From positions 186,001 to 250,000 of the forward strand of contig NZ_AUGD01000003.1 of assembly GCF_000426845.1 (NCBI RefSeq): 64,000 nt of DNA, written 5' to 3'. The notes below the pieces were generated by a model that saw only the letters and a program-made list of their open reading frames with translations, was not told the DNA's origin and did no database searches. Below, one piece after another: positions 1 through 64,000 of this stretch. This DNA comes from Bradyrhizobium sp. in8p8 (GTDB lineage: Bacteria; Pseudomonadota; Alphaproteobacteria; Rhizobiales; Xanthobacteraceae). A program made the translations under genes and the position numbers. Position 1 is the first letter of the stretch. The number at the start of each line of letters is the position of its first letter.

Positions 1-278
1 CCGCTTCGCGGCCCGTAGTCGAGCGCGACGGCGCGCTGATCATGGTGGACGATGCCCGGATGCCGATGCGGCCCGGCGAAGAACCGCAATGGCGATCCGT
101 CAGGTTCCGCACCCTGGGTTGCTATCCTCTCACCGGCGCGACGAGTTCGACGGCGGCAACCCTGCCAGCGATCGTGCGGGAAATGATGGCGTCGCGCAGC
201 TCCGAACGACAGGGGCGCGTGATCGACCGGGACAGTCCTGCATCGATGGAGCGCAAGAAGGCGGAAGGCTATTTCTGA
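1..278 (+). CDS. cysD: Sulfate adenylyltransferase subunit 2, C-terminal end (partial)
   Basis: Only the last 92 codons are in the window; the 5' end lies to the left. The reading frame starting at base 3 gives a CysD-type C-terminus with the motifs [14 protein letters not shown] and [14 protein letters not shown], which are highly conserved in CysD. CysD is the ATP-pyrophosphatase-type catalytic subunit that, with the GTPase CysN, converts sulfate and ATP into APS and PPi in the cytoplasm. Its stop overlaps the start of cysNC (TGATG), so the two are translationally coupled and form one sulfate-activation operon. Confidence 0.93.
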
Positions 279-2173
279 TGTCCTATCACGAGGCACCGAC
301 GATCGCTGTGACCGATGCGCCGCGGCTCGGGCAGGACGATCGGCCGACGCTGCGCTTCGTTACCTGCGGCAGTGTCGACGACGGCAAGAGCACGCTGGTC
401 GGTCGCCTGCTCTACGATTCGAAGACGCTGCTCGACGACCAGCTCGACGCGCTCGCCTCCGAGAGCAAGACCGCCGGCACCACCGGGGGCGATCTCGATT
501 TCGCGCTGCTGGTCGACGGATTGCAGGCCGAGCGCGAGCAGGGCATCACCATCGACGTCGCGTACCGGTTCTTCGCCACGCGGCTACGCCGCTTCATCGT
601 CGCTGATACGCCGGGGCATGCGCAATACACGCGCAACATGGCGACCGGCGCCTCTAACGCCGATCTAGCCGTGGTGCTGGTCGACGCGCGCAGGGGCGTG
701 ATCACGCAGACGCGGCGCCATAGCCACATCCTGTCGCTCCTGGGCATCCGTCGCGTCGTGCTCGCCGTGAACAAGATGGACCTGATCGGATTCGACGGCG
801 ACCGCTTCTCGGCCATCGCCGCCGAATACCTGACGCTCGCCGGGCAGCTCGGGATCTCCGAGGTCCAGTGCATCCCCGTCGTGGCACCCGATGGCGACAA
901 CATCGTTGCCGCGAGCGCGCGGATGCCCTGGTACACGGGGCCGACCGTTACCGCCTATCTGGAAGCCGTGGACGTGGCCGGCGACGTCTCGCAGCGGCCG
1001 TTCCGGTTGCCGGTGCAATGGGTCAACCGGCCGAACGCTGAGTTTCGCGGCTTCTGCGGACGCATCGCGAGCGGAACGATCGCAGTCGGAGACGCGGTAC
1101 GCGCGCAACCATCGGGACACCAGACCCACGTCGCACGCATTCTAACGCCCGCCGGCGAATGCAATTGCGCAGGGGCAGGCGAATCCATCACGCTTACGCT
1201 GGTCGACGAGATCGACGTCAGCCGCGGCGACGTGCTGACCGGCGGATCTGCCGCGCCGGTCTCGGATCAGCTCGCGGCGCATCTCGTCTGGTTCGACGAG
1301 GAACCCATGGTGGCGGGCCGGCGCTATTTGCTAAAATGCGGCACCGCCTCGACCGGCGCCGTGATCACGACGCTGAAGCACCGGATCGCCATCGACACCA
1401 TGGCGAAGGAAGGCGCCACCAGGCTCGATGTCAACGAGATAGGCTACGTTCATATCGATCTCGATCGTCCCCTGGTGTTCGAGTCCTATCGCGATGACCG
1501 TGACATCGGCAGCTTCATTCTGATCGATCCTATCAGCCATCGCACGGCCGCGGCAGGAATGATCGACGTTTCGCTTCGCCGCGCCACCAACATTCATTGG
1601 CAGCAGCGTGCCGTCGACAAATCGGTGAGGGCGCGGCTGAAGCAGCAACGGCCCTGCGTGCTGTGGTTCACGGGGCTGAGCGGTGCCGGCAAATCGACGA
1701 TCGCCGATCTCGTCGACCGACGGCTTGCCGAGCTCGGACGCCATGCAGCACTGCTCGACGGCGACAATCTCCGCCACGGCATCAACCGCGACCTCGGTTT
1801 TTCGAACGCAGAAAGGATTGAAAACGTCCGGCGCGTGGCCGAGATCGCGGCGCTGTTCGTCGATGCCGGCTTGATCGCGCTGGTCGCGCTGATCTCGCCG
1901 TTCCGCAGCGAGCGAGAGCTGGCACGCCAGCGGCTCGAGGCCGGGGAGTTCATCGAGATCCATGTCGCGACTCCGCTTGCCGAATGCGAGCGCCGCGATC
2001 CGAAAGGACTTTATCGCAAGGCACGAGCGGGCGACTTGCCGGCATTCACCGGCATCGCGCAGCCCTACGAGGCGCCGCCGGCACCGGAGATCACCATCGA
2101 TACGTCGGAACTGTCGAGCGAGGCGGCGTGCGAGCGCATCATCAGCTACCTGCGAGAGCACAATTACCTGTAG
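278..2173 (+). CDS. cysNC: Bifunctional sulfate adenylyltransferase GTPase subunit / APS kinase
   Basis: A 631-residue fusion. The CysN half is a translation-factor-like GTPase with P-loop GSVDDGKST (residues 31-39), G3 motif DTPGH and G4 motif NKMD. The CysC half has its own P-loop GLSGAGKST (residues 466-474) followed by DGDNLRHGINRDLGFS, typical of APS kinase. Together with CysD it makes APS and then PAPS for assimilation or sulfotransfer. The ATG at 278 overlaps the cysD stop; the open frame continues upstream to 89, but that part only shadows cysD. This fused form is the NodQ-like arrangement common in rhizobia. No sulfotransferase or nod gene is nearby, so a housekeeping role is the simplest reading. 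Confidence 0.95.
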   Translation: MSYHEAPTIAVTDAPRLGQDDRPTLRFVTCGSVDDGKSTLVGRLLYDSKTLLDDQLDALASESKTAGTTGGDLDFALLVDGLQAEREQGITIDVAYRFFATRLRRFIVADTPGHAQYTRNMATGASNADLAVVLVDARRGVITQTRRHSHILSLLGIRRVVLAVNKMDLIGFDGDRFSAIAAEYLTLAGQLGISEVQCIPVVAPDGDNIVAASARMPWYTGPTVTAYLEAVDVAGDVSQRPFRLPVQWVNRPNAEFRGFCGRIASGTIAVGDAVRAQPSGHQTHVARILTPAGECNCAGAGESITLTLVDEIDVSRGDVLTGGSAAPVSDQLAAHLVWFDEEPMVAGRRYLLKCGTASTGAVITTLKHRIAIDTMAKEGATRLDVNEIGYVHIDLDRPLVFESYRDDRDIGSFILIDPISHRTAAAGMIDVSLRRATNIHWQQRAVDKSVRARLKQQRPCVLWFTGLSGAGKSTIADLVDRRLAELGRHAALLDGDNLRHGINRDLGFSNAERIENVRRVAEIAALFVDAGLIALVALISPFRSERELARQRLEAGEFIEIHVATPLAECERRDPKGLYRKARAGDLPAFTGIAQPYEAPPAPEITIDTSELSSEAACERIISYLREHNYL

Positions 2174-2220
2174 CGACCGGAACGAGCCTGCCAACGCTGC
2201 CCTGCCTCTTCGGCAGATGT

Positions 2221-2424
2221 TCAGAAGTCGGAAGCGATGCCCTTGCGCTCCCAGTCGCCATAGCGTGTGGGCTCGGGCCCTTTCGGCCCCTGCAACTCCT
2301 TTGCCCTGGCCTCATCCTTGGCCAGCGCAGCCGCAGCCTGCCGACGAGCCTCGGCTTCCGCCAGCGCGCGCTGGGCGGCCGGGGATAGTGGCTTGCGATC
2401 GGGAACGGGAGGCTGGTCACTCAT
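2221..2424 (-). CDS. DUF1674 protein, succinate dehydrogenase assembly factor 4-like
   Basis: A 67-residue protein ending in RYGDWERKGIASDF, the signature of the DUF1674/SDHAF4 family. Family members bind flavinated SdhA and help assemble succinate dehydrogenase. The N-terminal half is Ala/Arg/Glu-rich and probably helical; there is no signal peptide. It converges on cysNC with a 47-bp gap and diverges from rsmB. Assignment to the family is firm; the assembly role is inferred from mitochondrial and bacterial homologues. Confidence 0.85.
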   Translation of the reverse strand: MSDQPPVPDRKPLSPAAQRALAEAEARRQAAAALAKDEARAKELQGPKGPEPTRYGDWERKGIASDF

Positions 2425-2613
2425 CGCCCAGCTTTCTAGCGCAGGATCAGGTGCAATGCGATCCCCAATAACGCATTCCTGAAATCGGGCCCAAGGGCTG
2501 AAAAAACCCGCAAGCGATTCTTACATTTGGCATATTCGCGTGTCAGAGATCGGGCTCTCCAGGCATGCGCCCATTGCGGCGGAACTGCCGCTCGCTCAGA
2601 ACCTTGCTTCCGC

Positions 2614-3960
2614 ATGCCATCTCAACGTTTCGCTCCTCCATCCGAAGTGCCTGGTCTTGCAGCACGGCGGATCGCCGCCGACATCGTCGACGGCGTGCTG
2701 CACAAGCACCGTACGCTCGACGATCAGCTCGACGGCAGCGGCGCCCATCCCGGATTGAAGACGCTGCCCGATCGCGATCGCGCGCTGATGCGCCGCCTCG
2801 TTGCGACTGTGCTGCGCCGGCTCGGCACGCTCGGCCATGTGCTGTCACGCCTGCTCGACAAGGGCATTCCCTCCGATGCGCCGCGCGCGCAGAGCGCGCT
2901 TCTGATCGGCGCCGCGCAGATCCTCTGGATGGACGTGCCGGACCACGCCGCGGTCGATCTCTCCGTTCGCCTCGTGCAGTCCGACCGCCGCGCCGCGCGC
3001 TATGCCGGCCTCGTCAACGCCGTGCTGCGCCGCTGCGCGCGCGAGGGCAAGGCGCTGATCGATGAAGTCGCGACGCAATCGCAGGACCTGCCGCCGTGGC
3101 TGCTCGCGCGCTGGAGCGCGCATTACGGCGAGACGACCGCGCGAGAGATGGCACTCGCGCTCGGCCACGAGCCCTCGCTCGATCTGACGATGAAGTCCGA
3201 CCCCGCACAATGGGCGAGCCGCCTGCATGGCGAGACACTGCCGACGGGAACCGTGCGCATGCTGCTGCACGGGTCGGTGACCATGCTGCCTGGCTTCGCC
3301 GAAGGACAATGGTGGGTGCAGGACGCCGCCGCCTCGCTGCCGGCCCGGCTGTTCGGCGACGTGAAAGGCAAGTCCATTGCCGATCTCTGCGCCGCGCCGG
3401 GCGGCAAGACCGCGCAGCTGGCACATGCCGGCGCGCATGTCACGGCCGTCGACCGCTCGCCGGCGCGAGTGGCACGCTTGCGCGAGAACCTGGCGCGACT
3501 GTCGCTCCAGGCCGAGACTGTCGTCGCTGACGCCGTGGAATGGGCCGGGCCGGCCGAGGCCTTCGACGGCATTCTGATCGATGCGCCCTGCACCTCGACC
3601 GGTACGATCCGCCGTCATCCCGACGTGGCATGGCTGCGGCAGGAATCCGATATCGCCGCCCTGGCCGCGCTCCAGCAGCGGCTGCTCAGAAAATCGTTGT
3701 CGCTGCTCAAGCCCGGCGGGACGCTGGTCTATTGCACCTGCTCGTTGGAGCCCGAGGAGGGCGAGCAGGCCGTGGCGGCGCTGCTCGCCGCGGAGCCCGC
3801 GCTTCGGCGCGTCCCGATTGAGGCGTCGGAGGTTGCGGGCCTCGACGAAATCCTCAGCCGGGACGGCGATCTTCGCACCCTGCCCTGCCATCTGCCGAAC
3901 GCCGATCCCAAGCTCGGCGGCCTCGACGGATTTTTCGCGGCCCGGCTCGTTAAATCCTGA
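2614..3960 (+). CDS. rsmB: 16S rRNA (cytosine-967-C5)-methyltransferase
   Basis: RsmB/Sun family. An N-terminal NusB-like RNA-binding domain (about residues 10-140) precedes a Rossmann SAM-dependent methyltransferase domain with motif LCAAPGGKTAQLA. Both catalytic cysteines are visible: the motif IV PC Cys (DAPCTSTG, about residue 326) and the motif VI nucleophile Cys (CTCSLEPEEGE, about residue 376). I place the start at ATG 2614 (MPSQRF...), because the frame upstream to 2527 does not resemble the family. It methylates C967 of 16S rRNA. The downstream neighbour is the heparinase-like gene, 87-117 bp away depending on its start. Confidence 0.92.
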   Translation: MPSQRFAPPSEVPGLAARRIAADIVDGVLHKHRTLDDQLDGSGAHPGLKTLPDRDRALMRRLVATVLRRLGTLGHVLSRLLDKGIPSDAPRAQSALLIGAAQILWMDVPDHAAVDLSVRLVQSDRRAARYAGLVNAVLRRCAREGKALIDEVATQSQDLPPWLLARWSAHYGETTAREMALALGHEPSLDLTMKSDPAQWASRLHGETLPTGTVRMLLHGSVTMLPGFAEGQWWVQDAAASLPARLFGDVKGKSIADLCAAPGGKTAQLAHAGAHVTAVDRSPARVARLRENLARLSLQAETVVADAVEWAGPAEAFDGILIDAPCTSTGTIRRHPDVAWLRQESDIAALAALQQRLLRKSLSLLKPGGTLVYCTCSLEPEEGEQAVAALLAAEPALRRVPIEASEVAGLDEILSRDGDLRTLPCHLPNADPKLGGLDGFFAARLVKS

Positions 3961-4047
3961 TTTTGCACTGGATTTTGCGACCACGACCCTGATTCGCGCC
4001 AATCAAGGTGGTGTCGGGCGTCCGATTTTGGGATTAATAAGGATTCG

Positions 4048-5835
4048 TTGCTGATCCTCTCCCCATCAAGGCAAGGCGTGTCGGTCGCTCAACGCAGACA
4101 TATCTCGGCGCTGGTCATGAACCGCTTCGCGCGGAACGTGCTCGCGCGCGCGAGCGGCGGTTCCGTTGCGGTGTCGCGAGTCTGGCCGGGCCGCACCGAT
4201 CGCCTCATCATCGCGCCACACGATCTACGCACCGCGGACGCGACCCGGGCCGCCGAAATCTACGCCGGCCGCTTCGTTTTCGCCGGCAAGATCGTCAATT
4301 GCCACGGCCGTTCGATCTTCGATCTCGAGCCCCCATCGGAGGATTGGGAGGTTGCGCTGCTCGGCTTCGGCTGGTTGCGCCATCTTCGCGCCGCCGACAC
4401 GGCGCTGACGCGGGCGAATGCGCGCGCGTTGATCGAGGACTGGATCGCCAACCCCGCCAACAAGCGCCGTCCCGTCGCGCGCCGTGCCGACGTGCTGGCC
4501 CGACGCGTGATCTCGCTGCTGTCGCAGGCGCCCTTGGTGCTTAGCGAGACCGACAACAAGTTCTATCGCCGCTATCTGCGTGCCCTGGCACGCGAGATCC
4601 GCTTCCTGCGCTATACCATGGTCGACATTCCGGACGGGGTGCCGAAGCTCCAGGTGCTGATCGCGCTGTGCTACGCATCCCTGTGTCTCGCCAACCAGAC
4701 GCGTCACATCCGCAGCGCATCGAAGAAGCTGTCAGACGAATTGCAGCGGCAGATCCTGCCCGACGGCGGACACATTTCCCGCAACCCGGGCGCGCTGATC
4801 GAACTCTTGATCGACCTGCTGCCGCTGCGGCAGACCTTTGCCGCGCGCAACATCGCGCCGCCGCCGGCGCTGCTCAATGCGATCGACCGCATGATGCCGA
4901 TGCTGCGGTTCTTTCGGCACGGCGATGGCAATTTCGCGCTGTTCAACGGCATGAGCGCGACATCTTCGGATCTGCTCGCCACGCTGCTCGCCTATGACGA
5001 CACCCACGGCGTGCCGATGGCGAACATGCCGCATACCGGCTTCCAGCGCCTCGACGCCGGCCAGACCACGGTGATCATCGACACTGGGCCGCCGCCGCCC
5101 GCGGGCGTCAGCCACGACGCCCATGCCGGCTGCCTCTCGTTTGAACTGTCTTCCGGCACCAGCCGGATCGTCACCAATTGCGGCATGCCGACCACGGGCC
5201 GCGACAATTGGCGGCCTTTCGCACGCAGCACGGCGGCGCATTCGACGCTGACCTACCACGACACCTCATCATGTCAGTTCGTGGAGATGTCGGCGATGAA
5301 GCGGCTGCTCCACGGCGCGCCCGTCACCAGTGGCCCGGTCGAGGTGGAGAGCTATCGCGAGGTCGTGCAGAACGGCACGCTGCTCACGACCTCACACGAC
5401 GGCTATCTCGCCAGGTTCGGAGCGATCCATCGCCGCGTGCTGATGATCGCCGATGACGGCGCGCGCATCGACGGCGAGGACACGCTGTCGCCGCCGCAGG
5501 GCGGACGCTTCAAGGGCGCGGACGCCGATTTCGCGCTGCGCTTCCATCTGCATCCGGCGGTCAAGGCGAGCCGGTTGTCGGACGCGCGCGGCGTCATGCT
5601 GGTGCTGCCGAACCGCGACGTCTGGACCTTCGAAGCATTGGACGACAAGGTCGATCTCGAGGACAGCGTATTCCTGGCCGGCAACGATGGGCCGCGGCGG
5701 ACCGCCCAGATCGTGATCCGTCAGAATGCCCGCCAGGCCCCCTCGATCCGCTGGAGTTTTGTCCGTTCCACCGCCTCGCCGGCCGTGACCAATGCCCGCC
5801 GCAACGCTCGCCGCGAGCCGGAACTTCCGCTGTAA
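4048..5835 (+). CDS. Heparinase II/III family protein
   Basis: Up to 595 residues. The C-terminal half carries the heparinase II/III-like beta domain, with the stretch GDGNFALFNGMS followed later by HDAHAGCLSFELSSG and RPFARSTAAHSTL; the N-terminal half is mostly helical, as in alginate-lyase-like toroids. No signal peptide is evident at either possible start: TTG 4048 has an AAGGA 4 bases upstream, and GTG 4078 (MSVAQRRH...) is the alternative. The family cleaves or remodels uronic-acid polysaccharides; the substrate cannot be told from sequence. It sits between rsmB and purH, a housekeeping setting that suggests a general envelope or exopolysaccharide role rather than use of animal glycosaminoglycans. 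Confidence 0.8.
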   Translation: MLILSPSRQGVSVAQRRHISALVMNRFARNVLARASGGSVAVSRVWPGRTDRLIIAPHDLRTADATRAAEIYAGRFVFAGKIVNCHGRSIFDLEPPSEDWEVALLGFGWLRHLRAADTALTRANARALIEDWIANPANKRRPVARRADVLARRVISLLSQAPLVLSETDNKFYRRYLRALAREIRFLRYTMVDIPDGVPKLQVLIALCYASLCLANQTRHIRSASKKLSDELQRQILPDGGHISRNPGALIELLIDLLPLRQTFAARNIAPPPALLNAIDRMMPMLRFFRHGDGNFALFNGMSATSSDLLATLLAYDDTHGVPMANMPHTGFQRLDAGQTTVIIDTGPPPPAGVSHDAHAGCLSFELSSGTSRIVTNCGMPTTGRDNWRPFARSTAAHSTLTYHDTSSCQFVEMSAMKRLLHGAPVTSGPVEVESYREVVQNGTLLTTSHDGYLARFGAIHRRVLMIADDGARIDGEDTLSPPQGGRFKGADADFALRFHLHPAVKASRLSDARGVMLVLPNRDVWTFEALDDKVDLEDSVFLAGNDGPRRTAQIVIRQNARQAPSIRWSFVRSTASPAVTNARRNARREPELPL

Positions 5836-5997
5836 CGCGAGAATTCTACGCATCTCGTCGTTGTGAAAACGGGCGAAAGCTGCTAACGAACGCGCGCTCG
5901 CGCGACTGGCGACCTTGGATGGAGCACCATCGGGAAGCGCGGGACATAGAAGCCGCGCGCCTGGGCATAGACACTCCCTCAACAGAGGATCTTGCTC

Positions 5998-7590
5998 ATG
6001 ACTGACCATCCCCGCCGCGTCACCCGCGCCCTGCTATCCGTTTCCGACAAGACCGGCCTGATCGAGTTCGCCAAGGCGCTTGCCGCGCAAGGTGTCGAGC
6101 TGGTCTCGACCGGCGGCACTGCAAAAGCGATTGCCGCGGCCGGCCTCAAGGTGAAGGACGTCTCCGACCTCACCGGCTTTCCCGAGATGATGGACGGCCG
6201 CGTCAAGACGCTGCATCCCAAGGTCCACGGCGGCCTGCTCGCCATCCGCGACAACAAGGAGCATGCGGAGGCGATGAAGGCGCACGGCATCGCGCCGATC
6301 GACCTTCTGGTCGTCAATCTCTATCCGTTCGAAGCGACGGTCGAGAAGGGCGCCGGCTTCGAGGATTGCATCGAGAACATCGACATCGGCGGTCCCGCGA
6401 TGATCCGCGCGGCCGCCAAGAACCATGACGACGTTGCCGTGGTGGTCGAAGCGCAGGATTATCAGTCCGTGCTCGACGAGCTCGCCGCCAACAAGGGCGC
6501 GACCACGCTGAAACTGCGCCGGCGCCTTGCCGCGAAGGCCTATGCCCGCACCTCGGCGTATGACTCCGCAATCTCGAACTGGTTCAACCGCCAGCTCGAG
6601 ATCGATGCACCCGACTTCCGCGCCTTCGGCGGTCGGCTGATCCAGTCGCTGCGCTATGGCGAGAACCCGCATCAGACCGCGGCGTTCTACGCGACGCCCG
6701 ACAAGCGTCCGGGCGTCTCCACGGCACGGCAGCTCCAGGGCAAGGAGCTTTCCTACAACAACATCAACGACACGGATGCGGCCTATGAATGCATCGGCGA
6801 GTTCGACGCCAAGCGCACCGCGGCCTGCGTCATCGTCAAGCATGCCAACCCCTGCGGCGTCGCCGAAGGATCGAACCTCGTCGAGGCCTATCGCCGGGCG
6901 CTGGCCTGCGATTCCACATCCGCGTTCGGCGGCATCATCGCGATGAACCGTCCGCTCGACGCCGACACCGCGCGCGAGATCACCAAGATCTTCACCGAAG
7001 TCATCATCGCGCCCGATGCCAGCGAGGAGGCGATCGCCATCATCGGCGGCAAGAAGAACCTCCGCCTGTTGCTCGCCGGCAGCCTGCCCGATCCGCGTGC
7101 GCCGGGCCTCACCGCCAAGACGGTGGCTGGCGGTCTCCTCGTGCAGAGCCGCGACAACGCCGTGGTCGACGACATGACCTTCAAGGTCGTGACGAAGCGT
7201 GCGCCGACGGAGGCCGAGATGCGCGACCTGAAATTCGCATTCCGGGTGGCCAAGCACGTCAAATCCAATACCATCATCTATGCCAAGGATCTCGCCACCG
7301 TCGGCATCGGCGCGGGCCAGATGAGCCGGGTGGACTCGGCGCGGATCGCCGCGCGCAAGGCGCAGGATGCGGCCAACGAGCTGAAGCTCGCCGAGCCGCT
7401 CACCAAGGGATCGGTCGTGGCCTCGGACGCATTCTTCCCGTTCGCCGACGGCATGCTCGCCTGCATCGAAGCCGGCGCCACCGCCGTGGTGCAGCCCGGC
7501 GGCTCGATGCGCGACGACGAGGTGATCAAGGCCGCCGACGAGCACGGCATCGCCATGGTGTTCACGGGGACGCGGCACTTCAGGCATTGA
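5998..7590 (+). CDS. purH: Bifunctional AICAR transformylase / IMP cyclohydrolase
   Basis: 530 residues covering the last two steps of de novo IMP synthesis. The N-terminal MGS-like cyclohydrolase domain (about 1-150) shows STGGTAKAI and [15 protein letters not shown]; the C-terminal AICAR transformylase domain has the catalytic KHANPCG motif with His near residue 282. ATG 5998 is preceded by AGAGGA at a suitable distance. An in-frame TTG at 5992 is less likely. It is a single gene with a 162-bp upstream gap and is followed by a palindromic repeat at 7613-7698. Function is firm. Confidence 0.97.
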
Positions 7591-7612
7591 GCTAGGACGA
7601 ACTCACCGACTT

Positions 7613-7698
7613 CGTCATGGCGCGCGCAGCGAAGCAATCCGGAATTTTCCCGCAGAGGAAGTCTGGATTGCTTCGTCGCTGCGCTCCTCGCAATGACG
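7613..7698. repeat. Dispersed palindromic repeat, family A, copy 1
   Basis: The element starts CGTCATGG and ends CAATGACG. Inside it, GAAGCAATCC (7631-7640) is matched by GGATTGCTTC (7665-7674), giving a long imperfect hairpin. The same arms recur at 47201-47348 and, degenerate, at 52333-52425. It lies between the convergent purH and UMF1-type transporter genes. There is no coding content; it is probably a repeated extragenic palindrome. Confidence 0.85.
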
Positions 7699-7744
7699 TG
7701 GAGAGAGTTGCGCTCGCAACGACGGGGTTGATAGCGGCCCGCAG

Positions 7745-9133
7745 CTACTTCCGCACCCGCATCAGCAGCCCCAGTCCCGCAACGAAGAACACCACCAGCA
7801 CGGCCATGCCGGCCTTCTGGCTGGCGGTCACCGCGGTGATCGTGCCGATCAACAGCGGGCCGATGAAGGACGTCACCTTTCCGGTCAGCGCGAACAGGCC
7901 GAAATACTGCGCGATGCGATCCTTCGGTGCGAGGTGGATCAGCAGCGTGCGCGAGGCAGCCTGGAGCGGGCCGCCAGCCGCACCGATGAGGCAGCCCAGC
8001 AAGAGATAGGCGCGCTCGGCCGCGCTCGAGAACAGAGGAGCGCCTGCTTGCGGCGGCGCGACCTTGACGAACAGGACACTTTCCTTGTCGACCAGAAGGA
8101 TCGCGGCCACCGCCAGCAGCAGGACGAGCAGACTGCCGGCAATGACGCGCTTCGGCCCGAGACGATCATCCAACTTGCCGCCGAGCCATGCGCCGAACGC
8201 GCCGGCGATCGCGAGCATGATGCCGAAGGTGCCGATCTGGATCGTGTGCCATCCGAACGTACCCGCGGCATAGATGCCCCCGAACGCGAACAGCGACACC
8301 AGACCATCGGTGTAGATCATGTTGGCGAGCAGGAACGCTGCGAGCGACTTCTGCTTCGGCAGCCGCTTGATCGATTGCTTCAGCTCGGACAGACCTTCGC
8401 GCAGCGCTTCGCCCAGCGGTCGTTTCGCCGGATAATCCGGCGTGAACAGGAACATCGGCGTGACGAAGATGATGAACCACAGGCCGGTCAACGGCCCGGC
8501 GGCACGGTCACCCTGGCGCATGACGGGATCGAGCCCGAACAATGGCGAGAGTCCGAGCAGCGTGCGACCGGTCTCGGGATTGGCCGCGAAAAGGCCGAGC
8601 ACGATGATCAGACTGACGATGCCACCGATGTAGCCCGTGGCCCAGCCGGTGCCGGAGAGCCGGCCCATCCGTTCCGGAGGCACCAGGGTCGGCATCATCG
8701 CATTGTTGAAGACCGTGGCGAACTCCGCTCCGACGCTGGCGAGCGCGACCGCGGTGAGCAGCAACGGAATGATGGCGTGATCGCCGGGTCTGCCGATCCA
8801 TAGCGTGCAGGACGCCACCACCAATACCGCGCCGAAACCTGCGATCCATGGCTTCCTGCGGCCAGATGCATCCGCGATAGCCCCGAGCACCGGCGACAGC
8901 AGCGCGATCGAAAGGCCTGCCGCGGCCATTGCAAAGGCCCACAGCGATTGGCCGGTGGCCGGATTTGGCGCGACGCTGGTGGCGAAATAGGGAGCGAACA
9001 CGAAGGTCGTGATCAGCGTGAAATAGGGCTGCGCCGCCCAATCGAAGAAGATCCAGCTGACGACGGCGGCACGCGGCGGATAGGTCGGCGCTGCGCCGGC
9101 CATGCGCACGTCGGGAACGATCGTCGTGGTCAC
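7745..9133 (-). CDS. UMF1-type major facilitator superfamily transporter
   Basis: A 462-residue polytopic membrane protein with about 12 hydrophobic segments. The N-terminal motif [13 protein letters not shown] and the loop [13 protein letters not shown] match the UMF1/Atg22-like branch of the MFS, whose substrates are unknown or amino-acid-like. The GTG start at 9133 is supported by GAGGA a few bases upstream; a later ATG at residue 11 is possible. It diverges from ggt with about 100 bp between them. A role in amino acid or peptide export is possible given that neighbour, but this is inference only. Confidence 0.82.
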
Positions 9134-9232
9134 GCAATCCTCATCACGAACAGTTTTGCCTCTGTTGGAGCAAACCGTATAGCATTGCAGCGAGGCGTGT
9201 GAACTGGCCCGAGGCCGCGGCGGAAGTTTGAT

Positions 9233-10981
9233 ATGTCATCGTATTCGACACGGCGGACATTTTTCGCCTTCATTGCCACTCTGGCGTTTGGTTTCGCTCC
9301 CGCGACCGCACAGGATGCGCGGCAGGGCTATGTCCCGCCCGCGCGCGACATGGTGCGCGCCGTCGCCGCCGAGCACGGCATGGTGGTGGCGCAGGAGAAG
9401 CTGTCCGCGCAGATCGGCGCCGACATCCTGCGGCGCGGCGGCAATGCGGTCGACGCTGCGGTCGCGACCGGCTTTGCCATGGCGGTGACCTACCCGCGCG
9501 CGGGCAATATCGGCGGCGGCGGCTTCATGGTGATCCATTCCGCCGATCGCAACGAGGACATCACGATCGACTATCGCGAGACGGCGCCGGCCGCCGCCAC
9601 GCCGCAGATCTTCCTCGGCGCTGACGGCACACCCGATGCTGCAAAATCACGCGATTCCGCGCTCGGCATCGGCATACCCGGCACGGTCGCGGGCCTCGCG
9701 CTGGCACTGGACAAGTACGGCTCGGGCCGGTTCACGCTGGCACAATTGCTCGCGCCCGCCATCGCGCTCGCCCGCGACGGCATCATCGTCAACGACGACA
9801 TCGCCGATACGCTGCCGAGCTGGCACCGGCGGCTGGCGCGCTGGCCTGCCTCGGCCAGGATCTTCTCGCGGCCGGACGGCACGCCGCTGGGCGAAGGCGA
9901 CCGACTGGTGCAAGCCGATCTCGCCGAAACACTGTCGGCCGTCGCCGCACAGGGACCACGCGGCTTCTACGAGGGACCAGTCGCGGAGAAACTCGCCAAG
10001 GCGGTGACTGACGCCGGCGGCATCATGACGCCGGCCGACCTCAAGGCCTATCAGCCGGTGATCCGCGCACCGGTGCGCGGCAGCTATCGGGGCTATGACA
10101 TCGTCTCGATGCCGCTGCCGTCGTCCGGCGGCGTGGTGCTCGTCGAGACGCTCAATATCCTCGAAGGCTATCAGCTTGCCGATCTGAAGCAGGGATCGGC
10201 GGCATCCCTGCATCTCTTGATCGAGGCCATGAAGCGTGCCTATGCCGACCGCGCGCGCTATCTCGGCGATCCCGCCTTCGTCAACGCACCGATCGAGACG
10301 CTGATCGCGAAAGATTATGCGTCCAAGCTGCGCGCAGGCATCTCTTCCGAACGCGCCACGCCGTCGAAGGAACTCGTGTCCGCTTCTGCTGGGCCGCGCG
10401 AGGGCAGCAACACCACACATTTCTCCGTCGTCGATGCCCGCGGCAACGCCGTCAGCAACACCTACACGCTGAACTTCAGCTACGGCGTCGGCCTCGTCGC
10501 CGATGGCACCGGCGTACTGCTCAACAACGAACTCGACGATTTCACCGCGGCAGTCGGCGCCTCCAATGCCTATGGCCTCATCGGCTTCGAGGCCAACCTG
10601 CCAGGGCCGGGAAAACGGCCGCTCTCCTCGATGTCTCCGACGATCGTGCTGAAGGAGGGCAAGCCGGTGCTGGTGACGGGCTCGCCCGGCGGCAGCCGCA
10701 TCATCTCGACCGTGCTCCAGGTGATCGTGAACGTCCTCGACTACAAAATGGATGTCGCGGCCGCAGTCGCAGCACCACGGCTGCATCACCAATGGCTCCC
10801 GGACGAGGTGCGCGTCGAGCGCGGGTTCCCCAGCGATGTTCTGGGCGAACTGAAGGCGATGGGTCACCACATCGTCGAACCGATGGGGCAGACATCGGCC
10901 AATTCGATTTGCGTGACAGCGGAGGGACCGCTCGGCGCGGCCGATCCGCGGACGCGCGGCGCGGAAGCGGCGGGGCAGTAG
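9233..10981 (+). CDS. ggt: Gamma-glutamyltransferase, periplasmic
   Basis: 582 residues with a clear signal peptide (hydrophobic core FFAFIATLAFGFAPATAQ, cleavage near residue 27). It is made as a proenzyme that self-cleaves before the N-terminal nucleophile Thr of TTHFSVVDARG, Thr394 in this numbering. The small-subunit motifs PLSSMSPTIV and GSPGGSRII are present. The enzyme cleaves gamma-glutamyl bonds of glutathione and related compounds in the periplasm. ATG 9233 has GGAAG upstream. A glutathione S-transferase lies 1.5 kb downstream, but nothing shows co-regulation. Confidence 0.95.
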   Translation: MSSYSTRRTFFAFIATLAFGFAPATAQDARQGYVPPARDMVRAVAAEHGMVVAQEKLSAQIGADILRRGGNAVDAAVATGFAMAVTYPRAGNIGGGGFMVIHSADRNEDITIDYRETAPAAATPQIFLGADGTPDAAKSRDSALGIGIPGTVAGLALALDKYGSGRFTLAQLLAPAIALARDGIIVNDDIADTLPSWHRRLARWPASARIFSRPDGTPLGEGDRLVQADLAETLSAVAAQGPRGFYEGPVAEKLAKAVTDAGGIMTPADLKAYQPVIRAPVRGSYRGYDIVSMPLPSSGGVVLVETLNILEGYQLADLKQGSAASLHLLIEAMKRAYADRARYLGDPAFVNAPIETLIAKDYASKLRAGISSERATPSKELVSASAGPREGSNTTHFSVVDARGNAVSNTYTLNFSYGVGLVADGTGVLLNNELDDFTAAVGASNAYGLIGFEANLPGPGKRPLSSMSPTIVLKEGKPVLVTGSPGGSRIISTVLQVIVNVLDYKMDVAAAVAAPRLHHQWLPDEVRVERGFPSDVLGELKAMGHHIVEPMGQTSANSICVTAEGPLGAADPRTRGAEAAGQ

Positions 10982-11078
10982 CCGCGTCATTGCATGGCAC
11001 GGGAGCGCAGGCCCGCTAGCTCTCGCTGCCATGCGTGCTACCAATGCGCAGCCTTCGAGAAACTGCCGGGAAACGCAC

Positions 11079-12374
11079 ATGACCACCTCGGATCCGAACC
11101 AGCGCATCGAACGTGCTGAGATCGAGGACACCAGCCTGCTCGCCTTCTATCGCGACATGAACATGCCGGAGCGGCGGACGTTCTGGGCCTGCGCCGCGGG
11201 CTGGGCACTCGACGGCATGGACTTCATGATCTATCCGCTGGTGATCGGCACCATCATCGCCCTGTGGAAGGTCGATGCGGCCTCGGCCGGCCTTGCCGGC
11301 ACGGTCACGCTGCTCGCCTCCGCCATCGGAGGCTGGCTCGGCGGTTATCTGTCCGATCATATAGGGCGGGTCAGGACGCTCCAGATCACGATCATCTGGT
11401 TCTCGTTCTTCTCGCTGATCTGCGCGTTCGTGCAGAGTTTCGACCAGCTGCTGATTGCCCGCGCCTTGCTCGGTCTCGGCTTCGGCGGCGAGTGGGCCGC
11501 CGGTGCGGTGCTGATGGGCGAGGCGATCCGGCCGCAATATCGCGGACGCGCCGTCGGCTCGGTGCAATCGGGATGGGCGGTCGGCTGGGGCCTCGCCGTG
11601 CTGTCGCAGGCGGTCCTGTTCTCACTGATGCCGGCGGAGACGGCGTGGCGCTGGATGTTCGTGATCGGCGCGCTGCCGGCGCTGCTCGTGTTCTACATCC
11701 GCCGGTCGGTCACTGAGCCCCAGATCTCGGCAGAGACCCGCGCAAGACAGGCTGCGAGCGGCGATCGGCCGGCACTCTGGGAAATCTTCTCCGGCCCGAT
11801 CCTCAAGACCACGATCCTGGCGTCTCTGATGGCCACGGGCTGCCAGGGCGGCTACTACGCCGTCACCTTCTGGGTACCGCAGTTCCTGACCAAGGAGCGG
11901 CATCTCTCGATCGTCGGCTCGACTGGGTATCTGGCGACGCTGATCATCGGCTCCTTTATCGGTTATCTCGTCGGTGCGTGGCTCGCCGACCGGATCGGAC
12001 GACGCAATCTGTTTCTGATCTTCTCGATTGGCGCGATGGCGGTCGTGCTGCTTTATACGCAACTGCCGCTGACGAACGAGATTCTCTGGGTGCTCGGTTT
12101 CCCGCTCGGCTTCTTCGCTTCGGGCTATTTCTCAGGGATCGGCGCGTTCCTGACCGAGCTCTACCCGACACGGCTGCGTGGCTCCGGCCAGGGTTTTTGC
12201 TACAATTTCGGTCGTGGCATCGGCGCGCTGTTTCCGTTCCTGGTCGGCGCGCTATCGGCGACGACGTCGCTGGCAAATGCGATCGCGATTTTTGCGGTGG
12301 TGGCTTACGCCGTGTTCTTCATCGCCGCGTTCGCGCTGCCGGAGACGCGCGGACGCGTGCTGTACGCGGATTGA
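11079..12374 (+). CDS. MFS transporter, aromatic acid/metabolite:H+ symporter-like
   Basis: 431 residues and 12 predicted membrane segments. The motif GWALDGMDFMIYPLVIG in the first segment, GGYLSDHIGRVRTL after the second and GFGGEWAAGAVLMGE in the fourth to fifth segments match the sugar/metabolite symporter branch (sialic acid or aromatic acid carriers). I use ATG 11079 (MTTSDP...), not the upstream frame opening at 11031. It follows ggt by about 100 bp on the same strand and could be co-transcribed. The substrate is not identifiable. Confidence 0.85.
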   Translation: MTTSDPNQRIERAEIEDTSLLAFYRDMNMPERRTFWACAAGWALDGMDFMIYPLVIGTIIALWKVDAASAGLAGTVTLLASAIGGWLGGYLSDHIGRVRTLQITIIWFSFFSLICAFVQSFDQLLIARALLGLGFGGEWAAGAVLMGEAIRPQYRGRAVGSVQSGWAVGWGLAVLSQAVLFSLMPAETAWRWMFVIGALPALLVFYIRRSVTEPQISAETRARQAASGDRPALWEIFSGPILKTTILASLMATGCQGGYYAVTFWVPQFLTKERHLSIVGSTGYLATLIIGSFIGYLVGAWLADRIGRRNLFLIFSIGAMAVVLLYTQLPLTNEILWVLGFPLGFFASGYFSGIGAFLTELYPTRLRGSGQGFCYNFGRGIGALFPFLVGALSATTSLANAIAIFAVVAYAVFFIAAFALPETRGRVLYAD

Positions 12375-12384
12375 TCGAGAGGCG

Positions 12385-12483
12385 CCGTTCCGGGGCGCTC
12401 GAACGCGAACCATGGTGCGCGACTGCGCACCTGAGAACCTCGGAATTCCGGGTTCGGTGCTCGGCACCGCCCCGAGATGACGA
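12385..12483. repeat. Dispersed palindromic repeat, family B (degenerate copy)
   Basis: A GTTCCGGGGCGC segment and a GGAATTCCGGGTTC segment face a closing CCCCGAGATGACG, resembling the GTCATTCCGGGG...CCCCGGAATGAC elements at 24311-24402, 36287-36324 and 46048-46144. It lies between the convergent MFS and GST genes. Confidence 0.6.
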
Positions 12484-12492
12484 TGGAAACAA

Positions 12493-13158
12493 TCACCGCC
12501 CGACCTGATACGGTCCGCCCTTCTCCAGCGCGCGCTTGTAGGCTGGCCGCGCATGGATTCGCTCCAGGAATGCCATCGCCTTGGGATGGCCCTGCTCGAG
12601 CCCACCACGCGCTTGGGCTGCTTCCAGCGGAAAGCTCATCTGGATGTCGGCCGCGGTGAATTCGCTGCCGGCGAACCACTCGGCTTTGCCAAGCTCGCCT
12701 TCCCAATAGTCCATGTGCTGCTTGAGCTGCGGATTGACCAGCGCGGTCAGCGCCTGGTTGCAGACCTTGCGCACCAGCGGACGCAGCAGTGCCGGCGCGC
12801 GCTTCGGCATCAGCGTGAATAGGAGCTTGAGCAGCAGCGGCTGCATCGCGGATCCTTCCGCATAGTGCAGCCAATAGGTGTAGCGCAGCCGCTCCGGCGT
12901 GTTCGGTGGGGGGATCAGCCGGCCATTGCCGTAGGTGGCGATGATGTATTCGATGATCGCGCCCGACTCGGCAATGGTGTTGCCGTTGTCGGTGATGACG
13001 GGCGACTTGCCGAGCGGATGGATGGCGCGCAGCTCCTTCGGCGCGCGCATGTCCGGCTGGCGCTGATAGCGCACGATCTCGTAAGGAACGCCCAGCTCCT
13101 CGAGCAGCCACAGCACGCGCTGCGAGCGGGAATTGTTGAGGTGGTGAACGGTCAGCAT
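12493..13158 (-). CDS. Glutathione S-transferase
   Basis: 221 residues with a thioredoxin-like N-terminal domain (LTVHHLNNSRSQRVLWLLEELG, HPLGKSPVI, and the glutathione-binding ESGAIIEYI) and an all-helical C-terminal domain. The Ser-Arg near residue 11 probably supplies the catalytic Ser. It is a cytosolic detoxification enzyme of unknown electrophile. GAGGA lies about 6 bases before ATG 13158. It is transcribed divergently from the DUF2239 gene across a palindrome-rich spacer, so shared regulation is likely. Confidence 0.93.
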   Translation of the reverse strand: MLTVHHLNNSRSQRVLWLLEELGVPYEIVRYQRQPDMRAPKELRAIHPLGKSPVITDNGNTIAESGAIIEYIIATYGNGRLIPPPNTPERLRYTYWLHYAEGSAMQPLLLKLLFTLMPKRAPALLRPLVRKVCNQALTALVNPQLKQHMDYWEGELGKAEWFAGSEFTAADIQMSFPLEAAQARGGLEQGHPKAMAFLERIHARPAYKRALEKGGPYQVGR

Positions 13159-13238
13159 CGTGGATCCTCAAGGCTTGGACGTGGTCGATCCGCCGCGCCG
13201 TTCGTGCCAGCCCGGGAACACATTGTCGAGCCACCGCT

Positions 13239-13291
13239 GCGGGTATTTTCACCCGGATATATTGACGTCGTTAATTTACCCGGGTATTAAA
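13239..13291. promoter_or_regulatory. Candidate operator in the GST / DUF2239 divergent spacer
   Basis: The AT-rich 166-bp spacer contains the palindrome TACCCGGGTA (13277-13286) flanked by TTAAT and TTAA, and a second related half TCACCCGGATA about 27 bp to the left. Two copies of an ACCCGG-type element in a divergent spacer are what a repressor site of the TetR, MarR or Rrf2 kind would look like. No regulator gene is adjacent, so the binding protein is unknown. Confidence 0.5.
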
Positions 13292-13324
13292 GTTGGTAAT
13301 ACGATCAATAGGGTCATGATTCCA

Positions 13325-13903
13325 ATGCACGGGACCTACACAGCTTTTGCCGGCCAGTGCCGGCTGGCCTCCGGTACGGCGGGCGATGTCGCGCTCGCGG
13401 TCAAGCGGGCGACACAGCCGCTGGACCATCCGATCATCATCTTCGACGACGGCACGGGCCGGTCGATCGACTTCGACCTGCGCGGCGACGATCGTGAGGT
13501 GCTGGCGCGGCTGGCGCAGCTCATGCCGCCGGCCGAGACGGCTGAAGCACCCAGCGAGCCACGCGGCCGCGGCCGGCCGAAACTCGGCGTGGTCGCGCGG
13601 GAGGTGACGTTGCTGCCGCGGCACTGGGAGTGGCTCAACGCCCGACCCGGCGGCGCCTCGGTCGCGCTGCGCAAGCTTGTCGAAGAGGCGCGGCGCGCCA
13701 GCGGCGACAAGGATCGCGAGCGTCAGGCGCGTGATGCGGCTTATCGCTTCATGTCGGCCATGGCCGGCGATCTGCCGCAGTTCGAGGAGGCCTCGCGCGC
13801 GCTGTTCGCGGACGACCGGCGGCGCTTCACCGGACTGATAGCCGACTGGCCGGCTGATATCCGCGACCACATCGTCAAGCTCGCCTACAGCGACCGCGCT
13901 TAA
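13325..13903 (+). CDS. DUF2239 family protein
   Basis: 192 residues from ATG 13325; an ATG three codons upstream at 13316 is equally possible. It matches the uncharacterised DUF2239 family, with YTAFAGQCRLASG at the N-terminus and the signature GRPKLGVVAREVTLLPRHW followed by PGGASVALRKLVEEARR. The central part resembles a DNA-binding or stress-type protein but no catalytic motif is visible. There is no signal peptide. It is divergent from the GST gene and 87 bp before the MATE pump, so a link to stress or detoxification is possible but unproven. Confidence 0.8.
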   Translation: MHGTYTAFAGQCRLASGTAGDVALAVKRATQPLDHPIIIFDDGTGRSIDFDLRGDDREVLARLAQLMPPAETAEAPSEPRGRGRPKLGVVAREVTLLPRHWEWLNARPGGASVALRKLVEEARRASGDKDRERQARDAAYRFMSAMAGDLPQFEEASRALFADDRRRFTGLIADWPADIRDHIVKLAYSDRA

Positions 13904-13990
13904 GGCACCGTTCTCATAACCCCATCGACGGCCGGGCCACGCGTGCTTCGCGTGGCAACGGCTTCGCACGTCCTGATGAAAGGCCGATCC

Positions 13991-15340
13991 ATGTCCGCCC
14001 CGAAGCCGCTCTGGACCACGTTCGTCCGCTTCCTCGCACCCCTGATGCTGAGCAACGCGCTGCAATCGCTGTTCGGCACCGTCAGCAACGTCTATCTCGG
14101 CCAGATGATCGGCGTCGACGCGCTCGCCGCGGTCTCGGCCTTCTTTCCGGTGATGTTCTTTCTCTTCGCCTTCGTCATGGGCCTCAGCACCGGCGCCACC
14201 GTGTTGATCGGCCAGGCCTTTGGCGCAGGCGAGCACGGCCGGATCAAGATCATCGCGGGCACGACGCTCGCAGTCGGCCTGCTGCTGTCGATTCCGATCG
14301 CACTGATTGGCGGGCTCTGCAGCCGTGAACTGATGATGGTGCTCGCCACGCCGCCGGACATTCTCGATCAGGCCAGCGCCTATGCGAAGGTCATGCTGCT
14401 GACCATGCCGCTCGGCTTCGTCTTCCTGCTGATCACGGCGATGATTCGCGGCGTCGGCGATGTGCTGACGCCGCTGCTGGCGCTGGCATTGTCGACTGCG
14501 ATCGGCCTGATCCTGACGCCATTGCTGATCCGCGGCACGTCAGGACTGCCGGCGGCCGGAATCATCAGTCCGGCATGGGCATCGGCGATCGCCAACGCGG
14601 CGACGCTGATCGTGCTCGCGATCCATCTGCTGCGAAGGAAGCACGCGCTCGCACCGGACGCTGTCATGATGCGCCATCTTCGGCTTAACGGCGCCGTACT
14701 GCGAAACATACTCGGCATCGGGTTGCCGAGCGCCATCGGCATGATGGCCGTGGCAATCGCCGAGCTGGTGCTGCTGGGGCTCGTCAACAGCTTCGGCTCG
14801 AACGCCACGGCCGCGTACGGTGCCGTCAACCAGGTGATGGGCTACACACAGTTCACGGCGATGTCGATTTCGATCGCGGTTTCGATCCTCGGTGCGCAGG
14901 CGATTGGCGGCGGTGACAGAGCGCGCCTCGACGGCATCGTGCGCGCCGGTCTTGCGTTCAACCTCGTGCTGACCGGCGGGCTGGTGGCGCTGATCTATCT
15001 CGCGCCGCGCGCGGTGCTTGGCATCTTCATCACGGACGGCGCCGTCCTCGATCTGGCAAAAGGGCTGTTGTACATCGCCTTGTGGAGCTCGGTGCCGTTC
15101 GGCCTGGCGACGGTGTTTTCGGGTGCGATGCGTGCTGGCGGCGTCGCCTTCACGCCGATGTTGCTGTCGATCTTCGCGATCGTCGTGATCGAGCTGCCAG
15201 CCGCGGTCATCCTGAGCCGCACGATCGGCATCGACGGCGTATGGGCTGCCTATCCGATCGTGTTCTGCGCCATGTTCGTTTTGCAGATGGGCTATTACCT
15301 CCTGGTGTGGCGCAAGCGGGCGATCCGCCGTCTGATCTGA
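13991..15340 (+). CDS. MATE family efflux transporter
   Basis: 449 residues and 12 hydrophobic segments arranged as two similar halves, with the family pattern PLMLSNALQSLFGTVSNVYLGQMIG at the first helix. MATE proteins export cationic drugs or metabolites using Na+ or H+ gradients. ATG 13991 has GAAAGG at a good distance; the ATG at 13976 is the alternative. It follows the DUF2239 gene on the same strand with no terminator seen, so they may share a transcript. The substrate is unknown. Confidence 0.9.
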   Translation: MSAPKPLWTTFVRFLAPLMLSNALQSLFGTVSNVYLGQMIGVDALAAVSAFFPVMFFLFAFVMGLSTGATVLIGQAFGAGEHGRIKIIAGTTLAVGLLLSIPIALIGGLCSRELMMVLATPPDILDQASAYAKVMLLTMPLGFVFLLITAMIRGVGDVLTPLLALALSTAIGLILTPLLIRGTSGLPAAGIISPAWASAIANAATLIVLAIHLLRRKHALAPDAVMMRHLRLNGAVLRNILGIGLPSAIGMMAVAIAELVLLGLVNSFGSNATAAYGAVNQVMGYTQFTAMSISIAVSILGAQAIGGGDRARLDGIVRAGLAFNLVLTGGLVALIYLAPRAVLGIFITDGAVLDLAKGLLYIALWSSVPFGLATVFSGAMRAGGVAFTPMLLSIFAIVVIELPAAVILSRTIGIDGVWAAYPIVFCAMFVLQMGYYLLVWRKRAIRRLI

Positions 15341-15423
15341 CCGCCAAAGTATTATGACCATCATTAAACGGTGGACCTGTGGCACGCCCTGCGCCACAAT
15401 GGACAAAAGCGACCTCAGGGAGA

Positions 15424-16038
15424 ATGATCTTGACCCGTACCGCCCCGCAATTCCTGTTCGATTTCGGCAGTCCCAACGCCTATCTCAGTCATCTGGCGAT
15501 TCCGGCGATCGAGCAGCGGATCGGGGTCAAGTTCGACTATGTGCCGATCCTGCTCGGCGGGATCTTCAAATCGACCAATAACAAGTCGCCGGCCGAGACG
15601 CTCGCCGGCATCAAGAACAAGCGCGAGTTCCATCGGGTCGAGACCGAGCGCTTCATCAAGCGCTTCCATGTCCAGCCCTATGTCTGGAATCCGCACTTCC
15701 CGGTCAACACGCTGAACCTGATGCGCACGGCGATCGCGGCCGAGCTCGAGGGCGTGTTCGAGCAATACGTCGAGGCCGCCTTCCATCACATGTGGCGCGA
15801 GCCCAAGAAGATGGACGACCCTGAGATCGCCGCGAAGGCGCTGGCGTCCTCCGGGCTCGACGCGCAAAAGCTGTTCGCCCGGGCCCAGGAACCCGACGTG
15901 AAGGGCAGACTGATCAAGAACACCGAGGAAGCGGTGGCGCGCGGCGCGTTCGGCTCGCCGACCTTCTTCGTCGGTGACGAGATGTTCTTCGGCAAGGAGC
16001 AGCTGCGCGAGGTCGAGGAGATGGTGTCGGGAAAGTGA
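15424..16038 (+). CDS. 2-hydroxychromene-2-carboxylate isomerase (DsbA family)
   Basis: About 204 residues. The N-terminal FLFDFGSPNAYLSH, with an active-site Ser in place of the DsbA CxxC, and the later GSPTFFVGDEMFFG are diagnostic of HCCA isomerases, a kappa-class GST-like fold. These use glutathione to isomerise 2-hydroxychromene-2-carboxylate in naphthalene-type catabolism; many genomic homologues have other, unknown substrates. AGGGAGA abuts ATG 15424 but is ideally spaced for the in-frame TTG at 15430, so the true start may be the TTG. No aromatic-degradation cluster is present here. Confidence 0.85.
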   Translation: MILTRTAPQFLFDFGSPNAYLSHLAIPAIEQRIGVKFDYVPILLGGIFKSTNNKSPAETLAGIKNKREFHRVETERFIKRFHVQPYVWNPHFPVNTLNLMRTAIAAELEGVFEQYVEAAFHHMWREPKKMDDPEIAAKALASSGLDAQKLFARAQEPDVKGRLIKNTEEAVARGAFGSPTFFVGDEMFFGKEQLREVEEMVSGK

Positions 16039-16049
16039 AGCGCGCGAGA

Positions 16050-16114
16050 GGCGCGTAGCGAATAGCGGGTGGAAATCGGGCCTGCTATTCGCTACTCCCT
16101 GTTCACCACTCGCC
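16050..16114. repeat. Short inverted repeat, family D, copy 1
   Basis: GTAGCGAATAG (16055-16065) is perfectly inverted by CTATTCGCTAC (16085-16095). A related element sits at 22931-22991, where ATGGCGAGTAG faces CTACTCACCAT. The palindromes fill spacers next to co-directional or convergent genes and do not code. Confidence 0.7.
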
Positions 16115-16136
16115 AGGAATGGAACGGAGCATTTCC

Positions 16137-17060
16137 ATGCGTATCCTCGTCGTCGGCGCCGGCGCCATCGGCGGCTATTTTGGCGGCAGGCTGTTGCAGG
16201 CCGGCCGCGATGTCACCTTCCTGGTCCGACCACGGCGCGCCAACGAGCTTGCGAGCGCGGGCCTCGTCATCAAAAGCCCGAATGGCGATGTGACCCTGAA
16301 AAACCCACCGACCGTGCAGGCGGACGCGCTCAAGGACAAGTTCGACGTGGTGCTCTTGAGCTGCAAGGCGTTCGACCTCGACGACGCCATCAAGTCGTTC
16401 GCCGCGGCGGTCGGGCCGAACACCGCGATCATCCCCATGCTCAACGGCATGAGGCATCTCGATACGCTGGACGCGAGGTTCGGTTCGGAGCGCGTGCTCG
16501 GCGGCCTCTGCGCCATCGCCGCAACCTTGAACGAGAAGCGCGAGGTGGTGCAGCTGCAGCCGATGCAGTCGATCAATTACGGCGAGCGCGACGGCAAGAT
16601 GTCGGACCGGGTGAAGGCGATCGACGAGGCCTTCAAGAGCGGCATCACTGGCGCCACCGCGAGCGAGAACATCATGCAGGACATGTGGGAGAAGTGGGTG
16701 TTCCTCTCCTCGCTCGCGGCATCCACCAGCCTCATGCGCGCCTCGGTCGGCGACATCCTTGCCGCTCCCGGTGGCCGGGATTTCCTGCTCGGCATGCTGG
16801 ACGAGACCAGCGCGGTCGCCACCGCGTCGGGTTATCCGCCGGGTGGCCCTTTCTTCGAACGCGTGAAAGGCAACCTCACCGCCGAGGGCTCGCCGATGAC
16901 GGCCTCGATGTTCCGCGACATCAAGGCAGGCCTGCCGGTCGAGGCCGACCACGTGATCGGCGATCTCATTGCGCGCGCCGATGCCGCCAAGGTGCCCGTG
17001 CCGAAGCTGCGCATCGCCTATACGCATCTGAAGGCGTATGAGAGGCAGCGGGGGAGCTGA
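16137..17060 (+). CDS. 2-dehydropantoate 2-reductase (ketopantoate reductase family)
   Basis: 307 residues with an N-terminal NADP-binding Rossmann motif GAGAIGGYFGGRLL and the ApbA/PanE C-terminal helical domain, including LCAIAATLNEKREV and the Lys of MWEKWVFLSSLA. The family reduces ketopantoate to pantoate for pantothenate and CoA synthesis. Rhizobia often carry several paralogues, so this copy may act on another 2-keto acid. ATG 16137 is chosen over the frame opening at 16119. It converges on the cytochrome c gene. Confidence 0.87.
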   Translation: MRILVVGAGAIGGYFGGRLLQAGRDVTFLVRPRRANELASAGLVIKSPNGDVTLKNPPTVQADALKDKFDVVLLSCKAFDLDDAIKSFAAAVGPNTAIIPMLNGMRHLDTLDARFGSERVLGGLCAIAATLNEKREVVQLQPMQSINYGERDGKMSDRVKAIDEAFKSGITGATASENIMQDMWEKWVFLSSLAASTSLMRASVGDILAAPGGRDFLLGMLDETSAVATASGYPPGGPFFERVKGNLTAEGSPMTASMFRDIKAGLPVEADHVIGDLIARADAAKVPVPKLRIAYTHLKAYERQRGS

Positions 17061-17138
17061 TCTCATTCTCCAATGTCGTCCGGATCGGCGCCTCGCCTGT
17101 CCGGGACAACAATGGAGTTTGCGGCAGCAGCTCAGCTG

Positions 17139-17732
17139 CTATTTCAGATGAGCGAGATAGTGCGAGACGGCAGTGATCTCCTCGTCGCTCATGCGATAGG
17201 CCACATCGACCATCGCAGCGACGCCGTTGCCGATGCGCTGGCCGGCCTTGTAGTCGTGCAATGCCTTGACGAGATATTCCTGGCGCTGGCCGGCGAGCCG
17301 GGCGACGCCCTTGGTGCCGGCATAGCTGTCCGTGTGGCATGAGGCGCAGCGGCGACCGGCAGCCACCTGCGCGCCCTTTTTCGACAGGTCCGGATCCTTG
17401 TCCTCCGGACCTTTCGGCGGCGTGAGCTGCGAGAAGTAAGCGCCGAAATTGCGGATATCCTCGTTGGTCATCTGCTCGACGATCGGCTGCATCTGCTCGT
17501 TCTTGCGCGCACCGGCGCGGAAGAACACCAGCTGCCACTGCAGGAATTGATCGGGCTGGCCGGCGAGCGAGGGAATGTTCTCCGTCTGCGAGATGCCGTT
17601 CGCGCCGTGGCAGCCGGCGCAGGCGGAGGCTTTCTCCTTGATCGCGGCATTGTCGGCGCCGCTCGCGGAGAATGCGCCGAGCGCCAGGAGCGCAACCGCG
17701 CCCATTGCGTGCGAGAGGACTTGTCGGCGCAT
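17139..17732 (-). CDS. Diheme cytochrome c (c4-like)
   Basis: 197 residues from ATG 17732. A signal peptide (SHAMGAVALLALGAFSASGA) sends it to the periplasm. Two CXXCH haem-binding motifs, CAGCH and CASCH, lie in two similar halves, each with a downstream Met-containing loop; this is the cytochrome c4 pattern. It is an electron carrier. It lies directly downstream of the PQQ-type sugar dehydrogenase on the same strand, separated by a palindromic repeat, and so may accept that enzyme's electrons. The open frame upstream to 17807 covers the repeat and is not thought to be coding. Confidence 0.9.
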   Translation of the reverse strand: MRRQVLSHAMGAVALLALGAFSASGADNAAIKEKASACAGCHGANGISQTENIPSLAGQPDQFLQWQLVFFRAGARKNEQMQPIVEQMTNEDIRNFGAYFSQLTPPKGPEDKDPDLSKKGAQVAAGRRCASCHTDSYAGTKGVARLAGQRQEYLVKALHDYKAGQRIGNGVAAMVDVAYRMSDEEITAVSHYLAHLK

Positions 17733-17757
17733 GAGGGAAGATTCCGATCTAGCGATG

Positions 17758-17866
17758 TCGTCATTCCGGGGGCGCGCCCTTGGCGCTGGCCGGGACTCCA
17801 TAACCACGGATCGCGGCTATGGGTTCCGGACTTGCGCGCAAGTGGCGCAATCCGGAACGACAATGA
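17758..17866. repeat. Dispersed palindromic repeat, family B (variant)
   Basis: It opens with GTCGTCATTCCGGGGGCGCG and ends with GCGCAATCCGGAACGACAA, so the two ends pair. Related copies are at 24311-24402, 36287-36324, 46048-46144 and 48489-48595. It fills the spacer between the PQQ-type dehydrogenase and cytochrome c genes and could shape the processing of a shared transcript. Confidence 0.75.
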
Positions 17867-17922
17867 ATCAGACGGAAGGGGCTGCAGCGCCTTGCGGCCA
17901 CCGCAGCCCCATGTCGTACGCG

Positions 17923-19197
17923 CTACTTCTTGCTGTAGCTGATGCGATAGATCGCGCCGGCCCAATCGTCGGCGACCAGGATCGAGCCGTCCTTGGCGAT
18001 GATGATGTCGTTGGGACGGCCGAGATAGCCCTGGTCACCCTCGAGCCAACCGGAGGCGAAGATCTCCCGCTTGGGATTCTTGCCGTCGGGCCCGACGATC
18101 ACGCGCACGATGCGCGCGCCCTGGTACTTGTGACGATTCCAGGAGCCGTGCTCGGCGATGAGGATATTGTTCTTGTACTCGGCGGGGAATTGATCGCCGG
18201 TGTAGAATTTCATGCCGAGCGGAGCGACGTGCGCGCCGAGATTCAGCACGGGGGGCGTGAACTCCGAGCACTTGTGGCCCATCGCAAACTTGTCGTCGGG
18301 CAAATTGCCCTGGTGGCAATAGGGATAGCCGAAATGCTCGCCGATCCGGTTGATCATGTTCAGCTTGTCCGAGGGCAGATCGTCGCTGATCCAGTCGCGG
18401 GCATTCTCGGTGAACCAGAGCTTGCCGGTGCGCGGATCGACGTCGCCGCCGACCGAGTTGCGGACGCCAAGCGCCCAGATTTCGGCGTTGCCGGTCTTGG
18501 GATCGACGCGGCGGATCTGCGACACGCTGGTCGGCGGAATGCCGATGTTGAACGGCGGTCCGAACGGCAGGAAGAACCAGCCTTCCTTGTCGACCGCAAT
18601 GTATTTCCAGCCATGCGCGGCATAGGAGGGCATGTCGTCATAGACGACCTTGCCTTGCCCGAGATTGTCGAGATTGGCTTCGGCGTTGTCGTAGCGGATC
18701 AGCTTGTCGACGGCGATGACGTAGAGCGCGCCGTCCCTGAAGGCGAGACCGGTGGGCATGTTGAGGCCCTTGAGGACGGTCTTGACCTCCTTCTTCCCGT
18801 TGTTGTCCTTGATGGCATAGACGTTGCCGAGGCCGAACGAGCCGACGAACAGCGTGCCCTTGTCACCCCAGGCCATCTGCCGCGCCGCCAGCACGCCCGA
18901 GGCGTAGACCTCGATCTTGAAGCCGGACGGCAGCTTGATCTTCTTGACGATGTTGGCGAGCTCGGCGTCGGAGGCGCCGGTCGGCGGGCCCGAGGGCGGA
19001 GCGAGGCCCTTCTGCGCCTCGGTCTCGTCGCCGAGAAACCAATCGTCCGGCGGATGGGTCCAGAATTCCTTGGTGCCGGATTCGTATTTCTTCAGCGCCC
19101 GGTTCTTGTCCTGCTGTTGCGCATTGCCGGCGCTGGTCCCGGCGAGAATGGCCACGGCCGCAAGCGCCAACACGGATCGATGGAACATCGATGTCAT
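17923..19197 (-). CDS. PQQ-dependent sugar (sorbosone-type) dehydrogenase
   Basis: 424 residues with a signal peptide (LALAAVAILAGTSAGNAQ) and a six-bladed beta-propeller of the glucose/sorbosone dehydrogenase family. Blade repeats such as LPSGFKIEVYASGV, GNVYAI, WFTENARDW and GRPNDIIIAKDGSILVADDWAGAIYRI are typical. It would oxidise a sugar or aldehyde in the periplasm and pass electrons to a cytochrome; the diheme cytochrome c gene downstream fits. GGGGAG precedes ATG 19197. No pqq synthesis genes are in the window, and the real substrate is unknown. Confidence 0.87.
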   Translation of the reverse strand: MTSMFHRSVLALAAVAILAGTSAGNAQQQDKNRALKKYESGTKEFWTHPPDDWFLGDETEAQKGLAPPSGPPTGASDAELANIVKKIKLPSGFKIEVYASGVLAARQMAWGDKGTLFVGSFGLGNVYAIKDNNGKKEVKTVLKGLNMPTGLAFRDGALYVIAVDKLIRYDNAEANLDNLGQGKVVYDDMPSYAAHGWKYIAVDKEGWFFLPFGPPFNIGIPPTSVSQIRRVDPKTGNAEIWALGVRNSVGGDVDPRTGKLWFTENARDWISDDLPSDKLNMINRIGEHFGYPYCHQGNLPDDKFAMGHKCSEFTPPVLNLGAHVAPLGMKFYTGDQFPAEYKNNILIAEHGSWNRHKYQGARIVRVIVGPDGKNPKREIFASGWLEGDQGYLGRPNDIIIAKDGSILVADDWAGAIYRISYSKK

Positions 19198-19577
19198 CGC
19201 GTCACTCCCCTAAGGCAGCCGGCAAGGCTGCGATTTATCTTGTTTTGCTAGTCGAGAGGCGAGGTTCGGAGTCTGCTGGAGGCAGACGCAAAAAGGCTAG
19301 CACATCTGCGAGCGCTGAGAAGAGCATCGCGTGTGCTGCAGTTGCGCTCGTTCAAAATTGAGACGGAGTGTCGATGAGGCACGAGCACCGCGTCGGCAGC
19401 GCTCTCGCTGCAACGCGGAATCCGACGGACAGGAGCTCGCCTTCGGACAGCGCAAGAGAGGGGCCAACACCCAAACTGCGAAAACAACCCCATGCACAGT
19501 AGAACGGCGCAGGCCGCTCCGCGCGCGGTGACGCCGGACAGACACTTGATGCACCGAGAGAAATGACGAGCGCGGGC
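19198..19577. other. Gene-free spacer with part of a dispersed repeat
   Basis: About 380 bp with no credible gene on either strand. Bases 19478-19503 are identical to 52263-52288, a 26-bp block starting GCGAAAACAACC and ending GCACAGTAGA. The rest shows nothing I recognise, apart from the presumed promoter of the PQQ-type dehydrogenase gene near 19200-19260. Confidence 0.6.
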
Positions 19578-20564
19578 TCACGGGGCGACGGGGTAGGGCC
19601 CGCCGTCAAACAGCCTGTCGTGATAGCCTTTCGATCCGACCTCGCGCGCCAGTGCGCTGCGGAAATCGCGGTCATCCCGCAGGCTGCGCAGCACATGCGC
19701 GAAGTCGAATTCAGGCCGCCAGCCGAGCTCGCGCCGCGCGCGGTCGTTGACATAGACGCGGTCGATCGCGGGGAAGAGGCGCCAGCCACGCGCCGCGTAG
19801 AGCCGCGCGCACTCCGGATGGAGCTCGCGCACGACGCTCGCCGCATCGCGCGCCAGCGCCGCCAGATGACGTTGCTCGAACGGGCTCGTCGCCGAGACGA
19901 TGTAGCGGCCAAAGCCGATCTTCGGTGCGCGCTCGACGGCGAGCAGATGCGCGCTCACCGCATCCGCGATATCGAGCCGGCGATAGAGCAGCTCGTTGGC
20001 CTGCGCGTTATCGAGCGCGTAGGCCGACCGCATCAAAGGATCGTCGTCCTCCTCGGGGAAGAAGCGCGAGGTCCGCAACACGACGACGGGCAAGCGGCGT
20101 TCGCGAAAGAACAGCTCGCAGAGAGTCTCGGCCATCAGCTTGGTCGTGCCGTAGATGTTCTTCGGCACCGGCGCCAGGTCCTCGGTAACCCACACGGCCG
20201 CCTCTCCCGCCTCGGGACGAAGCTGCGAACCGAACGCGCTGGTGGTGCTGGTGAAGACGAAGCTCCTCACGCCCGCCGCCGCGGCCGCCTCAAGCAGGTT
20301 GAGCGTGCCCGTGACGTTAGTGTCGACAAAGTCCTGCTTGGAGTGCGTCGCCACATGCGGCTTGTGCAGCGTCGCGGTGTGGATGACGGCGGTGACGCCG
20401 TCCATCTGGCGCCGCATGAAGGCGGGATCGACGATGGAGCCGACAGCATCAGTGAAGGGGGAGGGCTTTAGATCGATCCCGCGGGCAGGCGACCCGCGCT
20501 CACGGAGCGTCCGCAGGATGGCCTCCCCGAGGTGGCCGGCGCTGCCGGTGATCAAAATGGTCAT
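19578..20564 (-). CDS. NAD-dependent epimerase/dehydratase (extended SDR)
   Basis: 328 residues. The N-terminal GSAGHLGEAIL is the extended-SDR nucleotide-binding motif; STTSAFG supplies the catalytic Ser/Thr region and YGTTK the Tyr-Lys pair. It resembles sugar-nucleotide epimerases/dehydratases. The C-terminus has DRARRELGWRPEFDF, a typical epimerase tail. The substrate is unknown. It stands alone between a spacer and the tRNA-Gly gene. Confidence 0.88.
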   Translation of the reverse strand: MTILITGSAGHLGEAILRTLRERGSPARGIDLKPSPFTDAVGSIVDPAFMRRQMDGVTAVIHTATLHKPHVATHSKQDFVDTNVTGTLNLLEAAAAAGVRSFVFTSTTSAFGSQLRPEAGEAAVWVTEDLAPVPKNIYGTTKLMAETLCELFFRERRLPVVVLRTSRFFPEEDDDPLMRSAYALDNAQANELLYRRLDIADAVSAHLLAVERAPKIGFGRYIVSATSPFEQRHLAALARDAASVVRELHPECARLYAARGWRLFPAIDRVYVNDRARRELGWRPEFDFAHVLRSLRDDRDFRSALAREVGSKGYHDRLFDGGPYPVAP

Positions 20565-20642
20565 GTCGAACCCAACAATTCAGCCGTCAGCGGCGTGGAA
20601 ACCACGGCCCGACCCTGGCTTAGCTGGACGCTTGGGAAAAAC

Positions 20643-20717
<75 letters not shown>

Positions 20718-20988
20718 ATCCTGTGTCGGTCGCGTGACGCGCCGGCAACGGCTGTCGTATGCCAAAAGCGGACAGGGAATGCAACAGCTACCGGCGGCAT
20801 CAATGCGCAATCGGAGGCCCTATATGGACCCCGGATGCGGCCAAACCGCGCGAAAGTGCCCCGGAACCGGCGAATCGGGTCGCCTGGATTGAAATTCGGC
20901 CCATTCGGCCCAATTTAGGAGCCAACAGCAAGCATATGATATGGCGGCGTGCTAAGAGCCGCCATTCCAGACATGACGAGGGGATCCC

Positions 20989-21912
20989 GTGACGATCATC
21001 GACCAGGGTAACGGAGCGGCGGGCCCGGTTGCGGCCGACCTGATCAAGGACACCACCACCCAAGCCTTCGTGAAGGACGTGATCGAGGAATCGAAGCGCC
21101 AGCCGGTGCTGATCGATTTCTGGGCGGAGTGGTGCGGCCCCTGCAAGCAGCTCACCCCCGTGCTGGAAAAGGCGGTGAAGGCGGCCAAGGGCAAGGTCAA
21201 GCTGGTCAAGATGAACATCGACCACCATCCGGCGATCCCGGGCCAGATGGGCATCCAGTCGATCCCCGCCGTGATCGCCTTCGTCAACGGCCAGCCGGCC
21301 GACGGCTTCATGGGTGCGGTGCCGGAGAGCCAGGTCAATGCCTTCATCGAGCGGCTGACCAAGGGCGTCACCGCGCCGGGCGAGGTCAACGTCGCCGAGA
21401 TCGTGCAGGAGGCCGAAGCGGTGCTCGCCGAGGGCGACGCGGCGGCAGCGGCGCAGATCTATGCCGAGGCGCTGCAGCACGAGTCGACCAATATCGCGGC
21501 ACTTGCGGGCCTCGCGAAGTGCTACGCCGTCTCCGGGGCGATGGAGCAGGCCAAGCAGACGCTGGCCATGGTGCCGGAATCCAAGCGCAATGACCCTGCC
21601 GTGAAGGCGGTGCAGACCGCGATCGATCTCGCCGAGCAGGCAAAATCGCTCGGACCGGTCGCCGAGCTGGAACAGAAAGTCGCCGCAAACCCGCTCGATC
21701 ATCAGGCCCGATTCGACCTCGCCACCGCGCTCAACGCGCAAGGCAATCGCGCGGCGGCGACCGAGCAGCTGCTCGAGATCATCAAGCGCGACCGCAAATG
21801 GAACGATGATGGCGCCCGCAAGCAGCTGGTGCAATTCTTCGAGGCCTGGGGCGGCACGGATGATGCAACCGTCGAGGGACGCAAGCGTTTGTCGACGATC
21901 CTATTTTCATAA
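20989..21912 (+). CDS. cnoX: Thioredoxin-TPR chaperone (CnoX/YbbN family)
   Basis: 307 residues: a thioredoxin domain (about 20-125) with intact WCGPC (Cys49 and Cys52), then a helical TPR-like region with repeated Ala-rich helices (about 130-300). This is the YbbN/CnoX layout, a holdase that protects proteins from over-oxidation and works with DnaK or GroEL. E. coli CnoX lacks the CXXC; the intact motif here points to real oxidoreductase ability. The GTG at 20989 is the apparent start. The LonN-domain gene follows after 34 bp, probably in one operon. Confidence 0.9.
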   Translation: MTIIDQGNGAAGPVAADLIKDTTTQAFVKDVIEESKRQPVLIDFWAEWCGPCKQLTPVLEKAVKAAKGKVKLVKMNIDHHPAIPGQMGIQSIPAVIAFVNGQPADGFMGAVPESQVNAFIERLTKGVTAPGEVNVAEIVQEAEAVLAEGDAAAAAQIYAEALQHESTNIAALAGLAKCYAVSGAMEQAKQTLAMVPESKRNDPAVKAVQTAIDLAEQAKSLGPVAELEQKVAANPLDHQARFDLATALNAQGNRAAATEQLLEIIKRDRKWNDDGARKQLVQFFEAWGGTDDATVEGRKRLSTILFS

Positions 21913-21946
21913 GGGACTTGCTGGCGACGCCAAGGGGACCGGGCAG

Positions 21947-22624
21947 ATGCCAATCAACATCGAATATCGCGGGCCCGCCGACCTCCCGGAGATCATTCCG
22001 GTCTTTCCGTTGCCGGGCGCGCTGCTGCTGCCCCGCGGCCAGATGCCGCTCAACATCTTCGAGCCGCGCTATCTCGCGATGGTCGACGATTCCTTCCGCG
22101 ACGGACATCGCCTGATCGGCATGATCCAGCCCGACGTGGCGCACACGCCGAAGAATTCCGACAAGCCGGCGCTGTTTCGGGTCGGCTGCGTCGGCCGCAT
22201 CACCCAGCTCGCCGAGTCCGGCGACGGCCGCTACATCCTCGAGCTCACCGGCGTGTCGCGCTTCAAGGTGGTCGAGGAGCTCGAGGTGCTCACCCCCTAT
22301 CGGCAGTGCAAGGTGGATTTCTTCGCCTTCGTCGACGACTTCACCGCGCGGATGGGCGAGGACGACGTCGACCGCGAGGCGCTGCTGGCGGTGCTGGCTG
22401 ACTTCCTCAAAGCCAACAATCTCAAGGTCGACTGGGAAGGCGTCGAAAGCGCGCCCAACGAGGCACTCGTCAACGCGCTGGCGATGATGTCACCCTATGG
22501 CCCGGCGGAGAAGCAGGCCATGCTGGAGGCGCCTGACCTGAAGACCCGGGCCGAGATCCTTATCGCCGTCACCGAGATGGATCTCGCCAAGAAGCGCACC
22601 AGCGGCGATCCGCCGCTGCAGTGA
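21947..22624 (+). CDS. LON peptidase N-terminal (substrate-binding) domain protein
   Basis: 225 residues that match only the N-terminal domain of Lon protease ([32 protein letters not shown]), without ATPase or protease domains. Such stand-alone LonN proteins are widespread in alphaproteobacteria, and their role is unknown. ATG 21947 follows GGGCAG; the frame upstream overlaps cnoX and is not used. The order cnoX - lonN - Trm112 suggests a small protein-quality or translation operon. Confidence 0.88.
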
Positions 22625-22730
22625 GGGAGCAGGCTTCCGCGAGGACCCTGCGTCCCTCTTCCCCCGCATCCGCCCCGCGATGGCAGCCGGGAATTTCTGT
22701 GCTACAGGCAAGGCATTGCCGGAGACTTCA

Positions 22731-22928
22731 ATGAACGCCGCCACCGAACGTCCCGAAGCCAGCGTCGATCCCAAATTGCTGGAGATTCTGGTCTGCCCGC
22801 TGACCAAGGGTCCGCTGGAGTTCGATTCCGCCAAGCAGGAGCTGATCTCGCGCAGCGCCAAGCTGGCCTATCCCATCCGCGACGGCATCCCGATCATGCT
22901 GCCGGAAGAAGCGCGCAAGATCGATTGA
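22731..22928 (+). CDS. Trm112 family protein
   Basis: 65 residues with [17 protein letters not shown] and [17 protein letters not shown], the Trm112/YcaR fold. Only one Cys (VCP) of the usual zinc-binding set is visible, so zinc binding may be lost, as in many bacterial members. In eukaryotes the family activates methyltransferases; the bacterial role is not settled. ATG 22731 is chosen. It is the last gene of the cnoX - lonN group. Confidence 0.85.
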
Positions 22929-22930
22929 GG

Positions 22931-22991
22931 ATGGCGAGTAGGGAGCGGCGAATGGCGAATGGAAAATCACTCGCTGTTCGCTACTCACCAT
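22931..22991. repeat. Short inverted repeat, family D, copy 2
   Basis: ATGGCGAGTAG (22931-22941) faces CTACTCACCAT (22981-22991) with one mismatch. It resembles the element at 16050-16114 and lies between the convergent Trm112 and UbiH-type genes, where it could also help end transcription. Confidence 0.65.
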
Positions 22992-22998
22992 TCGTCCC

Positions 22999-24219
22999 TC
23001 ACAGAGCCTCGCCCTTCAACAGCCGCGGCACCTCGCCCGTGAGCCCCGCTGCCTGGCGGATGAAGAGATTCTTCAGCGGCGGGGCACGGTCGACGAGGCC
23101 GAGACCGATGTCGCGCACCGTGCGCAGCAGCGTCGATTCGTTGGAGAACAGGAAGTTCAGCGAGTTGGTGGCAACCCCCATCGCCATCGTGTCGAAGCGA
23201 CGCCAGCGCTGATAGCGTTCGAGCACGTCCGCCCCGCCGATGTCCATGCCAAGCCGTGCAGCATCGACCACCACTTCGGCCAGCGCTGCGACGTCCTTCA
23301 GCCCCATGTTCAGGCCCTGGCCCGCGATCGGATGGATGACGTGGGCGGCATCGCCGACCAGCGCGAGGCGCTCTGCGATAAAGGAGCGCGCAACGAAATA
23401 GGACAGCGGAAACGCGCGCGGCTTGTCGAGCGCCTTGACCTCGCCGAGATGCAGGCCGAAACGCCGCTCGAGCTCGGCGTGAAACTCCTCGTCACTGAGC
23501 GCGACGATGCGCGCGGCTTCGGCCCGGCGCTCGGTCCACACCAGCGAGGAACGCCTGCCCGAAAGCGGCAGGATCGCGAACGGGCCGGCCGGCAGGAAGT
23601 GCTCCTCGGCGCGGCCCTCGTGATCGCGCTCATGGCCGACGGTGACGACGATGCCGGACTGGTCGTACTCCCAGCCATGGGTAGCGATGCCCGCGCGCTC
23701 GCGCAGCTTCGAGCGCGCGCCGTCGGCGGCGACCAAGAGGCTCGCGGCGATCACGCTGCCGTCGCCGAGCGTCACGTCGATGCCTTCGGAACGCGCGTCG
23801 TAGGACGCAACGGTGGTGGCGCGGAGATCGATGCCCTCGGCTTCCGCGCGTGCCACCAGTGCATCGATCAGGCGGCGGTTCTCGACCATGTGTGCAAAGG
23901 GCTCGCCCGGCGCGACGTCGCCGGCGAAGTTCAGGAACACCGGACGGGTGGCGTCCTCCAGCCTGGAATCAGTCACGACCATGTCGAGGATCGGCTGTGC
24001 TTCGCCCCTAACGGCGTCCCAGGCGCCGATCACCTCGAACAGGCGGCGGCAGGCAGCCACGATCGCGGTGGCGCGAGGATCGCGGCTCGGCCGTGCGCCA
24101 AGCGCGGGGTCGGCGACGATGACGGGGATCTCGGGCCCGAGCCCCTGGCGCAATGCCAGGGCCAGGGCCAGGCCCGCAAATGCGCCGCCGCCGATGACAA
24201 TGCTACCCTGTACCGACAT
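22999..24219 (-). CDS. UbiH/UbiF/COQ6 family FAD-dependent hydroxylase
   Basis: 406 residues from ATG 24219. The FAD dinucleotide-binding motif VIGGGAFAGLALALAL is at the N-terminus and the second FAD motif LVGDAAHVIHPIAGQGLNMGLKD near residues 280-305. These define the ubiquinone-ring hydroxylases and related aromatic monooxygenases. Which ring position is modified cannot be told. The TTG at 24237 is an in-frame alternative start. It is divergent from tesB, with a family B repeat in the spacer. Confidence 0.88.
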   Translation of the reverse strand: MSVQGSIVIGGGAFAGLALALALRQGLGPEIPVIVADPALGARPSRDPRATAIVAACRRLFEVIGAWDAVRGEAQPILDMVVTDSRLEDATRPVFLNFAGDVAPGEPFAHMVENRRLIDALVARAEAEGIDLRATTVASYDARSEGIDVTLGDGSVIAASLLVAADGARSKLRERAGIATHGWEYDQSGIVVTVGHERDHEGRAEEHFLPAGPFAILPLSGRRSSLVWTERRAEAARIVALSDEEFHAELERRFGLHLGEVKALDKPRAFPLSYFVARSFIAERLALVGDAAHVIHPIAGQGLNMGLKDVAALAEVVVDAARLGMDIGGADVLERYQRWRRFDTMAMGVATNSLNFLFSNESTLLRTVRDIGLGLVDRAPPLKNLFIRQAAGLTGEVPRLLKGEAL

Positions 24220-24310
24220 ACCAAGTTTCCCGGCCAATTCTCGGTCTTGCTAGCAGACTTGAGCTGGGCGAAACAGTGCGGTGAAACAAGGGCGGCTAGC
24301 CCCTCGTTCC

Positions 24311-24402
24311 GTCATTCCGGGGTCGCGACGCGCGAACCCGGAATCCAGAGGTTGTCAGCTCGGGATTCCGGGTTCATCGCTATCGCGATGCCCCGGAATG
24401 AC
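24311..24402. repeat. Dispersed palindromic repeat, family B (clear copy)
   Basis: It begins GTCATTCCGGGG and ends CCCCGGAATGAC, a perfect terminal inverted repeat, with nested pairs such as GAACCCGGAATCC and GGATTCCGGGTTC in the middle. It sits just upstream of tesB in the divergent spacer. Confidence 0.9.
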
Positions 24403-24422
24403 GAGATCTCGAAAGCACCATC

Positions 24423-25286
24423 ATGTCCAAAAGCCTGATCGACCTCATTGCGATCCTCGAGCTCGAGCAGCTCGAGGTGAACCTGTTCCGCGGCAACAGC
24501 CCGAAGACGAGCTGGCAGCGCGTGTTTGGCGGTCAGGTGATCGGGCAGGCGATGGTTGCGGCCTGCCGCACCGTCGAGGGACGGCTGCCGCATTCGCTGC
24601 ATTGCTATTTCATCCTGCCGGGCGATCCGCAGATCCCGATCATCTACCAGGTCGAGCGCCTGCGCGACGGCAAGAGCTATTCGACACGGCGCGTCACCGC
24701 GATCCAGCACGGCAACGCGATCTTCTCGATCATGGTGTCCTTCCACACCGAGGAAGAGAGCGCGTTTGATCATCAGGATACGATGCCCGACGTGCCGCCG
24801 CCGGAGAAGCTGACGGCGGAGGAGGTGGCGAAGCAGCCGATGTTCAAGGAAATGCCGGAGTTCATCCGCCGGTATTATGAATCCGATCGTCCGATCGAAT
24901 TGCGTCCGGTCGAGCTGGGACGCTACTTCGGCCAGAAGATCGACGATGGCCGCATTCACGTCTGGATCAAGACGGCAGCGACGCTGCCGGACGATCCGGC
25001 CCTGCACATGTGCGCGCTCGCCTACGCCTCGGACTTTTCGCTGCTCGATGCGATCATGGCGCGCTACGGCCGCACGCTGTTCGACAAGCGCATGATGCCG
25101 GCGAGCCTCGACCACGCGATGTGGTTTCACCGCCCGTTCCGCGCCGACGAATGGCTGCTCTATGCGCAGGATTCGCCGAGCGCGCGCGGCGGCCGCGGCC
25201 TGACGCGCGGCTCGATCTTCAAGCCCGACGGCACGCTGGTCGCCTCCGTCGCACAGGAAGGTTCTGTGCGCGAGCGGAAGTCCTGA
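24423..25286 (+). CDS. tesB: Acyl-CoA thioesterase II
   Basis: 287 residues forming a double hot-dog fold with FRGNSPKTSWQRVFGGQVIGQAM in the first half. The catalytic residues expected from E. coli TesB are in place: the Asp of SLDHAMWFHRPF, the Thr of RGLTRGSIF and the Gln of VASVAQEG. It hydrolyses medium- and long-chain acyl-CoAs in the cytoplasm. ATG 24423 lies 20 bp after a family B repeat. Family assignment is firm; physiological substrates are not. Confidence 0.94.
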   Translation: MSKSLIDLIAILELEQLEVNLFRGNSPKTSWQRVFGGQVIGQAMVAACRTVEGRLPHSLHCYFILPGDPQIPIIYQVERLRDGKSYSTRRVTAIQHGNAIFSIMVSFHTEEESAFDHQDTMPDVPPPEKLTAEEVAKQPMFKEMPEFIRRYYESDRPIELRPVELGRYFGQKIDDGRIHVWIKTAATLPDDPALHMCALAYASDFSLLDAIMARYGRTLFDKRMMPASLDHAMWFHRPFRADEWLLYAQDSPSARGGRGLTRGSIFKPDGTLVASVAQEGSVRERKS

Positions 25287-25369
25287 TCGCTCCAGGCGCA
25301 CCGGGCAAACAACGGCCGAAGGCGCGATGAACATCATCCTGATCTCATCGCGCAACAGGAGCCTTCAGG

Positions 25370-26272
25370 TCACGCTGTAACGGAGCCTCGCGCAACGAGC
25401 TCGGTTTGCGAGGCGAACCAGTTCATGATCCAGCGATACACCCACGGGATCGGGATGATCAGGCTGCACAGGATCACGGCCACGATACCCCGCCAGAGAA
25501 TGTCGAGACCGCTGCCCTTGAACACGATCTCGCGCCGGGTCCCTTCGATGCTGCGGCAGAACCAGCGCATCTGCGCCGCGGCCACCCAGGCCCAGCCGAT
25601 GATGGTGATGATGGAGATCGCAAACAGCAGATTCCAGCCGATATAGGCCCAGATCGAGCCGGTGAAGCTCAGGCCCAGCGGCTGACCGTTGGAGGCGAGG
25701 TTCGCAATCATCCATTTGATCAGGAGCCAGTAGAGAACGATCTGCACGATGAACAGCAGATTGCTCAGGATCTCGCTGCCGATATAGCCGATCGCGATCG
25801 CCAGAACGATGAAGCCGAAAAACCAGGGCACCAACGTCATTGCATTGCCGGTGAAGCTGAGATTCGGCCGGCCCGGGACCTTCACGCAGGACACGATCCA
25901 TTGCGTGTACCAGACGAACAGCCACGGCACCGGGATGATGAAGAACGAGCCGATCACCAGCGCGAGCGTGCGCCAGGTGAACTCGAGGATGCCGAAATCG
26001 ACCGCGAGCGATGCTCCACCCGGGCCGCCATAGCCGCCCGCGCCGGCATAACCGCCCGAGCCCATCATCGGCGGGCCGCCAGGCATCATCGGCGGGGCGC
26101 CGCCGCCTCCGATCAGGCCGGGGATTTCGGCAGCCTTTTGCCAGCCGACCATGCCTTCGGTCCAGACCAGGGTGTCCGGGCGCACGACCCCTTGGGCGAT
26201 CAGGTCGCGGAATTGCCCTTCCGGAAAGGGCCCCTGCTGCTTGCCCTCGGATGCGTAGAACCAACTCGCCAT
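25370..26272 (-). CDS. GYF-domain (DUF4339) membrane protein, DUF898-like
   Basis: 300 residues. The N-terminal GYF_2 domain (WFYASEGKQQGPFPEGQFRDLIAQGVVRPDTLVW, about 1-50) is followed by a Gly/Pro/Met-rich linker (about 55-90) and a polytopic region with about six hydrophobic segments similar to DUF898 proteins. GYF domains usually bind proline-rich peptides, so this may be a membrane adaptor. No enzyme motif is seen. It is divergent from the glnK-amtB operon with a 238-bp spacer. Function unknown. Confidence 0.75.
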   Translation of the reverse strand: MASWFYASEGKQQGPFPEGQFRDLIAQGVVRPDTLVWTEGMVGWQKAAEIPGLIGGGGAPPMMPGGPPMMGSGGYAGAGGYGGPGGASLAVDFGILEFTWRTLALVIGSFFIIPVPWLFVWYTQWIVSCVKVPGRPNLSFTGNAMTLVPWFFGFIVLAIAIGYIGSEILSNLLFIVQIVLYWLLIKWMIANLASNGQPLGLSFTGSIWAYIGWNLLFAISIITIIGWAWVAAAQMRWFCRSIEGTRREIVFKGSGLDILWRGIVAVILCSLIIPIPWVYRWIMNWFASQTELVARGSVTA

Positions 26273-26459
26273 GTAGAGTCCCCCTCAAACATACTTTTGT
26301 ACCAGCCGGAACGCCTGGGTTCACCGCATCCATGCCAAAAATGCATTGTGAAGGATGAACGGTTGCCCTGTACAGAGGCGCCCGTTGACGTGGTCAGGTG
26401 TTTTTCCGCTTCAATCTGCAACTTTTTTATGCCATCTGCCCGGAAAGATGCCAGATTGA

Positions 26460-26849
<390 letters not shown>

Positions 26850-26983
26850 GCTTGGTTTGACGCGCTTTCTTGCCGCGAGCCGGGTATCCACTCCGCTCGA
26901 AAGCGCTCCGATAACGTCTTCGTCGATCGCACCGGGCAATACGCCACAGCGTGCGACGTAATTTCTACGCTGGGGGAAACGAG

Positions 26984-28285
26984 ATGGCGGGATATTTGCG
27001 CCGCGCAGCTGCCATGGCTGCGGGAATCGGATTTGCGTCGGCTGCAACATCGTCGGCGTACGCCGCAGGCTCCGAGATCAACACCGCGGACACCGCCTGG
27101 ATGATCGTTGCCACGGCGCTGGTCCTGATGATGACGATCCCGGGACTTGCGCTGTTCTACTCCGGCATGGTGCGCAAGAAGAACGTGCTTGCGACCATGG
27201 CGCAGAGCCTTGCCGCGGTGGCGCTGATCTCCATTCTCTGGGTGGCGTTCGGCTATTCGCTATGCTTCGTCGGCGATGGCCCATGGATCGGCACGCTCGA
27301 TCGCTGGTTTCTCGCCGGCATGACCATGGACAGCGTCAATCCGGCTGCGAAGACCATCCCGGAATCGCTGTTCATGCTGTACCAGATGACCTTTGCCATC
27401 ATCACGGTGGCGCTGGTCGCGGGCTCGGTGGCCGATCGGATGCGGTTCTCCGCCTATCTCCTGTTCTCGGTCGCCTGGTTCATCTTCGTCTACATTCCGC
27501 TGGCGCATTGGGTGTGGGGCGGCGGCTTCCTCGCCAGCATGGGCGTCCTGGATTTCGCCGGCGGCCTCGTGGTGCATCTGTCGGCCGGCACCGGCGGCCT
27601 GGTTGCGGCCAAGGTGCTGGGACGCCGTCACGGCTACGGCACCGAGAATCTCTCGCCGTTCGACCTCTCGCTCGCGGTGATGGGCACCGGCCTGTTGTGG
27701 GTCGGCTGGTTCGGCTTCAACGGCGGCTCGGCGCTGGCGGCGAACTCACGCGCAGTGATGGCGATCACCGCGACCCATCTTGCGGCCTGCGCCGGCGCGC
27801 TGACCTGGGCCGTGATCGAATGGTCGACGCGGCGCAAGCCCTCGGTGCTCGGCATGATCTCCGGCGCGGTCGCGGGCCTCGGCACCATCACGCCAGCCTC
27901 GGGCTTCGTCGCGCCCTGGCATGGCATCGTCATCGGCATCGTCGCCGGGGCGGTCTGCTATTGGGCCTGCACCTGGCTGAAGCACCGCTTCAACTATGAC
28001 GATTCGCTCGACGTGTTCGGCGTCCACGGCATCGGCGGCCTGACCGGCACCCTGCTTGGCGGCGTGTTCGCGACCAGCGCCATCGGCGGCACCGCCGGCC
28101 TGCTGGAGGGCAATCCTCAACAGCTCCTGATCCAGCTCTACGGTGTTGCGGTCACCTTCGTCTGGTCGGCGGGCGTCAGTTTCATCCTGCTCAAGCTCGT
28201 CGGCCTGTTCGTGCCGCTGCGCGTATCCCGTGAGCAGGAGCTCGAGGGGCTGGATATTTCGCAGCACGGAGAAGCGCTGCAATAG
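26984..28285 (+). CDS. amtB: Ammonium transporter AmtB, copy 1
   Basis: 433 residues: a probable cleaved N-terminal signal (AAAMAAGIGFASAATSSAYA) and then 11 membrane helices with Amt signatures NTADTAWMIVATALVLMMTIPGLALFYSGM, DFAGGLVVHLSAG (first pore His) and DDSLDVFGVHGIGG (second pore His). It conducts NH4+/NH3 and is gated by GlnK. ATG 26984 follows GGGGGAAACGAG. It is in an operon with the first glnK. Confidence 0.95.
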   Translation: MAGYLRRAAAMAAGIGFASAATSSAYAAGSEINTADTAWMIVATALVLMMTIPGLALFYSGMVRKKNVLATMAQSLAAVALISILWVAFGYSLCFVGDGPWIGTLDRWFLAGMTMDSVNPAAKTIPESLFMLYQMTFAIITVALVAGSVADRMRFSAYLLFSVAWFIFVYIPLAHWVWGGGFLASMGVLDFAGGLVVHLSAGTGGLVAAKVLGRRHGYGTENLSPFDLSLAVMGTGLLWVGWFGFNGGSALAANSRAVMAITATHLAACAGALTWAVIEWSTRRKPSVLGMISGAVAGLGTITPASGFVAPWHGIVIGIVAGAVCYWACTWLKHRFNYDDSLDVFGVHGIGGLTGTLLGGVFATSAIGGTAGLLEGNPQQLLIQLYGVAVTFVWSAGVSFILLKLVGLFVPLRVSREQELEGLDISQHGEALQ

Positions 28286-28353
28286 GCGCACACACTACTG
28301 AATTACCACTATCCTGCCCGACACGTGAGCAACATTGTGTCGGCAGCCTGTCA

Positions 28354-28370
28354 TGCCCGTATTTTGGGCA
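28354..28370 (+). promoter_or_regulatory. Candidate NtrC enhancer site
   Basis: TGCCCGTATTTTGGGCA is a 17-bp inverted repeat of the same span as the NtrC consensus TGCACCANNNTGGTGCA, though only about half of the fixed positions match. It lies about 100 bp upstream of the sigma-54 promoter, the usual enhancer distance. Confidence 0.4.
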
Positions 28371-28473
28371 GACATGGTCACGATTTGGGCGCGACGGAAT
28401 AGCGCACCGCACCGCAGTACCCGCCCGACGTGAAAACCCGCGGTTTCATAGTCCATTAGGCAATATGCCGATC

Positions 28474-28489
28474 TGGCACGGCATTTGAT
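28474..28489 (+). promoter_or_regulatory. Sigma-54 (RpoN) promoter of the second glnK-amtB operon
   Basis: TGGCACGGCATTTGAT matches TGGCACG-N4-TTGCW except for A in place of C in the -12 element; the GG and the -12 dinucleotide are 10 bp apart as required. It lies 104 bp before glnK copy 2. It fits nitrogen-limitation control through NtrC and RpoN. Confidence 0.75.
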
Positions 28490-28592
28490 TCTAAGGGTCC
28501 TGGCTGTGCCCGCGTAGTGAACTCTCCCTCGTGGCGAACCAGTCGAGAACGCCCGGCCACGTCCGGACCGGGCCCAAGCGGGGATAGGACCC

Positions 28593-28931
28593 ATGAAAAT
28601 TGTTATGGCGATCATCAAGCCATTCAAGCTGGAAGAAGTCCGTGACGCCCTGACCGCCATCGGCGTTCACGGTCTCACGGTGACGGAAGTCAAGGGATAT
28701 GGCCGCCAGAAGGGCCATACGGAAATCTATCGCGGCGCCGAATACGCCGTGAGCTTTCTGCCCAAGATCAAGATCGAGGTCGCTGTCGCATCCGACCAGG
28801 TCGACAAGACCATCGACGCCATCACGTCCGCGGCGAAAACCGGACAGATCGGCGACGGCAAGATCTTCGTCATCAACCTCGACCATGCGGTGCGCATCCG
28901 CACCGGCGAGGCCGATGCCGCGGCCCTTTGA
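28593..28931 (+). CDS. glnK: Nitrogen regulatory protein P-II (GlnK-type), copy 2
   Basis: 112 residues, very similar to copy 1, with Tyr51 in YRGAEY and the same nucleotide-binding loops. It differs mainly in the last third (DKTIDAITSAAKTG). It stands 104 bp behind a sigma-54-type promoter and 37 bp before its own amtB, so this pair is probably the one induced under nitrogen limitation. Two glnK-amtB pairs in tandem suggest an old duplication followed by divergence of regulation. Confidence 0.95.
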   Translation: MKIVMAIIKPFKLEEVRDALTAIGVHGLTVTEVKGYGRQKGHTEIYRGAEYAVSFLPKIKIEVAVASDQVDKTIDAITSAAKTGQIGDGKIFVINLDHAVRIRTGEADAAAL

Positions 28932-28968
28932 TTTCGCGCTCAACCTTATCCAATCAGGAGTGAATGAT

Positions 28969-30417
28969 ATGACGTTCAAGCGTCCCCATGGCGCGGGATT
29001 GGCGGCTCTCGCAGTCGGCCTGTTCGCTGCGACCGCGGCCTATGCCGAGCCAACGGTCAACAAGGGAGACAACGCCTGGATGATGACATCGACAGTGCTG
29101 GTGCTGTTGATGACGATCCCCGGCCTCGCGCTGTTCTACGGCGGTCTCGTCCGTTCCAAGAACATGCTCTCCGTCCTGATGCAGGTGTTCTACACCGTCT
29201 GCGTCGTCACCGTGATCTGGGCCGTGTACGGCTACAGCCTGACCTTCACCGGCGGCTCCGACTTCATTGGCGGCTTCTCCAAGGCGTTCATGATGGGCGT
29301 CACCCCCGAGACGAAGGCTGCGACCTTCTCGGTCGACACCAACATCACGGAGCTCATCTATGTGTGCTTCCAGATGACCTTCGCGGCGATCACGCCCGCC
29401 CTCATCGTCGGCGCCTTCGCCGAGCGCATGAAGTTCGCCGCGATCGCGCTGTTCGTCCCCCTCTGGGTCACGCTGGTGTATTTCCCGATCGCGCACATGG
29501 TCTGGTACTGGCAGGGTCCGGACCTGATCCAGGATGCGGCCAAGGCGCTCGCTGCCGCCACTGACGCGGCGGCAAAGACCGCGGCGCAGGCCAAGCTCGA
29601 CGAGCTCAATGCCGACGCCGGCTGGATCTTCAAGATGGGCGCGATCGACTTCGCGGGCGGCACCGTGGTGCACATCAACGCCGGCATCGCGGGCCTCGTC
29701 GGCGCTCTCCTGATCGGCAAGCGCGTCGGTTACGGCAAGGAGCTGATGGCCCCGCACTCGCTGACCATGTCGATGATCGGCGCCTCGCTGCTCTGGGTCG
29801 GCTGGTTCGGCTTCAACGCCGGCTCCAACCTCGAAGCCAGCGGCGGCGCTGCACTCGCCATGACCAACTCCTTCGTCGCCACCGCAGCCGCCGCGCTGTC
29901 GTGGATGTTCGCGGAGTGGATCGTCAAGGGTCATCCTTCCGTGCTCGGCGTCATTTCCGGCGCGGTCGCGGGCCTCGTTGCCGTCACCCCTGCAGCGGGC
30001 TTCTCCGGGATCATGGGAGCAATCGTGCTCGGCCTCGTGGCCGGCGTGGTCTGCCTGTTCTTCTGCACCGTCGTGAAGAACGCGCTCGGCTACGATGACT
30101 CGCTCGACGTGTTCGGCGTGCACTGCGTCGGCGGCATCGTCGGCGCCATCGGCACCGGCATTCTCGTCAACCCCGCGCTCGGCGGCGCCGGCATCATCGA
30201 CTACTCGGCCATCCCGCCGAAGGTCGCCGATTACGACTTCGCCACGCAGATGCTCGCCCAGATCAAGGCCGTCGTCACCACGCTGGTGTGGTCGGGCATC
30301 GGTTCGGCGATCCTCTACAAGGTGGTCGATGTGATCGTCGGTCTGCGCACCAACATCGAGAGTGAGCGCGAAGGCCTCGACATCACCGAGCACACCGAGC
30401 GCGCCTACAACATGTAA
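28969..30417 (+). CDS. amtB: Ammonium transporter AmtB, copy 2
   Basis: 482 residues with an N-terminal signal (LAALAVGLFAATAAYA) and 11 membrane helices. The Amt signatures PGLALFYGGLVRSKN, DFAGGTVVHINAG and DDSLDVFGVHCVGG include both pore His residues. Compared with copy 1 it has an insertion of about 30 residues rich in Ala, Lys and Asp (bases about 29511-29625) in the loop before the helix with the first pore His, predicted periplasmic. AGGAG (28956-28960) precedes ATG 28969. A strong terminator follows. Confidence 0.95.
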   Translation: MTFKRPHGAGLAALAVGLFAATAAYAEPTVNKGDNAWMMTSTVLVLLMTIPGLALFYGGLVRSKNMLSVLMQVFYTVCVVTVIWAVYGYSLTFTGGSDFIGGFSKAFMMGVTPETKAATFSVDTNITELIYVCFQMTFAAITPALIVGAFAERMKFAAIALFVPLWVTLVYFPIAHMVWYWQGPDLIQDAAKALAAATDAAAKTAAQAKLDELNADAGWIFKMGAIDFAGGTVVHINAGIAGLVGALLIGKRVGYGKELMAPHSLTMSMIGASLLWVGWFGFNAGSNLEASGGAALAMTNSFVATAAAALSWMFAEWIVKGHPSVLGVISGAVAGLVAVTPAAGFSGIMGAIVLGLVAGVVCLFFCTVVKNALGYDDSLDVFGVHCVGGIVGAIGTGILVNPALGGAGIIDYSAIPPKVADYDFATQMLAQIKAVVTTLVWSGIGSAILYKVVDVIVGLRTNIESEREGLDITEHTERAYNM

Positions 30418-30501
30418 GCCCTCCTCCCGGGCGCGGTCTCCCCGGAAACCGCGTCCACAACTACGGTTCGGGCACATACCCGGCAATGCCCTGACCGTTG
30501 A

Positions 30502-30536
30502 GGGGCTCCAGCGCAAGCTGGAGCCCCTTTCTTTTG
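30502..30536 (+). terminator. Rho-independent terminator after amtB copy 2
   Basis: A perfect 11-bp stem, GGGGCTCCAGC (30502-30512) with GCTGGAGCCCC (30517-30527), closes a GCAA loop and is followed by TTTCTTTT. It ends the second glnK-amtB transcript. Confidence 0.93.
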
Positions 30537-30630
30537 GTCGGTTCCCTTGCGGGGGAGAGGTTGAACGGCCGTGCACCCGCTGTTATCCGGCTTCATTATT
30601 CCTGCTCTGGACGCAGGCGCCGGCCGATGG

Positions 30631-30645
30631 TTAATCGCGTCTTAA
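30631..30645 (+). promoter_or_regulatory. CtrA-binding box upstream of the dapC-like / ftsK operon
   Basis: TTAATCGCGTCTTAA is an exact match to the full CtrA motif TTAA-N7-TTAA and is followed by CC, as in TTAACC. It lies about 90-100 bp before the first gene of a block that includes ftsK, a cell-division gene under CtrA control in Caulobacter. Confidence 0.7.
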
Positions 30646-30734
30646 CCTCGCCCTATCTATGGTGAACTGAACCGCTTCCCGCCGGTGCCTTCGCGCGACC
30701 GGCTGTTCCAAGAGTGCTGGCGCCCAGAATGGTC

Positions 30735-31943
30735 ATGACCGCTTCATCCCGTGCGCCGCAGGCCAGTGGAAGCTCCGACAGCGAACGCTCGCCCTTCGTC
30801 CGGCTGAACGAGCTGCTGGCGCCGCATCAGCCCGGCAAGCCTTTGATTTCGCTCGCGGTCGGCGAACCCCAGCATCCCGTGCCCGACTTCGTCGGCCCGG
30901 TCCTGGCCAAGCACATCGCAGATTTCGGCCGTTACCCCGCGAACAAGGGCACCGACCCGTTCCGCAAGGCTGCAGGCGCCTGGCTGTCGTCGCGCTTCAA
31001 GCTGCCGCGACCGCTCGACCCAGAGGACGAGATTCTCGTCCTCAATGGCAGCCGCGAAGGCCTGTTCCTCGCTGCGATCGCGGCTGCGCGATATGTCGGC
31101 CCGCGTCCCGGCAAGCCCGCCATCCTGATGCCGAACCCGTTCTATCCGGTCTATGGCGCAGGCGCCCTCGCAGCGGCTTGCGAGCCGGTTCATCTGCCGA
31201 CCACGGTCGAGAACGGCTTCCTGCCCGACCTCGACGCCATCGACGAGACGACGCTGGCGCGCACGGTCGCGATCTACCTGGCCTCGCCCGCAAATCCGCA
31301 AGGCTCGGTCGCCAAGCCTGACTATTTCAGGCGCTTGAAGCAGCTCGCCGACCGCTACGGCTTCGTGATTCTCAGCGACGAGTGCTATTCCGAGATCTAC
31401 ACGCGCGAGGCCCCGGGCAGCGCGCTGGAATGCGCCGGCCCCGACTACACCCGCGTGGTCGCGTTCCAGTCGCTGTCGAAGCGCTCCAACCTGCCGGGCC
31501 TGCGCGTCGGCTTCGCCGCCGGCGACAAGAGGTTCATCGGCATGTTCCTCGAGCTGCGTAACATCGCAGCGCCCCAGGTGCCGGTGCCGCTCCAGCACGT
31601 GGCGACCGTCGCCTATGGCGACGAGGCGCATGTGGAGGAGAACCGCAGGCTCTATCGGATCAAGTTCGATCTCGCCGACCAGATCATCGGCAATCGTTAC
31701 GGCTACCGCCGGCCCGACGCCGGCTTCTGCGTCTGGCTCAACACATCCGCAGTCGGCGACGACGTGTCGGTGACGCTGAGACTCTTCAAGGAAGCAGGCG
31801 TGCGCGTGGTGCCCGGCAGCTATCTGGCCCGCGTTCAGCCCGACGGCTTCAATCCAGGTGCGGGCTACATCCGGCTCGCGCTGGTGCAGGACGGCGAGAC
31901 CACGGCGCAGGCGCTGCACCGCCTGGTCGAGACTCTGGGTTAG
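30735..31943 (+). CDS. dapC: PLP-dependent aminotransferase, probably N-succinyldiaminopimelate aminotransferase
   Basis: About 402 residues, class I/II aminotransferase fold. The PLP lysine lies in [18 protein letters not shown] (about residue 249), a form of the motif typical of Dap[13 protein letters not shown] and [10 protein letters not shown] are the other PLP-contact motifs. DapC acts in lysine and meso-diaminopimelate synthesis, which feeds peptidoglycan and so fits the ftsK neighbour. Starts at 30714, 30729 and 30735 are all in frame; I favour 30735 or 30729. The exact substrate is inferred. Confidence 0.78.
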
Positions 31944-31951
31944 GCGGGCCC

Positions 31952-34423
31952 ATGAGCATGTCGGCAATCGAACGTGTCATTCCACTGGTCGGGCATCTGC
32001 CGCCCTCGATCCGAGAGGGGCTGGCGCGTCGCATGCGCGAGCTCACCGGGCTCGGCCTGATCGCGCTGGCAGGCGTCGCCTCGGCCGCGCTGATGACATG
32101 GTCGGTGCAGGATCCCAGCCTCAGCCATGCCACCTCGCGGCCAATCCGGAACATCCTCGGCTATGCCGGCGCGATCGGCGCCGATCTTGCCATGCAGATC
32201 CTCGGGCTCGGCGCGATCATGCTGGTCCTGACCGTCGCGGTCTGGGGCTGGCGGATGATGACGCATCGCCCGTTCGACCGCGAGGCGTTGCGGCTCGGTT
32301 CCTGGATTCTCTGCACGGTGATCGCAGCGGGCTTCGCCAGCTGCTGGCGGCATGGCGGCGCCTGGCCGCTGCCGACCGGACTCGGCGGCGTGGTCGGCGA
32401 CGCGCTGGTGCGCGCACCGGCGGTGATCTTCGGGCCGGCCGGCACCATCTACCGCATCGTGCTGGGCACGATCCTGTTCGTCGCGATGACGGCGACCTTC
32501 CTGATCGCCTGCGGTCTCGGCGCGCGCGAGCGTGACGAAGAGCTCTCGGCGATCGAGGACGAGGACAAGCCGCTCGACGAAGACGAGGAGAGCGATCGTG
32601 GCTCGGTGTCGCTGGGCTGGCTGTTCCATGCCCTGATGAGCACCAAGGCTCGGCTGGGCTGGCTGCTTGGCGCCGCGTACCGCTCACTGGTATCGAGTGG
32701 ACCGAAGACCAAGGCCACGCAGTTCAGCCGCCAGGAGCCCAATCTGGGCGGTGGCCGCGCCGCGCCTTCCATCTCGCCGCAGTCCGAAGACGAGGACACC
32801 GAGGACGAGCACGAAGAGGAGGAAGGCGAGGAGGAGGAGCAGCCCGCCGCGCGCGCCCCGCGCAAGAAGGCGGCGCCGAAGACTGCGGCCAAGAAGTCCT
32901 CCGACAAGTTCGACCTTCCGTCCGTCTCCATGCTGGCCGCTCCGAAGGCCGGCGATCGCCAGCCGCTCAGCAAGGCCGAGCTTGAGGCCAATTCCCGTTC
33001 GCTCGAAGGCGTGCTGCAGGATTTCGGCGTGCGCGGCGAGATCGTGAAGGCCAATCCGGGCCCCGTGGTCACGCTGTACGAACTGGAGCCGGCGCCCGGC
33101 ATCAAGTCCTCGCGCGTGATCGGGCTTGCCGACGACATCGCCCGCTCGATGAGCGCGCTGTCCGCGCGCGTCGCCGTCGTGCCCGGCCGCAACGCGATCG
33201 GCATCGAGCTGCCGAACGCGCATCGCGAGAAGGTCTATCTGCGCGAATTGCTCGTCGCAAAGGAGGCGACCGACACGGTGGCAAAGCTGCCGCTGTGCCT
33301 CGGCAAGACCATCGGCGGCGACCCCGTCATCATCGACCTCGCGCGCACGCCGCACATGCTGATCGCCGGCACCACCGGCTCGGGCAAGTCGGTTGCCATC
33401 AACACCATGATCCTCAGCCTGGTCTACCGGCTGCGTCCGGACCAGTGCCGGCTGATCATGGTCGATCCGAAGATGCTCGAGCTCTCCGTCTATGACGGCA
33501 TTCCCCATCTGCTCACGCCCGTCGTGACCGATCCGAAGAAGGCGGTTGTCGCGCTGAAATGGGCCGTGCGCGAGATGGAAGAGCGTTACAAGAACATGGC
33601 CAAGCTCGGCGTCCGCAACATCGACGGCTACAACACGCGCCTGCTCGAATTGAAGGCCAAGGGCGAGGAGCCGACACGCACGGTCCATACCGGCTTCGAC
33701 AAGGAAACCGGCAAGGCGATCTACGAGGAAGAGAAGCTCTCGCTCGACCCGCTGCCCTATATCGTCATCATCGTCGACGAGATGGCCGACCTGATGATGG
33801 TCGCCGGCAAGGACATCGAAGGCGCGGTGCAGCGTCTGGCGCAGATGGCGCGCGCCGCCGGCCTGCACGTCATCCTCGCCACGCAGCGCCCGTCGGTCGA
33901 CGTCATCACCGGCACCATCAAGGCGAACTTCCCGACCCGCATCGCCTTCCAGGTCACCTCCAAGATCGACAGCCGCACCATCCTCGGCGAGATGGGCGCC
34001 GAGCAGCTGCTCGGTCAGGGCGACATGCTCTACATGGCGGGCGGTGGCCGCATCAGCCGCGTGCACGGACCGTTTGCCTCCGACGAGGAAGTCGAGAAGG
34101 TGGTGCGTCATCTCAAGACGCAGGGACAGCCGGAATATCTCGAGGCGGTTACGGCCGAAGAGCCCACCGAGGACGAGGATGGCGCCGTGTTCGACGCCAC
34201 CGGCATGGGCGGCGATGGCGGCGGCGATCTGTTCCAGCAGGCGGTTGCCATCGTCAAGCGCGATCGCAAGGCTTCGACCAGCTACATCCAGCGCCGCCTG
34301 CAGATCGGCTACAACCGCGCCGCATCGCTGATGGAGCGCATGGAACTGGAGGGCATCGTCGGTCCCGCCAACCACGCCGGCAAGCGCGAGATCCTGGTCG
34401 AGGAAGAAGACAGCCATATGTGA
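31952..34423 (+). CDS. ftsK: DNA translocase FtsK
   Basis: 823 residues. About four N-terminal membrane helices (35-190) anchor it at the septum. A strongly acidic then basic linker (about 200-310, with runs of Glu followed by Lys/Ala) leads to the motor: Walker A GTTGSGKS near residues 473-480 and Walker [15 protein letters not shown] near 608. The C-terminal winged-helix gamma domain ([21 protein letters not shown]) reads KOPS-type sequences. It pumps chromosome dimers toward dif during division. It is 8 bp from the dapC-like gene and 95 bp before lolA, so it sits inside one operon. Confidence 0.97.
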
Positions 34424-34518
34424 GGCGAGGCGCCTCTGAACATCATTTCACGCAGAATCGATATCTGCTTTTGCCCGAAATCACGCTAAAAGGGCGCCCA
34501 GCAATACAGGACGAGGCG

Positions 34519-35331
34519 TTGATCAGACATCCGGACACTCGATACGCTGCCTCCATCGCTGCGCGAAGCGCGCGCGTGGCCGGCGTGCTTCTCGTCACCG
34601 CCGCGATGGTGACCGCTGCATCGTTCGCGCAAACCGTGCCGGTGCCGAAGCCCGCACCGAAAGGCCGCGAAGGTGCTCCAGCCGGCGGTGGGCCAACCGT
34701 CACCGGCGCGATGCAGACGCCGCCGAACCCGGTCATCCCCGATCCGCGTCGCAACGTGCCGAGCAGCATCTTCCAGACCTTCGACGCCAATCAGAAGGCG
34801 CAGGCCGCCAAGGTCAGCGCCTATCTGTCGTCGCTTCAGACGCTGGTCGGGAATTTCGTCCAGGTCGGCCCCGACGGCAGCAAGACGCAGGGAGAATTCT
34901 ACATCCAGAAGCCCGGCAAGGTGCGCTTCGAATATGACGCGCCGAGCCCGATCGACATCGTCGCGGACGGATCCTCGCTCGTGGTGCGCGACCGCAAGCT
35001 CGCGACCCAGGACGTCTATCCGCTGTCGCAGACGCCGCTGCGCTTCCTGCTGTCCGACCGTATCGACCTGATGAAGGACACCAACGTCGTCAACGTCTCG
35101 GCCGACGACGTCTATGTCAGCGTCACCATCGAGGAGAAGCAGGCGCTGGTCGGCACCAGCCGGCTGCTCCTGATGTTCGGCGCCAAGGACGGCCAGCTCA
35201 AGCAGTGGACCGTCACCGACCCGCAGGGCTACGACACCACGATCGCGGTCTACAATCTGGACTCGAGCAAGAAGCTCGACCCCGGCATGTTCAAGATCGA
35301 TTTCACCAATTACGGACCATCGCCGGGTTGA
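34519..35331 (+). CDS. lolA: Outer-membrane lipoprotein carrier protein LolA
   Basis: About 270 residues from TTG 34519, which is preceded by AGGACGAGG. The N-terminus has a signal peptide (VAGVLLVTAAMVTAASFAQ), then a Pro/Ala-rich stretch (about 35-75) and the LolA half-barrel from about residue 85 (YLSSLQTLVGNFVQVGPDGSKTQGEFYIQKPGKVRFEYD). LolA ferries lipoproteins across the periplasm. The open frame runs far upstream inside ftsK in another frame, which is a shadow. The start is the least certain part. Confidence 0.88.
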   Translation: MIRHPDTRYAASIAARSARVAGVLLVTAAMVTAASFAQTVPVPKPAPKGREGAPAGGGPTVTGAMQTPPNPVIPDPRRNVPSSIFQTFDANQKAQAAKVSAYLSSLQTLVGNFVQVGPDGSKTQGEFYIQKPGKVRFEYDAPSPIDIVADGSSLVVRDRKLATQDVYPLSQTPLRFLLSDRIDLMKDTNVVNVSADDVYVSVTIEEKQALVGTSRLLLMFGAKDGQLKQWTVTDPQGYDTTIAVYNLDSSKKLDPGMFKIDFTNYGPSPG

Positions 35332-35355
35332 TGGCTGATGGCGTCTGCGACGGTC

Positions 35356-35436
35356 GTCATGCCCGGGCTTGCCCGGGCATCCACGTCTTGGGCCTTATAA
35401 AAAGGCGTGGATGGCCGGGTGAAGCCCGGCCATGAC
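35356..35436. repeat. Palindromic repeat, family C
   Basis: It starts GTCATGCCCGGGC and ends GCCCGGCCATGAC, with inner arms ATCCACG and CGTGGAT around a TTATAAAA loop. It is a hairpin-forming extragenic palindrome between lolA and xthA. It resembles family B in its outer GTCAT/ATGAC ends but has a different core. Confidence 0.8.
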
Positions 35437-35461
35437 TGATGGAGTTTGTTAGACCGTCGCC

Positions 35462-36277
35462 ATGCGACTTTCCCTGACCACCTGGAACATCAATTCGGTG
35501 CGGCTGCGCATCGACCTGGTCGCGAAATTCTTGAAGAGCGCGCGGCCGGAGGTGCTGTGCCTGCAGGAGACCAAGTGCATCGATGACGCCTTTCCGCTAA
35601 AGCGATTCAAGCGGCTCGGCTATGAGCACGTGGCGCTGAACGGGCAGAAGGGCTATCACGGCGTTGCCATCGTCTCGAAGATCCCGTTCGAGACGAAGGA
35701 CATCCGCACCTTCTGCGACAAGGTTGATTCGCGTCACATCTCGGTGTCGTTCGGCGAGAAGGCCGGCATCGCAAAGCCGCTGGTGCTGCATAATTTCTAC
35801 GTGCCCGCCGGCGGCGACATTCCCGATCCCGTGCTGAACGAGAAGTTCGATCACAAGCTTCGCTTCCTCGACGAGATGAAGGCGTGCGAGCCGCTGCATC
35901 CGCGCGGCGAGGACCGTCACATCCTGGTCGGCGACCTCAACGTTGCCCCGCACGAGAACGACGTCTGGTCGCACAAGCAGCTTCTGAAGGTCGTCTCGCA
36001 CACGCCTGTCGAAACCGAGAAGCTGAAGGCGGCACTCGAGGCGGGCGAATGGGTCGATGTCGCGCGGGAGCGCATCCCGATGTCGGAGAAGGTCTATACG
36101 TGGTGGAGCTACCGCTCCCCCGACTGGACCGTCGGCGACCGCGGCCGCCGGCTCGACCACATCTGGGTCTCGCGGGCGCTGAAGGACTCGGTGCAGGATT
36201 TTAGAATTCTGCGTGATGCGCGGAGCTGGGAGCGGCCGTCGGACCATGTCCCGGTCACGGTGACGCTCGATCTATGA
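35462..36277 (+). CDS. xthA: Exodeoxyribonuclease III
   Basis: 271 residues of the EEP (endonuclease/exonuclease/phosphatase) fold. The catalytic signatures are LTTWNINSVRLR, LQETKC (metal-binding Glu), GDLNVAPHENDVW, and RLDHIWVS with the final SDHVPV. It acts as an AP endonuclease and 3'-exonuclease in base excision repair. ATG 35462 is used. It follows lolA across a palindromic repeat and may be transcribed with the ftsK block. Confidence 0.95.
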   Translation: MRLSLTTWNINSVRLRIDLVAKFLKSARPEVLCLQETKCIDDAFPLKRFKRLGYEHVALNGQKGYHGVAIVSKIPFETKDIRTFCDKVDSRHISVSFGEKAGIAKPLVLHNFYVPAGGDIPDPVLNEKFDHKLRFLDEMKACEPLHPRGEDRHILVGDLNVAPHENDVWSHKQLLKVVSHTPVETEKLKAALEAGEWVDVARERIPMSEKVYTWWSYRSPDWTVGDRGRRLDHIWVSRALKDSVQDFRILRDARSWERPSDHVPVTVTLDL

Positions 36278-36286
36278 CCGTCACCT

Positions 36287-36324
36287 GTCATTCCGGGGCG
36301 CGCGCAGCGCGAGCCCGGAATGAC
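36287..36324. repeat. Dispersed palindromic repeat, family B (short perfect copy)
   Basis: GTCATTCCGGG is matched by CCCGGAATGAC across a GCGCGCGCAGCGCGAG core, making a near-perfect 38-bp hairpin. It lies between the convergent xthA and cNMP-domain genes and is probably a bidirectional RNA-end structure. Confidence 0.9.
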
Positions 36325-36335
36325 AACAGAGACAC

Positions 36336-36779
36336 TCAGGACGTCAGCTTCGCACCGGCCATGAGGATATCACTCGCGATTTGACTCGAACGCACCGCGA
36401 ACTCGTCGCGAAGGCGAACCGCAGCGGCAGGGTCGCTTTCGAGCACGCGCTGGAACAGGCTGCGTGCGATGCGGATGACGGAGGCGTGCTCCAGCGCGAT
36501 TGCGCTCGATGGCCGCTTCATCGGCACCACCAGCGCGAGCTCGCCGATCAGTGCGCCGGGCCCGGCGATCATCTCGGCACCGGCACCGTCTTCGACCCTG
36601 AAGGCGCCGCGCTGGACCACGAAGCCGGCATCGGCGTCATCGCCGAGATTGAAGAGGACGTCACCGCGGACGAAGTCGCGCTGCTCGGAGCCGATCGCCA
36701 GCATGCGCAACGAGGCGTCCCCCAACAGGCGCAGTGTCGGGACACGCTCGAGAAGCGCTACGTCGTCGTCGATTGACAT
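36336..36779 (-). CDS. Cyclic-nucleotide-binding domain protein
   Basis: 147 residues making up a single cNMP-binding beta-roll with no HTH and no other domain. The phosphate-binding-cassette-like segment GELALVVPMKRPSSAIA has the expected Glu and Arg, so ligand binding is plausible. No membrane segment. It lies 60 bp downstream of the response-regulator gene on the same strand and could be its operon partner. It may act by binding another protein; function unknown. Confidence 0.82.
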   Translation of the reverse strand: MSIDDDVALLERVPTLRLLGDASLRMLAIGSEQRDFVRGDVLFNLGDDADAGFVVQRGAFRVEDGAGAEMIAGPGALIGELALVVPMKRPSSAIALEHASVIRIARSLFQRVLESDPAAAVRLRDEFAVRSSQIASDILMAGAKLTS

Positions 36780-36839
36780 TCCGGTCCGTGGCTCGAGGAA
36801 CGCGCCAATTTACGACGAATCGCGCGTTTCCGGAACGTA

Positions 36840-37526
36840 TCACGGCACCAGCTTGTATCCACCGGCTTCGGTGACCAGGATTTCCGGGTTGGCCGCGTCC
36901 TTCTCGATCTTCTGGCGCAGGCGGTAGATGTGGGTTTCCAGCGTGTGGGTGGTGACGCCGGAATTATAGCCCCAGACCTCCTGGAGCAGGGTCTCACGCG
37001 ACACCGGCATCTGGCCGGCGCGGTAGAGGAAGCGGAGAATCGCGGTCTCCTTCTCGGTGAGCCGGACCTTGCGCGCATTGGCCGCGGTCAGCATCTTGGA
37101 GCCGGGACGGAAGGAGTAGGGGCCGACCGAGAACACCGCGTCCTCGCTGGCTTCGTGCTGGCGGAGCTGCGCGCGGATGCGGGCCAACAGAACCGCGAAG
37201 CGGAAGGGCTTGGCCACATAGTCGTTGGCGCCGGATTCCAGCCCCAAGATCGTATCGGAATCGGTGTCGTGCCCGGTCAGCATGATGATCGGGGCCTTGA
37301 AGCCGCCCTTGCGCAGGGAGCGGACCACTTCGCGGCCATCGGTGTCGGGCAGGCCGACGTCCATCAGGACGAGATCGGGAGAATTCGCCTTCGCGGCGCT
37401 CGCGCCCTTCGCGCCGGTATCCACGGCGGAGGCTTCGAATTCTTCGTGCAGCGATAATTGCTCCACCAGCGTGTCGCGCAGATCGGTATCGTCATCCACG
37501 ATCAGGATCTTGCGGGCGTTGGGCAT
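36840..37526 (-). CDS. OmpR-family response regulator
   Basis: 228 residues: a receiver domain (about 5-120) with acidic pocket DDD, phospho-acceptor Asp in LVLMDVGLPD, Thr in MLTGH and Lys in AKPF, then a winged-helix DNA-binding domain (about 130-228, ending TEAGGYKLVP). No histidine kinase gene is adjacent, so it is an orphan here. Essential alphaproteobacterial envelope regulators such as CenR have this layout, but I cannot name it on sequence alone. AGGA lies upstream of ATG 37526. Confidence 0.9.
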   Translation of the reverse strand: MPNARKILIVDDDTDLRDTLVEQLSLHEEFEASAVDTGAKGASAAKANSPDLVLMDVGLPDTDGREVVRSLRKGGFKAPIIMLTGHDTDSDTILGLESGANDYVAKPFRFAVLLARIRAQLRQHEASEDAVFSVGPYSFRPGSKMLTAANARKVRLTEKETAILRFLYRAGQMPVSRETLLQEVWGYNSGVTTHTLETHIYRLRQKIEKDAANPEILVTEAGGYKLVP

Positions 37527-37705
37527 GGGAAGTCATCCTTTTGGAGTCCGGCTCGGCGCGCATCCATGCCGCGCCCAGCCGCGAGGGGAAGTTTAGGGGT
37601 CGCCGTTATTTTTGTTGTTCGTGTTGAAGTAGTGGGCTGTTACCGATTCACAAGCCAGAACTACTCTAACTCAGAATAGCAGGCCGTTTTGATGAATGTC
37701 CTGTA

Positions 37706-38299
37706 ATGAATTCGACATTGCACGTTCACATGAAAAATAAAGCAGTTTCAGTTGGTTACAACGAGACTCGCAGCGCTGGGCCGCTCTCTGCGATCCGTGT
37801 TAGGCCTGCTGCAGGTAATCCGCGCCGGGGCTGGCTGACGGCCGGAGCGTTGACCATCCCGGTTGCGCTGGGGCGGGGCGGTATTCTCGCCAACAAGCGC
37901 GAGGGCGATGGCGGCACCCCGAGAGGCAGCTTCCGTCCCAGGCGGCTGTGGTGGCGGGGCGACCGGCACAGCCGCCCCCAGACATTCCTGCCGACCCGGA
38001 TGATCACAGCGGCGGATGCCTGGTGCGAGGATCCAGGCGACCGTCACTACAACCAGAGCATCCGGCTCGGCGAGGGACAGGGCGGTGACCGGCTCAAGCG
38101 GGCCGACCATCTCTACGACTTTATCGTCGAGATCGACCACAACACCCGGCCGCGCGTCGCCGGCCGGGGCAGCGCGGTGTTCCTGCACCTGGCGCGCGAT
38201 AATTTCGGCCCGACCGCGGGCTGCGTCTCCATGACGAAATCTGCGATGTTGCAATTGCTGCGGCGCTTGGGCCCGCGAACGAGAATCATCATCGGGTGA
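37706..38299 (+). CDS. L,D-transpeptidase (YkuD) family protein
   Basis: Up to 197 residues. The YkuD catalytic region ends in HLARDNFGPTAGCVSM, with the conserved His and nucleophile Cys. There is no obvious signal peptide at either ATG 37706 or ATG 37730, which is unusual for a periplasmic cross-linking enzyme and is typical of the short rhizobial form of this family. It would make 3-3 peptidoglycan cross-links or attach proteins. It diverges from the response regulator gene. The start is uncertain. Confidence 0.82.
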   Translation: MNSTLHVHMKNKAVSVGYNETRSAGPLSAIRVRPAAGNPRRGWLTAGALTIPVALGRGGILANKREGDGGTPRGSFRPRRLWWRGDRHSRPQTFLPTRMITAADAWCEDPGDRHYNQSIRLGEGQGGDRLKRADHLYDFIVEIDHNTRPRVAGRGSAVFLHLARDNFGPTAGCVSMTKSAMLQLLRRLGPRTRIIIG

Positions 38300-38305
38300 G
38301 GGTGC

Positions 38306-39091
38306 ATGCTCGACAAGGATCAGATCGACGCCGCTTCAGAGCTCCTGGTCAGGCATTGGCGCGACGGCACCAAGCTCGACGCGCTGGAGACGCGGTTGCG
38401 GCCGCAGAGTCGCGCTGAAGGCTACGCCATCCAGGCCGCGCTCGAACGACGATCGAGCGGGACATTGTTCGGCTGGAAGATCGCAGCCACGAGCGAGGCC
38501 GGTCAGAAGCACATCAACGTCACGGGGCCGCTGGCTGGGCGCATCATGAGCGACACCGTGATCGCCGACGGCGGGACCGCATCGATGAAGGGCAATGAGA
38601 TGCGCGTCGGTGAACCTGAATTCGCCTTCCGCATGGGGCGCGATCTGCCGCCGCGCGCGACGCCCTACAGCGCCGACGAGGTGCTCGCCGCCGTCGAGAC
38701 CCTGCATCCCGCGATCGAGATTCCCGATTCGCGCTTTGCCGATTTCGTCAGCGCGGGCGAGGCGCAGCTCATCGCCGACAACGCCTGCGCGCATCTGTTC
38801 GTGCTGGGCGCGCCGACCATTGCGAACTGGCGGGCGATGGATCTCGTTGCGGAACGGCCGCAGATCGCACTGCGCGGCGAGCGCCATATCGGCCACGGCA
38901 GGAACGTGCTCGGCGATCCCCGCATTGCGCTTGCCTGGCTTGCCAACGAGCTGCGCGGGCTCGGCATCACCTTGCGGGCAGGGGAGGTGGTGACGACGGG
39001 CACATGCCACCCGCCGCTGCCGATCCAGGGCGGCGATCATTTCGCCGCGGATTTCGGCGTGCTGGGAAAGGTGTCGGTGGGGTTCGTGTAG
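38306..39091 (+). CDS. 2-keto-4-pentenoate hydratase-like protein
   Basis: 261 residues of the FAH/MhpD superfamily, with GWKIAATS, RVGEPEFAFRMGRDLP (a metal-binding Glu pair) and HPAIEIPDSRF. Members hydrate 2-hydroxypentadienoates from meta-cleavage of aromatics. No meta-cleavage genes are nearby, so the substrate here is uncertain. It starts 6 bp after the L,D-transpeptidase stop and is probably co-transcribed with it. Confidence 0.85.
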   Translation: MLDKDQIDAASELLVRHWRDGTKLDALETRLRPQSRAEGYAIQAALERRSSGTLFGWKIAATSEAGQKHINVTGPLAGRIMSDTVIADGGTASMKGNEMRVGEPEFAFRMGRDLPPRATPYSADEVLAAVETLHPAIEIPDSRFADFVSAGEAQLIADNACAHLFVLGAPTIANWRAMDLVAERPQIALRGERHIGHGRNVLGDPRIALAWLANELRGLGITLRAGEVVTTGTCHPPLPIQGGDHFAADFGVLGKVSVGFV

Positions 39092-39147
39092 GCGGCTCAC
39101 TCCGCGTCATCGATGGCGGTTGCCAGCGCGTTCCTCGCTAACGGCTC

Positions 39148-39837
39148 TCACCGGTGCCCGAAGATCGCGCTTCCCACCCGCACATGGGTGGCACCCAACA
39201 TGATGGCGGTGGCGAAGTCCGCGCTCATGCCCATCGAGAGATTCTTCAATCCATTGCGTGCGGCAATCTTGGCGGTGAGAGCAAAGTGCCCGGCCGGCGG
39301 CTCATCCACCGGGGGGATGCACATCAGGCCGGAGATTGTCAGCCCGTAGGTGTCCCGGCAGCTCGCGAGGAATGCATCGGCTTCGCCGGGTGCGACGCCG
39401 GCCTTCTGCGGCTCCTCGCCGGTGTTGATCTGGACGAAGAGTTGCGGGTGCTTGTTCTGGGATTCGATTTCCTTGGCTAACGCTTGGCAAATGCTCGGAC
39501 GATCGACCGAATGGATCGCGTCGAACAGCGCGACCGCCTCTTTCGCCTTGTTGGATTGCAGCGGCCCGATCAGATGCAGCACGATATCGGGGTAAACAGA
39601 CGTCAGCGCCGGCCACTTGCCCTTGGCCTCTTGCACCCGATTCTCGCCGAATACGCGCTGTCCGGCGGCGATGACCGGGGTAATCGCATCCGCGGCGAAC
39701 GTCTTGGAAACCGCAATCAGCGTCACGGATGCGCGGTCGCGCCCCGCGTCCTTGCAGGCGCGGGCGATTTCGGCTTCGACCGCGGCAAGCGCGTTTGGTG
39801 AATGGCCGGTTACCGGCGCGGTGTTGGCTTCCGTCAT
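39148..39837 (-). CDS. YggS-family pyridoxal phosphate homeostasis protein
   Basis: 229 residues from ATG 39837. An alanine-racemase-like TIM barrel holds the PLP-binding Lys in LIAVSKTF, and the family motif GENRVQEAKGKW, HLIGPLQSNK and SMGMSADFATAI follow. YggS/PLPBP binds PLP and keeps vitamin B6 and amino-acid pools in balance; no racemase activity is known. It converges on the hydratase gene and diverges from the diguanylate cyclase gene. Confidence 0.93.
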   Translation of the reverse strand: MTEANTAPVTGHSPNALAAVEAEIARACKDAGRDRASVTLIAVSKTFAADAITPVIAAGQRVFGENRVQEAKGKWPALTSVYPDIVLHLIGPLQSNKAKEAVALFDAIHSVDRPSICQALAKEIESQNKHPQLFVQINTGEEPQKAGVAPGEADAFLASCRDTYGLTISGLMCIPPVDEPPAGHFALTAKIAARNGLKNLSMGMSADFATAIMLGATHVRVGSAIFGHR

Positions 39838-39945
39838 GACGTCTCTTGGCTGTGCTCCCAACCGAGTTAAGTCCAATTTTACCGAGTTCAAGAAACAGTT
39901 TTTGAACCCTTCGCTTTACCTTGGGCCACGGGGTGGGTAGCGAAG

Positions 39946-41649
39946 ATGGCCAGCGTCAGTCTCAACCGCAAGCGAGCGAAACTCAAGCAGGTTCTCGGAA
40001 TCCGGGCGCGGCTTGCGTTGCTCGCGGTGATTCTCGTGGCGCCTTTGATGTTCGACCGCATCCGTTCGCTCGAGGACACGCGTACGCGCCAGATCGCGCA
40101 GGCCGCGGCCGAGTTCACCACGGTGGCGAGGCATAGCGCCGATGCGCAACGCGAGGTGATCTCGTCCGTCGAGACCATCCTGAAATCGGAGGCTTTCATC
40201 CGCGCCTCCGTCGGCGGCATCAGCAAGAGCTGCGACGTGCTGCGCGCGAGCCTGCCGTCGAGCCTCCCCTGGATACGCACGCTTCTGATCGCCGGCCAGG
40301 ACGGTCGCATCCAATGCGCCACCAACAACATGTATGTCGGCCTCGATCTGAGTGACCGGCCGTACTTCCAGCAGGCACAGCAAACCGGCCGCTTCATACT
40401 GAGCGACTTCATCATGTCGCGACCGGTGCTGTCGCCGACGGTCATGGCGGTTTATCCGGTCTCCGCCTTCAGCGGCGTCCCCGATGCCGTCGTGCTCGCC
40501 ACCGTCAACCTCGACTGGATGTCGAAGGTCATGAGCAATCTGGGCGGCCGCCCCGGCATCACCGCCGTGCTGGTCGACAGCGCGGGCACCGTGCTGGCCG
40601 CCCCGGCCGATCAGCGCAGCGCGGTCGGCCGGCCCCTCGACAACATGCCGCTGATGTCCGCGATCGCCGACAAGGCGCTTCGGTCCGATCAAGACGAGGG
40701 CTCGCTGTCTTTCCTCGCTGCCGATGGCTCTCGCCGGGCAGTCAGCTACATCCGCATTGCGGGGACCAATGCTCGCCTGATCACCAGCATCGACGAGGAC
40801 AAGGTGTCCGCTGCCGTCAGTCGCGACATCCGTACCGCCTATCTGCAGTTCGCTTTCGTCGTGGTGTTCGTCCTGCTCGGCGCGCTGATCGCGGCAGAGA
40901 AACTCGTCATCAAGCCGATCGAGATGCTCGTCGACATGGCCAAACGTCTCGGCGAGGGCGACCTGTCGGCGCGCGCGGCCCGCAACAGACTGCCGGCCGA
41001 ATTCGTGCCGCTCGCGCGCGCGTTCAACGCGATGGCCGCGCAGCTGAGCCAGCGCGAACGCGAGCTGATCGCAAGCAACGATCGCCTGACCGTGATGGCC
41101 TCGATCGACATGCTCTCCGGCCTCGCCAATCGCCGCGGCTTCCAGAGCCGGCTCGACTTCGAATGGATGCGTGCGCAGCAATATGGCAGCGAGCTTGCGT
41201 TGCTGATGATCGACGTCGATCACTTCAAGCTGTTCAACGACACCTATGGCCATCTCGAAGGCGATTCCTGCCTGACCAGGCTCGGCGAATCACTGTCCGG
41301 CATTGCCGCTGACACGATGGGCTTCGCGGCACGCTATGGCGGCGAGGAATTCTGCCTGCTGCTGCCGAACACGGACGTCATGCGTGCCGTCGAAATCGGC
41401 GAACAGGTGCGCGCGGCCGTGCTGAAACTCTGCCTCCCGCACATCACCTCGAACCACATGATCGTCACGGTCTCGATCGGCGTCGCCGCGACGAAGCCCA
41501 ATGAGAGCTTGCGGCCAGGCGATCTGATCGAAGCCGCCGACGCCGCGCTCTATGCCGCCAAGCACCGCGGTCGCAACAACGTCGTGGAGCACGGCGTGCA
41601 GGCGATCGAGACTGGCACGACCGAGGTGATATTTGCGGCCAGCGCCTAG
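39946..41649 (+). CDS. Membrane diguanylate cyclase with Cache sensor and HAMP
   Basis: 567 residues: membrane helix at about 22-40, a periplasmic double-Cache-like sensor (about 45-300, with YVGLDLSDRPYFQQA), a second helix (about 303-325), HAMP (about 325-380) and GGDEF domain (about 390-555). The active site GGEEF is intact (residues 465-469), so it should make c-di-GMP. The I-site RxxD just before it is replaced by DTMG, so product inhibition is probably absent. Its stop codon overlaps that of the opposing cyclase gene. Confidence 0.92.
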   Translation: MASVSLNRKRAKLKQVLGIRARLALLAVILVAPLMFDRIRSLEDTRTRQIAQAAAEFTTVARHSADAQREVISSVETILKSEAFIRASVGGISKSCDVLRASLPSSLPWIRTLLIAGQDGRIQCATNNMYVGLDLSDRPYFQQAQQTGRFILSDFIMSRPVLSPTVMAVYPVSAFSGVPDAVVLATVNLDWMSKVMSNLGGRPGITAVLVDSAGTVLAAPADQRSAVGRPLDNMPLMSAIADKALRSDQDEGSLSFLAADGSRRAVSYIRIAGTNARLITSIDEDKVSAAVSRDIRTAYLQFAFVVVFVLLGALIAAEKLVIKPIEMLVDMAKRLGEGDLSARAARNRLPAEFVPLARAFNAMAAQLSQRERELIASNDRLTVMASIDMLSGLANRRGFQSRLDFEWMRAQQYGSELALLMIDVDHFKLFNDTYGHLEGDSCLTRLGESLSGIAADTMGFAARYGGEEFCLLLPNTDVMRAVEIGEQVRAAVLKLCLPHITSNHMIVTVSIGVAATKPNESLRPGDLIEAADAALYAAKHRGRNNVVEHGVQAIETGTTEVIFAASA

Positions 41650-42722
41650 CCGGCAGCTCCCGCGCGCTCGACCTCGATCTCCGTCACCACACGGTTGCGC
41701 CCGCTGCTCTTGGCGAGATAGAGCGCGCGATCGCAACGCTCGATCAGATCTGTGATCGCCTCGCCGACGCGGTATTGCGCCGCGCCGATGGACACGCTGA
41801 TGCTGGGCAGGATCTCGCCGGTCGAGCGACGCGTGATCGTGGCTTCGGCGATCGCGCGCCTGATGCGTTCGGCGATCTCGGCACAAGCCGCGAGATCGGC
41901 GTCCGGCAGCACCGCAATCAGCTCCTCGCCGCCATAGCGGGCCGGCAGATCCTGCTCGCGAACTTTTTCGCGCAGCACCTTGGCCATCAGGCGCAGCACC
42001 TGGTCGCCGACGCCGTGGCCGAAATTGTCGTTGAAGGACTTGAAGTGGTCGATGTCCAGCATCAGGACGCAGAGCGGCTCGCCCCATTCAGCGGTCGCCT
42101 GCGCCTTGCGCAGGAATTCGTCGAGTGCCCTCCGGTTCGCCAGCCCGGTCAGCATGTCGGTCCGGGCGCGCTGCTCGGACCTCGACAGTGAGTCGCGGAT
42201 CACGTCGAGCTCGCGCGTCTTCTCCGCAAAGCCCGCCTCGAGCCGGGTCGCGCGTGTGGCGGCCCGCGCCAGCTCGTTCATGAGCTGGGCCACCAGCAGT
42301 TTTGGATCGACGCCGGCCCTGCCCTGATCCGCCACCTCACTGATGGCCTGCATCTGCGAATGATTGTCGGCAATCGCAGTCGCCAGAAACTCCTTCGCGG
42401 CCCCCATGAGCGCCTGGAGCCGCTCCGAGGTGTCGACCACCGCGGCGCTCACCTGGTTCGCGACGTAGGTCTCGAACAGATCCTTGTTGGTTCGGGCGTC
42501 GAAGGGCCGATTGTGATCGATCAGGAGATCAATGGCGTTGCGCAAATCGTCATGACCGCCTGCGAAATACTGGAACCAGACGGCAAAATTGGCCGGCGTC
42601 GGCGCAATCCGCTGTTCAGCAATGCTCCGCATCGCACGTCCGGCGATGGACGCGGCATAGTCGTAATCGGGATCGTCGAAGCTGGAATACATTTGCGGTA
42701 TCGCGGTCTTGTCGAGCCGCAA
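41646..42722 (-). CDS. Soluble diguanylate cyclase (GGDEF domain)
   Basis: 358 residues from TTG 42722, or 348 from ATG 42692. An N-terminal helical region of unknown function (about 10-180, SSFDDPDYDYAASIAGRAM) and a coiled-coil segment precede a GGDEF domain with the active-site variant GGEEL and an intact I-site REQD just before it. It has no membrane helix. It should make c-di-GMP with feedback inhibition. The two cyclases meet tail to tail with a 4-bp stop overlap (41646-41649). Confidence 0.9.
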   Translation of the reverse strand: MRLDKTAIPQMYSSFDDPDYDYAASIAGRAMRSIAEQRIAPTPANFAVWFQYFAGGHDDLRNAIDLLIDHNRPFDARTNKDLFETYVANQVSAAVVDTSERLQALMGAAKEFLATAIADNHSQMQAISEVADQGRAGVDPKLLVAQLMNELARAATRATRLEAGFAEKTRELDVIRDSLSRSEQRARTDMLTGLANRRALDEFLRKAQATAEWGEPLCVLMLDIDHFKSFNDNFGHGVGDQVLRLMAKVLREKVREQDLPARYGGEELIAVLPDADLAACAEIAERIRRAIAEATITRRSTGEILPSISVSIGAAQYRVGEAITDLIERCDRALYLAKSSGRNRVVTEIEVERAGAAG

Positions 42723-42884
42723 ATTGGCATCGACCCCTTAATCACACGCCAACGCGGGCCCTCGTAGTTATGCGGAGACCCGGCCAAAGTTCCAGAATGC
42801 GGCAACCCATTGACCCCCTAAGGCCTTCTATGGCCTAGTCCGCCGTCTTAAGCCGGCCGAACCCACGAAAAGCCCAACGATTCC

Positions 42885-45509
42885 ATGACCTCCGAACGCT
42901 ATAACGCCCGCGACGCCGAACCGCGCTGGCAACGCCTCTGGGACGATCAGAAGATCTTCGTCTCCAAGAACGATGATCCGCGGCCGAAATATTACGTGCT
43001 TGAGATGTTCCCCTATCCCTCCGGGCGCATCCATATCGGTCACGTCCGGAATTACACGCTGGGCGACGTGCTCGCCCGCTTCATGCGCGCCAAGGGCTTC
43101 AACGTGCTGCATCCGATGGGTTGGGATGCCTTCGGCCTGCCGGCGGAGAATGCCGCGATCGAGCGCAAGGTGGCGCCCAAGGCATGGACCTACGACAACA
43201 TCGCCGCGATGAAGAAGCAGCTCCGCTCCATCGGGCTGTCGCTGGACTGGTCCAGGGAGATCGCGACCTGCGATCCCTCCTACTACAAGCACCAGCAGAA
43301 GATGTTTCTGGACTTCCTGCGCGCGGGGCTTGCCGAGCGCGAGAAGCGCAAGGTGAACTGGGACCCCGTCGACATGACCGTGCTCGCCAACGAGCAGGTG
43401 ATCGACGGCCGGGGCTGGCGTTCGGGCGCCGTGGTCGAGCAGCGCGAGATGAACCAGTGGGTCTTCAAGATCACGAAGTACTCGCAGGAGCTCTTGAGCG
43501 CGCTGGACGGGCTGGACCGCTGGCCCGACAAGGTGCGGCTGATGCAGCGCAACTGGATCGGCCGCTCCGAGGGCCTGCTGATCCGTTTCGCGCTCGATGC
43601 GGCGACGACGCCGGCAGGCGAGAGCGAGCTGAAGATCTTCACCACGCGCCCCGACACGCTGTTCGGTGCGAAGTTCATGGCGATCTCGGCCGATCATCCG
43701 CTGGCGCAGGCCGCAGCCGCTAAGAACCCCGAGCTTGCCGAGTTCATCGCGGAGATCAAGAAGATCGGCACCGCGCAGGAGATCATCGATACCGCGGAGA
43801 AGCAGGGTTTCGACACCGGCATCCGCGCGGTGCACCCGTTCGACCCGTCCTGGAAGCTGCCGGTCTATGTCGCCAATTTCGTGTTGATGGAATACGGCAC
43901 CGGGGCCATCTTCGGCTGCCCGGCGCACGACCAGCGCGACCTCGATTTCGTCAACAAGTACGATCTCGGCAACACGCCTGTCGTGTGCCCTGAAGGCCAG
44001 GATCCCAAGTCCTTCGTCATCACCGACACCGCCTATGACGGTGACGGCCGCATGATCAATTCGCGCTTCCTCGACGGCATGACCATCGAGCAGGCCAAGG
44101 ACGAGGTGGCGAGGCGTCTCGAGACGGAGCTGCGCGGCAATGCGCCGGTGGGCGAGCGGCAGGTCAATTTCCGCCTGCGCGACTGGGGCATTTCGCGCCA
44201 GCGCTATTGGGGCTGCCCGATTCCCGTCATCCACTGTCCGAAATGCGACGTGGTGCCGGTGCCTGATGCCGACCTGCCGGTGAAGCTGCCCGACGATGCG
44301 ACCTTCGACAAGCCCGGCAACGCGCTCGACCACCATCCGACCTGGAAGCACGTCACCTGCCCCAAATGCGGCGGCAAGGCGCAGCGCGAGACCGACACCA
44401 TGGACACCTTCGTGGATTCGTCCTGGTACTTCGCCCGCTTCACCGATCCCTGGAACGAGAATGCGCCGACGACGCCCGCGGTGGCCAACCGGATGCTGCC
44501 GGTCGACCAGTATATCGGCGGCGTCGAGCACGCGATCCTGCATCTGCTCTACAGCCGCTTCTTCACCCGCGCGATGAAGGCGACCGGGCACATCGCGCTC
44601 GACGAGCCGTTCGCCGGCATGTTCACGCAAGGCATGGTGGTGCACGAGACCTACCAGAAGGCCGACGGCTCCTATGTGCAGCCGGCCGAGGTCAAGGTCG
44701 AGGTTGGCGGCAACGGGCGCCGCGCGACGCTGCTGGCCACCGGCGAAGACATCCAGATCGGTCCGATCGAGAAGATGTCGAAGTCGAAGAAGAATACCGT
44801 CGACCCCGACGACATCATCGAGACCTACGGCGCCGACGTCGCCCGCTGGTTCATGCTGTCGGACTCACCGCCCGACCGCGACGTGATCTGGAGCGACGAG
44901 CGCGTCCAGGGCGCCTCGCGCTTCGTGCAGCGGCTGTGGCGCCTGGTGAACGATTGCGTCGCGCTCGCCAAGGCCGCGCCGGCGGCCCGGCCGGCCAGCT
45001 TCGGTCCGGACGCCACGGCCTTGCGCAAGGCCGCCCATGGTGCGCTCGACAAGGTCACCACCGGGATCGAGCGGCTGCACTTCAACGTCTGCCTCGCCCA
45101 TATCCGCGAATTCACCAATGCATTCTCCGAGGTGCTGCAGCGCCCCGGCCAGCCCGCCCCGGACCTCGCCTGGGCGATCCGTGAAGCCAGCCAGATCCTG
45201 GTCCAGCTGTTCTCCCCGATGATGCCGCATCTGGCCGAGGAGTGCTGGCAGGTTCTCGGCCAGAAGGGGCTGGTTTCGGAGGCCAATTGGCCCCAAATCG
45301 AACGCGATCTGCTGGTTGAAGACAGCGTGACCCTGGTGGTCCAGGTCAACGGCAAGAAGCGGGGTGAGGTCACAGTTGCAACACTGGCCCAGAATCCGGA
45401 AATCGAGGCTGCCGTTTTGGCCCTCGATGCGGTAAAGCTGGCCCTGGACGGCAAGCCCGTCCGCAAGGTGATCATCGTCCCCAAGAGGATCGTGAATGTT
45501 GTCGGCTAG
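42885..45509 (+). CDS. leuS: Leucyl-tRNA synthetase
   Basis: 874 residues, class Ia synthetase. The HIGH-type motif is in [19 protein letters not shown] is at residues 630-634. The editing CP1 domain and a C-terminal anticodon-binding and LeuS-specific tail are present. It charges tRNA-Leu in the cytoplasm. ATG 42885 gives [16 protein letters not shown], the expected N-terminus. lptE overlaps its last 14 bp, then holA follows: the leuS - lptE - holA order is common in alphaproteobacteria. Confidence 0.97.
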
Positions 45510-46047
45510 GATCCGCATCGCAGCCCGCTTGCTGGCGGTCGCCGCCCTGGCGGCGCTGACGGCCGGCTGCTTCCAGCCGATGTACGCCGAGCGGAACGAC
45601 GGGACCCCCGGCCTGCGCGAGAAGCTGATGGGGGTCGAGCTGCCCCCCATCAACAAGCCCAACGCGTCCCGCGAAGCCCGCGTCGGCGTCGAGATCCGCA
45701 ACGCGCTGGCCTTCAAGCTTTACGGCACGGCGACCGGCATGCCGCCGACCCACCGGCTGGACATCCGCTTCACCACCACCCGCTCCTCGCTGATCGTCAG
45801 CGCCACGACGGGACTGCCGACCAGCGAGAATCTCGGCATCGACGCCCAGTACAACCTGGTCGAAGTCGTGACCGGCAAGTCCGTCATGTCCGGCTCGACC
45901 TTCTCGCGCGTGTCCTACGACATGCCGGGATCTTATCAGCGCTTCTCGCGCACCCGCGCCGTGCGCGATGCCGAAGATCGCGCCGCCAACGAGATTGCCG
46001 AGAACATCACGACCCGCCTCGCCTCGTTCTTCACCGCGGGCACGTAG
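45496..46047 (+). CDS. lptE: LPS-assembly lipoprotein LptE
   Basis: 183 residues with a lipoprotein signal peptide and lipobox LTAGC (lipidated Cys about 24), followed by FQPMYAER, typical of alphaproteobacterial LptE. It plugs the LptD barrel and helps insert lipopolysaccharide in the outer membrane. It starts inside leuS (14-bp overlap) and depends on that transcript. Low sequence conservation is usual for this family, so the assignment also rests on gene order. Confidence 0.88.
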
Positions 46048-46144
46048 GTCATTCCCGCCATTCCTGGGCGCCCGCAGCGCGAACCCGGGATTTGATCCCA
46101 AACCTCTGGATTCCGGGCTAGCGCTGCGCGCGCCCCGGAATGAC
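46048..46144. repeat. Dispersed palindromic repeat, family B
   Basis: GTCATTCC at the left and GGAATGAC at the right form the terminal arms; GAACCCGGGATT and the later GGATTCCGGG form inner pairs. It fills the whole spacer between lptE and holA, and its last bases supply an ATG (46140) in frame with holA. Confidence 0.88.
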
Positions 46145-46154
46145 GATCTGGACC

Positions 46155-47183
46155 ATGGTCGCATTGCGCGGAAAAGAGATCGACGCTTTCCTCGCCCGTC
46201 CCGATGCGGGCCGCCCCATCATCCTGCTGTACGGACCCGATGCCGGCCTCGTGCGCGAGCGCGCCGATGCGCTGATCGCCTCGGCCGTGGACGATCCCAA
46301 CGATCCGTTTTCGCTGGTCAAGCTCGATGGCGACGAGCTCTCGGCCGAACCCTCTCGCCTCGTCGACGAGGCCATGACGGTGCCGCTGTTCGGCGGCCGC
46401 CGCGCCATCCGCGTTCGCGCCGGTTCGCGCAGCTTTGCCAGCGGAATCGAGACGCTGGCCGAGATGAGCGTGAGGGATTGCCGCATCGTGATCGAGGCCG
46501 GCGAGCTCCGTCCCGAATCGCCACTGCGCAAGACCTGCGAGAAAGCCAAGACCGCCGTGGCGATCGGCTGCTATCCCGATACCGAGCGCGATCTTGCGAG
46601 GCTGATGGAGGACGAACTCCGCATCGCCAATTTGCGCATCGCGCAGGATGCCCGCGCGGCGCTGATGTCGTTCCTCGGCGGCGACCGCCAGGCCTCGCGC
46701 AACGAGTTGCGCAAGCTGACGCTCTACGCCCACGGCAAGGGCGAGGTGACGCTGGAGGACGTGATGGCCGTGGTCGCCGACGCCTCCGAGCTGAAGCTCG
46801 ACCCGATCGTCGACGGCGCCTTTGCCGGAAGGCCCGACATCGTCGAAAGCGAGTTCGCAAAGGCCATGATCGCCGGCACCTATCCCGGCGTGATCATCTC
46901 GGCCGCACAACGCCAGGCCGCGTGGCTGCACAAGTCTGCGCTCGCGATCGCCGACGGTACGCCTGCGTCCGCCGTGCTCGACGGCGGCTTCCCGCGCCTG
47001 CATTTTTCGCGAAAGCCCGCGGTCGAAACCGCGCTGCGCAATTTCACCCCAGCCCGGCTTGCCGCCATCATCGAGCAGCTCGCAACCGCTGCGCTCGATA
47101 CCCGCAGGCAATCCACGCTCGCCGCCGCCATCGCCCAACGCGCGCTGATGGCGATCGCCGCGAATGCAAAGCGCCGGGGCTAG
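46155..47183 (+). CDS. holA: DNA polymerase III subunit delta
   Basis: 342 residues from ATG 46155 (MVALRGKEIDAFL). The AAA-like N-terminus shows ILLYGPDAGLVRERAD, and the delta-family middle region has LGGDRQASRNELRKLTLYA. It is the wrench of the clamp loader that opens the beta clamp. An ATG at 46140 is in frame but lies in the repeat, so the later one is favoured. It is the last gene of the leuS - lptE - holA group. Confidence 0.9.
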   Translation: MVALRGKEIDAFLARPDAGRPIILLYGPDAGLVRERADALIASAVDDPNDPFSLVKLDGDELSAEPSRLVDEAMTVPLFGGRRAIRVRAGSRSFASGIETLAEMSVRDCRIVIEAGELRPESPLRKTCEKAKTAVAIGCYPDTERDLARLMEDELRIANLRIAQDARAALMSFLGGDRQASRNELRKLTLYAHGKGEVTLEDVMAVVADASELKLDPIVDGAFAGRPDIVESEFAKAMIAGTYPGVIISAAQRQAAWLHKSALAIADGTPASAVLDGGFPRLHFSRKPAVETALRNFTPARLAAIIEQLATAALDTRRQSTLAAAIAQRALMAIAANAKRRG

Positions 47184-47553
47184 GCGCCGCTCTCGCGCCA
47201 CGTCATTGCGGACGCAACTCTCTCCACGTCATTGCGAGCCAACGGGTCCGCGCGAAGCGCCGCCCGATGACAGGCTCCGCGAAGCAATCCAGACTCCCTC
47301 CGCGGAAGGATTCTGGATTGCTTCGTCGCTGACGCTCCTCGCAATGACGTGTTGAGAGAATGCCGCGTCACGGTGACTGCCGTGGCCCCTCTTCCCGAGC
47401 AGCGCGCTCTTGCGCGCGTCTCGAAGGATGCAGGCACGTCTCTTTCCCTCGCCTCGAGACGCCGCTCCGCGGCTCCCCAGGGCGAGGGAAAGACGTGACT
47501 ACGCCGTGCGATATTCCGGGACTCGCATCGCCGGCCCGGAACGACGACCCAGG
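47184..47553. other. Spacer between convergent holA and parB, built of repeats
   Basis: About 370 bp without a gene. It contains family A repeat copy 2 (47201-47348), a hairpin with CGTCT/TTCCCTCGCC arms facing GGCGAGGGAAAGACG (about 47436-47497), and a CCGGGAC...CCCGGAACGACGACC remnant of family B near 47515-47550. Confidence 0.7.
47201..47348. repeat. Dispersed palindromic repeat, family A, copy 2
   Basis: CGTCATTGCG at the left and CAATGACG at the right form the ends, with GAAGCAATCC (47281-47290) and GGATTGCTTC (47315-47324) as inner arms, identical to copy 1. An extra CGTCATTGCGAG at about 47229 suggests a partial duplication of the left end. Confidence 0.88.
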
Positions 47554-48441
47554 CTACAGCGCGCCCTTGGCCAGCCGCTTCATCACCTCGTCGAGCTGAT
47601 CGAGGTTGCGGTAGTTGATCTGCACGGAGCCGCCGGGATCGCGGTGGTTGACGGTGACCTTGAGGCCGAGCGCGTCGCTGACGCGCTTCTCCAGATCGAT
47701 CGTGTCAGGATCCTTTTCCTTGCCACCGCTGGCGCGCGCCTTCTGCGGCTTGCGCTCGGGCACACCCTCTTCATGCGCCAGCGCCTCGGCCTGGCGAACG
47801 TTGAGGCCCTCTTCGACGATGCGCTTGGCGGCCGCGAGCGGATCCGGCACGCCGATCAGCGCACGGGCGTGACCCGCGGTCAGCTCGCCGGTTGCGATGA
47901 AGGCCTGCACCTCGGCCGGCAGCTTCGTCAGCCGCATCATGTTGGCGACGTGGCTGCGGCTCTTGCCGACGACCTTGGCGATGTCCTCCTGGCTGCGTTT
48001 GAACTCGTTGGCGAGCGCGTGATAGCCCTGCGCCTCCTCCATTGGGTTGAGATCCTCGCGCTGCACGTTCTCGATGATCGCGAACTCCAGCGCATCGCTG
48101 TCGCTGATATCGACGGGGACGATCGGCACCTCATGGAGACCGGCCATCTGCGAGGCGCGCCAGCGCCGCTCGCCGGCGATGATCTCGTAGCGGTCCTGCA
48201 CGCCCTTCACCGGGCGCACCACGATCGGCTGGATCACGCCGTGCTGCTTGATCGAATCGCTGAGCTCCTTCAGCTCGGTGTCCGAAAAGGTACGGCGCGG
48301 ATTGCGCGGGTTGGGCTTGATGAATTCGATCGGCACCTTGCGCTGCGCGCGCGGACGATCGACATGCTGCGCCTCGCCGCCGACATCACCGATCAGACTC
48401 GCAAGACCTCGGCCCAGTCGCGAACGCGCTTCGTCGGCCAT
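47554..48441 (-). CDS. parB: Chromosome partitioning protein ParB
   Basis: 295 residues from ATG 48441, preceded by GGGAG. The N-terminus MADEARSRLGRGLASL is the conserved ParA-stimulating Arg motif; GERRWRASQMAG is the CTP-binding motif, and an HTH (about 140-200) binds parS. It loads at parS and spreads as a CTP-driven sliding clamp. Five perfect parS sites lie 2-4 kb to the right. parA is upstream, separated by a palindromic repeat. Confidence 0.96.
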   Translation of the reverse strand: MADEARSRLGRGLASLIGDVGGEAQHVDRPRAQRKVPIEFIKPNPRNPRRTFSDTELKELSDSIKQHGVIQPIVVRPVKGVQDRYEIIAGERRWRASQMAGLHEVPIVPVDISDSDALEFAIIENVQREDLNPMEEAQGYHALANEFKRSQEDIAKVVGKSRSHVANMMRLTKLPAEVQAFIATGELTAGHARALIGVPDPLAAAKRIVEEGLNVRQAEALAHEEGVPERKPQKARASGGKEKDPDTIDLEKRVSDALGLKVTVNHRDPGGSVQINYRNLDQLDEVMKRLAKGAL

Positions 48442-48488
48442 CGCCAGCTCCCTTGGATTCAACTCGAACGCTCCTGCTACTCTGGTCC

Positions 48489-48595
48489 CGTCGTTCCGGA
48501 GTGCGCGAAGTGCGAACCCGGACTCCCGGCGTTGCTCAATTCCAAATCTCGGGATTCCGGATCAGTTCGCGTGCCGCAAATTGTCCGGAATGACA
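48489..48595. repeat. Dispersed palindromic repeat (family B) between parA and parB
   Basis: CGTCGTTCCGGA at the left pairs with TCCGGAATGACACG at the right; inner GAACCCGGACTCC faces GGGATTCCGGATC. It occupies most of the 163-bp gap between parA and parB and so lies on their presumed joint transcript. Confidence 0.8.
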
Positions 48596-48604
48596 CGTCT
48601 GGAT

Positions 48605-49474
48605 TCAATGCGTCGTTCGCAGCTCGCGCTCGCGCTGGATCACCTCGGTCGCAAGCCGCAGGTAAGCTTCGCTGCCGACGCATTTGAGATCGTAGACCAG
48701 CACCGGCTTGCCGTAGGACGGCGCCTCCGAGATGCGCACGTTGCGCGGGATCATGGTCTTGTAGACCTTCTCGCCCATGAACTGGCGCACATCGGCGACG
48801 ACCTGGTTCGAGAGGTTGTTGCGCGAGTCGAACATGGTCAGCACGATGCCGTGGATCGACAGGTTCGGGTTGAGCGTCGAGCGCACCTGCTCAACGGTCT
48901 GCAAGAGTTGCGACAGACCTTCGAGCGCGAAGAACTCGCATTGCAGCGGCACCAGGATCGCATCTGACGCAGCCATCGCGTTGACGGTGAGCAGGTTGAG
49001 CGAAGGCGGGCAGTCGATCAGAACATAGGTGTAGTCGGCGTCGGGCGAGACGTTGTTGTTCAGCGCGCCGATCGCATCGCGCAGCTTGAAGGCGCGGCCG
49101 GGTGTGGTGCCAAGCTCGAGCTCGAGGCCGGAGAGGTCCATGGTCGAGGGCGCGATGTGCAGCCGCGGCACCGCGGTCGAGACCACCGCTTCGCGCAAGG
49201 CGGCTTCGCCGACCAGCACGTCATAGGTCGAGAGGGAGCGGTTGCGGCGGTCGATGCCGAGCCCGGTCGAGGCGTTGCCCTGGGGATCGAGGTCGACGAT
49301 CAGGACGCGCTCGCCGATTGCAGCGAGCGCCGTGCCAAGATTGATCGCTGTGGTTGTCTTTCCCACGCCGCCCTTTTGATTCGCCAGCGCAAGGATGCGC
49401 GGGTGGCCGTGCGGGACCTCCGCTGCCTTGTCCTGGGCCGACTGTTCTTGGCCTGGTTCGTCAATCACGCTCAT
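48605..49474 (-). CDS. parA: Chromosome partitioning ATPase ParA
   Basis: 289 residues. The deviant Walker A is QKGGVGKTTTAIN; the other Walker motifs VDLDPQGNAS and VLIDCPPSLNLL follow. There is no N-terminal HTH, so this is the chromosomal (Soj-type) form. ParA-ATP coats the nucleoid and pulls ParB-parS. ATG 49474. It lies 28 bp after rsmG on the same strand, in the conserved mnmG - rsmG - parA - parB order. Confidence 0.97.
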   Translation of the reverse strand: MSVIDEPGQEQSAQDKAAEVPHGHPRILALANQKGGVGKTTTAINLGTALAAIGERVLIVDLDPQGNASTGLGIDRRNRSLSTYDVLVGEAALREAVVSTAVPRLHIAPSTMDLSGLELELGTTPGRAFKLRDAIGALNNNVSPDADYTYVLIDCPPSLNLLTVNAMAASDAILVPLQCEFFALEGLSQLLQTVEQVRSTLNPNLSIHGIVLTMFDSRNNLSNQVVADVRQFMGEKVYKTMIPRNVRISEAPSYGKPVLVYDLKCVGSEAYLRLATEVIQRERELRTTH

Positions 49475-49502
49475 CGCAATTCCCCACTCACCCCTGAACG
49501 CC

Positions 49503-50276
49503 TCAGCCTCGCCGTTCGGCGGACGTCAGCTCCACGATCCACCCGTCCCCGGTTCGGCTTGGATGCAGCTTGGGCTGGATATTCCAATATTTAGTGGCTT
49601 CGGTCAATTCAGCCTCTACATCTTGACCTTTCGGAAACAATGCCTTTGCGCCTTGGCGCATGAGGGGCTCCGCAAAGCCGATGAGTTGATGTAGCGGAGC
49701 CAGTGCACGCGCGGTGACGCAATCGACGGGGCCGGTGATTCTATCCACATTATCCCCGATCTCAGCGAGATGTACGACTCCCGGAGATGTGGTGACGCGG
49801 ATCGCTTCGCGCAAAAAGGCAGCCTTCTTCGCGATTCGCTCGACGAGGTGGACGCTCGCGCCCGGCTTGCCCGCCATCACACAGGCGAGGACCACGCCTG
49901 GAAAACCGCCGCCGCTGCCGAGGTCGGCCCAGCGTCTTGCAGTCGGCGCGAGATCGACGAGCTGAAGGGAGTCGGCGATGTGCCGTGTCCAGAGGTTTGG
50001 CAGTGTCGAAGGCGCGACCAGATTGGTCTTGGATTGCCACTCGCGGAGCAGCGCGATGTAGCGATCGAGGCGGACCTCTGTTTCATGTGAAACGGGCGCG
50101 AGCTTGAGCGCGGCGACCTTGTCGGCCGCGATGATCGCGTCGAGCGATCGATCGTTGGCGCTGGCCTTCTCGATCTTCGGTCTGGGCGGTCCTGGCTCAG
50201 CGTGCCCACCGGCGCCCTCGCCTGCCGTTGGCCGCCGCGAGAGCGGTCGTTCCCCACCCGGTCCGCGCTGTTTCAC
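49503..50276 (-). CDS. rsmG: 16S rRNA (guanine-527-N7)-methyltransferase
   Basis: Up to 257 residues; the conserved part starts near residue 60. SAM-binding motif LGSGGGFPGVVLAC and the family's LRDWQ/N-like LLREWQSKTNLVA are clear. It methylates G527 of 16S rRNA. The only plausible initiators are GTG codons; the one at 50276 lies within a perfect parS site. The N-terminal 55 residues are Pro/Gly/Ala-rich and may not be translated. It lies 9 bp after mnmG. A degenerate parS (50080-50093) sits in its coding region. Confidence 0.9.
   Translation of the reverse strand: MKQRGPGGERPLSRRPTAGEGAGGHAEPGPPRPKIEKASANDRSLDAIIAADKVAALKLAPVSHETEVRLDRYIALLREWQSKTNLVAPSTLPNLWTRHIADSLQLVDLAPTARRWADLGSGGGFPGVVLACVMAGKPGASVHLVERIAKKAAFLREAIRVTTSPGVVHLAEIGDNVDRITGPVDCVTARALAPLHQLIGFAEPLMRQGAKALFPKGQDVEAELTEATKYWNIQPKLHPSRTGDGWIVELTSAERRG
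50080..50093. promoter_or_regulatory. Degenerate parS site inside rsmG
   Basis: GTTTCATGTGAAAC differs at one position from the parS core GTTTCACGTGAAAC. It may be a weak ParB site. Confidence 0.55.
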
Positions 50277-50283
50277 GTGAAAC
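50270..50283. promoter_or_regulatory. parS: parS site at the mnmG-rsmG junction
   Basis: GTTTCACGTGAAAC is a perfect core palindrome, in the 16-mer TGTTTCACGTGAAACG. It overlaps the GTG that could start rsmG. Confidence 0.92.
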
Positions 50284-50285
50284 GC

Positions 50286-52166
50286 CTATGCGATTGCCTT
50301 GGAATTCTTCCGAGCTTCACGGCGGAGATACGCCGCAAGGATACCGAGCGCCGCCGGCGTCATACCATCGATGCGGCCAGCTTGGCCGACCGTGAACGGG
50401 CGCGCCTTCTCCAGCTTGGCACGGACCTCGTTGGAGAGACCGGGGACCATCTGGTAATCGACCTCCGACAGAACCAACCCCTCGTCGCGCCGGAAGGCCT
50501 CAACGTCCGCACTCTGGCGCTCCAGATAGACGTCGTACTTGGCGTCGATCTCGAGATGCGTGGCGATAACCGGATCAACCGCGGCCAGCTCCGGCCAGAT
50601 CGCGCGGACTTGGCTCCAGCCGATCTCGGGATACGCCATCAGCTCGAAGGCGGAGCGGCGTTGGCCGTCCCGATTGAGTGAAAGGCCGTGCTTGATTGCC
50701 TCGTTCGGGGTGATGGTCAGAGACTTCGACAGTGCTCGGGCCGCATTCAGGGCGTCCATCTTGGTGCGGTGGTGCCGGGTTCGAGCCCTGCCGACACATC
50801 CCAAGGCGATGCCCTTCTCTGTCAGACGCTGGTCCGCATTGTCGGCCCGTAGCGTCAAACGATACTCGGCCCTGGAGGTGAACATCCGATAGGGCTCACT
50901 GATCCCGCGGGTGACGAGGTCATCGATCATCACGCCAAGATAGCCGTCAGCCCGGTCGAACACCGTCAGCGCGGCCCCACTGGCGGACAAGGCCGCATTC
51001 AGGCCGGCCACGATGCCCTGCCCGGCGGCCTCCTCGTACCCGGTGGTGCCATTGATCTGCCCGGCCAGGAACAGGCCGCGCAGCCGCTTGGTCTGCAGGG
51101 TCGGATCGAGCTCGCGGGGATCGATGTGGTCGTACTCGATGGCATAGCCCGGGCGGACCATCTTCACCCGCTCCAGACCGGGAATGCTGGCGAGGATCGC
51201 GAGCTGAACTTCCTCGGGAAGCGATGTCGAGATGCCGTTGGGATAGACCGTGCTTTCGTCGAGCCCTTCCGGCTCCAGGAAGATCTGATGGCCATCCCGA
51301 TCGCCAAAGCGGACGATCTTGTCCTCGATCGAAGGACAATAGCGCGGACCGGAGCTCTTGATCTGCCCGGAATACATCGGGGATCGATGCACATTGGCCC
51401 TGATCACCTCGTGGGTGACGGTTGTGGTCCGGGTGATGCCACACTGGATTTGCGGGGTCGTGATCCGTTCGGTCATCACCGAGAACGGCTCTGGCGGATC
51501 GTCTCCGGGCTGCATCTCGACTGCAGACCAGTCGATCGTGGTGCCGTCGAGGCGCGGCGGCGTCCCGGTCTTGAGGCGTCCGAGTGTAAAGCCGGCGCGC
51601 TCAAAGGAGCCGGAAAGACCCATCGCCGGCGCCTCGCCAACCCGACCTGCGGGCCAGTTCTTTTCTCCCAGATGGATCAGACCGCGGAGGAAGGTCCCTG
51701 TGGTGACTACGACGGCCCCTGCCCGGAGCTCGCGGCCATCAGCCAGGCGCAGTCCGGTCACCCGGCCGTCGGCCGTAATCAGCTCGTCGGCTTCCCCCTC
51801 AATGACGGAAAGACCCTCGGTCTCCAAGATGGCGGCTTGCATGGCAGCCGCATAAAGCTTTCTGTCCGCCTGGGCCCGGGGACCGCGGACGGCCGGACCC
51901 TTCCGGCGGTTGAGCACCCTGAACTGGATGCCGCCGGCGTCACCGACACGGCCCATCAGACCATCGAGCGCATCAACTTCGCGGACCAGATGCCCCTTGC
52001 CCAGGCCGCCGATGGCCGGATTGCAGGACATTGCGCCAACGGTGGAGAAACGATGCGTTACCAGAGCGGTCAAGGCGCCCATCCGGGCCGAAGCGGCCGC
52101 AGCTTCACAGCCGGCGTGGCCGCCGCCAATCACGATGACGTCGAAACTTGCTCGCTCTGTTCGCAT
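50286..52166 (-). CDS. mnmG: tRNA uridine-5-carboxymethylaminomethyl modification enzyme MnmG
   Basis: 626 residues. FAD-binding motif [21 protein letters not shown] at the N-terminus, then the family motif [23 protein letters not shown] with a conserved Cys, and a helical C-terminal MnmE-binding domain (about 560-620). With MnmE it modifies U34 of tRNAs reading split codon boxes. ATG 52166. It lies 470 bp downstream of mnmE on the same strand, with the parS-rich spacer between. Confidence 0.97.
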
Positions 52167-52220
52167 AGGGGACTTCTAGCTCAGGGGCGGAAAAGCGGGA
52201 AGCGGAAACTGGAAGCGGCT

Positions 52221-52234
52221 GTTTCACGTGAAAC
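52221..52234. promoter_or_regulatory. parS: parS site
   Basis: GTTTCACGTGAAAC lies in a full 16-bp consensus TGTTTCACGTGAAACA (52220-52235). Confidence 0.95.
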
Positions 52235-52262
52235 ACGAGCCACGCGGGTGGCGGATGTTTTC

Positions 52263-52288
52263 GCGAAAACAACCCCATGCACAGTAGA
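52263..52288. repeat. 26-bp block shared with 19478-19503
   Basis: These bases, starting GCGAAAACAACC and ending GCACAGTAGA, are identical to 19478-19503 on the same strand. The flanks differ, so it is a conserved core of a dispersed element. Confidence 0.85.
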
Positions 52289-52309
52289 GGGAGCCTCGGG
52301 AAACCCGGT

Positions 52310-52323
52310 GTTTCACGTGAAAC
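52310..52323. promoter_or_regulatory. parS: parS site
   Basis: GTTTCACGTGAAAC, in the 16-mer TGTTTCACGTGAAACG (52309-52324). Confidence 0.94.
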
Positions 52324-52332
52324 GAAAGAGGG

Positions 52333-52425
52333 CGTCATTGCGAGCGCAGCGAAGCAATCCGGATCCTCCGATCCTCCGCACCGAGAAGCTGGACTGCTTT
52401 CTCGCAAAGGCTGCGCGCAATGACG
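52333..52425. repeat. Dispersed palindromic repeat, family A, copy 3
   Basis: CGTCATTGCGAGCGCAGC and GAAGCAATCC (52351-52360) match copies 1 and 2; the right arm is degenerate (GGACTGCTTT) but the end CAATGACG is kept. It lies between two parS sites. Confidence 0.82.
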
Positions 52426-52507
52426 AGCATCGAGGAGTGAATGGAGCGCTGCCGATGCCACCTAGGCCAGTCGATCTCCTCAAGTCGATTGCAGACCACA
52501 TCCTCGT

Positions 52508-52521
52508 GTTTCACGTGAAAC
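52508..52521. promoter_or_regulatory. parS: parS site
   Basis: GTTTCACGTGAAAC lies in a full 16-bp consensus TGTTTCACGTGAAACA (52507-52522). Confidence 0.95.
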
Positions 52522-52582
52522 AGAGCCGCCCCGGTTGGCAAGATGACGGCGTTCCACCTAGCACGTGAAACGAAACCCCCAC

Positions 52583-52596
52583 GTTTCACGTGAAAC
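52583..52596. promoter_or_regulatory. parS: parS site
   Basis: GTTTCACGTGAAAC, in the 16-mer CGTTTCACGTGAAACA (52582-52597). A half-site GCACGTGAAAC lies about 20 bp to its left. Confidence 0.93.
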
Positions 52597-52639
52597 ACAA
52601 GAAATGGAACAAGGGCTAATCTAGAGTGAAGACCTAGCG

Positions 52640-53998
52640 CTACTTTCCGATACAGAACTTCTGGAAGATGGCGCCAAGGACGTCTTCGACATCCACCCGG
52701 CCTAAGAGCCGGCCCAAGGCAAAAGCGGCGGCCCGCAGCTCTTCGGCCGCGAGCTCCTCGCCGTGTTCTACAAGGTCCAGACTGCGGTGCAAGCTGTCTA
52801 GCGCCTGCTGCAGAAGATCGCGCTGACGCGCCCGGGTGACCAATGCGCCCTCGCTCATTCCGAAGAATCTGGCGGCGAATTTCACGAGGGCTTCGACCAG
52901 CTCGGCGATGCCGTCGCCTCGACTGGCGGAGATAGCGAACTCACCCGGTGCGATGGCGCCTTGGTTCCTGCCGAGATCGATCTTGTTGCGGACGATCCAG
53001 ACCGCGCCGCCGGACGACGGATCATCGGCGCCGGATCTCCGAAGCGGGCGCATCGCGTCCGGATCGACCGCTCGCCCCCCCTCCACCAGCCACAGCACGA
53101 GATCGGCGTCCGCGGCCCGCGCCCGCGCCCGGCGCACACCTTCCTGCTCGACGGGATCATCGGTCTCGCGGATGCCGGCGGTATCGATCACCGTGACGGG
53201 ATAGCCGTCGAGGTCGAGCTGCACCTCGATGACGTCGCGCGTCGTGCCGGCATACGGCGAGACGATCGCAACCTCACGACGCGCGAGCTGGTTGATCAGC
53301 GTCGACTTGCCGACATTCGGCTCGCCGGCGATGGCAACCACAAGGCCTTCGCGCAAGCGTTCAGAATGTCCCTGCGTCGCAAGCACTTCTGCGATTTCGT
53401 CATGCAGCGCCTTGATCGCCTTGACCGCCGGGGCCCTCAACTCGGCGGGCACATCGCCCTCATCGGAAAAATCGATGCCCGCCTCGATCAGCGCCGAGGC
53501 CTCGATGATGCGCTCGCGCCAGTCACGCGCGCGATTGCCGAGGAGGCCCTGCAGCTGGCGCAGCGCCTGGCGGCGCTGGCGATCGGTGTCGGCATGGATG
53601 AGGTCATCGAGGCCCTCGGCCTCGGTCAGATCGAGCTTTCCGTTCTCGAAGGCACGCCGCGTGAACTCTCCAGGCTCAGCCGCCCTCGTATTCGGAATTT
53701 TGCAAATCTCGCCGAGGAGCGCCGCGAGCACCGCGCGTCCGCCATGAACATGAAATTCGGCGACGTCCTCGCCGGTCGCACTTGCCGGTCCCGGAAACCA
53801 GAGCACGACGGCATCGTCGATCGGCTGGCCCGAACCGCCCCGAAGCAACCTCCGGCTCGCCTGTCGCGGCGGCGGCGGGTTGCCAGCAAGCGTCGTCAAC
53901 ACCGAGCCAGCTTGTGCGCCCGAGACGCGTACCACCGCGATCGCGCTGGGCGCCCGCCCGGATGAGAGCGCAAAGATCGTCTGGTCACGCGGATGCAT
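52640..53998 (-). CDS. mnmE: tRNA modification GTPase MnmE
   Basis: 452 residues. The N-terminal folate-binding domain (about 1-120) begins [13 protein letters not shown]; a helical domain holds an inserted Ras-like G domain with [16 protein letters not shown] and NKID. The C-terminus ends FCIGK, the CxGK motif. It partners MnmG in tRNA U34 modification. ATG 53998. It lies between rho and mnmG, all on the same strand. Confidence 0.97.
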
Positions 53999-54079
53999 GG
54001 CCTATTTGTCCGCCTCTCGATGAAAAGGCAAATCTCCGACCTGAGATCATCCAGAGCAGTTGCCGCAGCATGCATTTAT

Positions 54080-54193
54080 TGCAGTGCAGCATAACCAGAC
54101 CTACTTACCCCGTCCTTCGTGCTGCATGATTGCTGCAGCAGAGCGCGCAGCAAAAAGGGCGCCCGGAGGCGCCCTCGGATATGCTGCACTGCA
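54080..54193. repeat. 14-bp perfect inverted repeat bracketing the rho terminator
   Basis: TGCAGTGCAGCATA (54080-54093) is exactly inverted by TATGCTGCACTGCA (54180-54193). The 114-bp unit has a strong terminator inside and further GCTGCA/TGCAGC words (54119-54137). It starts immediately after the rho stop codon. Confidence 0.85.
54152..54174 (-). terminator. Rho-independent terminator after rho
   Basis: On the minus strand GGGCGCC, loop TCCG and GGCGCCC (54157-54174) are followed by TTTTT (54156-54152). It ends the rho transcript about 20 bp after the stop codon. Confidence 0.92.
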
Positions 54194-54194
54194 C

Positions 54195-55460
<1,266 letters not shown>

Positions 55461-55716
55461 TGGGATGGTCCTGTGGGGTAACCTGAAAAGAGGGGGGTGC
55501 GAGGAGGCTCTGAAATGCGGACGCGAGCAGGTGCAGGTAAGGTCCGCAGGTCTGGCAAGGTGAGCGCCGGTGAGGCTTCAAACCTGATGCGGTGTCCGGC
55601 CTCTGGAAAGCTCGGACACAACCACATCCGCCTGCGTTGGGTGGGATGTCGACAATATAGAAAATCGCTCCCCGCTCCGCAAGCCGAAGCGCTGAGCTAA
55701 TCGTCGCGCGTGTCGC

Positions 55717-56151
55717 CTAGAACGGCTTCACGATCACCATGATGACGATGAAAATCATCAGAACAGTCGGCACCTCATTGATTATTCGATAGAATTTCTG
55801 GCTTCGCGGGCGACGGTCGGCGGCGAAATCCTTCAGCCAGCGCGAAAAAAAGCCGTGAACCGCGGACAGCGCGAGGACCAGTGCCAGTTTTACGTGCAGC
55901 CAGCCGAACGAGAACCAATGGCCGGACCAGGCGAGATAGAGCCCGGCAAGCCAGGTGACGATCATCGCGGGGTTGATGATCGCCTTCAGCAGCCGACGCT
56001 CCATAATCTTGAACGTCTCCGACTGCTTCGAGCCGATCTCGGCCTCGCAATGGTAGACGAACAGCCGCGGCAGATAGAGCATGCCGGCCATCCAGGCGAT
56101 GACCGCGATCACGTGCAGCGCCTTGATCCAGAGATAGACGTCTTCGAACAT
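55717..56151 (-). CDS. hemJ: Protoporphyrinogen IX oxidase HemJ
   Basis: 144 residues with four membrane helices. The conserved His of the N-terminal ALHVIAVIAWMAGMLYLPRLFVYH and the later Lys/Arg-rich loop are typical of HemJ (formerly UPF0093/DUF). It oxidises protoporphyrinogen IX in haem synthesis. It is the last leftward gene before the candidate origin. In many relatives hemE lies beside it; hemE is not present here. Confidence 0.9.
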   Translation of the reverse strand: MFEDVYLWIKALHVIAVIAWMAGMLYLPRLFVYHCEAEIGSKQSETFKIMERRLLKAIINPAMIVTWLAGLYLAWSGHWFSFGWLHVKLALVLALSAVHGFFSRWLKDFAADRRPRSQKFYRIINEVPTVLMIFIVIMVIVKPF

Positions 56152-56609
56152 TTTCTGTGCCCGGATTGATGCCAGCTCGGAGAACGCTGGGGATAGTAAG
56201 AACTCGTTAAGGTCTCACCCCGCACACATATCCATCCCAAGGGCCTTCCTCAAATCTAGAATCTTAGATTCTTAAGGTTTGAGTCTATGTGACCGTGGAT
56301 TGGACTCATGCAATTCCATCCGCGAGTTCACGCGTGCTTTTTCACATCCATCCACATATCCCGGATCGCGCCGGCGATTTCCGATAAGCCGGTCGGACTC
56401 AAGACCTTGCTCCCGCCTGTCGGCAGCTTGTCAAGAGAGTTGTCCGCGCAATCCCGCTTCCATCTCGGCAGGGCGCCGAACTTGTTCCGATGGGCAGCGG
56501 TGTGAAGAAAATTGGCCGTTGTCCCGCCCCTGGTGTCGCACATCCCTTTACGAGGGGTTAAGCTCCACAGAAATCCACAAACCACCCCAACGAAATTCAA
56601 AGGGTTTTT
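56152..56609. other. oriC: Candidate chromosomal replication origin (oriC)
   Basis: 458 bp without a gene, between hemJ (leftward) and the PPDK regulator gene (rightward). In Caulobacter oriC lies just before the homologue of that regulator gene. The segment holds two DnaA-box-like 9-mers 10 bp apart, TTTTTCACA (56338-56346, fits TTWTNCACA) and CCATCCACA (56348-56356), plus AAATCCACA (56571-56579). An AT-rich inverted repeat (CTCAAA/TTTGAG around AGAATC-TTA-GATTCT, about 56250-56283) and five GANTC sites (56259, 56267, 56281, 56303, 56396) are present. No full CtrA box is found here. Confidence 0.6.
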
Positions 56610-57449
56610 GTGCCGACCTCGAACAATTATTTCCATCTGCATCTGGTCTCGGACTCCACGGGAGAGACGCTCATCACCGTGGCGCGGGCGGTTGCGGCCC
56701 AGTACGCCAACGTGACGCCGGTCGAGCATGTTTATCCGCTGGTGCGCAGCCAGAAGCAGCTCGACCGCGTGCTCGATGAGATAGAGGAGGCGCCGGGGAT
56801 CGTCCTGTTCACGCTGCTCGAGAAGGATCTGGTCTCCAGGCTCGAGGACAAGTGCAAGGAGATCAATGTTCCCAGCCTGTCGATCATCGGCCCGGTCATG
56901 CAGCTGTTCGAAGCCTATCTCGGGGCCGCGACCACCGGTCGTGTGGGCGCCCAGCACGTCCTCAATGCGGAATATTTCAAGCGGATCGACGCTTTGAATT
57001 ACACGATGATCCATGACGATGGTCAGCATGTCGAAGGTCTCGACGAGGCCGACGTGGTGTTGGTCGGTGTGTCCCGCACCTCGAAGACGCCGACATCGAT
57101 CTATCTTGCCAATCGCGGCATTCGCACTGCCAACGTGCCCCTGGTTCCAGGCATTCCGGTACCCTCGCAACTGGAAACATTGACGCGACCGCTGGTGGTC
57201 AGCCTGCATGCGACGCCGGAACGCCTGATCCAGATCAGGCAGAATCGCCTGCTTTCCATGGGCGCCGATTCCGGCAGCGACACTTATACCGACAAGCAGT
57301 CGGTTACCGAGGAGGTCGCGTTCGCGCGCAAGCTGAGTGCCAAGCACGACTGGCCGTTGCTGGATGTCACGCGCCGCTCGATCGAGGAGACTGCGGCGGC
57401 GATCATGAAGCTCTACAGTGATCGCCAGCGCAACCGGCCCTCCGAGTAA
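56610..57449 (+). CDS. Pyruvate, phosphate dikinase / PEP synthase regulatory protein
   Basis: 279 residues of the DUF299/PPSR family. [13 protein letters not shown] opens the protein and the P-loop-like [18 protein letters not shown] lies near residues 150-170. It phosphorylates and dephosphorylates pyruvate dikinases in response to ADP. GTG 56610 is preceded by AAAGGG. Next to the candidate oriC it heads the rightward group; the same gene (RP001 homologue) flanks oriC in Caulobacter and Rickettsia. Confidence 0.93.
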
Positions 57450-57458
57450 GGGTCGGCG

Positions 57459-58067
57459 ATGGGTCTGTGGCGCGGCACATCTCCGTTGATCCTGGCCTCG
57501 CAGAGCAGCGCTCGCAAGATGCTGCTGGGCAATGCTGGCCTCGAATTCAAGGCGATCACGGCTGATATCGACGAGCGCGGCATTCAAGCTGCGTCCAGGC
57601 TGTCGAACCCGCGCGAGATTGGCCTGCTGCTGGCGGGCGAGAAAGCCAAGGCGGTTTCGGCGGGTCATCCCGGGAGCTACGTGATCGGCGCCGATCAGAC
57701 GCTGGCTCTTGGAACGCGTCTCTTCAACAAGCCTTCGGGCCGCGCACAAGCGCTGGCGCAATTGCGCGATCTTGCCGGAAAGACCCACGAGCTGAATGCC
57801 GCTGTGGCCGTCGCGCGTGACGGCACGATCGTTTTCGAGGATGTCTCGGTCGCCCGCATGAGTATGCGAGAGATGACCGATGCCGAGCTTTCGGCTTATC
57901 TCGACGCTGCCGGCGATGCCGTCACGACCAGTGTTGGGGCGTATCAGCTCGAAAGTCTCGGCATCCACCTGTTCGAACGGATCGAGGGCGATCATTTCAC
58001 CATTCTCGGCCTGCCGCTGCTGCCGCTGCTTGCGTTCCTGCGCCGCGAACGGCTAGTTGCGGTGTGA
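57459..58067 (+). CDS. maf: Maf-family nucleoside triphosphate pyrophosphatase
   Basis: 202 residues. The Maf motif LILASQSSARKMLL lies at the N-terminus, and the metal-binding GADQTLALG and the Lys of the later loop are conserved. Maf hydrolyses non-canonical NTPs. It starts 9 bp after the PPDK regulator gene and is followed 23 bp later by coaE, so they form an operon. aroE, found between maf and coaE in some alphaproteobacteria, is missing. Confidence 0.93.
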   Translation: MGLWRGTSPLILASQSSARKMLLGNAGLEFKAITADIDERGIQAASRLSNPREIGLLLAGEKAKAVSAGHPGSYVIGADQTLALGTRLFNKPSGRAQALAQLRDLAGKTHELNAAVAVARDGTIVFEDVSVARMSMREMTDAELSAYLDAAGDAVTTSVGAYQLESLGIHLFERIEGDHFTILGLPLLPLLAFLRRERLVAV

Positions 58068-58090
58068 ATGATTGAGATGGCTGGAAGCTG

Positions 58091-58690
58091 ATGCGGATTC
58101 TCGGACTGACCGGCTCGATCGGGATGGGGAAATCGACCACCGCGAAATTATTCGCAGAGGCCGGCGTCCCCGTCTACGATGCCGATGCCGCTGTCCATCA
58201 GCTCTATGAGGGTGAGGCGGCGCCCGCGATCGAGGCCGCTTTCCCCGGCACCACCGCGAACGGCAAGGTCGACCGACAAAAACTGTCGGCGCGCGTCGTC
58301 CATGATCCCGCCGCGATCAAGCAGCTCGAGCAGATCGTTCATCCGATGCTGGGTGCTTCCAGGCAGAAATTCTTCGCCGATGCCGAGACCGCCAACGCGC
58401 CGGTCGTGGTGCTGGACATCCCGCTGCTGTTCGAGACCGGCGGAGAGAAGCGGGTCGACGCCGTCGTCGTGGTCTCCACCTCGCCCGAACTCCAGCGTCA
58501 GCGGGTGCTCGCGCGCGGGACGATGGACGAGGCAAAGCTGGACGCCATCATCGCCAAGCAGATGCCGGACGCCGAGAAGCGAAAGCGCGCCGATTTCGTG
58601 GTGGATAGCTCACACGGACTTGAACCGGTGCGGGCGCAGATCGCGCACATCCTGGCGGAGGTCGTTAAGATGCCGCAGCGGCGAGCCTGA
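58091..58690 (+). CDS. coaE: Dephospho-CoA kinase
   Basis: 199 residues. P-loop [14 protein letters not shown] at residues 6-20, the CoA-binding [17 protein letters not shown], and the lid region. It makes the last step of CoA synthesis. ATG 58091. Neighbours maf and dnaQ are co-directional and close. Confidence 0.95.
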
Positions 58691-58721
58691 TTCGCGCCGC
58701 GGCACACGGCTTCCTAAAGAC

Positions 58722-59444
58722 ATGCGCGAAATCGTCCTCGATACCGAAACCACCGGCCTCGATCCGCTCCGCGGCGATCGCCTGGTCGAAATCGGCTGCG
58801 TCGAGATCTTCAACCGCATGCCGACGGGACAGAGCTTCCACGTCTACATCAACCCTGAACGGGACATGCCGGCGGAAGCCTTCGCGGTGCACGGATTATC
58901 GTCCGAATTCCTGGCGACGAAGCCGCTATTCCACGAGATTGCCGACGAGTTTCTGGAGTTCATCGGCGACGCGCCGCTGGTGATCCACAACGCCTCGTTC
59001 GACATCGCCTTCATCAATGCCGAGCTTGACCGCATCAAGCGTGCCGCAATCCCGCGCGAGCGGCTGGTGGACACGCTGCTGTTGGCGCGGCGCAAGCATC
59101 CCGGCGTGTCCAACCGGCTCGACGATCTCTGCTCGCGCTATGCGATCGACAATTCGCACCGCACCAAGCACGGTGCGCTGCTGGACGCCGAGCTGCTGGC
59201 TGAAGTCTATGTCGATCTGGTCGGGGCGCGGCAGTCGCAGCTGCTGCTGGCTGCGGAAGGCGAGGAGATCCGGGTCGCCAGCGCGGGCGATGCGCCGCGG
59301 CGGCAGCGTCTGGTGCCGCTCGCGCCGCGCATTACGGAAGCCGAGCGCGAAGCCCATCGGGCCTTCATCGCAACCCTCGGCGACAAGGCGATCTGGAACG
59401 AGTACCTGCCCGCTCCAGCCGCGGCGGTCGCCGCTCAGGCCTGA
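58722..59444 (+). CDS. dnaQ: DNA polymerase III epsilon subunit (proofreading exonuclease)
   Basis: 240 residues. The DEDDh exonuclease motifs are visible: [11 protein letters not shown] (Exo I), [13 protein letters not shown] (Exo II) and [14 protein letters not shown] (Exo III). The C-terminus is Pro/Ala-rich. It proofreads replication. ATG 58722 is chosen; the longer open frame upstream is a shadow of coaE. It overlaps secB tail to tail by 10 bp. Confidence 0.95.
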
Positions 59445-59920
59445 CCGGCTTGACCCTGAGCGGCCATTTGCCGCTCCATGTTCTGGCGATAGAGACCGAC
59501 GAAGTCGACCGGGTCCAGCATCAGCGGCGGGAACCCGCCGTCCCGCACCGCGGTCGCGATGATCTCGCGTGCAAACGGGAACAAGAGGCGCGGGCACTCG
59601 ATCATGACCAGCGGGTGCAGGTTCTCCTTCGGCACGTTGGCGATCCGGAACACGCCGGCATAGGCGAGCTCGAAGGAGAACATCACCTTGGCCGCGGCCT
59701 CGGCCTTGCCCTCGATCGACAACGTCACCTCGAACTCCTGTTCGCTGAGATTGTTGGCGCTGACGTTGATCTGGATATTGATCTGCGGCGGCTGGTTCTG
59801 CTGCTGGAGCGAGCTCGGCGCGTTGGGATTTTCGAATGAGAGGTCCTTAGTGTATTGCGCCAGCACATTGAGCTGGGGAGCCTGGGCCGCCTCGGGAGGG
59901 GTGCCGTTACCGTTGGTCAT
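59435..59920 (-). CDS. secB: Protein-export chaperone SecB
   Basis: 161 residues. The tetrameric chaperone signatures [16 protein letters not shown] and [32 protein letters not shown] are clear. SecB keeps preproteins unfolded and delivers them to SecA. AAGGAGAG lies just before ATG 59920. It converges with dnaQ and diverges from the Tim44-like gene. Confidence 0.96.
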
Positions 59921-60318
59921 GAAAGTCTCTCCTTACCCGATTGGGGCTGAATTTCGCGGCGGTTGGCTAACATAGGGCCGCCTCGTTCCACAAGGACGAA
60001 CGGTCCCGGATGTGAGGGTCGGGGCCGCGCCCGTAACTTGGACGCTCGTCGTGCCCTTTCCGCGAAATTGTGCCCTAAACGTTTGAAGATGCGCGATTTC
60101 CGCTCAGGATCGGGTTTCCCCTTAAGCATAAAACGCGCTAGACTTGGTGCTGTGCCAAAAGGCGCCATTGGCCGAGCAAGATTTCGTGCCTACATCCCAC
60201 GGACCTGACGTGGATCCAAAATGGTGATGTGGACTTGCCGTTTCCGTAGGGAACGGTCTACTGGCCGGATTGATTTTCCCGGCAGCGAGCCCTGAAAAGA
60301 CCAGAAAGCGAATACGAC
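59921..60318. other. Spacer upstream of secB and the Tim44-like gene
   Basis: About 400 bp with no credible gene. It must hold the divergent promoters of secB and the Tim44-like gene. I recognise no specific site. Confidence 0.6.
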
Positions 60319-61026
60319 GTGGACATCTACACCATCATATTCCTGGCGCTGGCAGTCTTTATCTTTCTGAGACTGCGTAGCGTGCTGGGGCAGCGCACCG
60401 GCAACGAACGGCCACCGTTCGATCGTACCGCCGCCCGCAATGCGCTGGGGGGTGCCCAGGACAACAACGTCGTGACCATGCCGGGCAAGGTGATCGATCA
60501 GGCCCCGCTGGCGCCAACGGCCGAGCCGACCCCGCCCGCCGATCGGTGGAAGGGGCTGGCCGAGCCGGGTACTGCGCTGGCACAGGGCCTCGACGCCATC
60601 GTCGAGAGGGATTCCAGCTTCGATCCGCGCCATTTCATCTCGGGTGCCCGCGGCGCCTATGAGATGATCGTGCTGGCCTTCGCCAATGGCGACCGCCGCG
60701 CGCTCCGCGACCTGCTGTCGCCGGACGTCTATGAAAGCTTCGACGCCGCGATCAAGGAACGCGAGAAGAACGAGCAGAAGACGGAGACGCGCTTCGTCTC
60801 GATCGACAAGGCCGAGCTCGTCGGCGCCGAGATGCGCGACCGCACTGCCCAGCTCACCGTGCGCTTCGTTTCGCAGATGATCTCGGCCACCCGCGACAAG
60901 GCCGGCAACATCGTGGACGGCAGCGCCGACACGGTCGCCGACATCACCGACATCTGGACTTTCGCCCGCGACACCTCCTCTCGCGATCCGAACTGGAAGC
61001 TGGTTGGCACCGGAAGCGCGAATTAA
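60319..61026 (+). CDS. Tim44/TimA family protein
   Basis: 235 residues. A short N-terminal hydrophobic anchor (IYTIIFLALAVFIFLRL) and a C-terminal Tim44-like domain (about 85-230, FISGARGAYEMIVLAFANGDRRALRDLLSPDVY). The domain is the bacterial relative of the mitochondrial import motor component; bacterial members are thought to act at the inner membrane. GTG 60319. mltA overlaps its end by 23 bp. Clear family, role not settled. Confidence 0.88.
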   Translation: MDIYTIIFLALAVFIFLRLRSVLGQRTGNERPPFDRTAARNALGGAQDNNVVTMPGKVIDQAPLAPTAEPTPPADRWKGLAEPGTALAQGLDAIVERDSSFDPRHFISGARGAYEMIVLAFANGDRRALRDLLSPDVYESFDAAIKEREKNEQKTETRFVSIDKAELVGAEMRDRTAQLTVRFVSQMISATRDKAGNIVDGSADTVADITDIWTFARDTSSRDPNWKLVGTGSAN

Positions 61027-62539
61027 GATCTTTCTGAAGACCAGCGCGACGGCGCTTTGCGCAGGTGCTGTCGCGCTGTCAGCATTTTCGCTCGGCGCCG
61101 AGGCGGCGCGTCGCCACCATCGCAGCCATCACCATCACCATCATCTTCCGCGAATGCCCGCCGCTCCGCCGCGGGCCTTGCCCTATCCGCAGCTGCCCCT
61201 GCCGTTGGAGATTCCCGGCGCGCAATATCTGCCGCTGGCCTGGACGGACGTGAAGGGTTGGGACGACGACAATCATCTCGCCGCCTACAAGACCTTCCGC
61301 GCCAGCTGCCGCCCGATCAACGCGCAGAACGGCGCGGCCGAGCCCAAGGCTTTGGGCAACTCGCTCGGCGAGCCTTGCCGGGCTGCCAAAACGCTCGACC
61401 TCGCCGACGATGCCAAAGCGAAGACCTTCTTCGAGGAGAATTTCGCACCGGTACGGATCTCGCGCCTCGGCGAGCCGGATGGTTTCGTCACCGGCTATTA
61501 CGAGCCGGTGCTGGAGGGATCGCGCACCCAGACCGACGTCTACAACGTGCCGGTCTATCGCCGTCCATCCAATCTGTTCGTGCGCGGCTACAAGCAGGAT
61601 TCGCTCAGCCTGCCCAACAAGGGCCCGGTCTATCGCAAGATCGGCCGCCGCAAGCTGGTGCCGTACTACGACCGCGGCGAGATCGAGGACGGCAAGATCG
61701 CCGGCCGCGGGCTGGAGATTGCCTGGCTGAAGGACCCGACCGATCTCCTGTTCGCCCAGATCCAGGGCTCGGCGCGGATCAGGTTCGAAGACGGCAGCTC
61801 GGTTCGGCTCAATTACGATGCCTATAACGGTTATCCCTACACGGCCGTCGGCCGCATCCTGATCGAGCGCGGCATCATCCCGAAAGAGGAGATGTCGATG
61901 CAGAGGATCAGGGAATGGATGGCGCAAAACCCTGACGGCGCCAAGGAGCTGCGCCGCGCCAACCGCGCCTACATCTTCTTCCGCGAGGTCAACCTGTCCG
62001 ACAAGGACGAGGCGGTGGGCGCGCAGGGCATTCCGCTGACGGCGGGACGCTCGATCGCGGTCGATAAGGCGCTGCACGTTTACGGCACGCCGTTCTTCAT
62101 CGAGGGCGAGCTGCCGATCGAGTCCGACCGCGCCAAGACCCCGTTCCGCCGGCTGATGATCGCGCAGGACACTGGCTCCGCCATCATCGGGCCCGCGCGC
62201 GCCGATCTGTTTTTCGGCGCCGGCGCGGAAGCCGGCCGCATTTCCGGCCGGCTGCGCCATCCCATGCAATTCGTGATGCTGGTGCCGAAGAGCCTCGATC
62301 CTGCCCCGCGCGCCGCGAAGCTGCCGGTCCCGGACCCCCGGCCCTCCGAGAAGATTGCGAAGCTGTTTCCGCAAACCCTCCCGGCCAAGGCGGCAACGCC
62401 TGCGGCCGCCGGGTCCCAAGACAAGAACGAAACGGTTGCCATCGCCGGTCCCGTCCCGCTACCGGTGCCGCGTCCCGCCATCGAGTCGGCTCCAGAGCCG
62501 CGCCGGCCCGTGAAGAATCGCCCGCATCGGCAGCAATGA
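61004..62539 (+). CDS. mltA: Membrane-bound lytic murein transglycosylase A
   Basis: 511 residues from TTG 61004. A signal peptide (TSATALCAGAVALSAFSLGAEA) is followed at once by a natural His-rich stretch with six consecutive His. The MltA domain (GFVTGYYEPVLEGSRT..., about 160-330) and 3D domain with the catalytic Asp in AQDTGSAIIGPARADLFFG are intact. It cleaves peptidoglycan glycan strands to anhydro ends. No lipobox is seen, unlike E. coli MltA. The C-terminal about 80 residues are Pro/Ala-rich. Confidence 0.92.
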   Translation: MAPEARIKIFLKTSATALCAGAVALSAFSLGAEAARRHHRSHHHHHHLPRMPAAPPRALPYPQLPLPLEIPGAQYLPLAWTDVKGWDDDNHLAAYKTFRASCRPINAQNGAAEPKALGNSLGEPCRAAKTLDLADDAKAKTFFEENFAPVRISRLGEPDGFVTGYYEPVLEGSRTQTDVYNVPVYRRPSNLFVRGYKQDSLSLPNKGPVYRKIGRRKLVPYYDRGEIEDGKIAGRGLEIAWLKDPTDLLFAQIQGSARIRFEDGSSVRLNYDAYNGYPYTAVGRILIERGIIPKEEMSMQRIREWMAQNPDGAKELRRANRAYIFFREVNLSDKDEAVGAQGIPLTAGRSIAVDKALHVYGTPFFIEGELPIESDRAKTPFRRLMIAQDTGSAIIGPARADLFFGAGAEAGRISGRLRHPMQFVMLVPKSLDPAPRAAKLPVPDPRPSEKIAKLFPQTLPAKAATPAAAGSQDKNETVAIAGPVPLPVPRPAIESAPEPRRPVKNRPHRQQ

Positions 62540-63126
62540 AACGGTCGTCCCGTCCGCCCGCGCTGGAGCCTCGCCCCTCGCCGCGTCGCCGCGCGCTGAG
62601 CGAGGAGGATCGCGAGCTGTGGGACCTCGTGGCAAAGCAGGTCAAGCCGCTGAAGAAGCACCGCGCTGCAAAGGCGCATGCCGCGCCGCGCGCCGAATTG
62701 CCGCCCACCGCGCCTGCCATGCGATCCGCGTCGTCGCCACGGTCGGTCGCCGCTGCCCCGGCGCCGCGCCTGCCAAAACCGTCTGTCCCGCCGCTTGCGC
62801 CGATCGGCAAGCGCGAGCGGACACGGCTGTCGCGCGGCCGCAGCGAGATCGAGGCGCGGCTCGATCTGCACGGCATGACGCAGATGCGTGCCCATCGCGC
62901 CTTGTCCGGCTTTCTCCACCGCGCCCATCATGATGGCCTGACCTTCGTGCTCGTCATCACCGGCAAGGGCCGCAGCGGCGGCGAAAGCGGCGTGCTGCGC
63001 CGTCAGGTGCCGGAATGGCTCAGCCTGCCGGAATTCCGCGCCTTCGTCGTCGGCTTCGAGCAAGCCGCGATCGGCCATGGCGGCGAGGGCGCGCTGTATG
63101 TGCGGATCCGGCGGGCGAGGATTTAG
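62536..63126 (+). CDS. Smr domain protein
   Basis: 196 residues. A basic Pro/Ala-rich N-terminus (about 1-95) precedes a Smr domain with the signature LDLHGMTQMRAHRALSGFL and TGKGRSGGESGVLRR. Smr domains are nicking nucleases acting on DNA or RNA. Its ATG overlaps the mltA stop (ATGA), so the two are translationally coupled. Tim44-like, mltA and smr form one operon. Confidence 0.93.
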   Translation: MKRSSRPPALEPRPSPRRRALSEEDRELWDLVAKQVKPLKKHRAAKAHAAPRAELPPTAPAMRSASSPRSVAAAPAPRLPKPSVPPLAPIGKRERTRLSRGRSEIEARLDLHGMTQMRAHRALSGFLHRAHHDGLTFVLVITGKGRSGGESGVLRRQVPEWLSLPEFRAFVVGFEQAAIGHGGEGALYVRIRRARI

Positions 63127-63149
63127 GAATGAGCCGAGCTCTCCGGGCT

Positions 63150-63285
63150 CTCTCGCCTCTCCCGCTTGCGGGAGAGGCCGTCGCGCGAAGCGCGGCGGGT
63201 GAGGGTTCTCTCCCCTCGGGGTTCTGATCGCGGAGAAAGCCCTCTCCCCGACCCTCTCCTGCACGCGGGGGAGCGCACCTTCCCC
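63150..63285. repeat. Palindromic repeat, family E
   Basis: CCTCTCCCGC (63156-63165) and GCGGGAGAGG (63168-63177) form a perfect 10-bp hairpin with a 2-base loop. CTCTCCCC words and GGGGGAG recur to 63280. It lies between the convergent smr and membrane-protein genes; there is no U-tract, so it is a weak terminator at best. Confidence 0.75.
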
Positions 63286-63306
63286 GAGGTTGCGACTGAG
63301 CCTCGC

Positions 63307-64000
63307 CTAAAACGGCCGGATGATTCCGACGCGCGGGATCAGCGTGATGATCACTCCGAAGATGCTCGTCTTCCGGTCCTCCGCCGGGATCAGCGCAGCT
63401 TCCTGCTTTGCCGGCAGCATCTTCGCCGCATGCAGGATCAGGAACATGCAGACCGCCCAGTTCGAGATCCAGCGCGAATAGTCGAACACCATCGCGAACA
63501 TCACGACATAGGCGAGGCTGATGCCGATCAGCGCCGCGACGACGAGGCGGCGGTGTGTCTCGCTCGCGAGCGCGCCGATCAGGCGCGCAAGATAACGCCA
63601 CAGCGGCGTGTGCAGCCAGATCAGCAGGGCGAACACCGGCACGCCGAGACTGTTGTGCGGCAGGCGGCCCCAGGTGTCGGCGATCTCCTTCGCGAGTGGC
63701 TGGTACCAGATGTAGCTGAACTGCAGCAGGTCGGTTCGCGACGGATCGACCATCCGGGTTTTCAGATAAGCCACGAAGTCCGCTTCGGGGACCGGCATCG
63801 TCCCCAGGAACTGCGCCGCAAAGAAGAGTGCTGACACGACGGCGAGCGCGGTCGCGCCGAACGCGACGTTGCTGCGATTGCAGCCGCAGGCGAGATAATG
63901 CCTGATCACGACGATGGTGACGATCGTCGGCACATACATCAGGAGATGAATGTGGTGGATCAGGACGAGAACGATAGAGAACAGCGCGGCCGTCGCCACG
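63307..64000 (-). CDS. Polytopic membrane protein of unknown function (partial)
   Basis: At least 230 residues; the true start lies beyond the right edge. About six hydrophobic segments are visible, with a His-rich pair HHIHLLMYVP near the present N-terminus and SYIWYQPLAKEIADTWGRLPHN in a loop. I recognise no family. It is convergent with smr. Confidence 0.7.
   Translation of the reverse strand, partial: VATAALFSIVLVLIHHIHLLMYVPTIVTIVVIRHYLACGCNRSNVAFGATALAVVSALFFAAQFLGTMPVPEADFVAYLKTRMVDPSRTDLLQFSYIWYQPLAKEIADTWGRLPHNSLGVPVFALLIWLHTPLWRYLARLIGALASETHRRLVVAALIGISLAYVVMFAMVFDYSRWISNWAVCMFLILHAAKMLPAKQEAALIPAEDRKTSIFGVIITLIPRVGIIRPF

Follow-up and report, generated by a model that had tools for sequence, protein, structure and literature searches.

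The stretch of DNA analysed here, called the window in the following, comprises 64,000 nucleotides (C3:186001-250000) of a Bradyrhizobium genome of 7.59 Mb in 52 contigs. It contains a candidate oriC, the intergenic region of 458 bp (56152..56609) between hemJ (55717..56151, minus strand), which stands where other families carry hemE, and the gene of a PPDK/PEPS regulator (DUF299/COG1806; 56610..57449, plus strand). Both edges of the gap abut these genes directly. The COG1806 protein shares 99% identity with its counterparts in named Bradyrhizobium strains, in line with the assignment to this genus. With 46.5% AT it is AT-richer than the genome, as 0.8% of 458-bp windows in C3:1-400000 reach the same value. 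Beyond hemJ, rho (54195..55460, minus), mnmE, mnmG, rsmG, parA (48605..49474, minus) and parB (47554..48462, minus; nearest solved relative the chromosome-partitioning protein ParB 6t1f, E 1.1e-69) all read leftward, and on the right the regulator gene is followed by a maf-like gene (57459..58067, plus), coaE (58091..58690, plus) and a DnaQ-like exonuclease with an RNase_T domain (open frame 58179-59444, plus), before secB (59435-59920) reads leftward again. The divergence of genes on which the earlier note had built its proposal of an origin is thus real up to secB.

The gap itself was searched for other signals. A scan with Rfam found no family in 56152-56609, and a scan for sigma-70 promoters and terminators, with other promoter types outside its range, found nothing there. 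Elsewhere in the window, a ZMP/ZTP riboswitch (RF01750, 5892-5973, plus) and the sRNA BjrC68 of Bradyrhizobiaceae (RF02353, 30455-30536, plus) were recognised. The gap possesses three TTAA half-sites and, as had been claimed, no full CtrA box of the type TTAA-N7-TTAA, because the sole exact copy in the window sits at 30631. A Caulobacter G-box, which we take to be TGATCCACA, was not found in the gap at up to one mismatch. The AT-rich inverted repeat described before was found as AGAATCT-T-AGATTCT at 56258..56272, with one GANTC in each arm, and would form part of a presumed unwinding block.

For conservation, the gap of the window was aligned with the hemJ-COG1806 gaps of 80 further Bradyrhizobium loci, giving 81 rows, which are not independent since the strains, with COG1806 proteins 89-99% identical, are mostly close relatives. 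Eleven additional loci of the genus (L194-L204) served for gene order and the search for hemE only and stand outside the alignment. The hemJ-COG1806 gap persists in 80 of 80 loci with a size of about 449-524 bp, as judged from match edges.

Five clustered GANTC sites had been reported within about 140 bp, and all are present, at 56259..56263 (kept in 64 of 81 gaps), 56267..56271 (81 of 81), 56281..56285 (80 of 81), 56303..56307 (80 of 81) and 56396..56400 (12 of 81, unconserved). The background in the window amounts to 135 sites per 64 kb, or one per 474 bp, and the contrast is therefore larger than with the one per 290 bp assumed in the earlier note; at least five GANTC in 142 bp occur at two places in C3:1-400000, the gap being one of them. 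The enrichment is nevertheless modest by base-shuffling of the gap (five against a mean of 1.7, P 0.032), and to speak of five sites was an overstatement, because two of them are poorly conserved; taken as one set, the five do not clearly exceed chance in conservation (P 0.065). Over all 81 gaps the mean is 4.49 GANTC per gap versus 1.76 after shuffling. Methylation of this motif is documented in the genus, with 99.77% of GANTC methylated in free-living B. diazoefficiens (PMC4840208), and several GANTC were reported for the origins of Caulobacter and its near relatives (PMC3973325). The host genome encodes one RAMA domain over the cut-off, in a 377-codon frame that is CcrM-like by this domain alone.

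DnaA boxes were scored by their mismatches to TTATNCACA, of which no perfect copy exists in the 519-kb contig. The three DnaA-box-like 9-mers named earlier were all recovered on the plus strand: TTTTTCACA at 56338..56346, a position where 75 of 81 gaps show TTGTTCACA (98.9th percentile of gap 9-mers in conservation); the weak CCATCCACA at 56348..56356, where CCATCAACA occurs in 49 of 81 and CCATCCACA in 13 of 81 gaps (85.6th percentile); and AAATCCACA at 56571..56579, kept in 71 of 81 and replaced by GGATTCACA in the seven loci L078-L084 (92.2th percentile). Two more were found on the minus strand, namely TTCTTCACA at 56501..56509 (kept in 73 of 81, with TTGTTCACA in 7; 98.4th percentile) and the weaker CTATCCCCA at 56188..56196, which is of average conservation only (50th percentile). 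The number of boxes, however, is unremarkable at the AT content of the gap: five sites with at most two mismatches stand against a mean of 3.1 in gap shuffles (P 0.21) and of 2.7 in contig windows that match its AT content, and 400 kb hold eleven clusters with at least five such sites. Two boxes at no more than one mismatch are rarer, being present in 0.2% of windows of 458 bp and forming three clusters over 400 kb. Motif counts by themselves consequently make a weak case for an origin, and since the box count does not exceed that of shuffles, conservation was used as evidence in place of it. The five boxes jointly surpass random 9-mers of the same gap in conservation (P 0.0011), the best two (56338, 56501) lie in the top 2% of gap 9-mers among the 81 Bradyrhizobium gaps, and those at 56338, 56501 and 56571 each keep one spelling in 71-75 of 81 gaps. 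One-mismatch boxes number two in 75 gaps, three in five and one in a single gap, compared with an expectation of 0.17 per 458 bp as estimated from 24 of the loci.

Conserved sequence between divergent genes could also reflect a two-way promoter region serving hemJ and the gene run of COG1806 and nothing else, with GANTC as GcrA/CcrM promoter elements. The divergent orientation of the flanking genes suits this reading, as do the three GcrA-family genes of the genome over the cut-off and the general over-representation of GANTC in alphaproteobacterial intergenic DNA (PMC3973325). Moreover, nearby gaps without an origin are equally or better conserved: columns at 95% conservation or more make up 33% of the candidate gap, 31% of mnmE-rho and 58% of rho-hemJ, with 6.6% in mnmG-mnmE (77 rows). 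Yet the sigma-70-like scan of the gap was empty, within the limits of promoter type given above, DnaA-like boxes of either strand are among its conserved elements, and in Caulobacter the origin occupies this very position (PMC1914354). Since promoter and origin roles can coexist, a promoter function would not speak against an origin, and we regard a promoter region alone as highly unlikely. The rho-hemJ gap (55461-55716) was the most conserved of five gaps compared and possibly holds a control element of the rho leader.

The position of the gap can be judged by comparison with better known genomes. In Caulobacter, independent methods have placed Cori between hemE and COG1806 (PMC1914354), in agreement with the earlier remark that this origin adjoins the homologous DUF299 gene, and the predicted origin of Rickettsia lies likewise between these two genes (PMC1914354). 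Sixteen genomes from other families of the order were searched for COG1806, of which 13 gave a match, that of G035 being weak, and three gave none, and nine of the 12 clear matches were examined as loci. All nine showed the order rho-hemJ-hemE-gap-COG1806-maf. The match in one other-family genome, G036 (C2:957851-958672), contains an internal TAG. In Bradyrhizobium, hemE was found in none of the 80 loci and in none of the eleven further loci of the genus; in the present genome it is situated on another contig (C11:79864-80868), where by eye it sits beside a frame resembling hemC. With hemE absent from the locus and the gap kept in 80 of 80 cases, hemE would therefore have left while the gap stayed with COG1806. 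As hemJ, rho, mnmE and mnmG are retained beyond the gap, we take the Bradyrhizobium locus to be the same one minus one gene, rather than the unchanged hemE/COG1806 type.

The nine gaps of other families share with that of Bradyrhizobium the position, the size (about 443-657 bp) and a pooled enrichment of GANTC (32 versus 14.8 after shuffling and 9.8 expected from flanks). Singly, seven of nine exceed the flank expectation, four of nine are enriched over their own shuffles at P <0.05 and two of nine have no GANTC. They differ in keeping hemE, in these two gaps without GANTC, and in possessing the word TTAA-N6to8-TTAA in five of nine. Several of them (among L185-L193) show by eye and with a loose pattern a common block of GANTC, T-rich sequence and GTGGAT-like motifs near the hemE end, which may be an old unwinding module. 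Compared with Cori of Caulobacter crescentus, the candidate is alike in its COG1806 neighbour, in a gap of ~400 bp AT-richer than the genome (PMC1914354), in DnaA-like boxes and in several GANTC (PMC3973325), but Cori adjoins hemE and holds five CtrA sites (PMC1914354), whereas the neighbour here is hemJ and a full CtrA site is missing from the gap. The predicted origins of Rickettsia and Wolbachia follow a similar logic of gene order and are likewise intergenic and AT-rich with few DnaA boxes (PMC1914354). Wolbachia, however, is unlike Bradyrhizobium, in that its predicted origin stayed with hemE and not with COG1806 (PMC1914354), and by analogy the origin could have moved with hemE to contig C11, given that hemE is gone from the locus. 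Around hemE on C11 there are three one-mismatch boxes over 7 kb, one of them within hemE, six GANTC in 4 kb without a dense group, and no parS at up to two mismatches on the contig. Together with the retention of the COG1806 gap in 80 of 80 loci, this makes such a move barely credible.

Sites for chromosome partitioning are clustered beside the gap. Perfect copies of TGTTTCACGTGAAACA, the parS consensus and a string contained in seven listed papers on parS and ParB, are situated at 52220..52235 and 52507..52522, copies with one mismatch at 50269..50284, 52309..52324 and 52582..52597, and a parS-like site with two mismatches at 50079..50094. The earlier statement that parS sites lie 4-6 kb away is confirmed by these six at 50079-52597, 3.6-6.1 kb from the gap. 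At up to one mismatch the entire 7.59-Mb genome holds five parS, all of them here (3.6-5.9 kb from the gap), and the cluster includes one of the three sites with two mismatches, the remaining two being located on other contigs. At least two sites at up to one mismatch occur in 76 of 80 relatives' loci; the other four loci end before that region. An independent paper has proposed that predicted alphaproteobacterial origins be corrected with parAB as the anchor (PMC8116508).

The same cluster bears on a published alternative, in which the parS-bearing gap next to mnmG/gidA (52167-52639) would hold the origin and TGTTTCACG would be the DnaA box. Ori-Finder (2008) placed the origins of Bradyrhizobiaceae next to gidA with this box, all of them with the palindrome TGTTTCACGTGAAACA, and close to the switch in GC disparity (PMC2275245). 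The word was reused for positioning the Oligotropha origin (PMC3091675) and for finding where the sequence of B. diazoefficiens starts (PMC4840208), and the site, 4 kb from the gap, is too near for skew to separate the two, with contig values of -1084, -1090 and -1108 at 236.0, 238.6 and 242.4 kb. But TGTTTCACG is half of parS: 439 of 455 occurrences (80 loci, each strand counted) fall into a parS palindrome at up to two mismatches, beside parAB, and it occurs in none of the 81 candidate gaps. Furthermore, the mnmG-mnmE gap of the window has no box at up to one mismatch (two at up to two) and no GANTC, and is the poorly conserved one with 6.6% of columns at 95% or more. We therefore consider an origin at gidA very unlikely. 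The Ori-Finder site (PMC2275245) belongs to the same neighbourhood, with its 'DnaA boxes' being parS halves; the published neighbourhood is probably right and the site 4-6 kb off. Because hemE is one of the indicator genes of Ori-Finder, its loss from the locus would have made this misassignment easy. That some automated oriC annotations mismatch the true origin was remarked in general terms in a paper of 2026 (PMC13342612).

GC skew, which the earlier note had named as a check, gave a mixed answer. The cumulative curve of the joined 519-kb contig reaches its minimum at C3:248961, which is position 62961 of the window and lies 6.4 kb to the right of the gap. A V-shape as deep arose in 12% of block shuffles (P 0.12), in a test that was if anything generous, because the observed curve was taken at finer steps (1 kb) than the shuffled ones (5 kb). 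The cumulative maximum is at C3:454223, beside dnaA. In a relative, G009, with the gap at 195 kb and dnaA at 0, samples taken at 60-kb spacing around the gap show a skew that is still declining at 120-140 kb and climbs again from 180 kb, so that the sampled minimum is at 140-180 kb. In G041 (NZ_CP030038.1; 60 samples), where the gap is at 219 kb, the minimum falls at 280-420 kb and the maximum at about 4.06-4.34 Mb; sparse octamer counts there put the minimum at 0.7-0.86 Mb.

The strand-biased word GGGGCAGGG switches strand at the terminus at 1.380-1.386 Mb in G015, 3.82-3.91 Mb in G009, 3.72-3.84 Mb in G008 and 4.60-4.70 Mb in G019, where for G008 and G019 the terminus switch only is covered, among the first 100 places listed. 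The origin-side switch of G015 falls within 5.309-5.727 Mb, an interval that includes both the gap (5.318 Mb) and dnaA. One plus-strand copy at 4.97 Mb in G015 and one minus-strand copy at 263 kb in G009 are on the wrong side of the gap. Under the presumption of equal arms, and with the length of G008 rounded and the terminus of G041 taken from samples, the distance between the gap and the point opposite the terminus is 14 kb in G015, 60 kb in G019, about 82 kb in G008, 117 kb in G009 and 217 kb in G041. Rough agreement with the gap was obtained from the contig minimum (6.4 kb) and from these five relatives (~14-217 kb), but the depth of the V-shape is not significant and a sixth genome, G021, disagrees. 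There, GGGCAGGG switches strand at 0.22-0.29 Mb versus the gap at 0.957 Mb, all seven copies of the word between 288 and 939 kb, to the left of the gap, have the wrong strand, and between 0.24 and 1.3 Mb the sampled skew stays flat. With a strand switch ~0.7 Mb from the gap (C1:220000-960000), G021 was rejected as support; an inversion is a possible explanation of the disagreement.

A further alternative puts the origin into the rpsT-dnaA gap, at a distance of about 209 kb, given that many bacteria have theirs beside dnaA. The host has one DnaA over the cut-off (C3:450804-452183), and upstream of its gene four one-mismatch boxes (452936, 453090, 453178 and 453509) lie within 582 bp, more than in the candidate gap; by eye, the frame that contains the box at 453509 is rpsT. 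At least two such boxes occur in 13 of 14 Bradyrhizobium upstream regions, its own included, and perfect TTATNCACA in six of 14. In G041 only 2 kb separate dnaA from the point opposite the terminus, and in G015 it shares the switch interval with the gap. Against this, the skew maximum of the contig beside dnaA is the opposite of what an origin should display, the skew of G009 is still falling from dnaA to 140 kb, there is no parS near dnaA at up to two mismatches, and dnaA is farther than the gap from the point opposite the terminus in G015 (213 vs 14 kb), G009 (313 vs 117 kb) and G008 (about 129 vs 82 kb). An origin at this site is hence distinctly improbable, and because of the skew maximum and the missing parS the boxes are read as probable autoregulation of dnaA, which they would fit. 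The near-consensus boxes of the upstream region (C3:452200-453510) vary between species. Another relative, G011, yielded two full dnaA matches of identical score (C16:436086 and C16:1022734), by duplication or as an artefact of assembly.

Synteny, conserved DnaA-like boxes, clustered parS and a nearby skew minimum together support the proposal of a chromosome origin in the gap, and 56152-56609 is very likely the chromosomal replication origin, where DnaA would bind and replication would fire. Judged from the sequence, DnaA would bind the conserved weak boxes at 56338 and 56348 (plus), 56501 (minus) and 56571 (plus), assemble there, and melt the AT-rich GANTC block next to hemJ, putatively at about 56200-56310. 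Two helicases would then be loaded and forks would depart both ways, co-directional on the left with rho and hemJ and on the right with the gene run of COG1806. The left fork would soon copy the parS cluster (50.1-52.6 kb), which ParB would bind, so that ParA could move the new origin away, and firing would leave the GANTC sites hemimethylated until CcrM refills them later. Parts for such a course are present in the host, namely DnaA, a RAMA domain as in CcrM and the three GcrA-family genes. It may further be imagined that the Bradyrhizobium origin is CtrA-free and CcrM-gated, so that the near-invariant GANTC sites and their palindrome need full methylation, or reading by GcrA, before DnaA can melt the block, in a manner like Dam/SeqA and, as the GANTC-rich hemE-COG1806 gaps would suggest, throughout the order. 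Gating by methylation is disfavoured, at least in Caulobacter, because cells of that species lacking CcrM were found to control initiation normally (PMC3973325), and we hold this extension to be unlikely.

No measured replication origin of Bradyrhizobium was among the literature matches listed, which cover the literature in part and are no proof of absence. The origin proposed here is very probably a known kind of locus, slightly rearranged, and its main value lies in a correction of the literature. It would give a nitrogen-fixing genus of major importance a precise oriC that can be tested, and it offers a reason for the probable 4-6 kb error of automated prediction: hemE is gone from the locus, and halves of parS passed for DnaA boxes. 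The near-invariant trio of GANTC sites makes methylation control of firing directly testable. The probably mistaken word TGTTTCACG served to fix where the sequence of B. diazoefficiens begins (PMC4840208), and correct coordinates of oriC matter for work on replication, ploidy and segregation and for origin plasmids.
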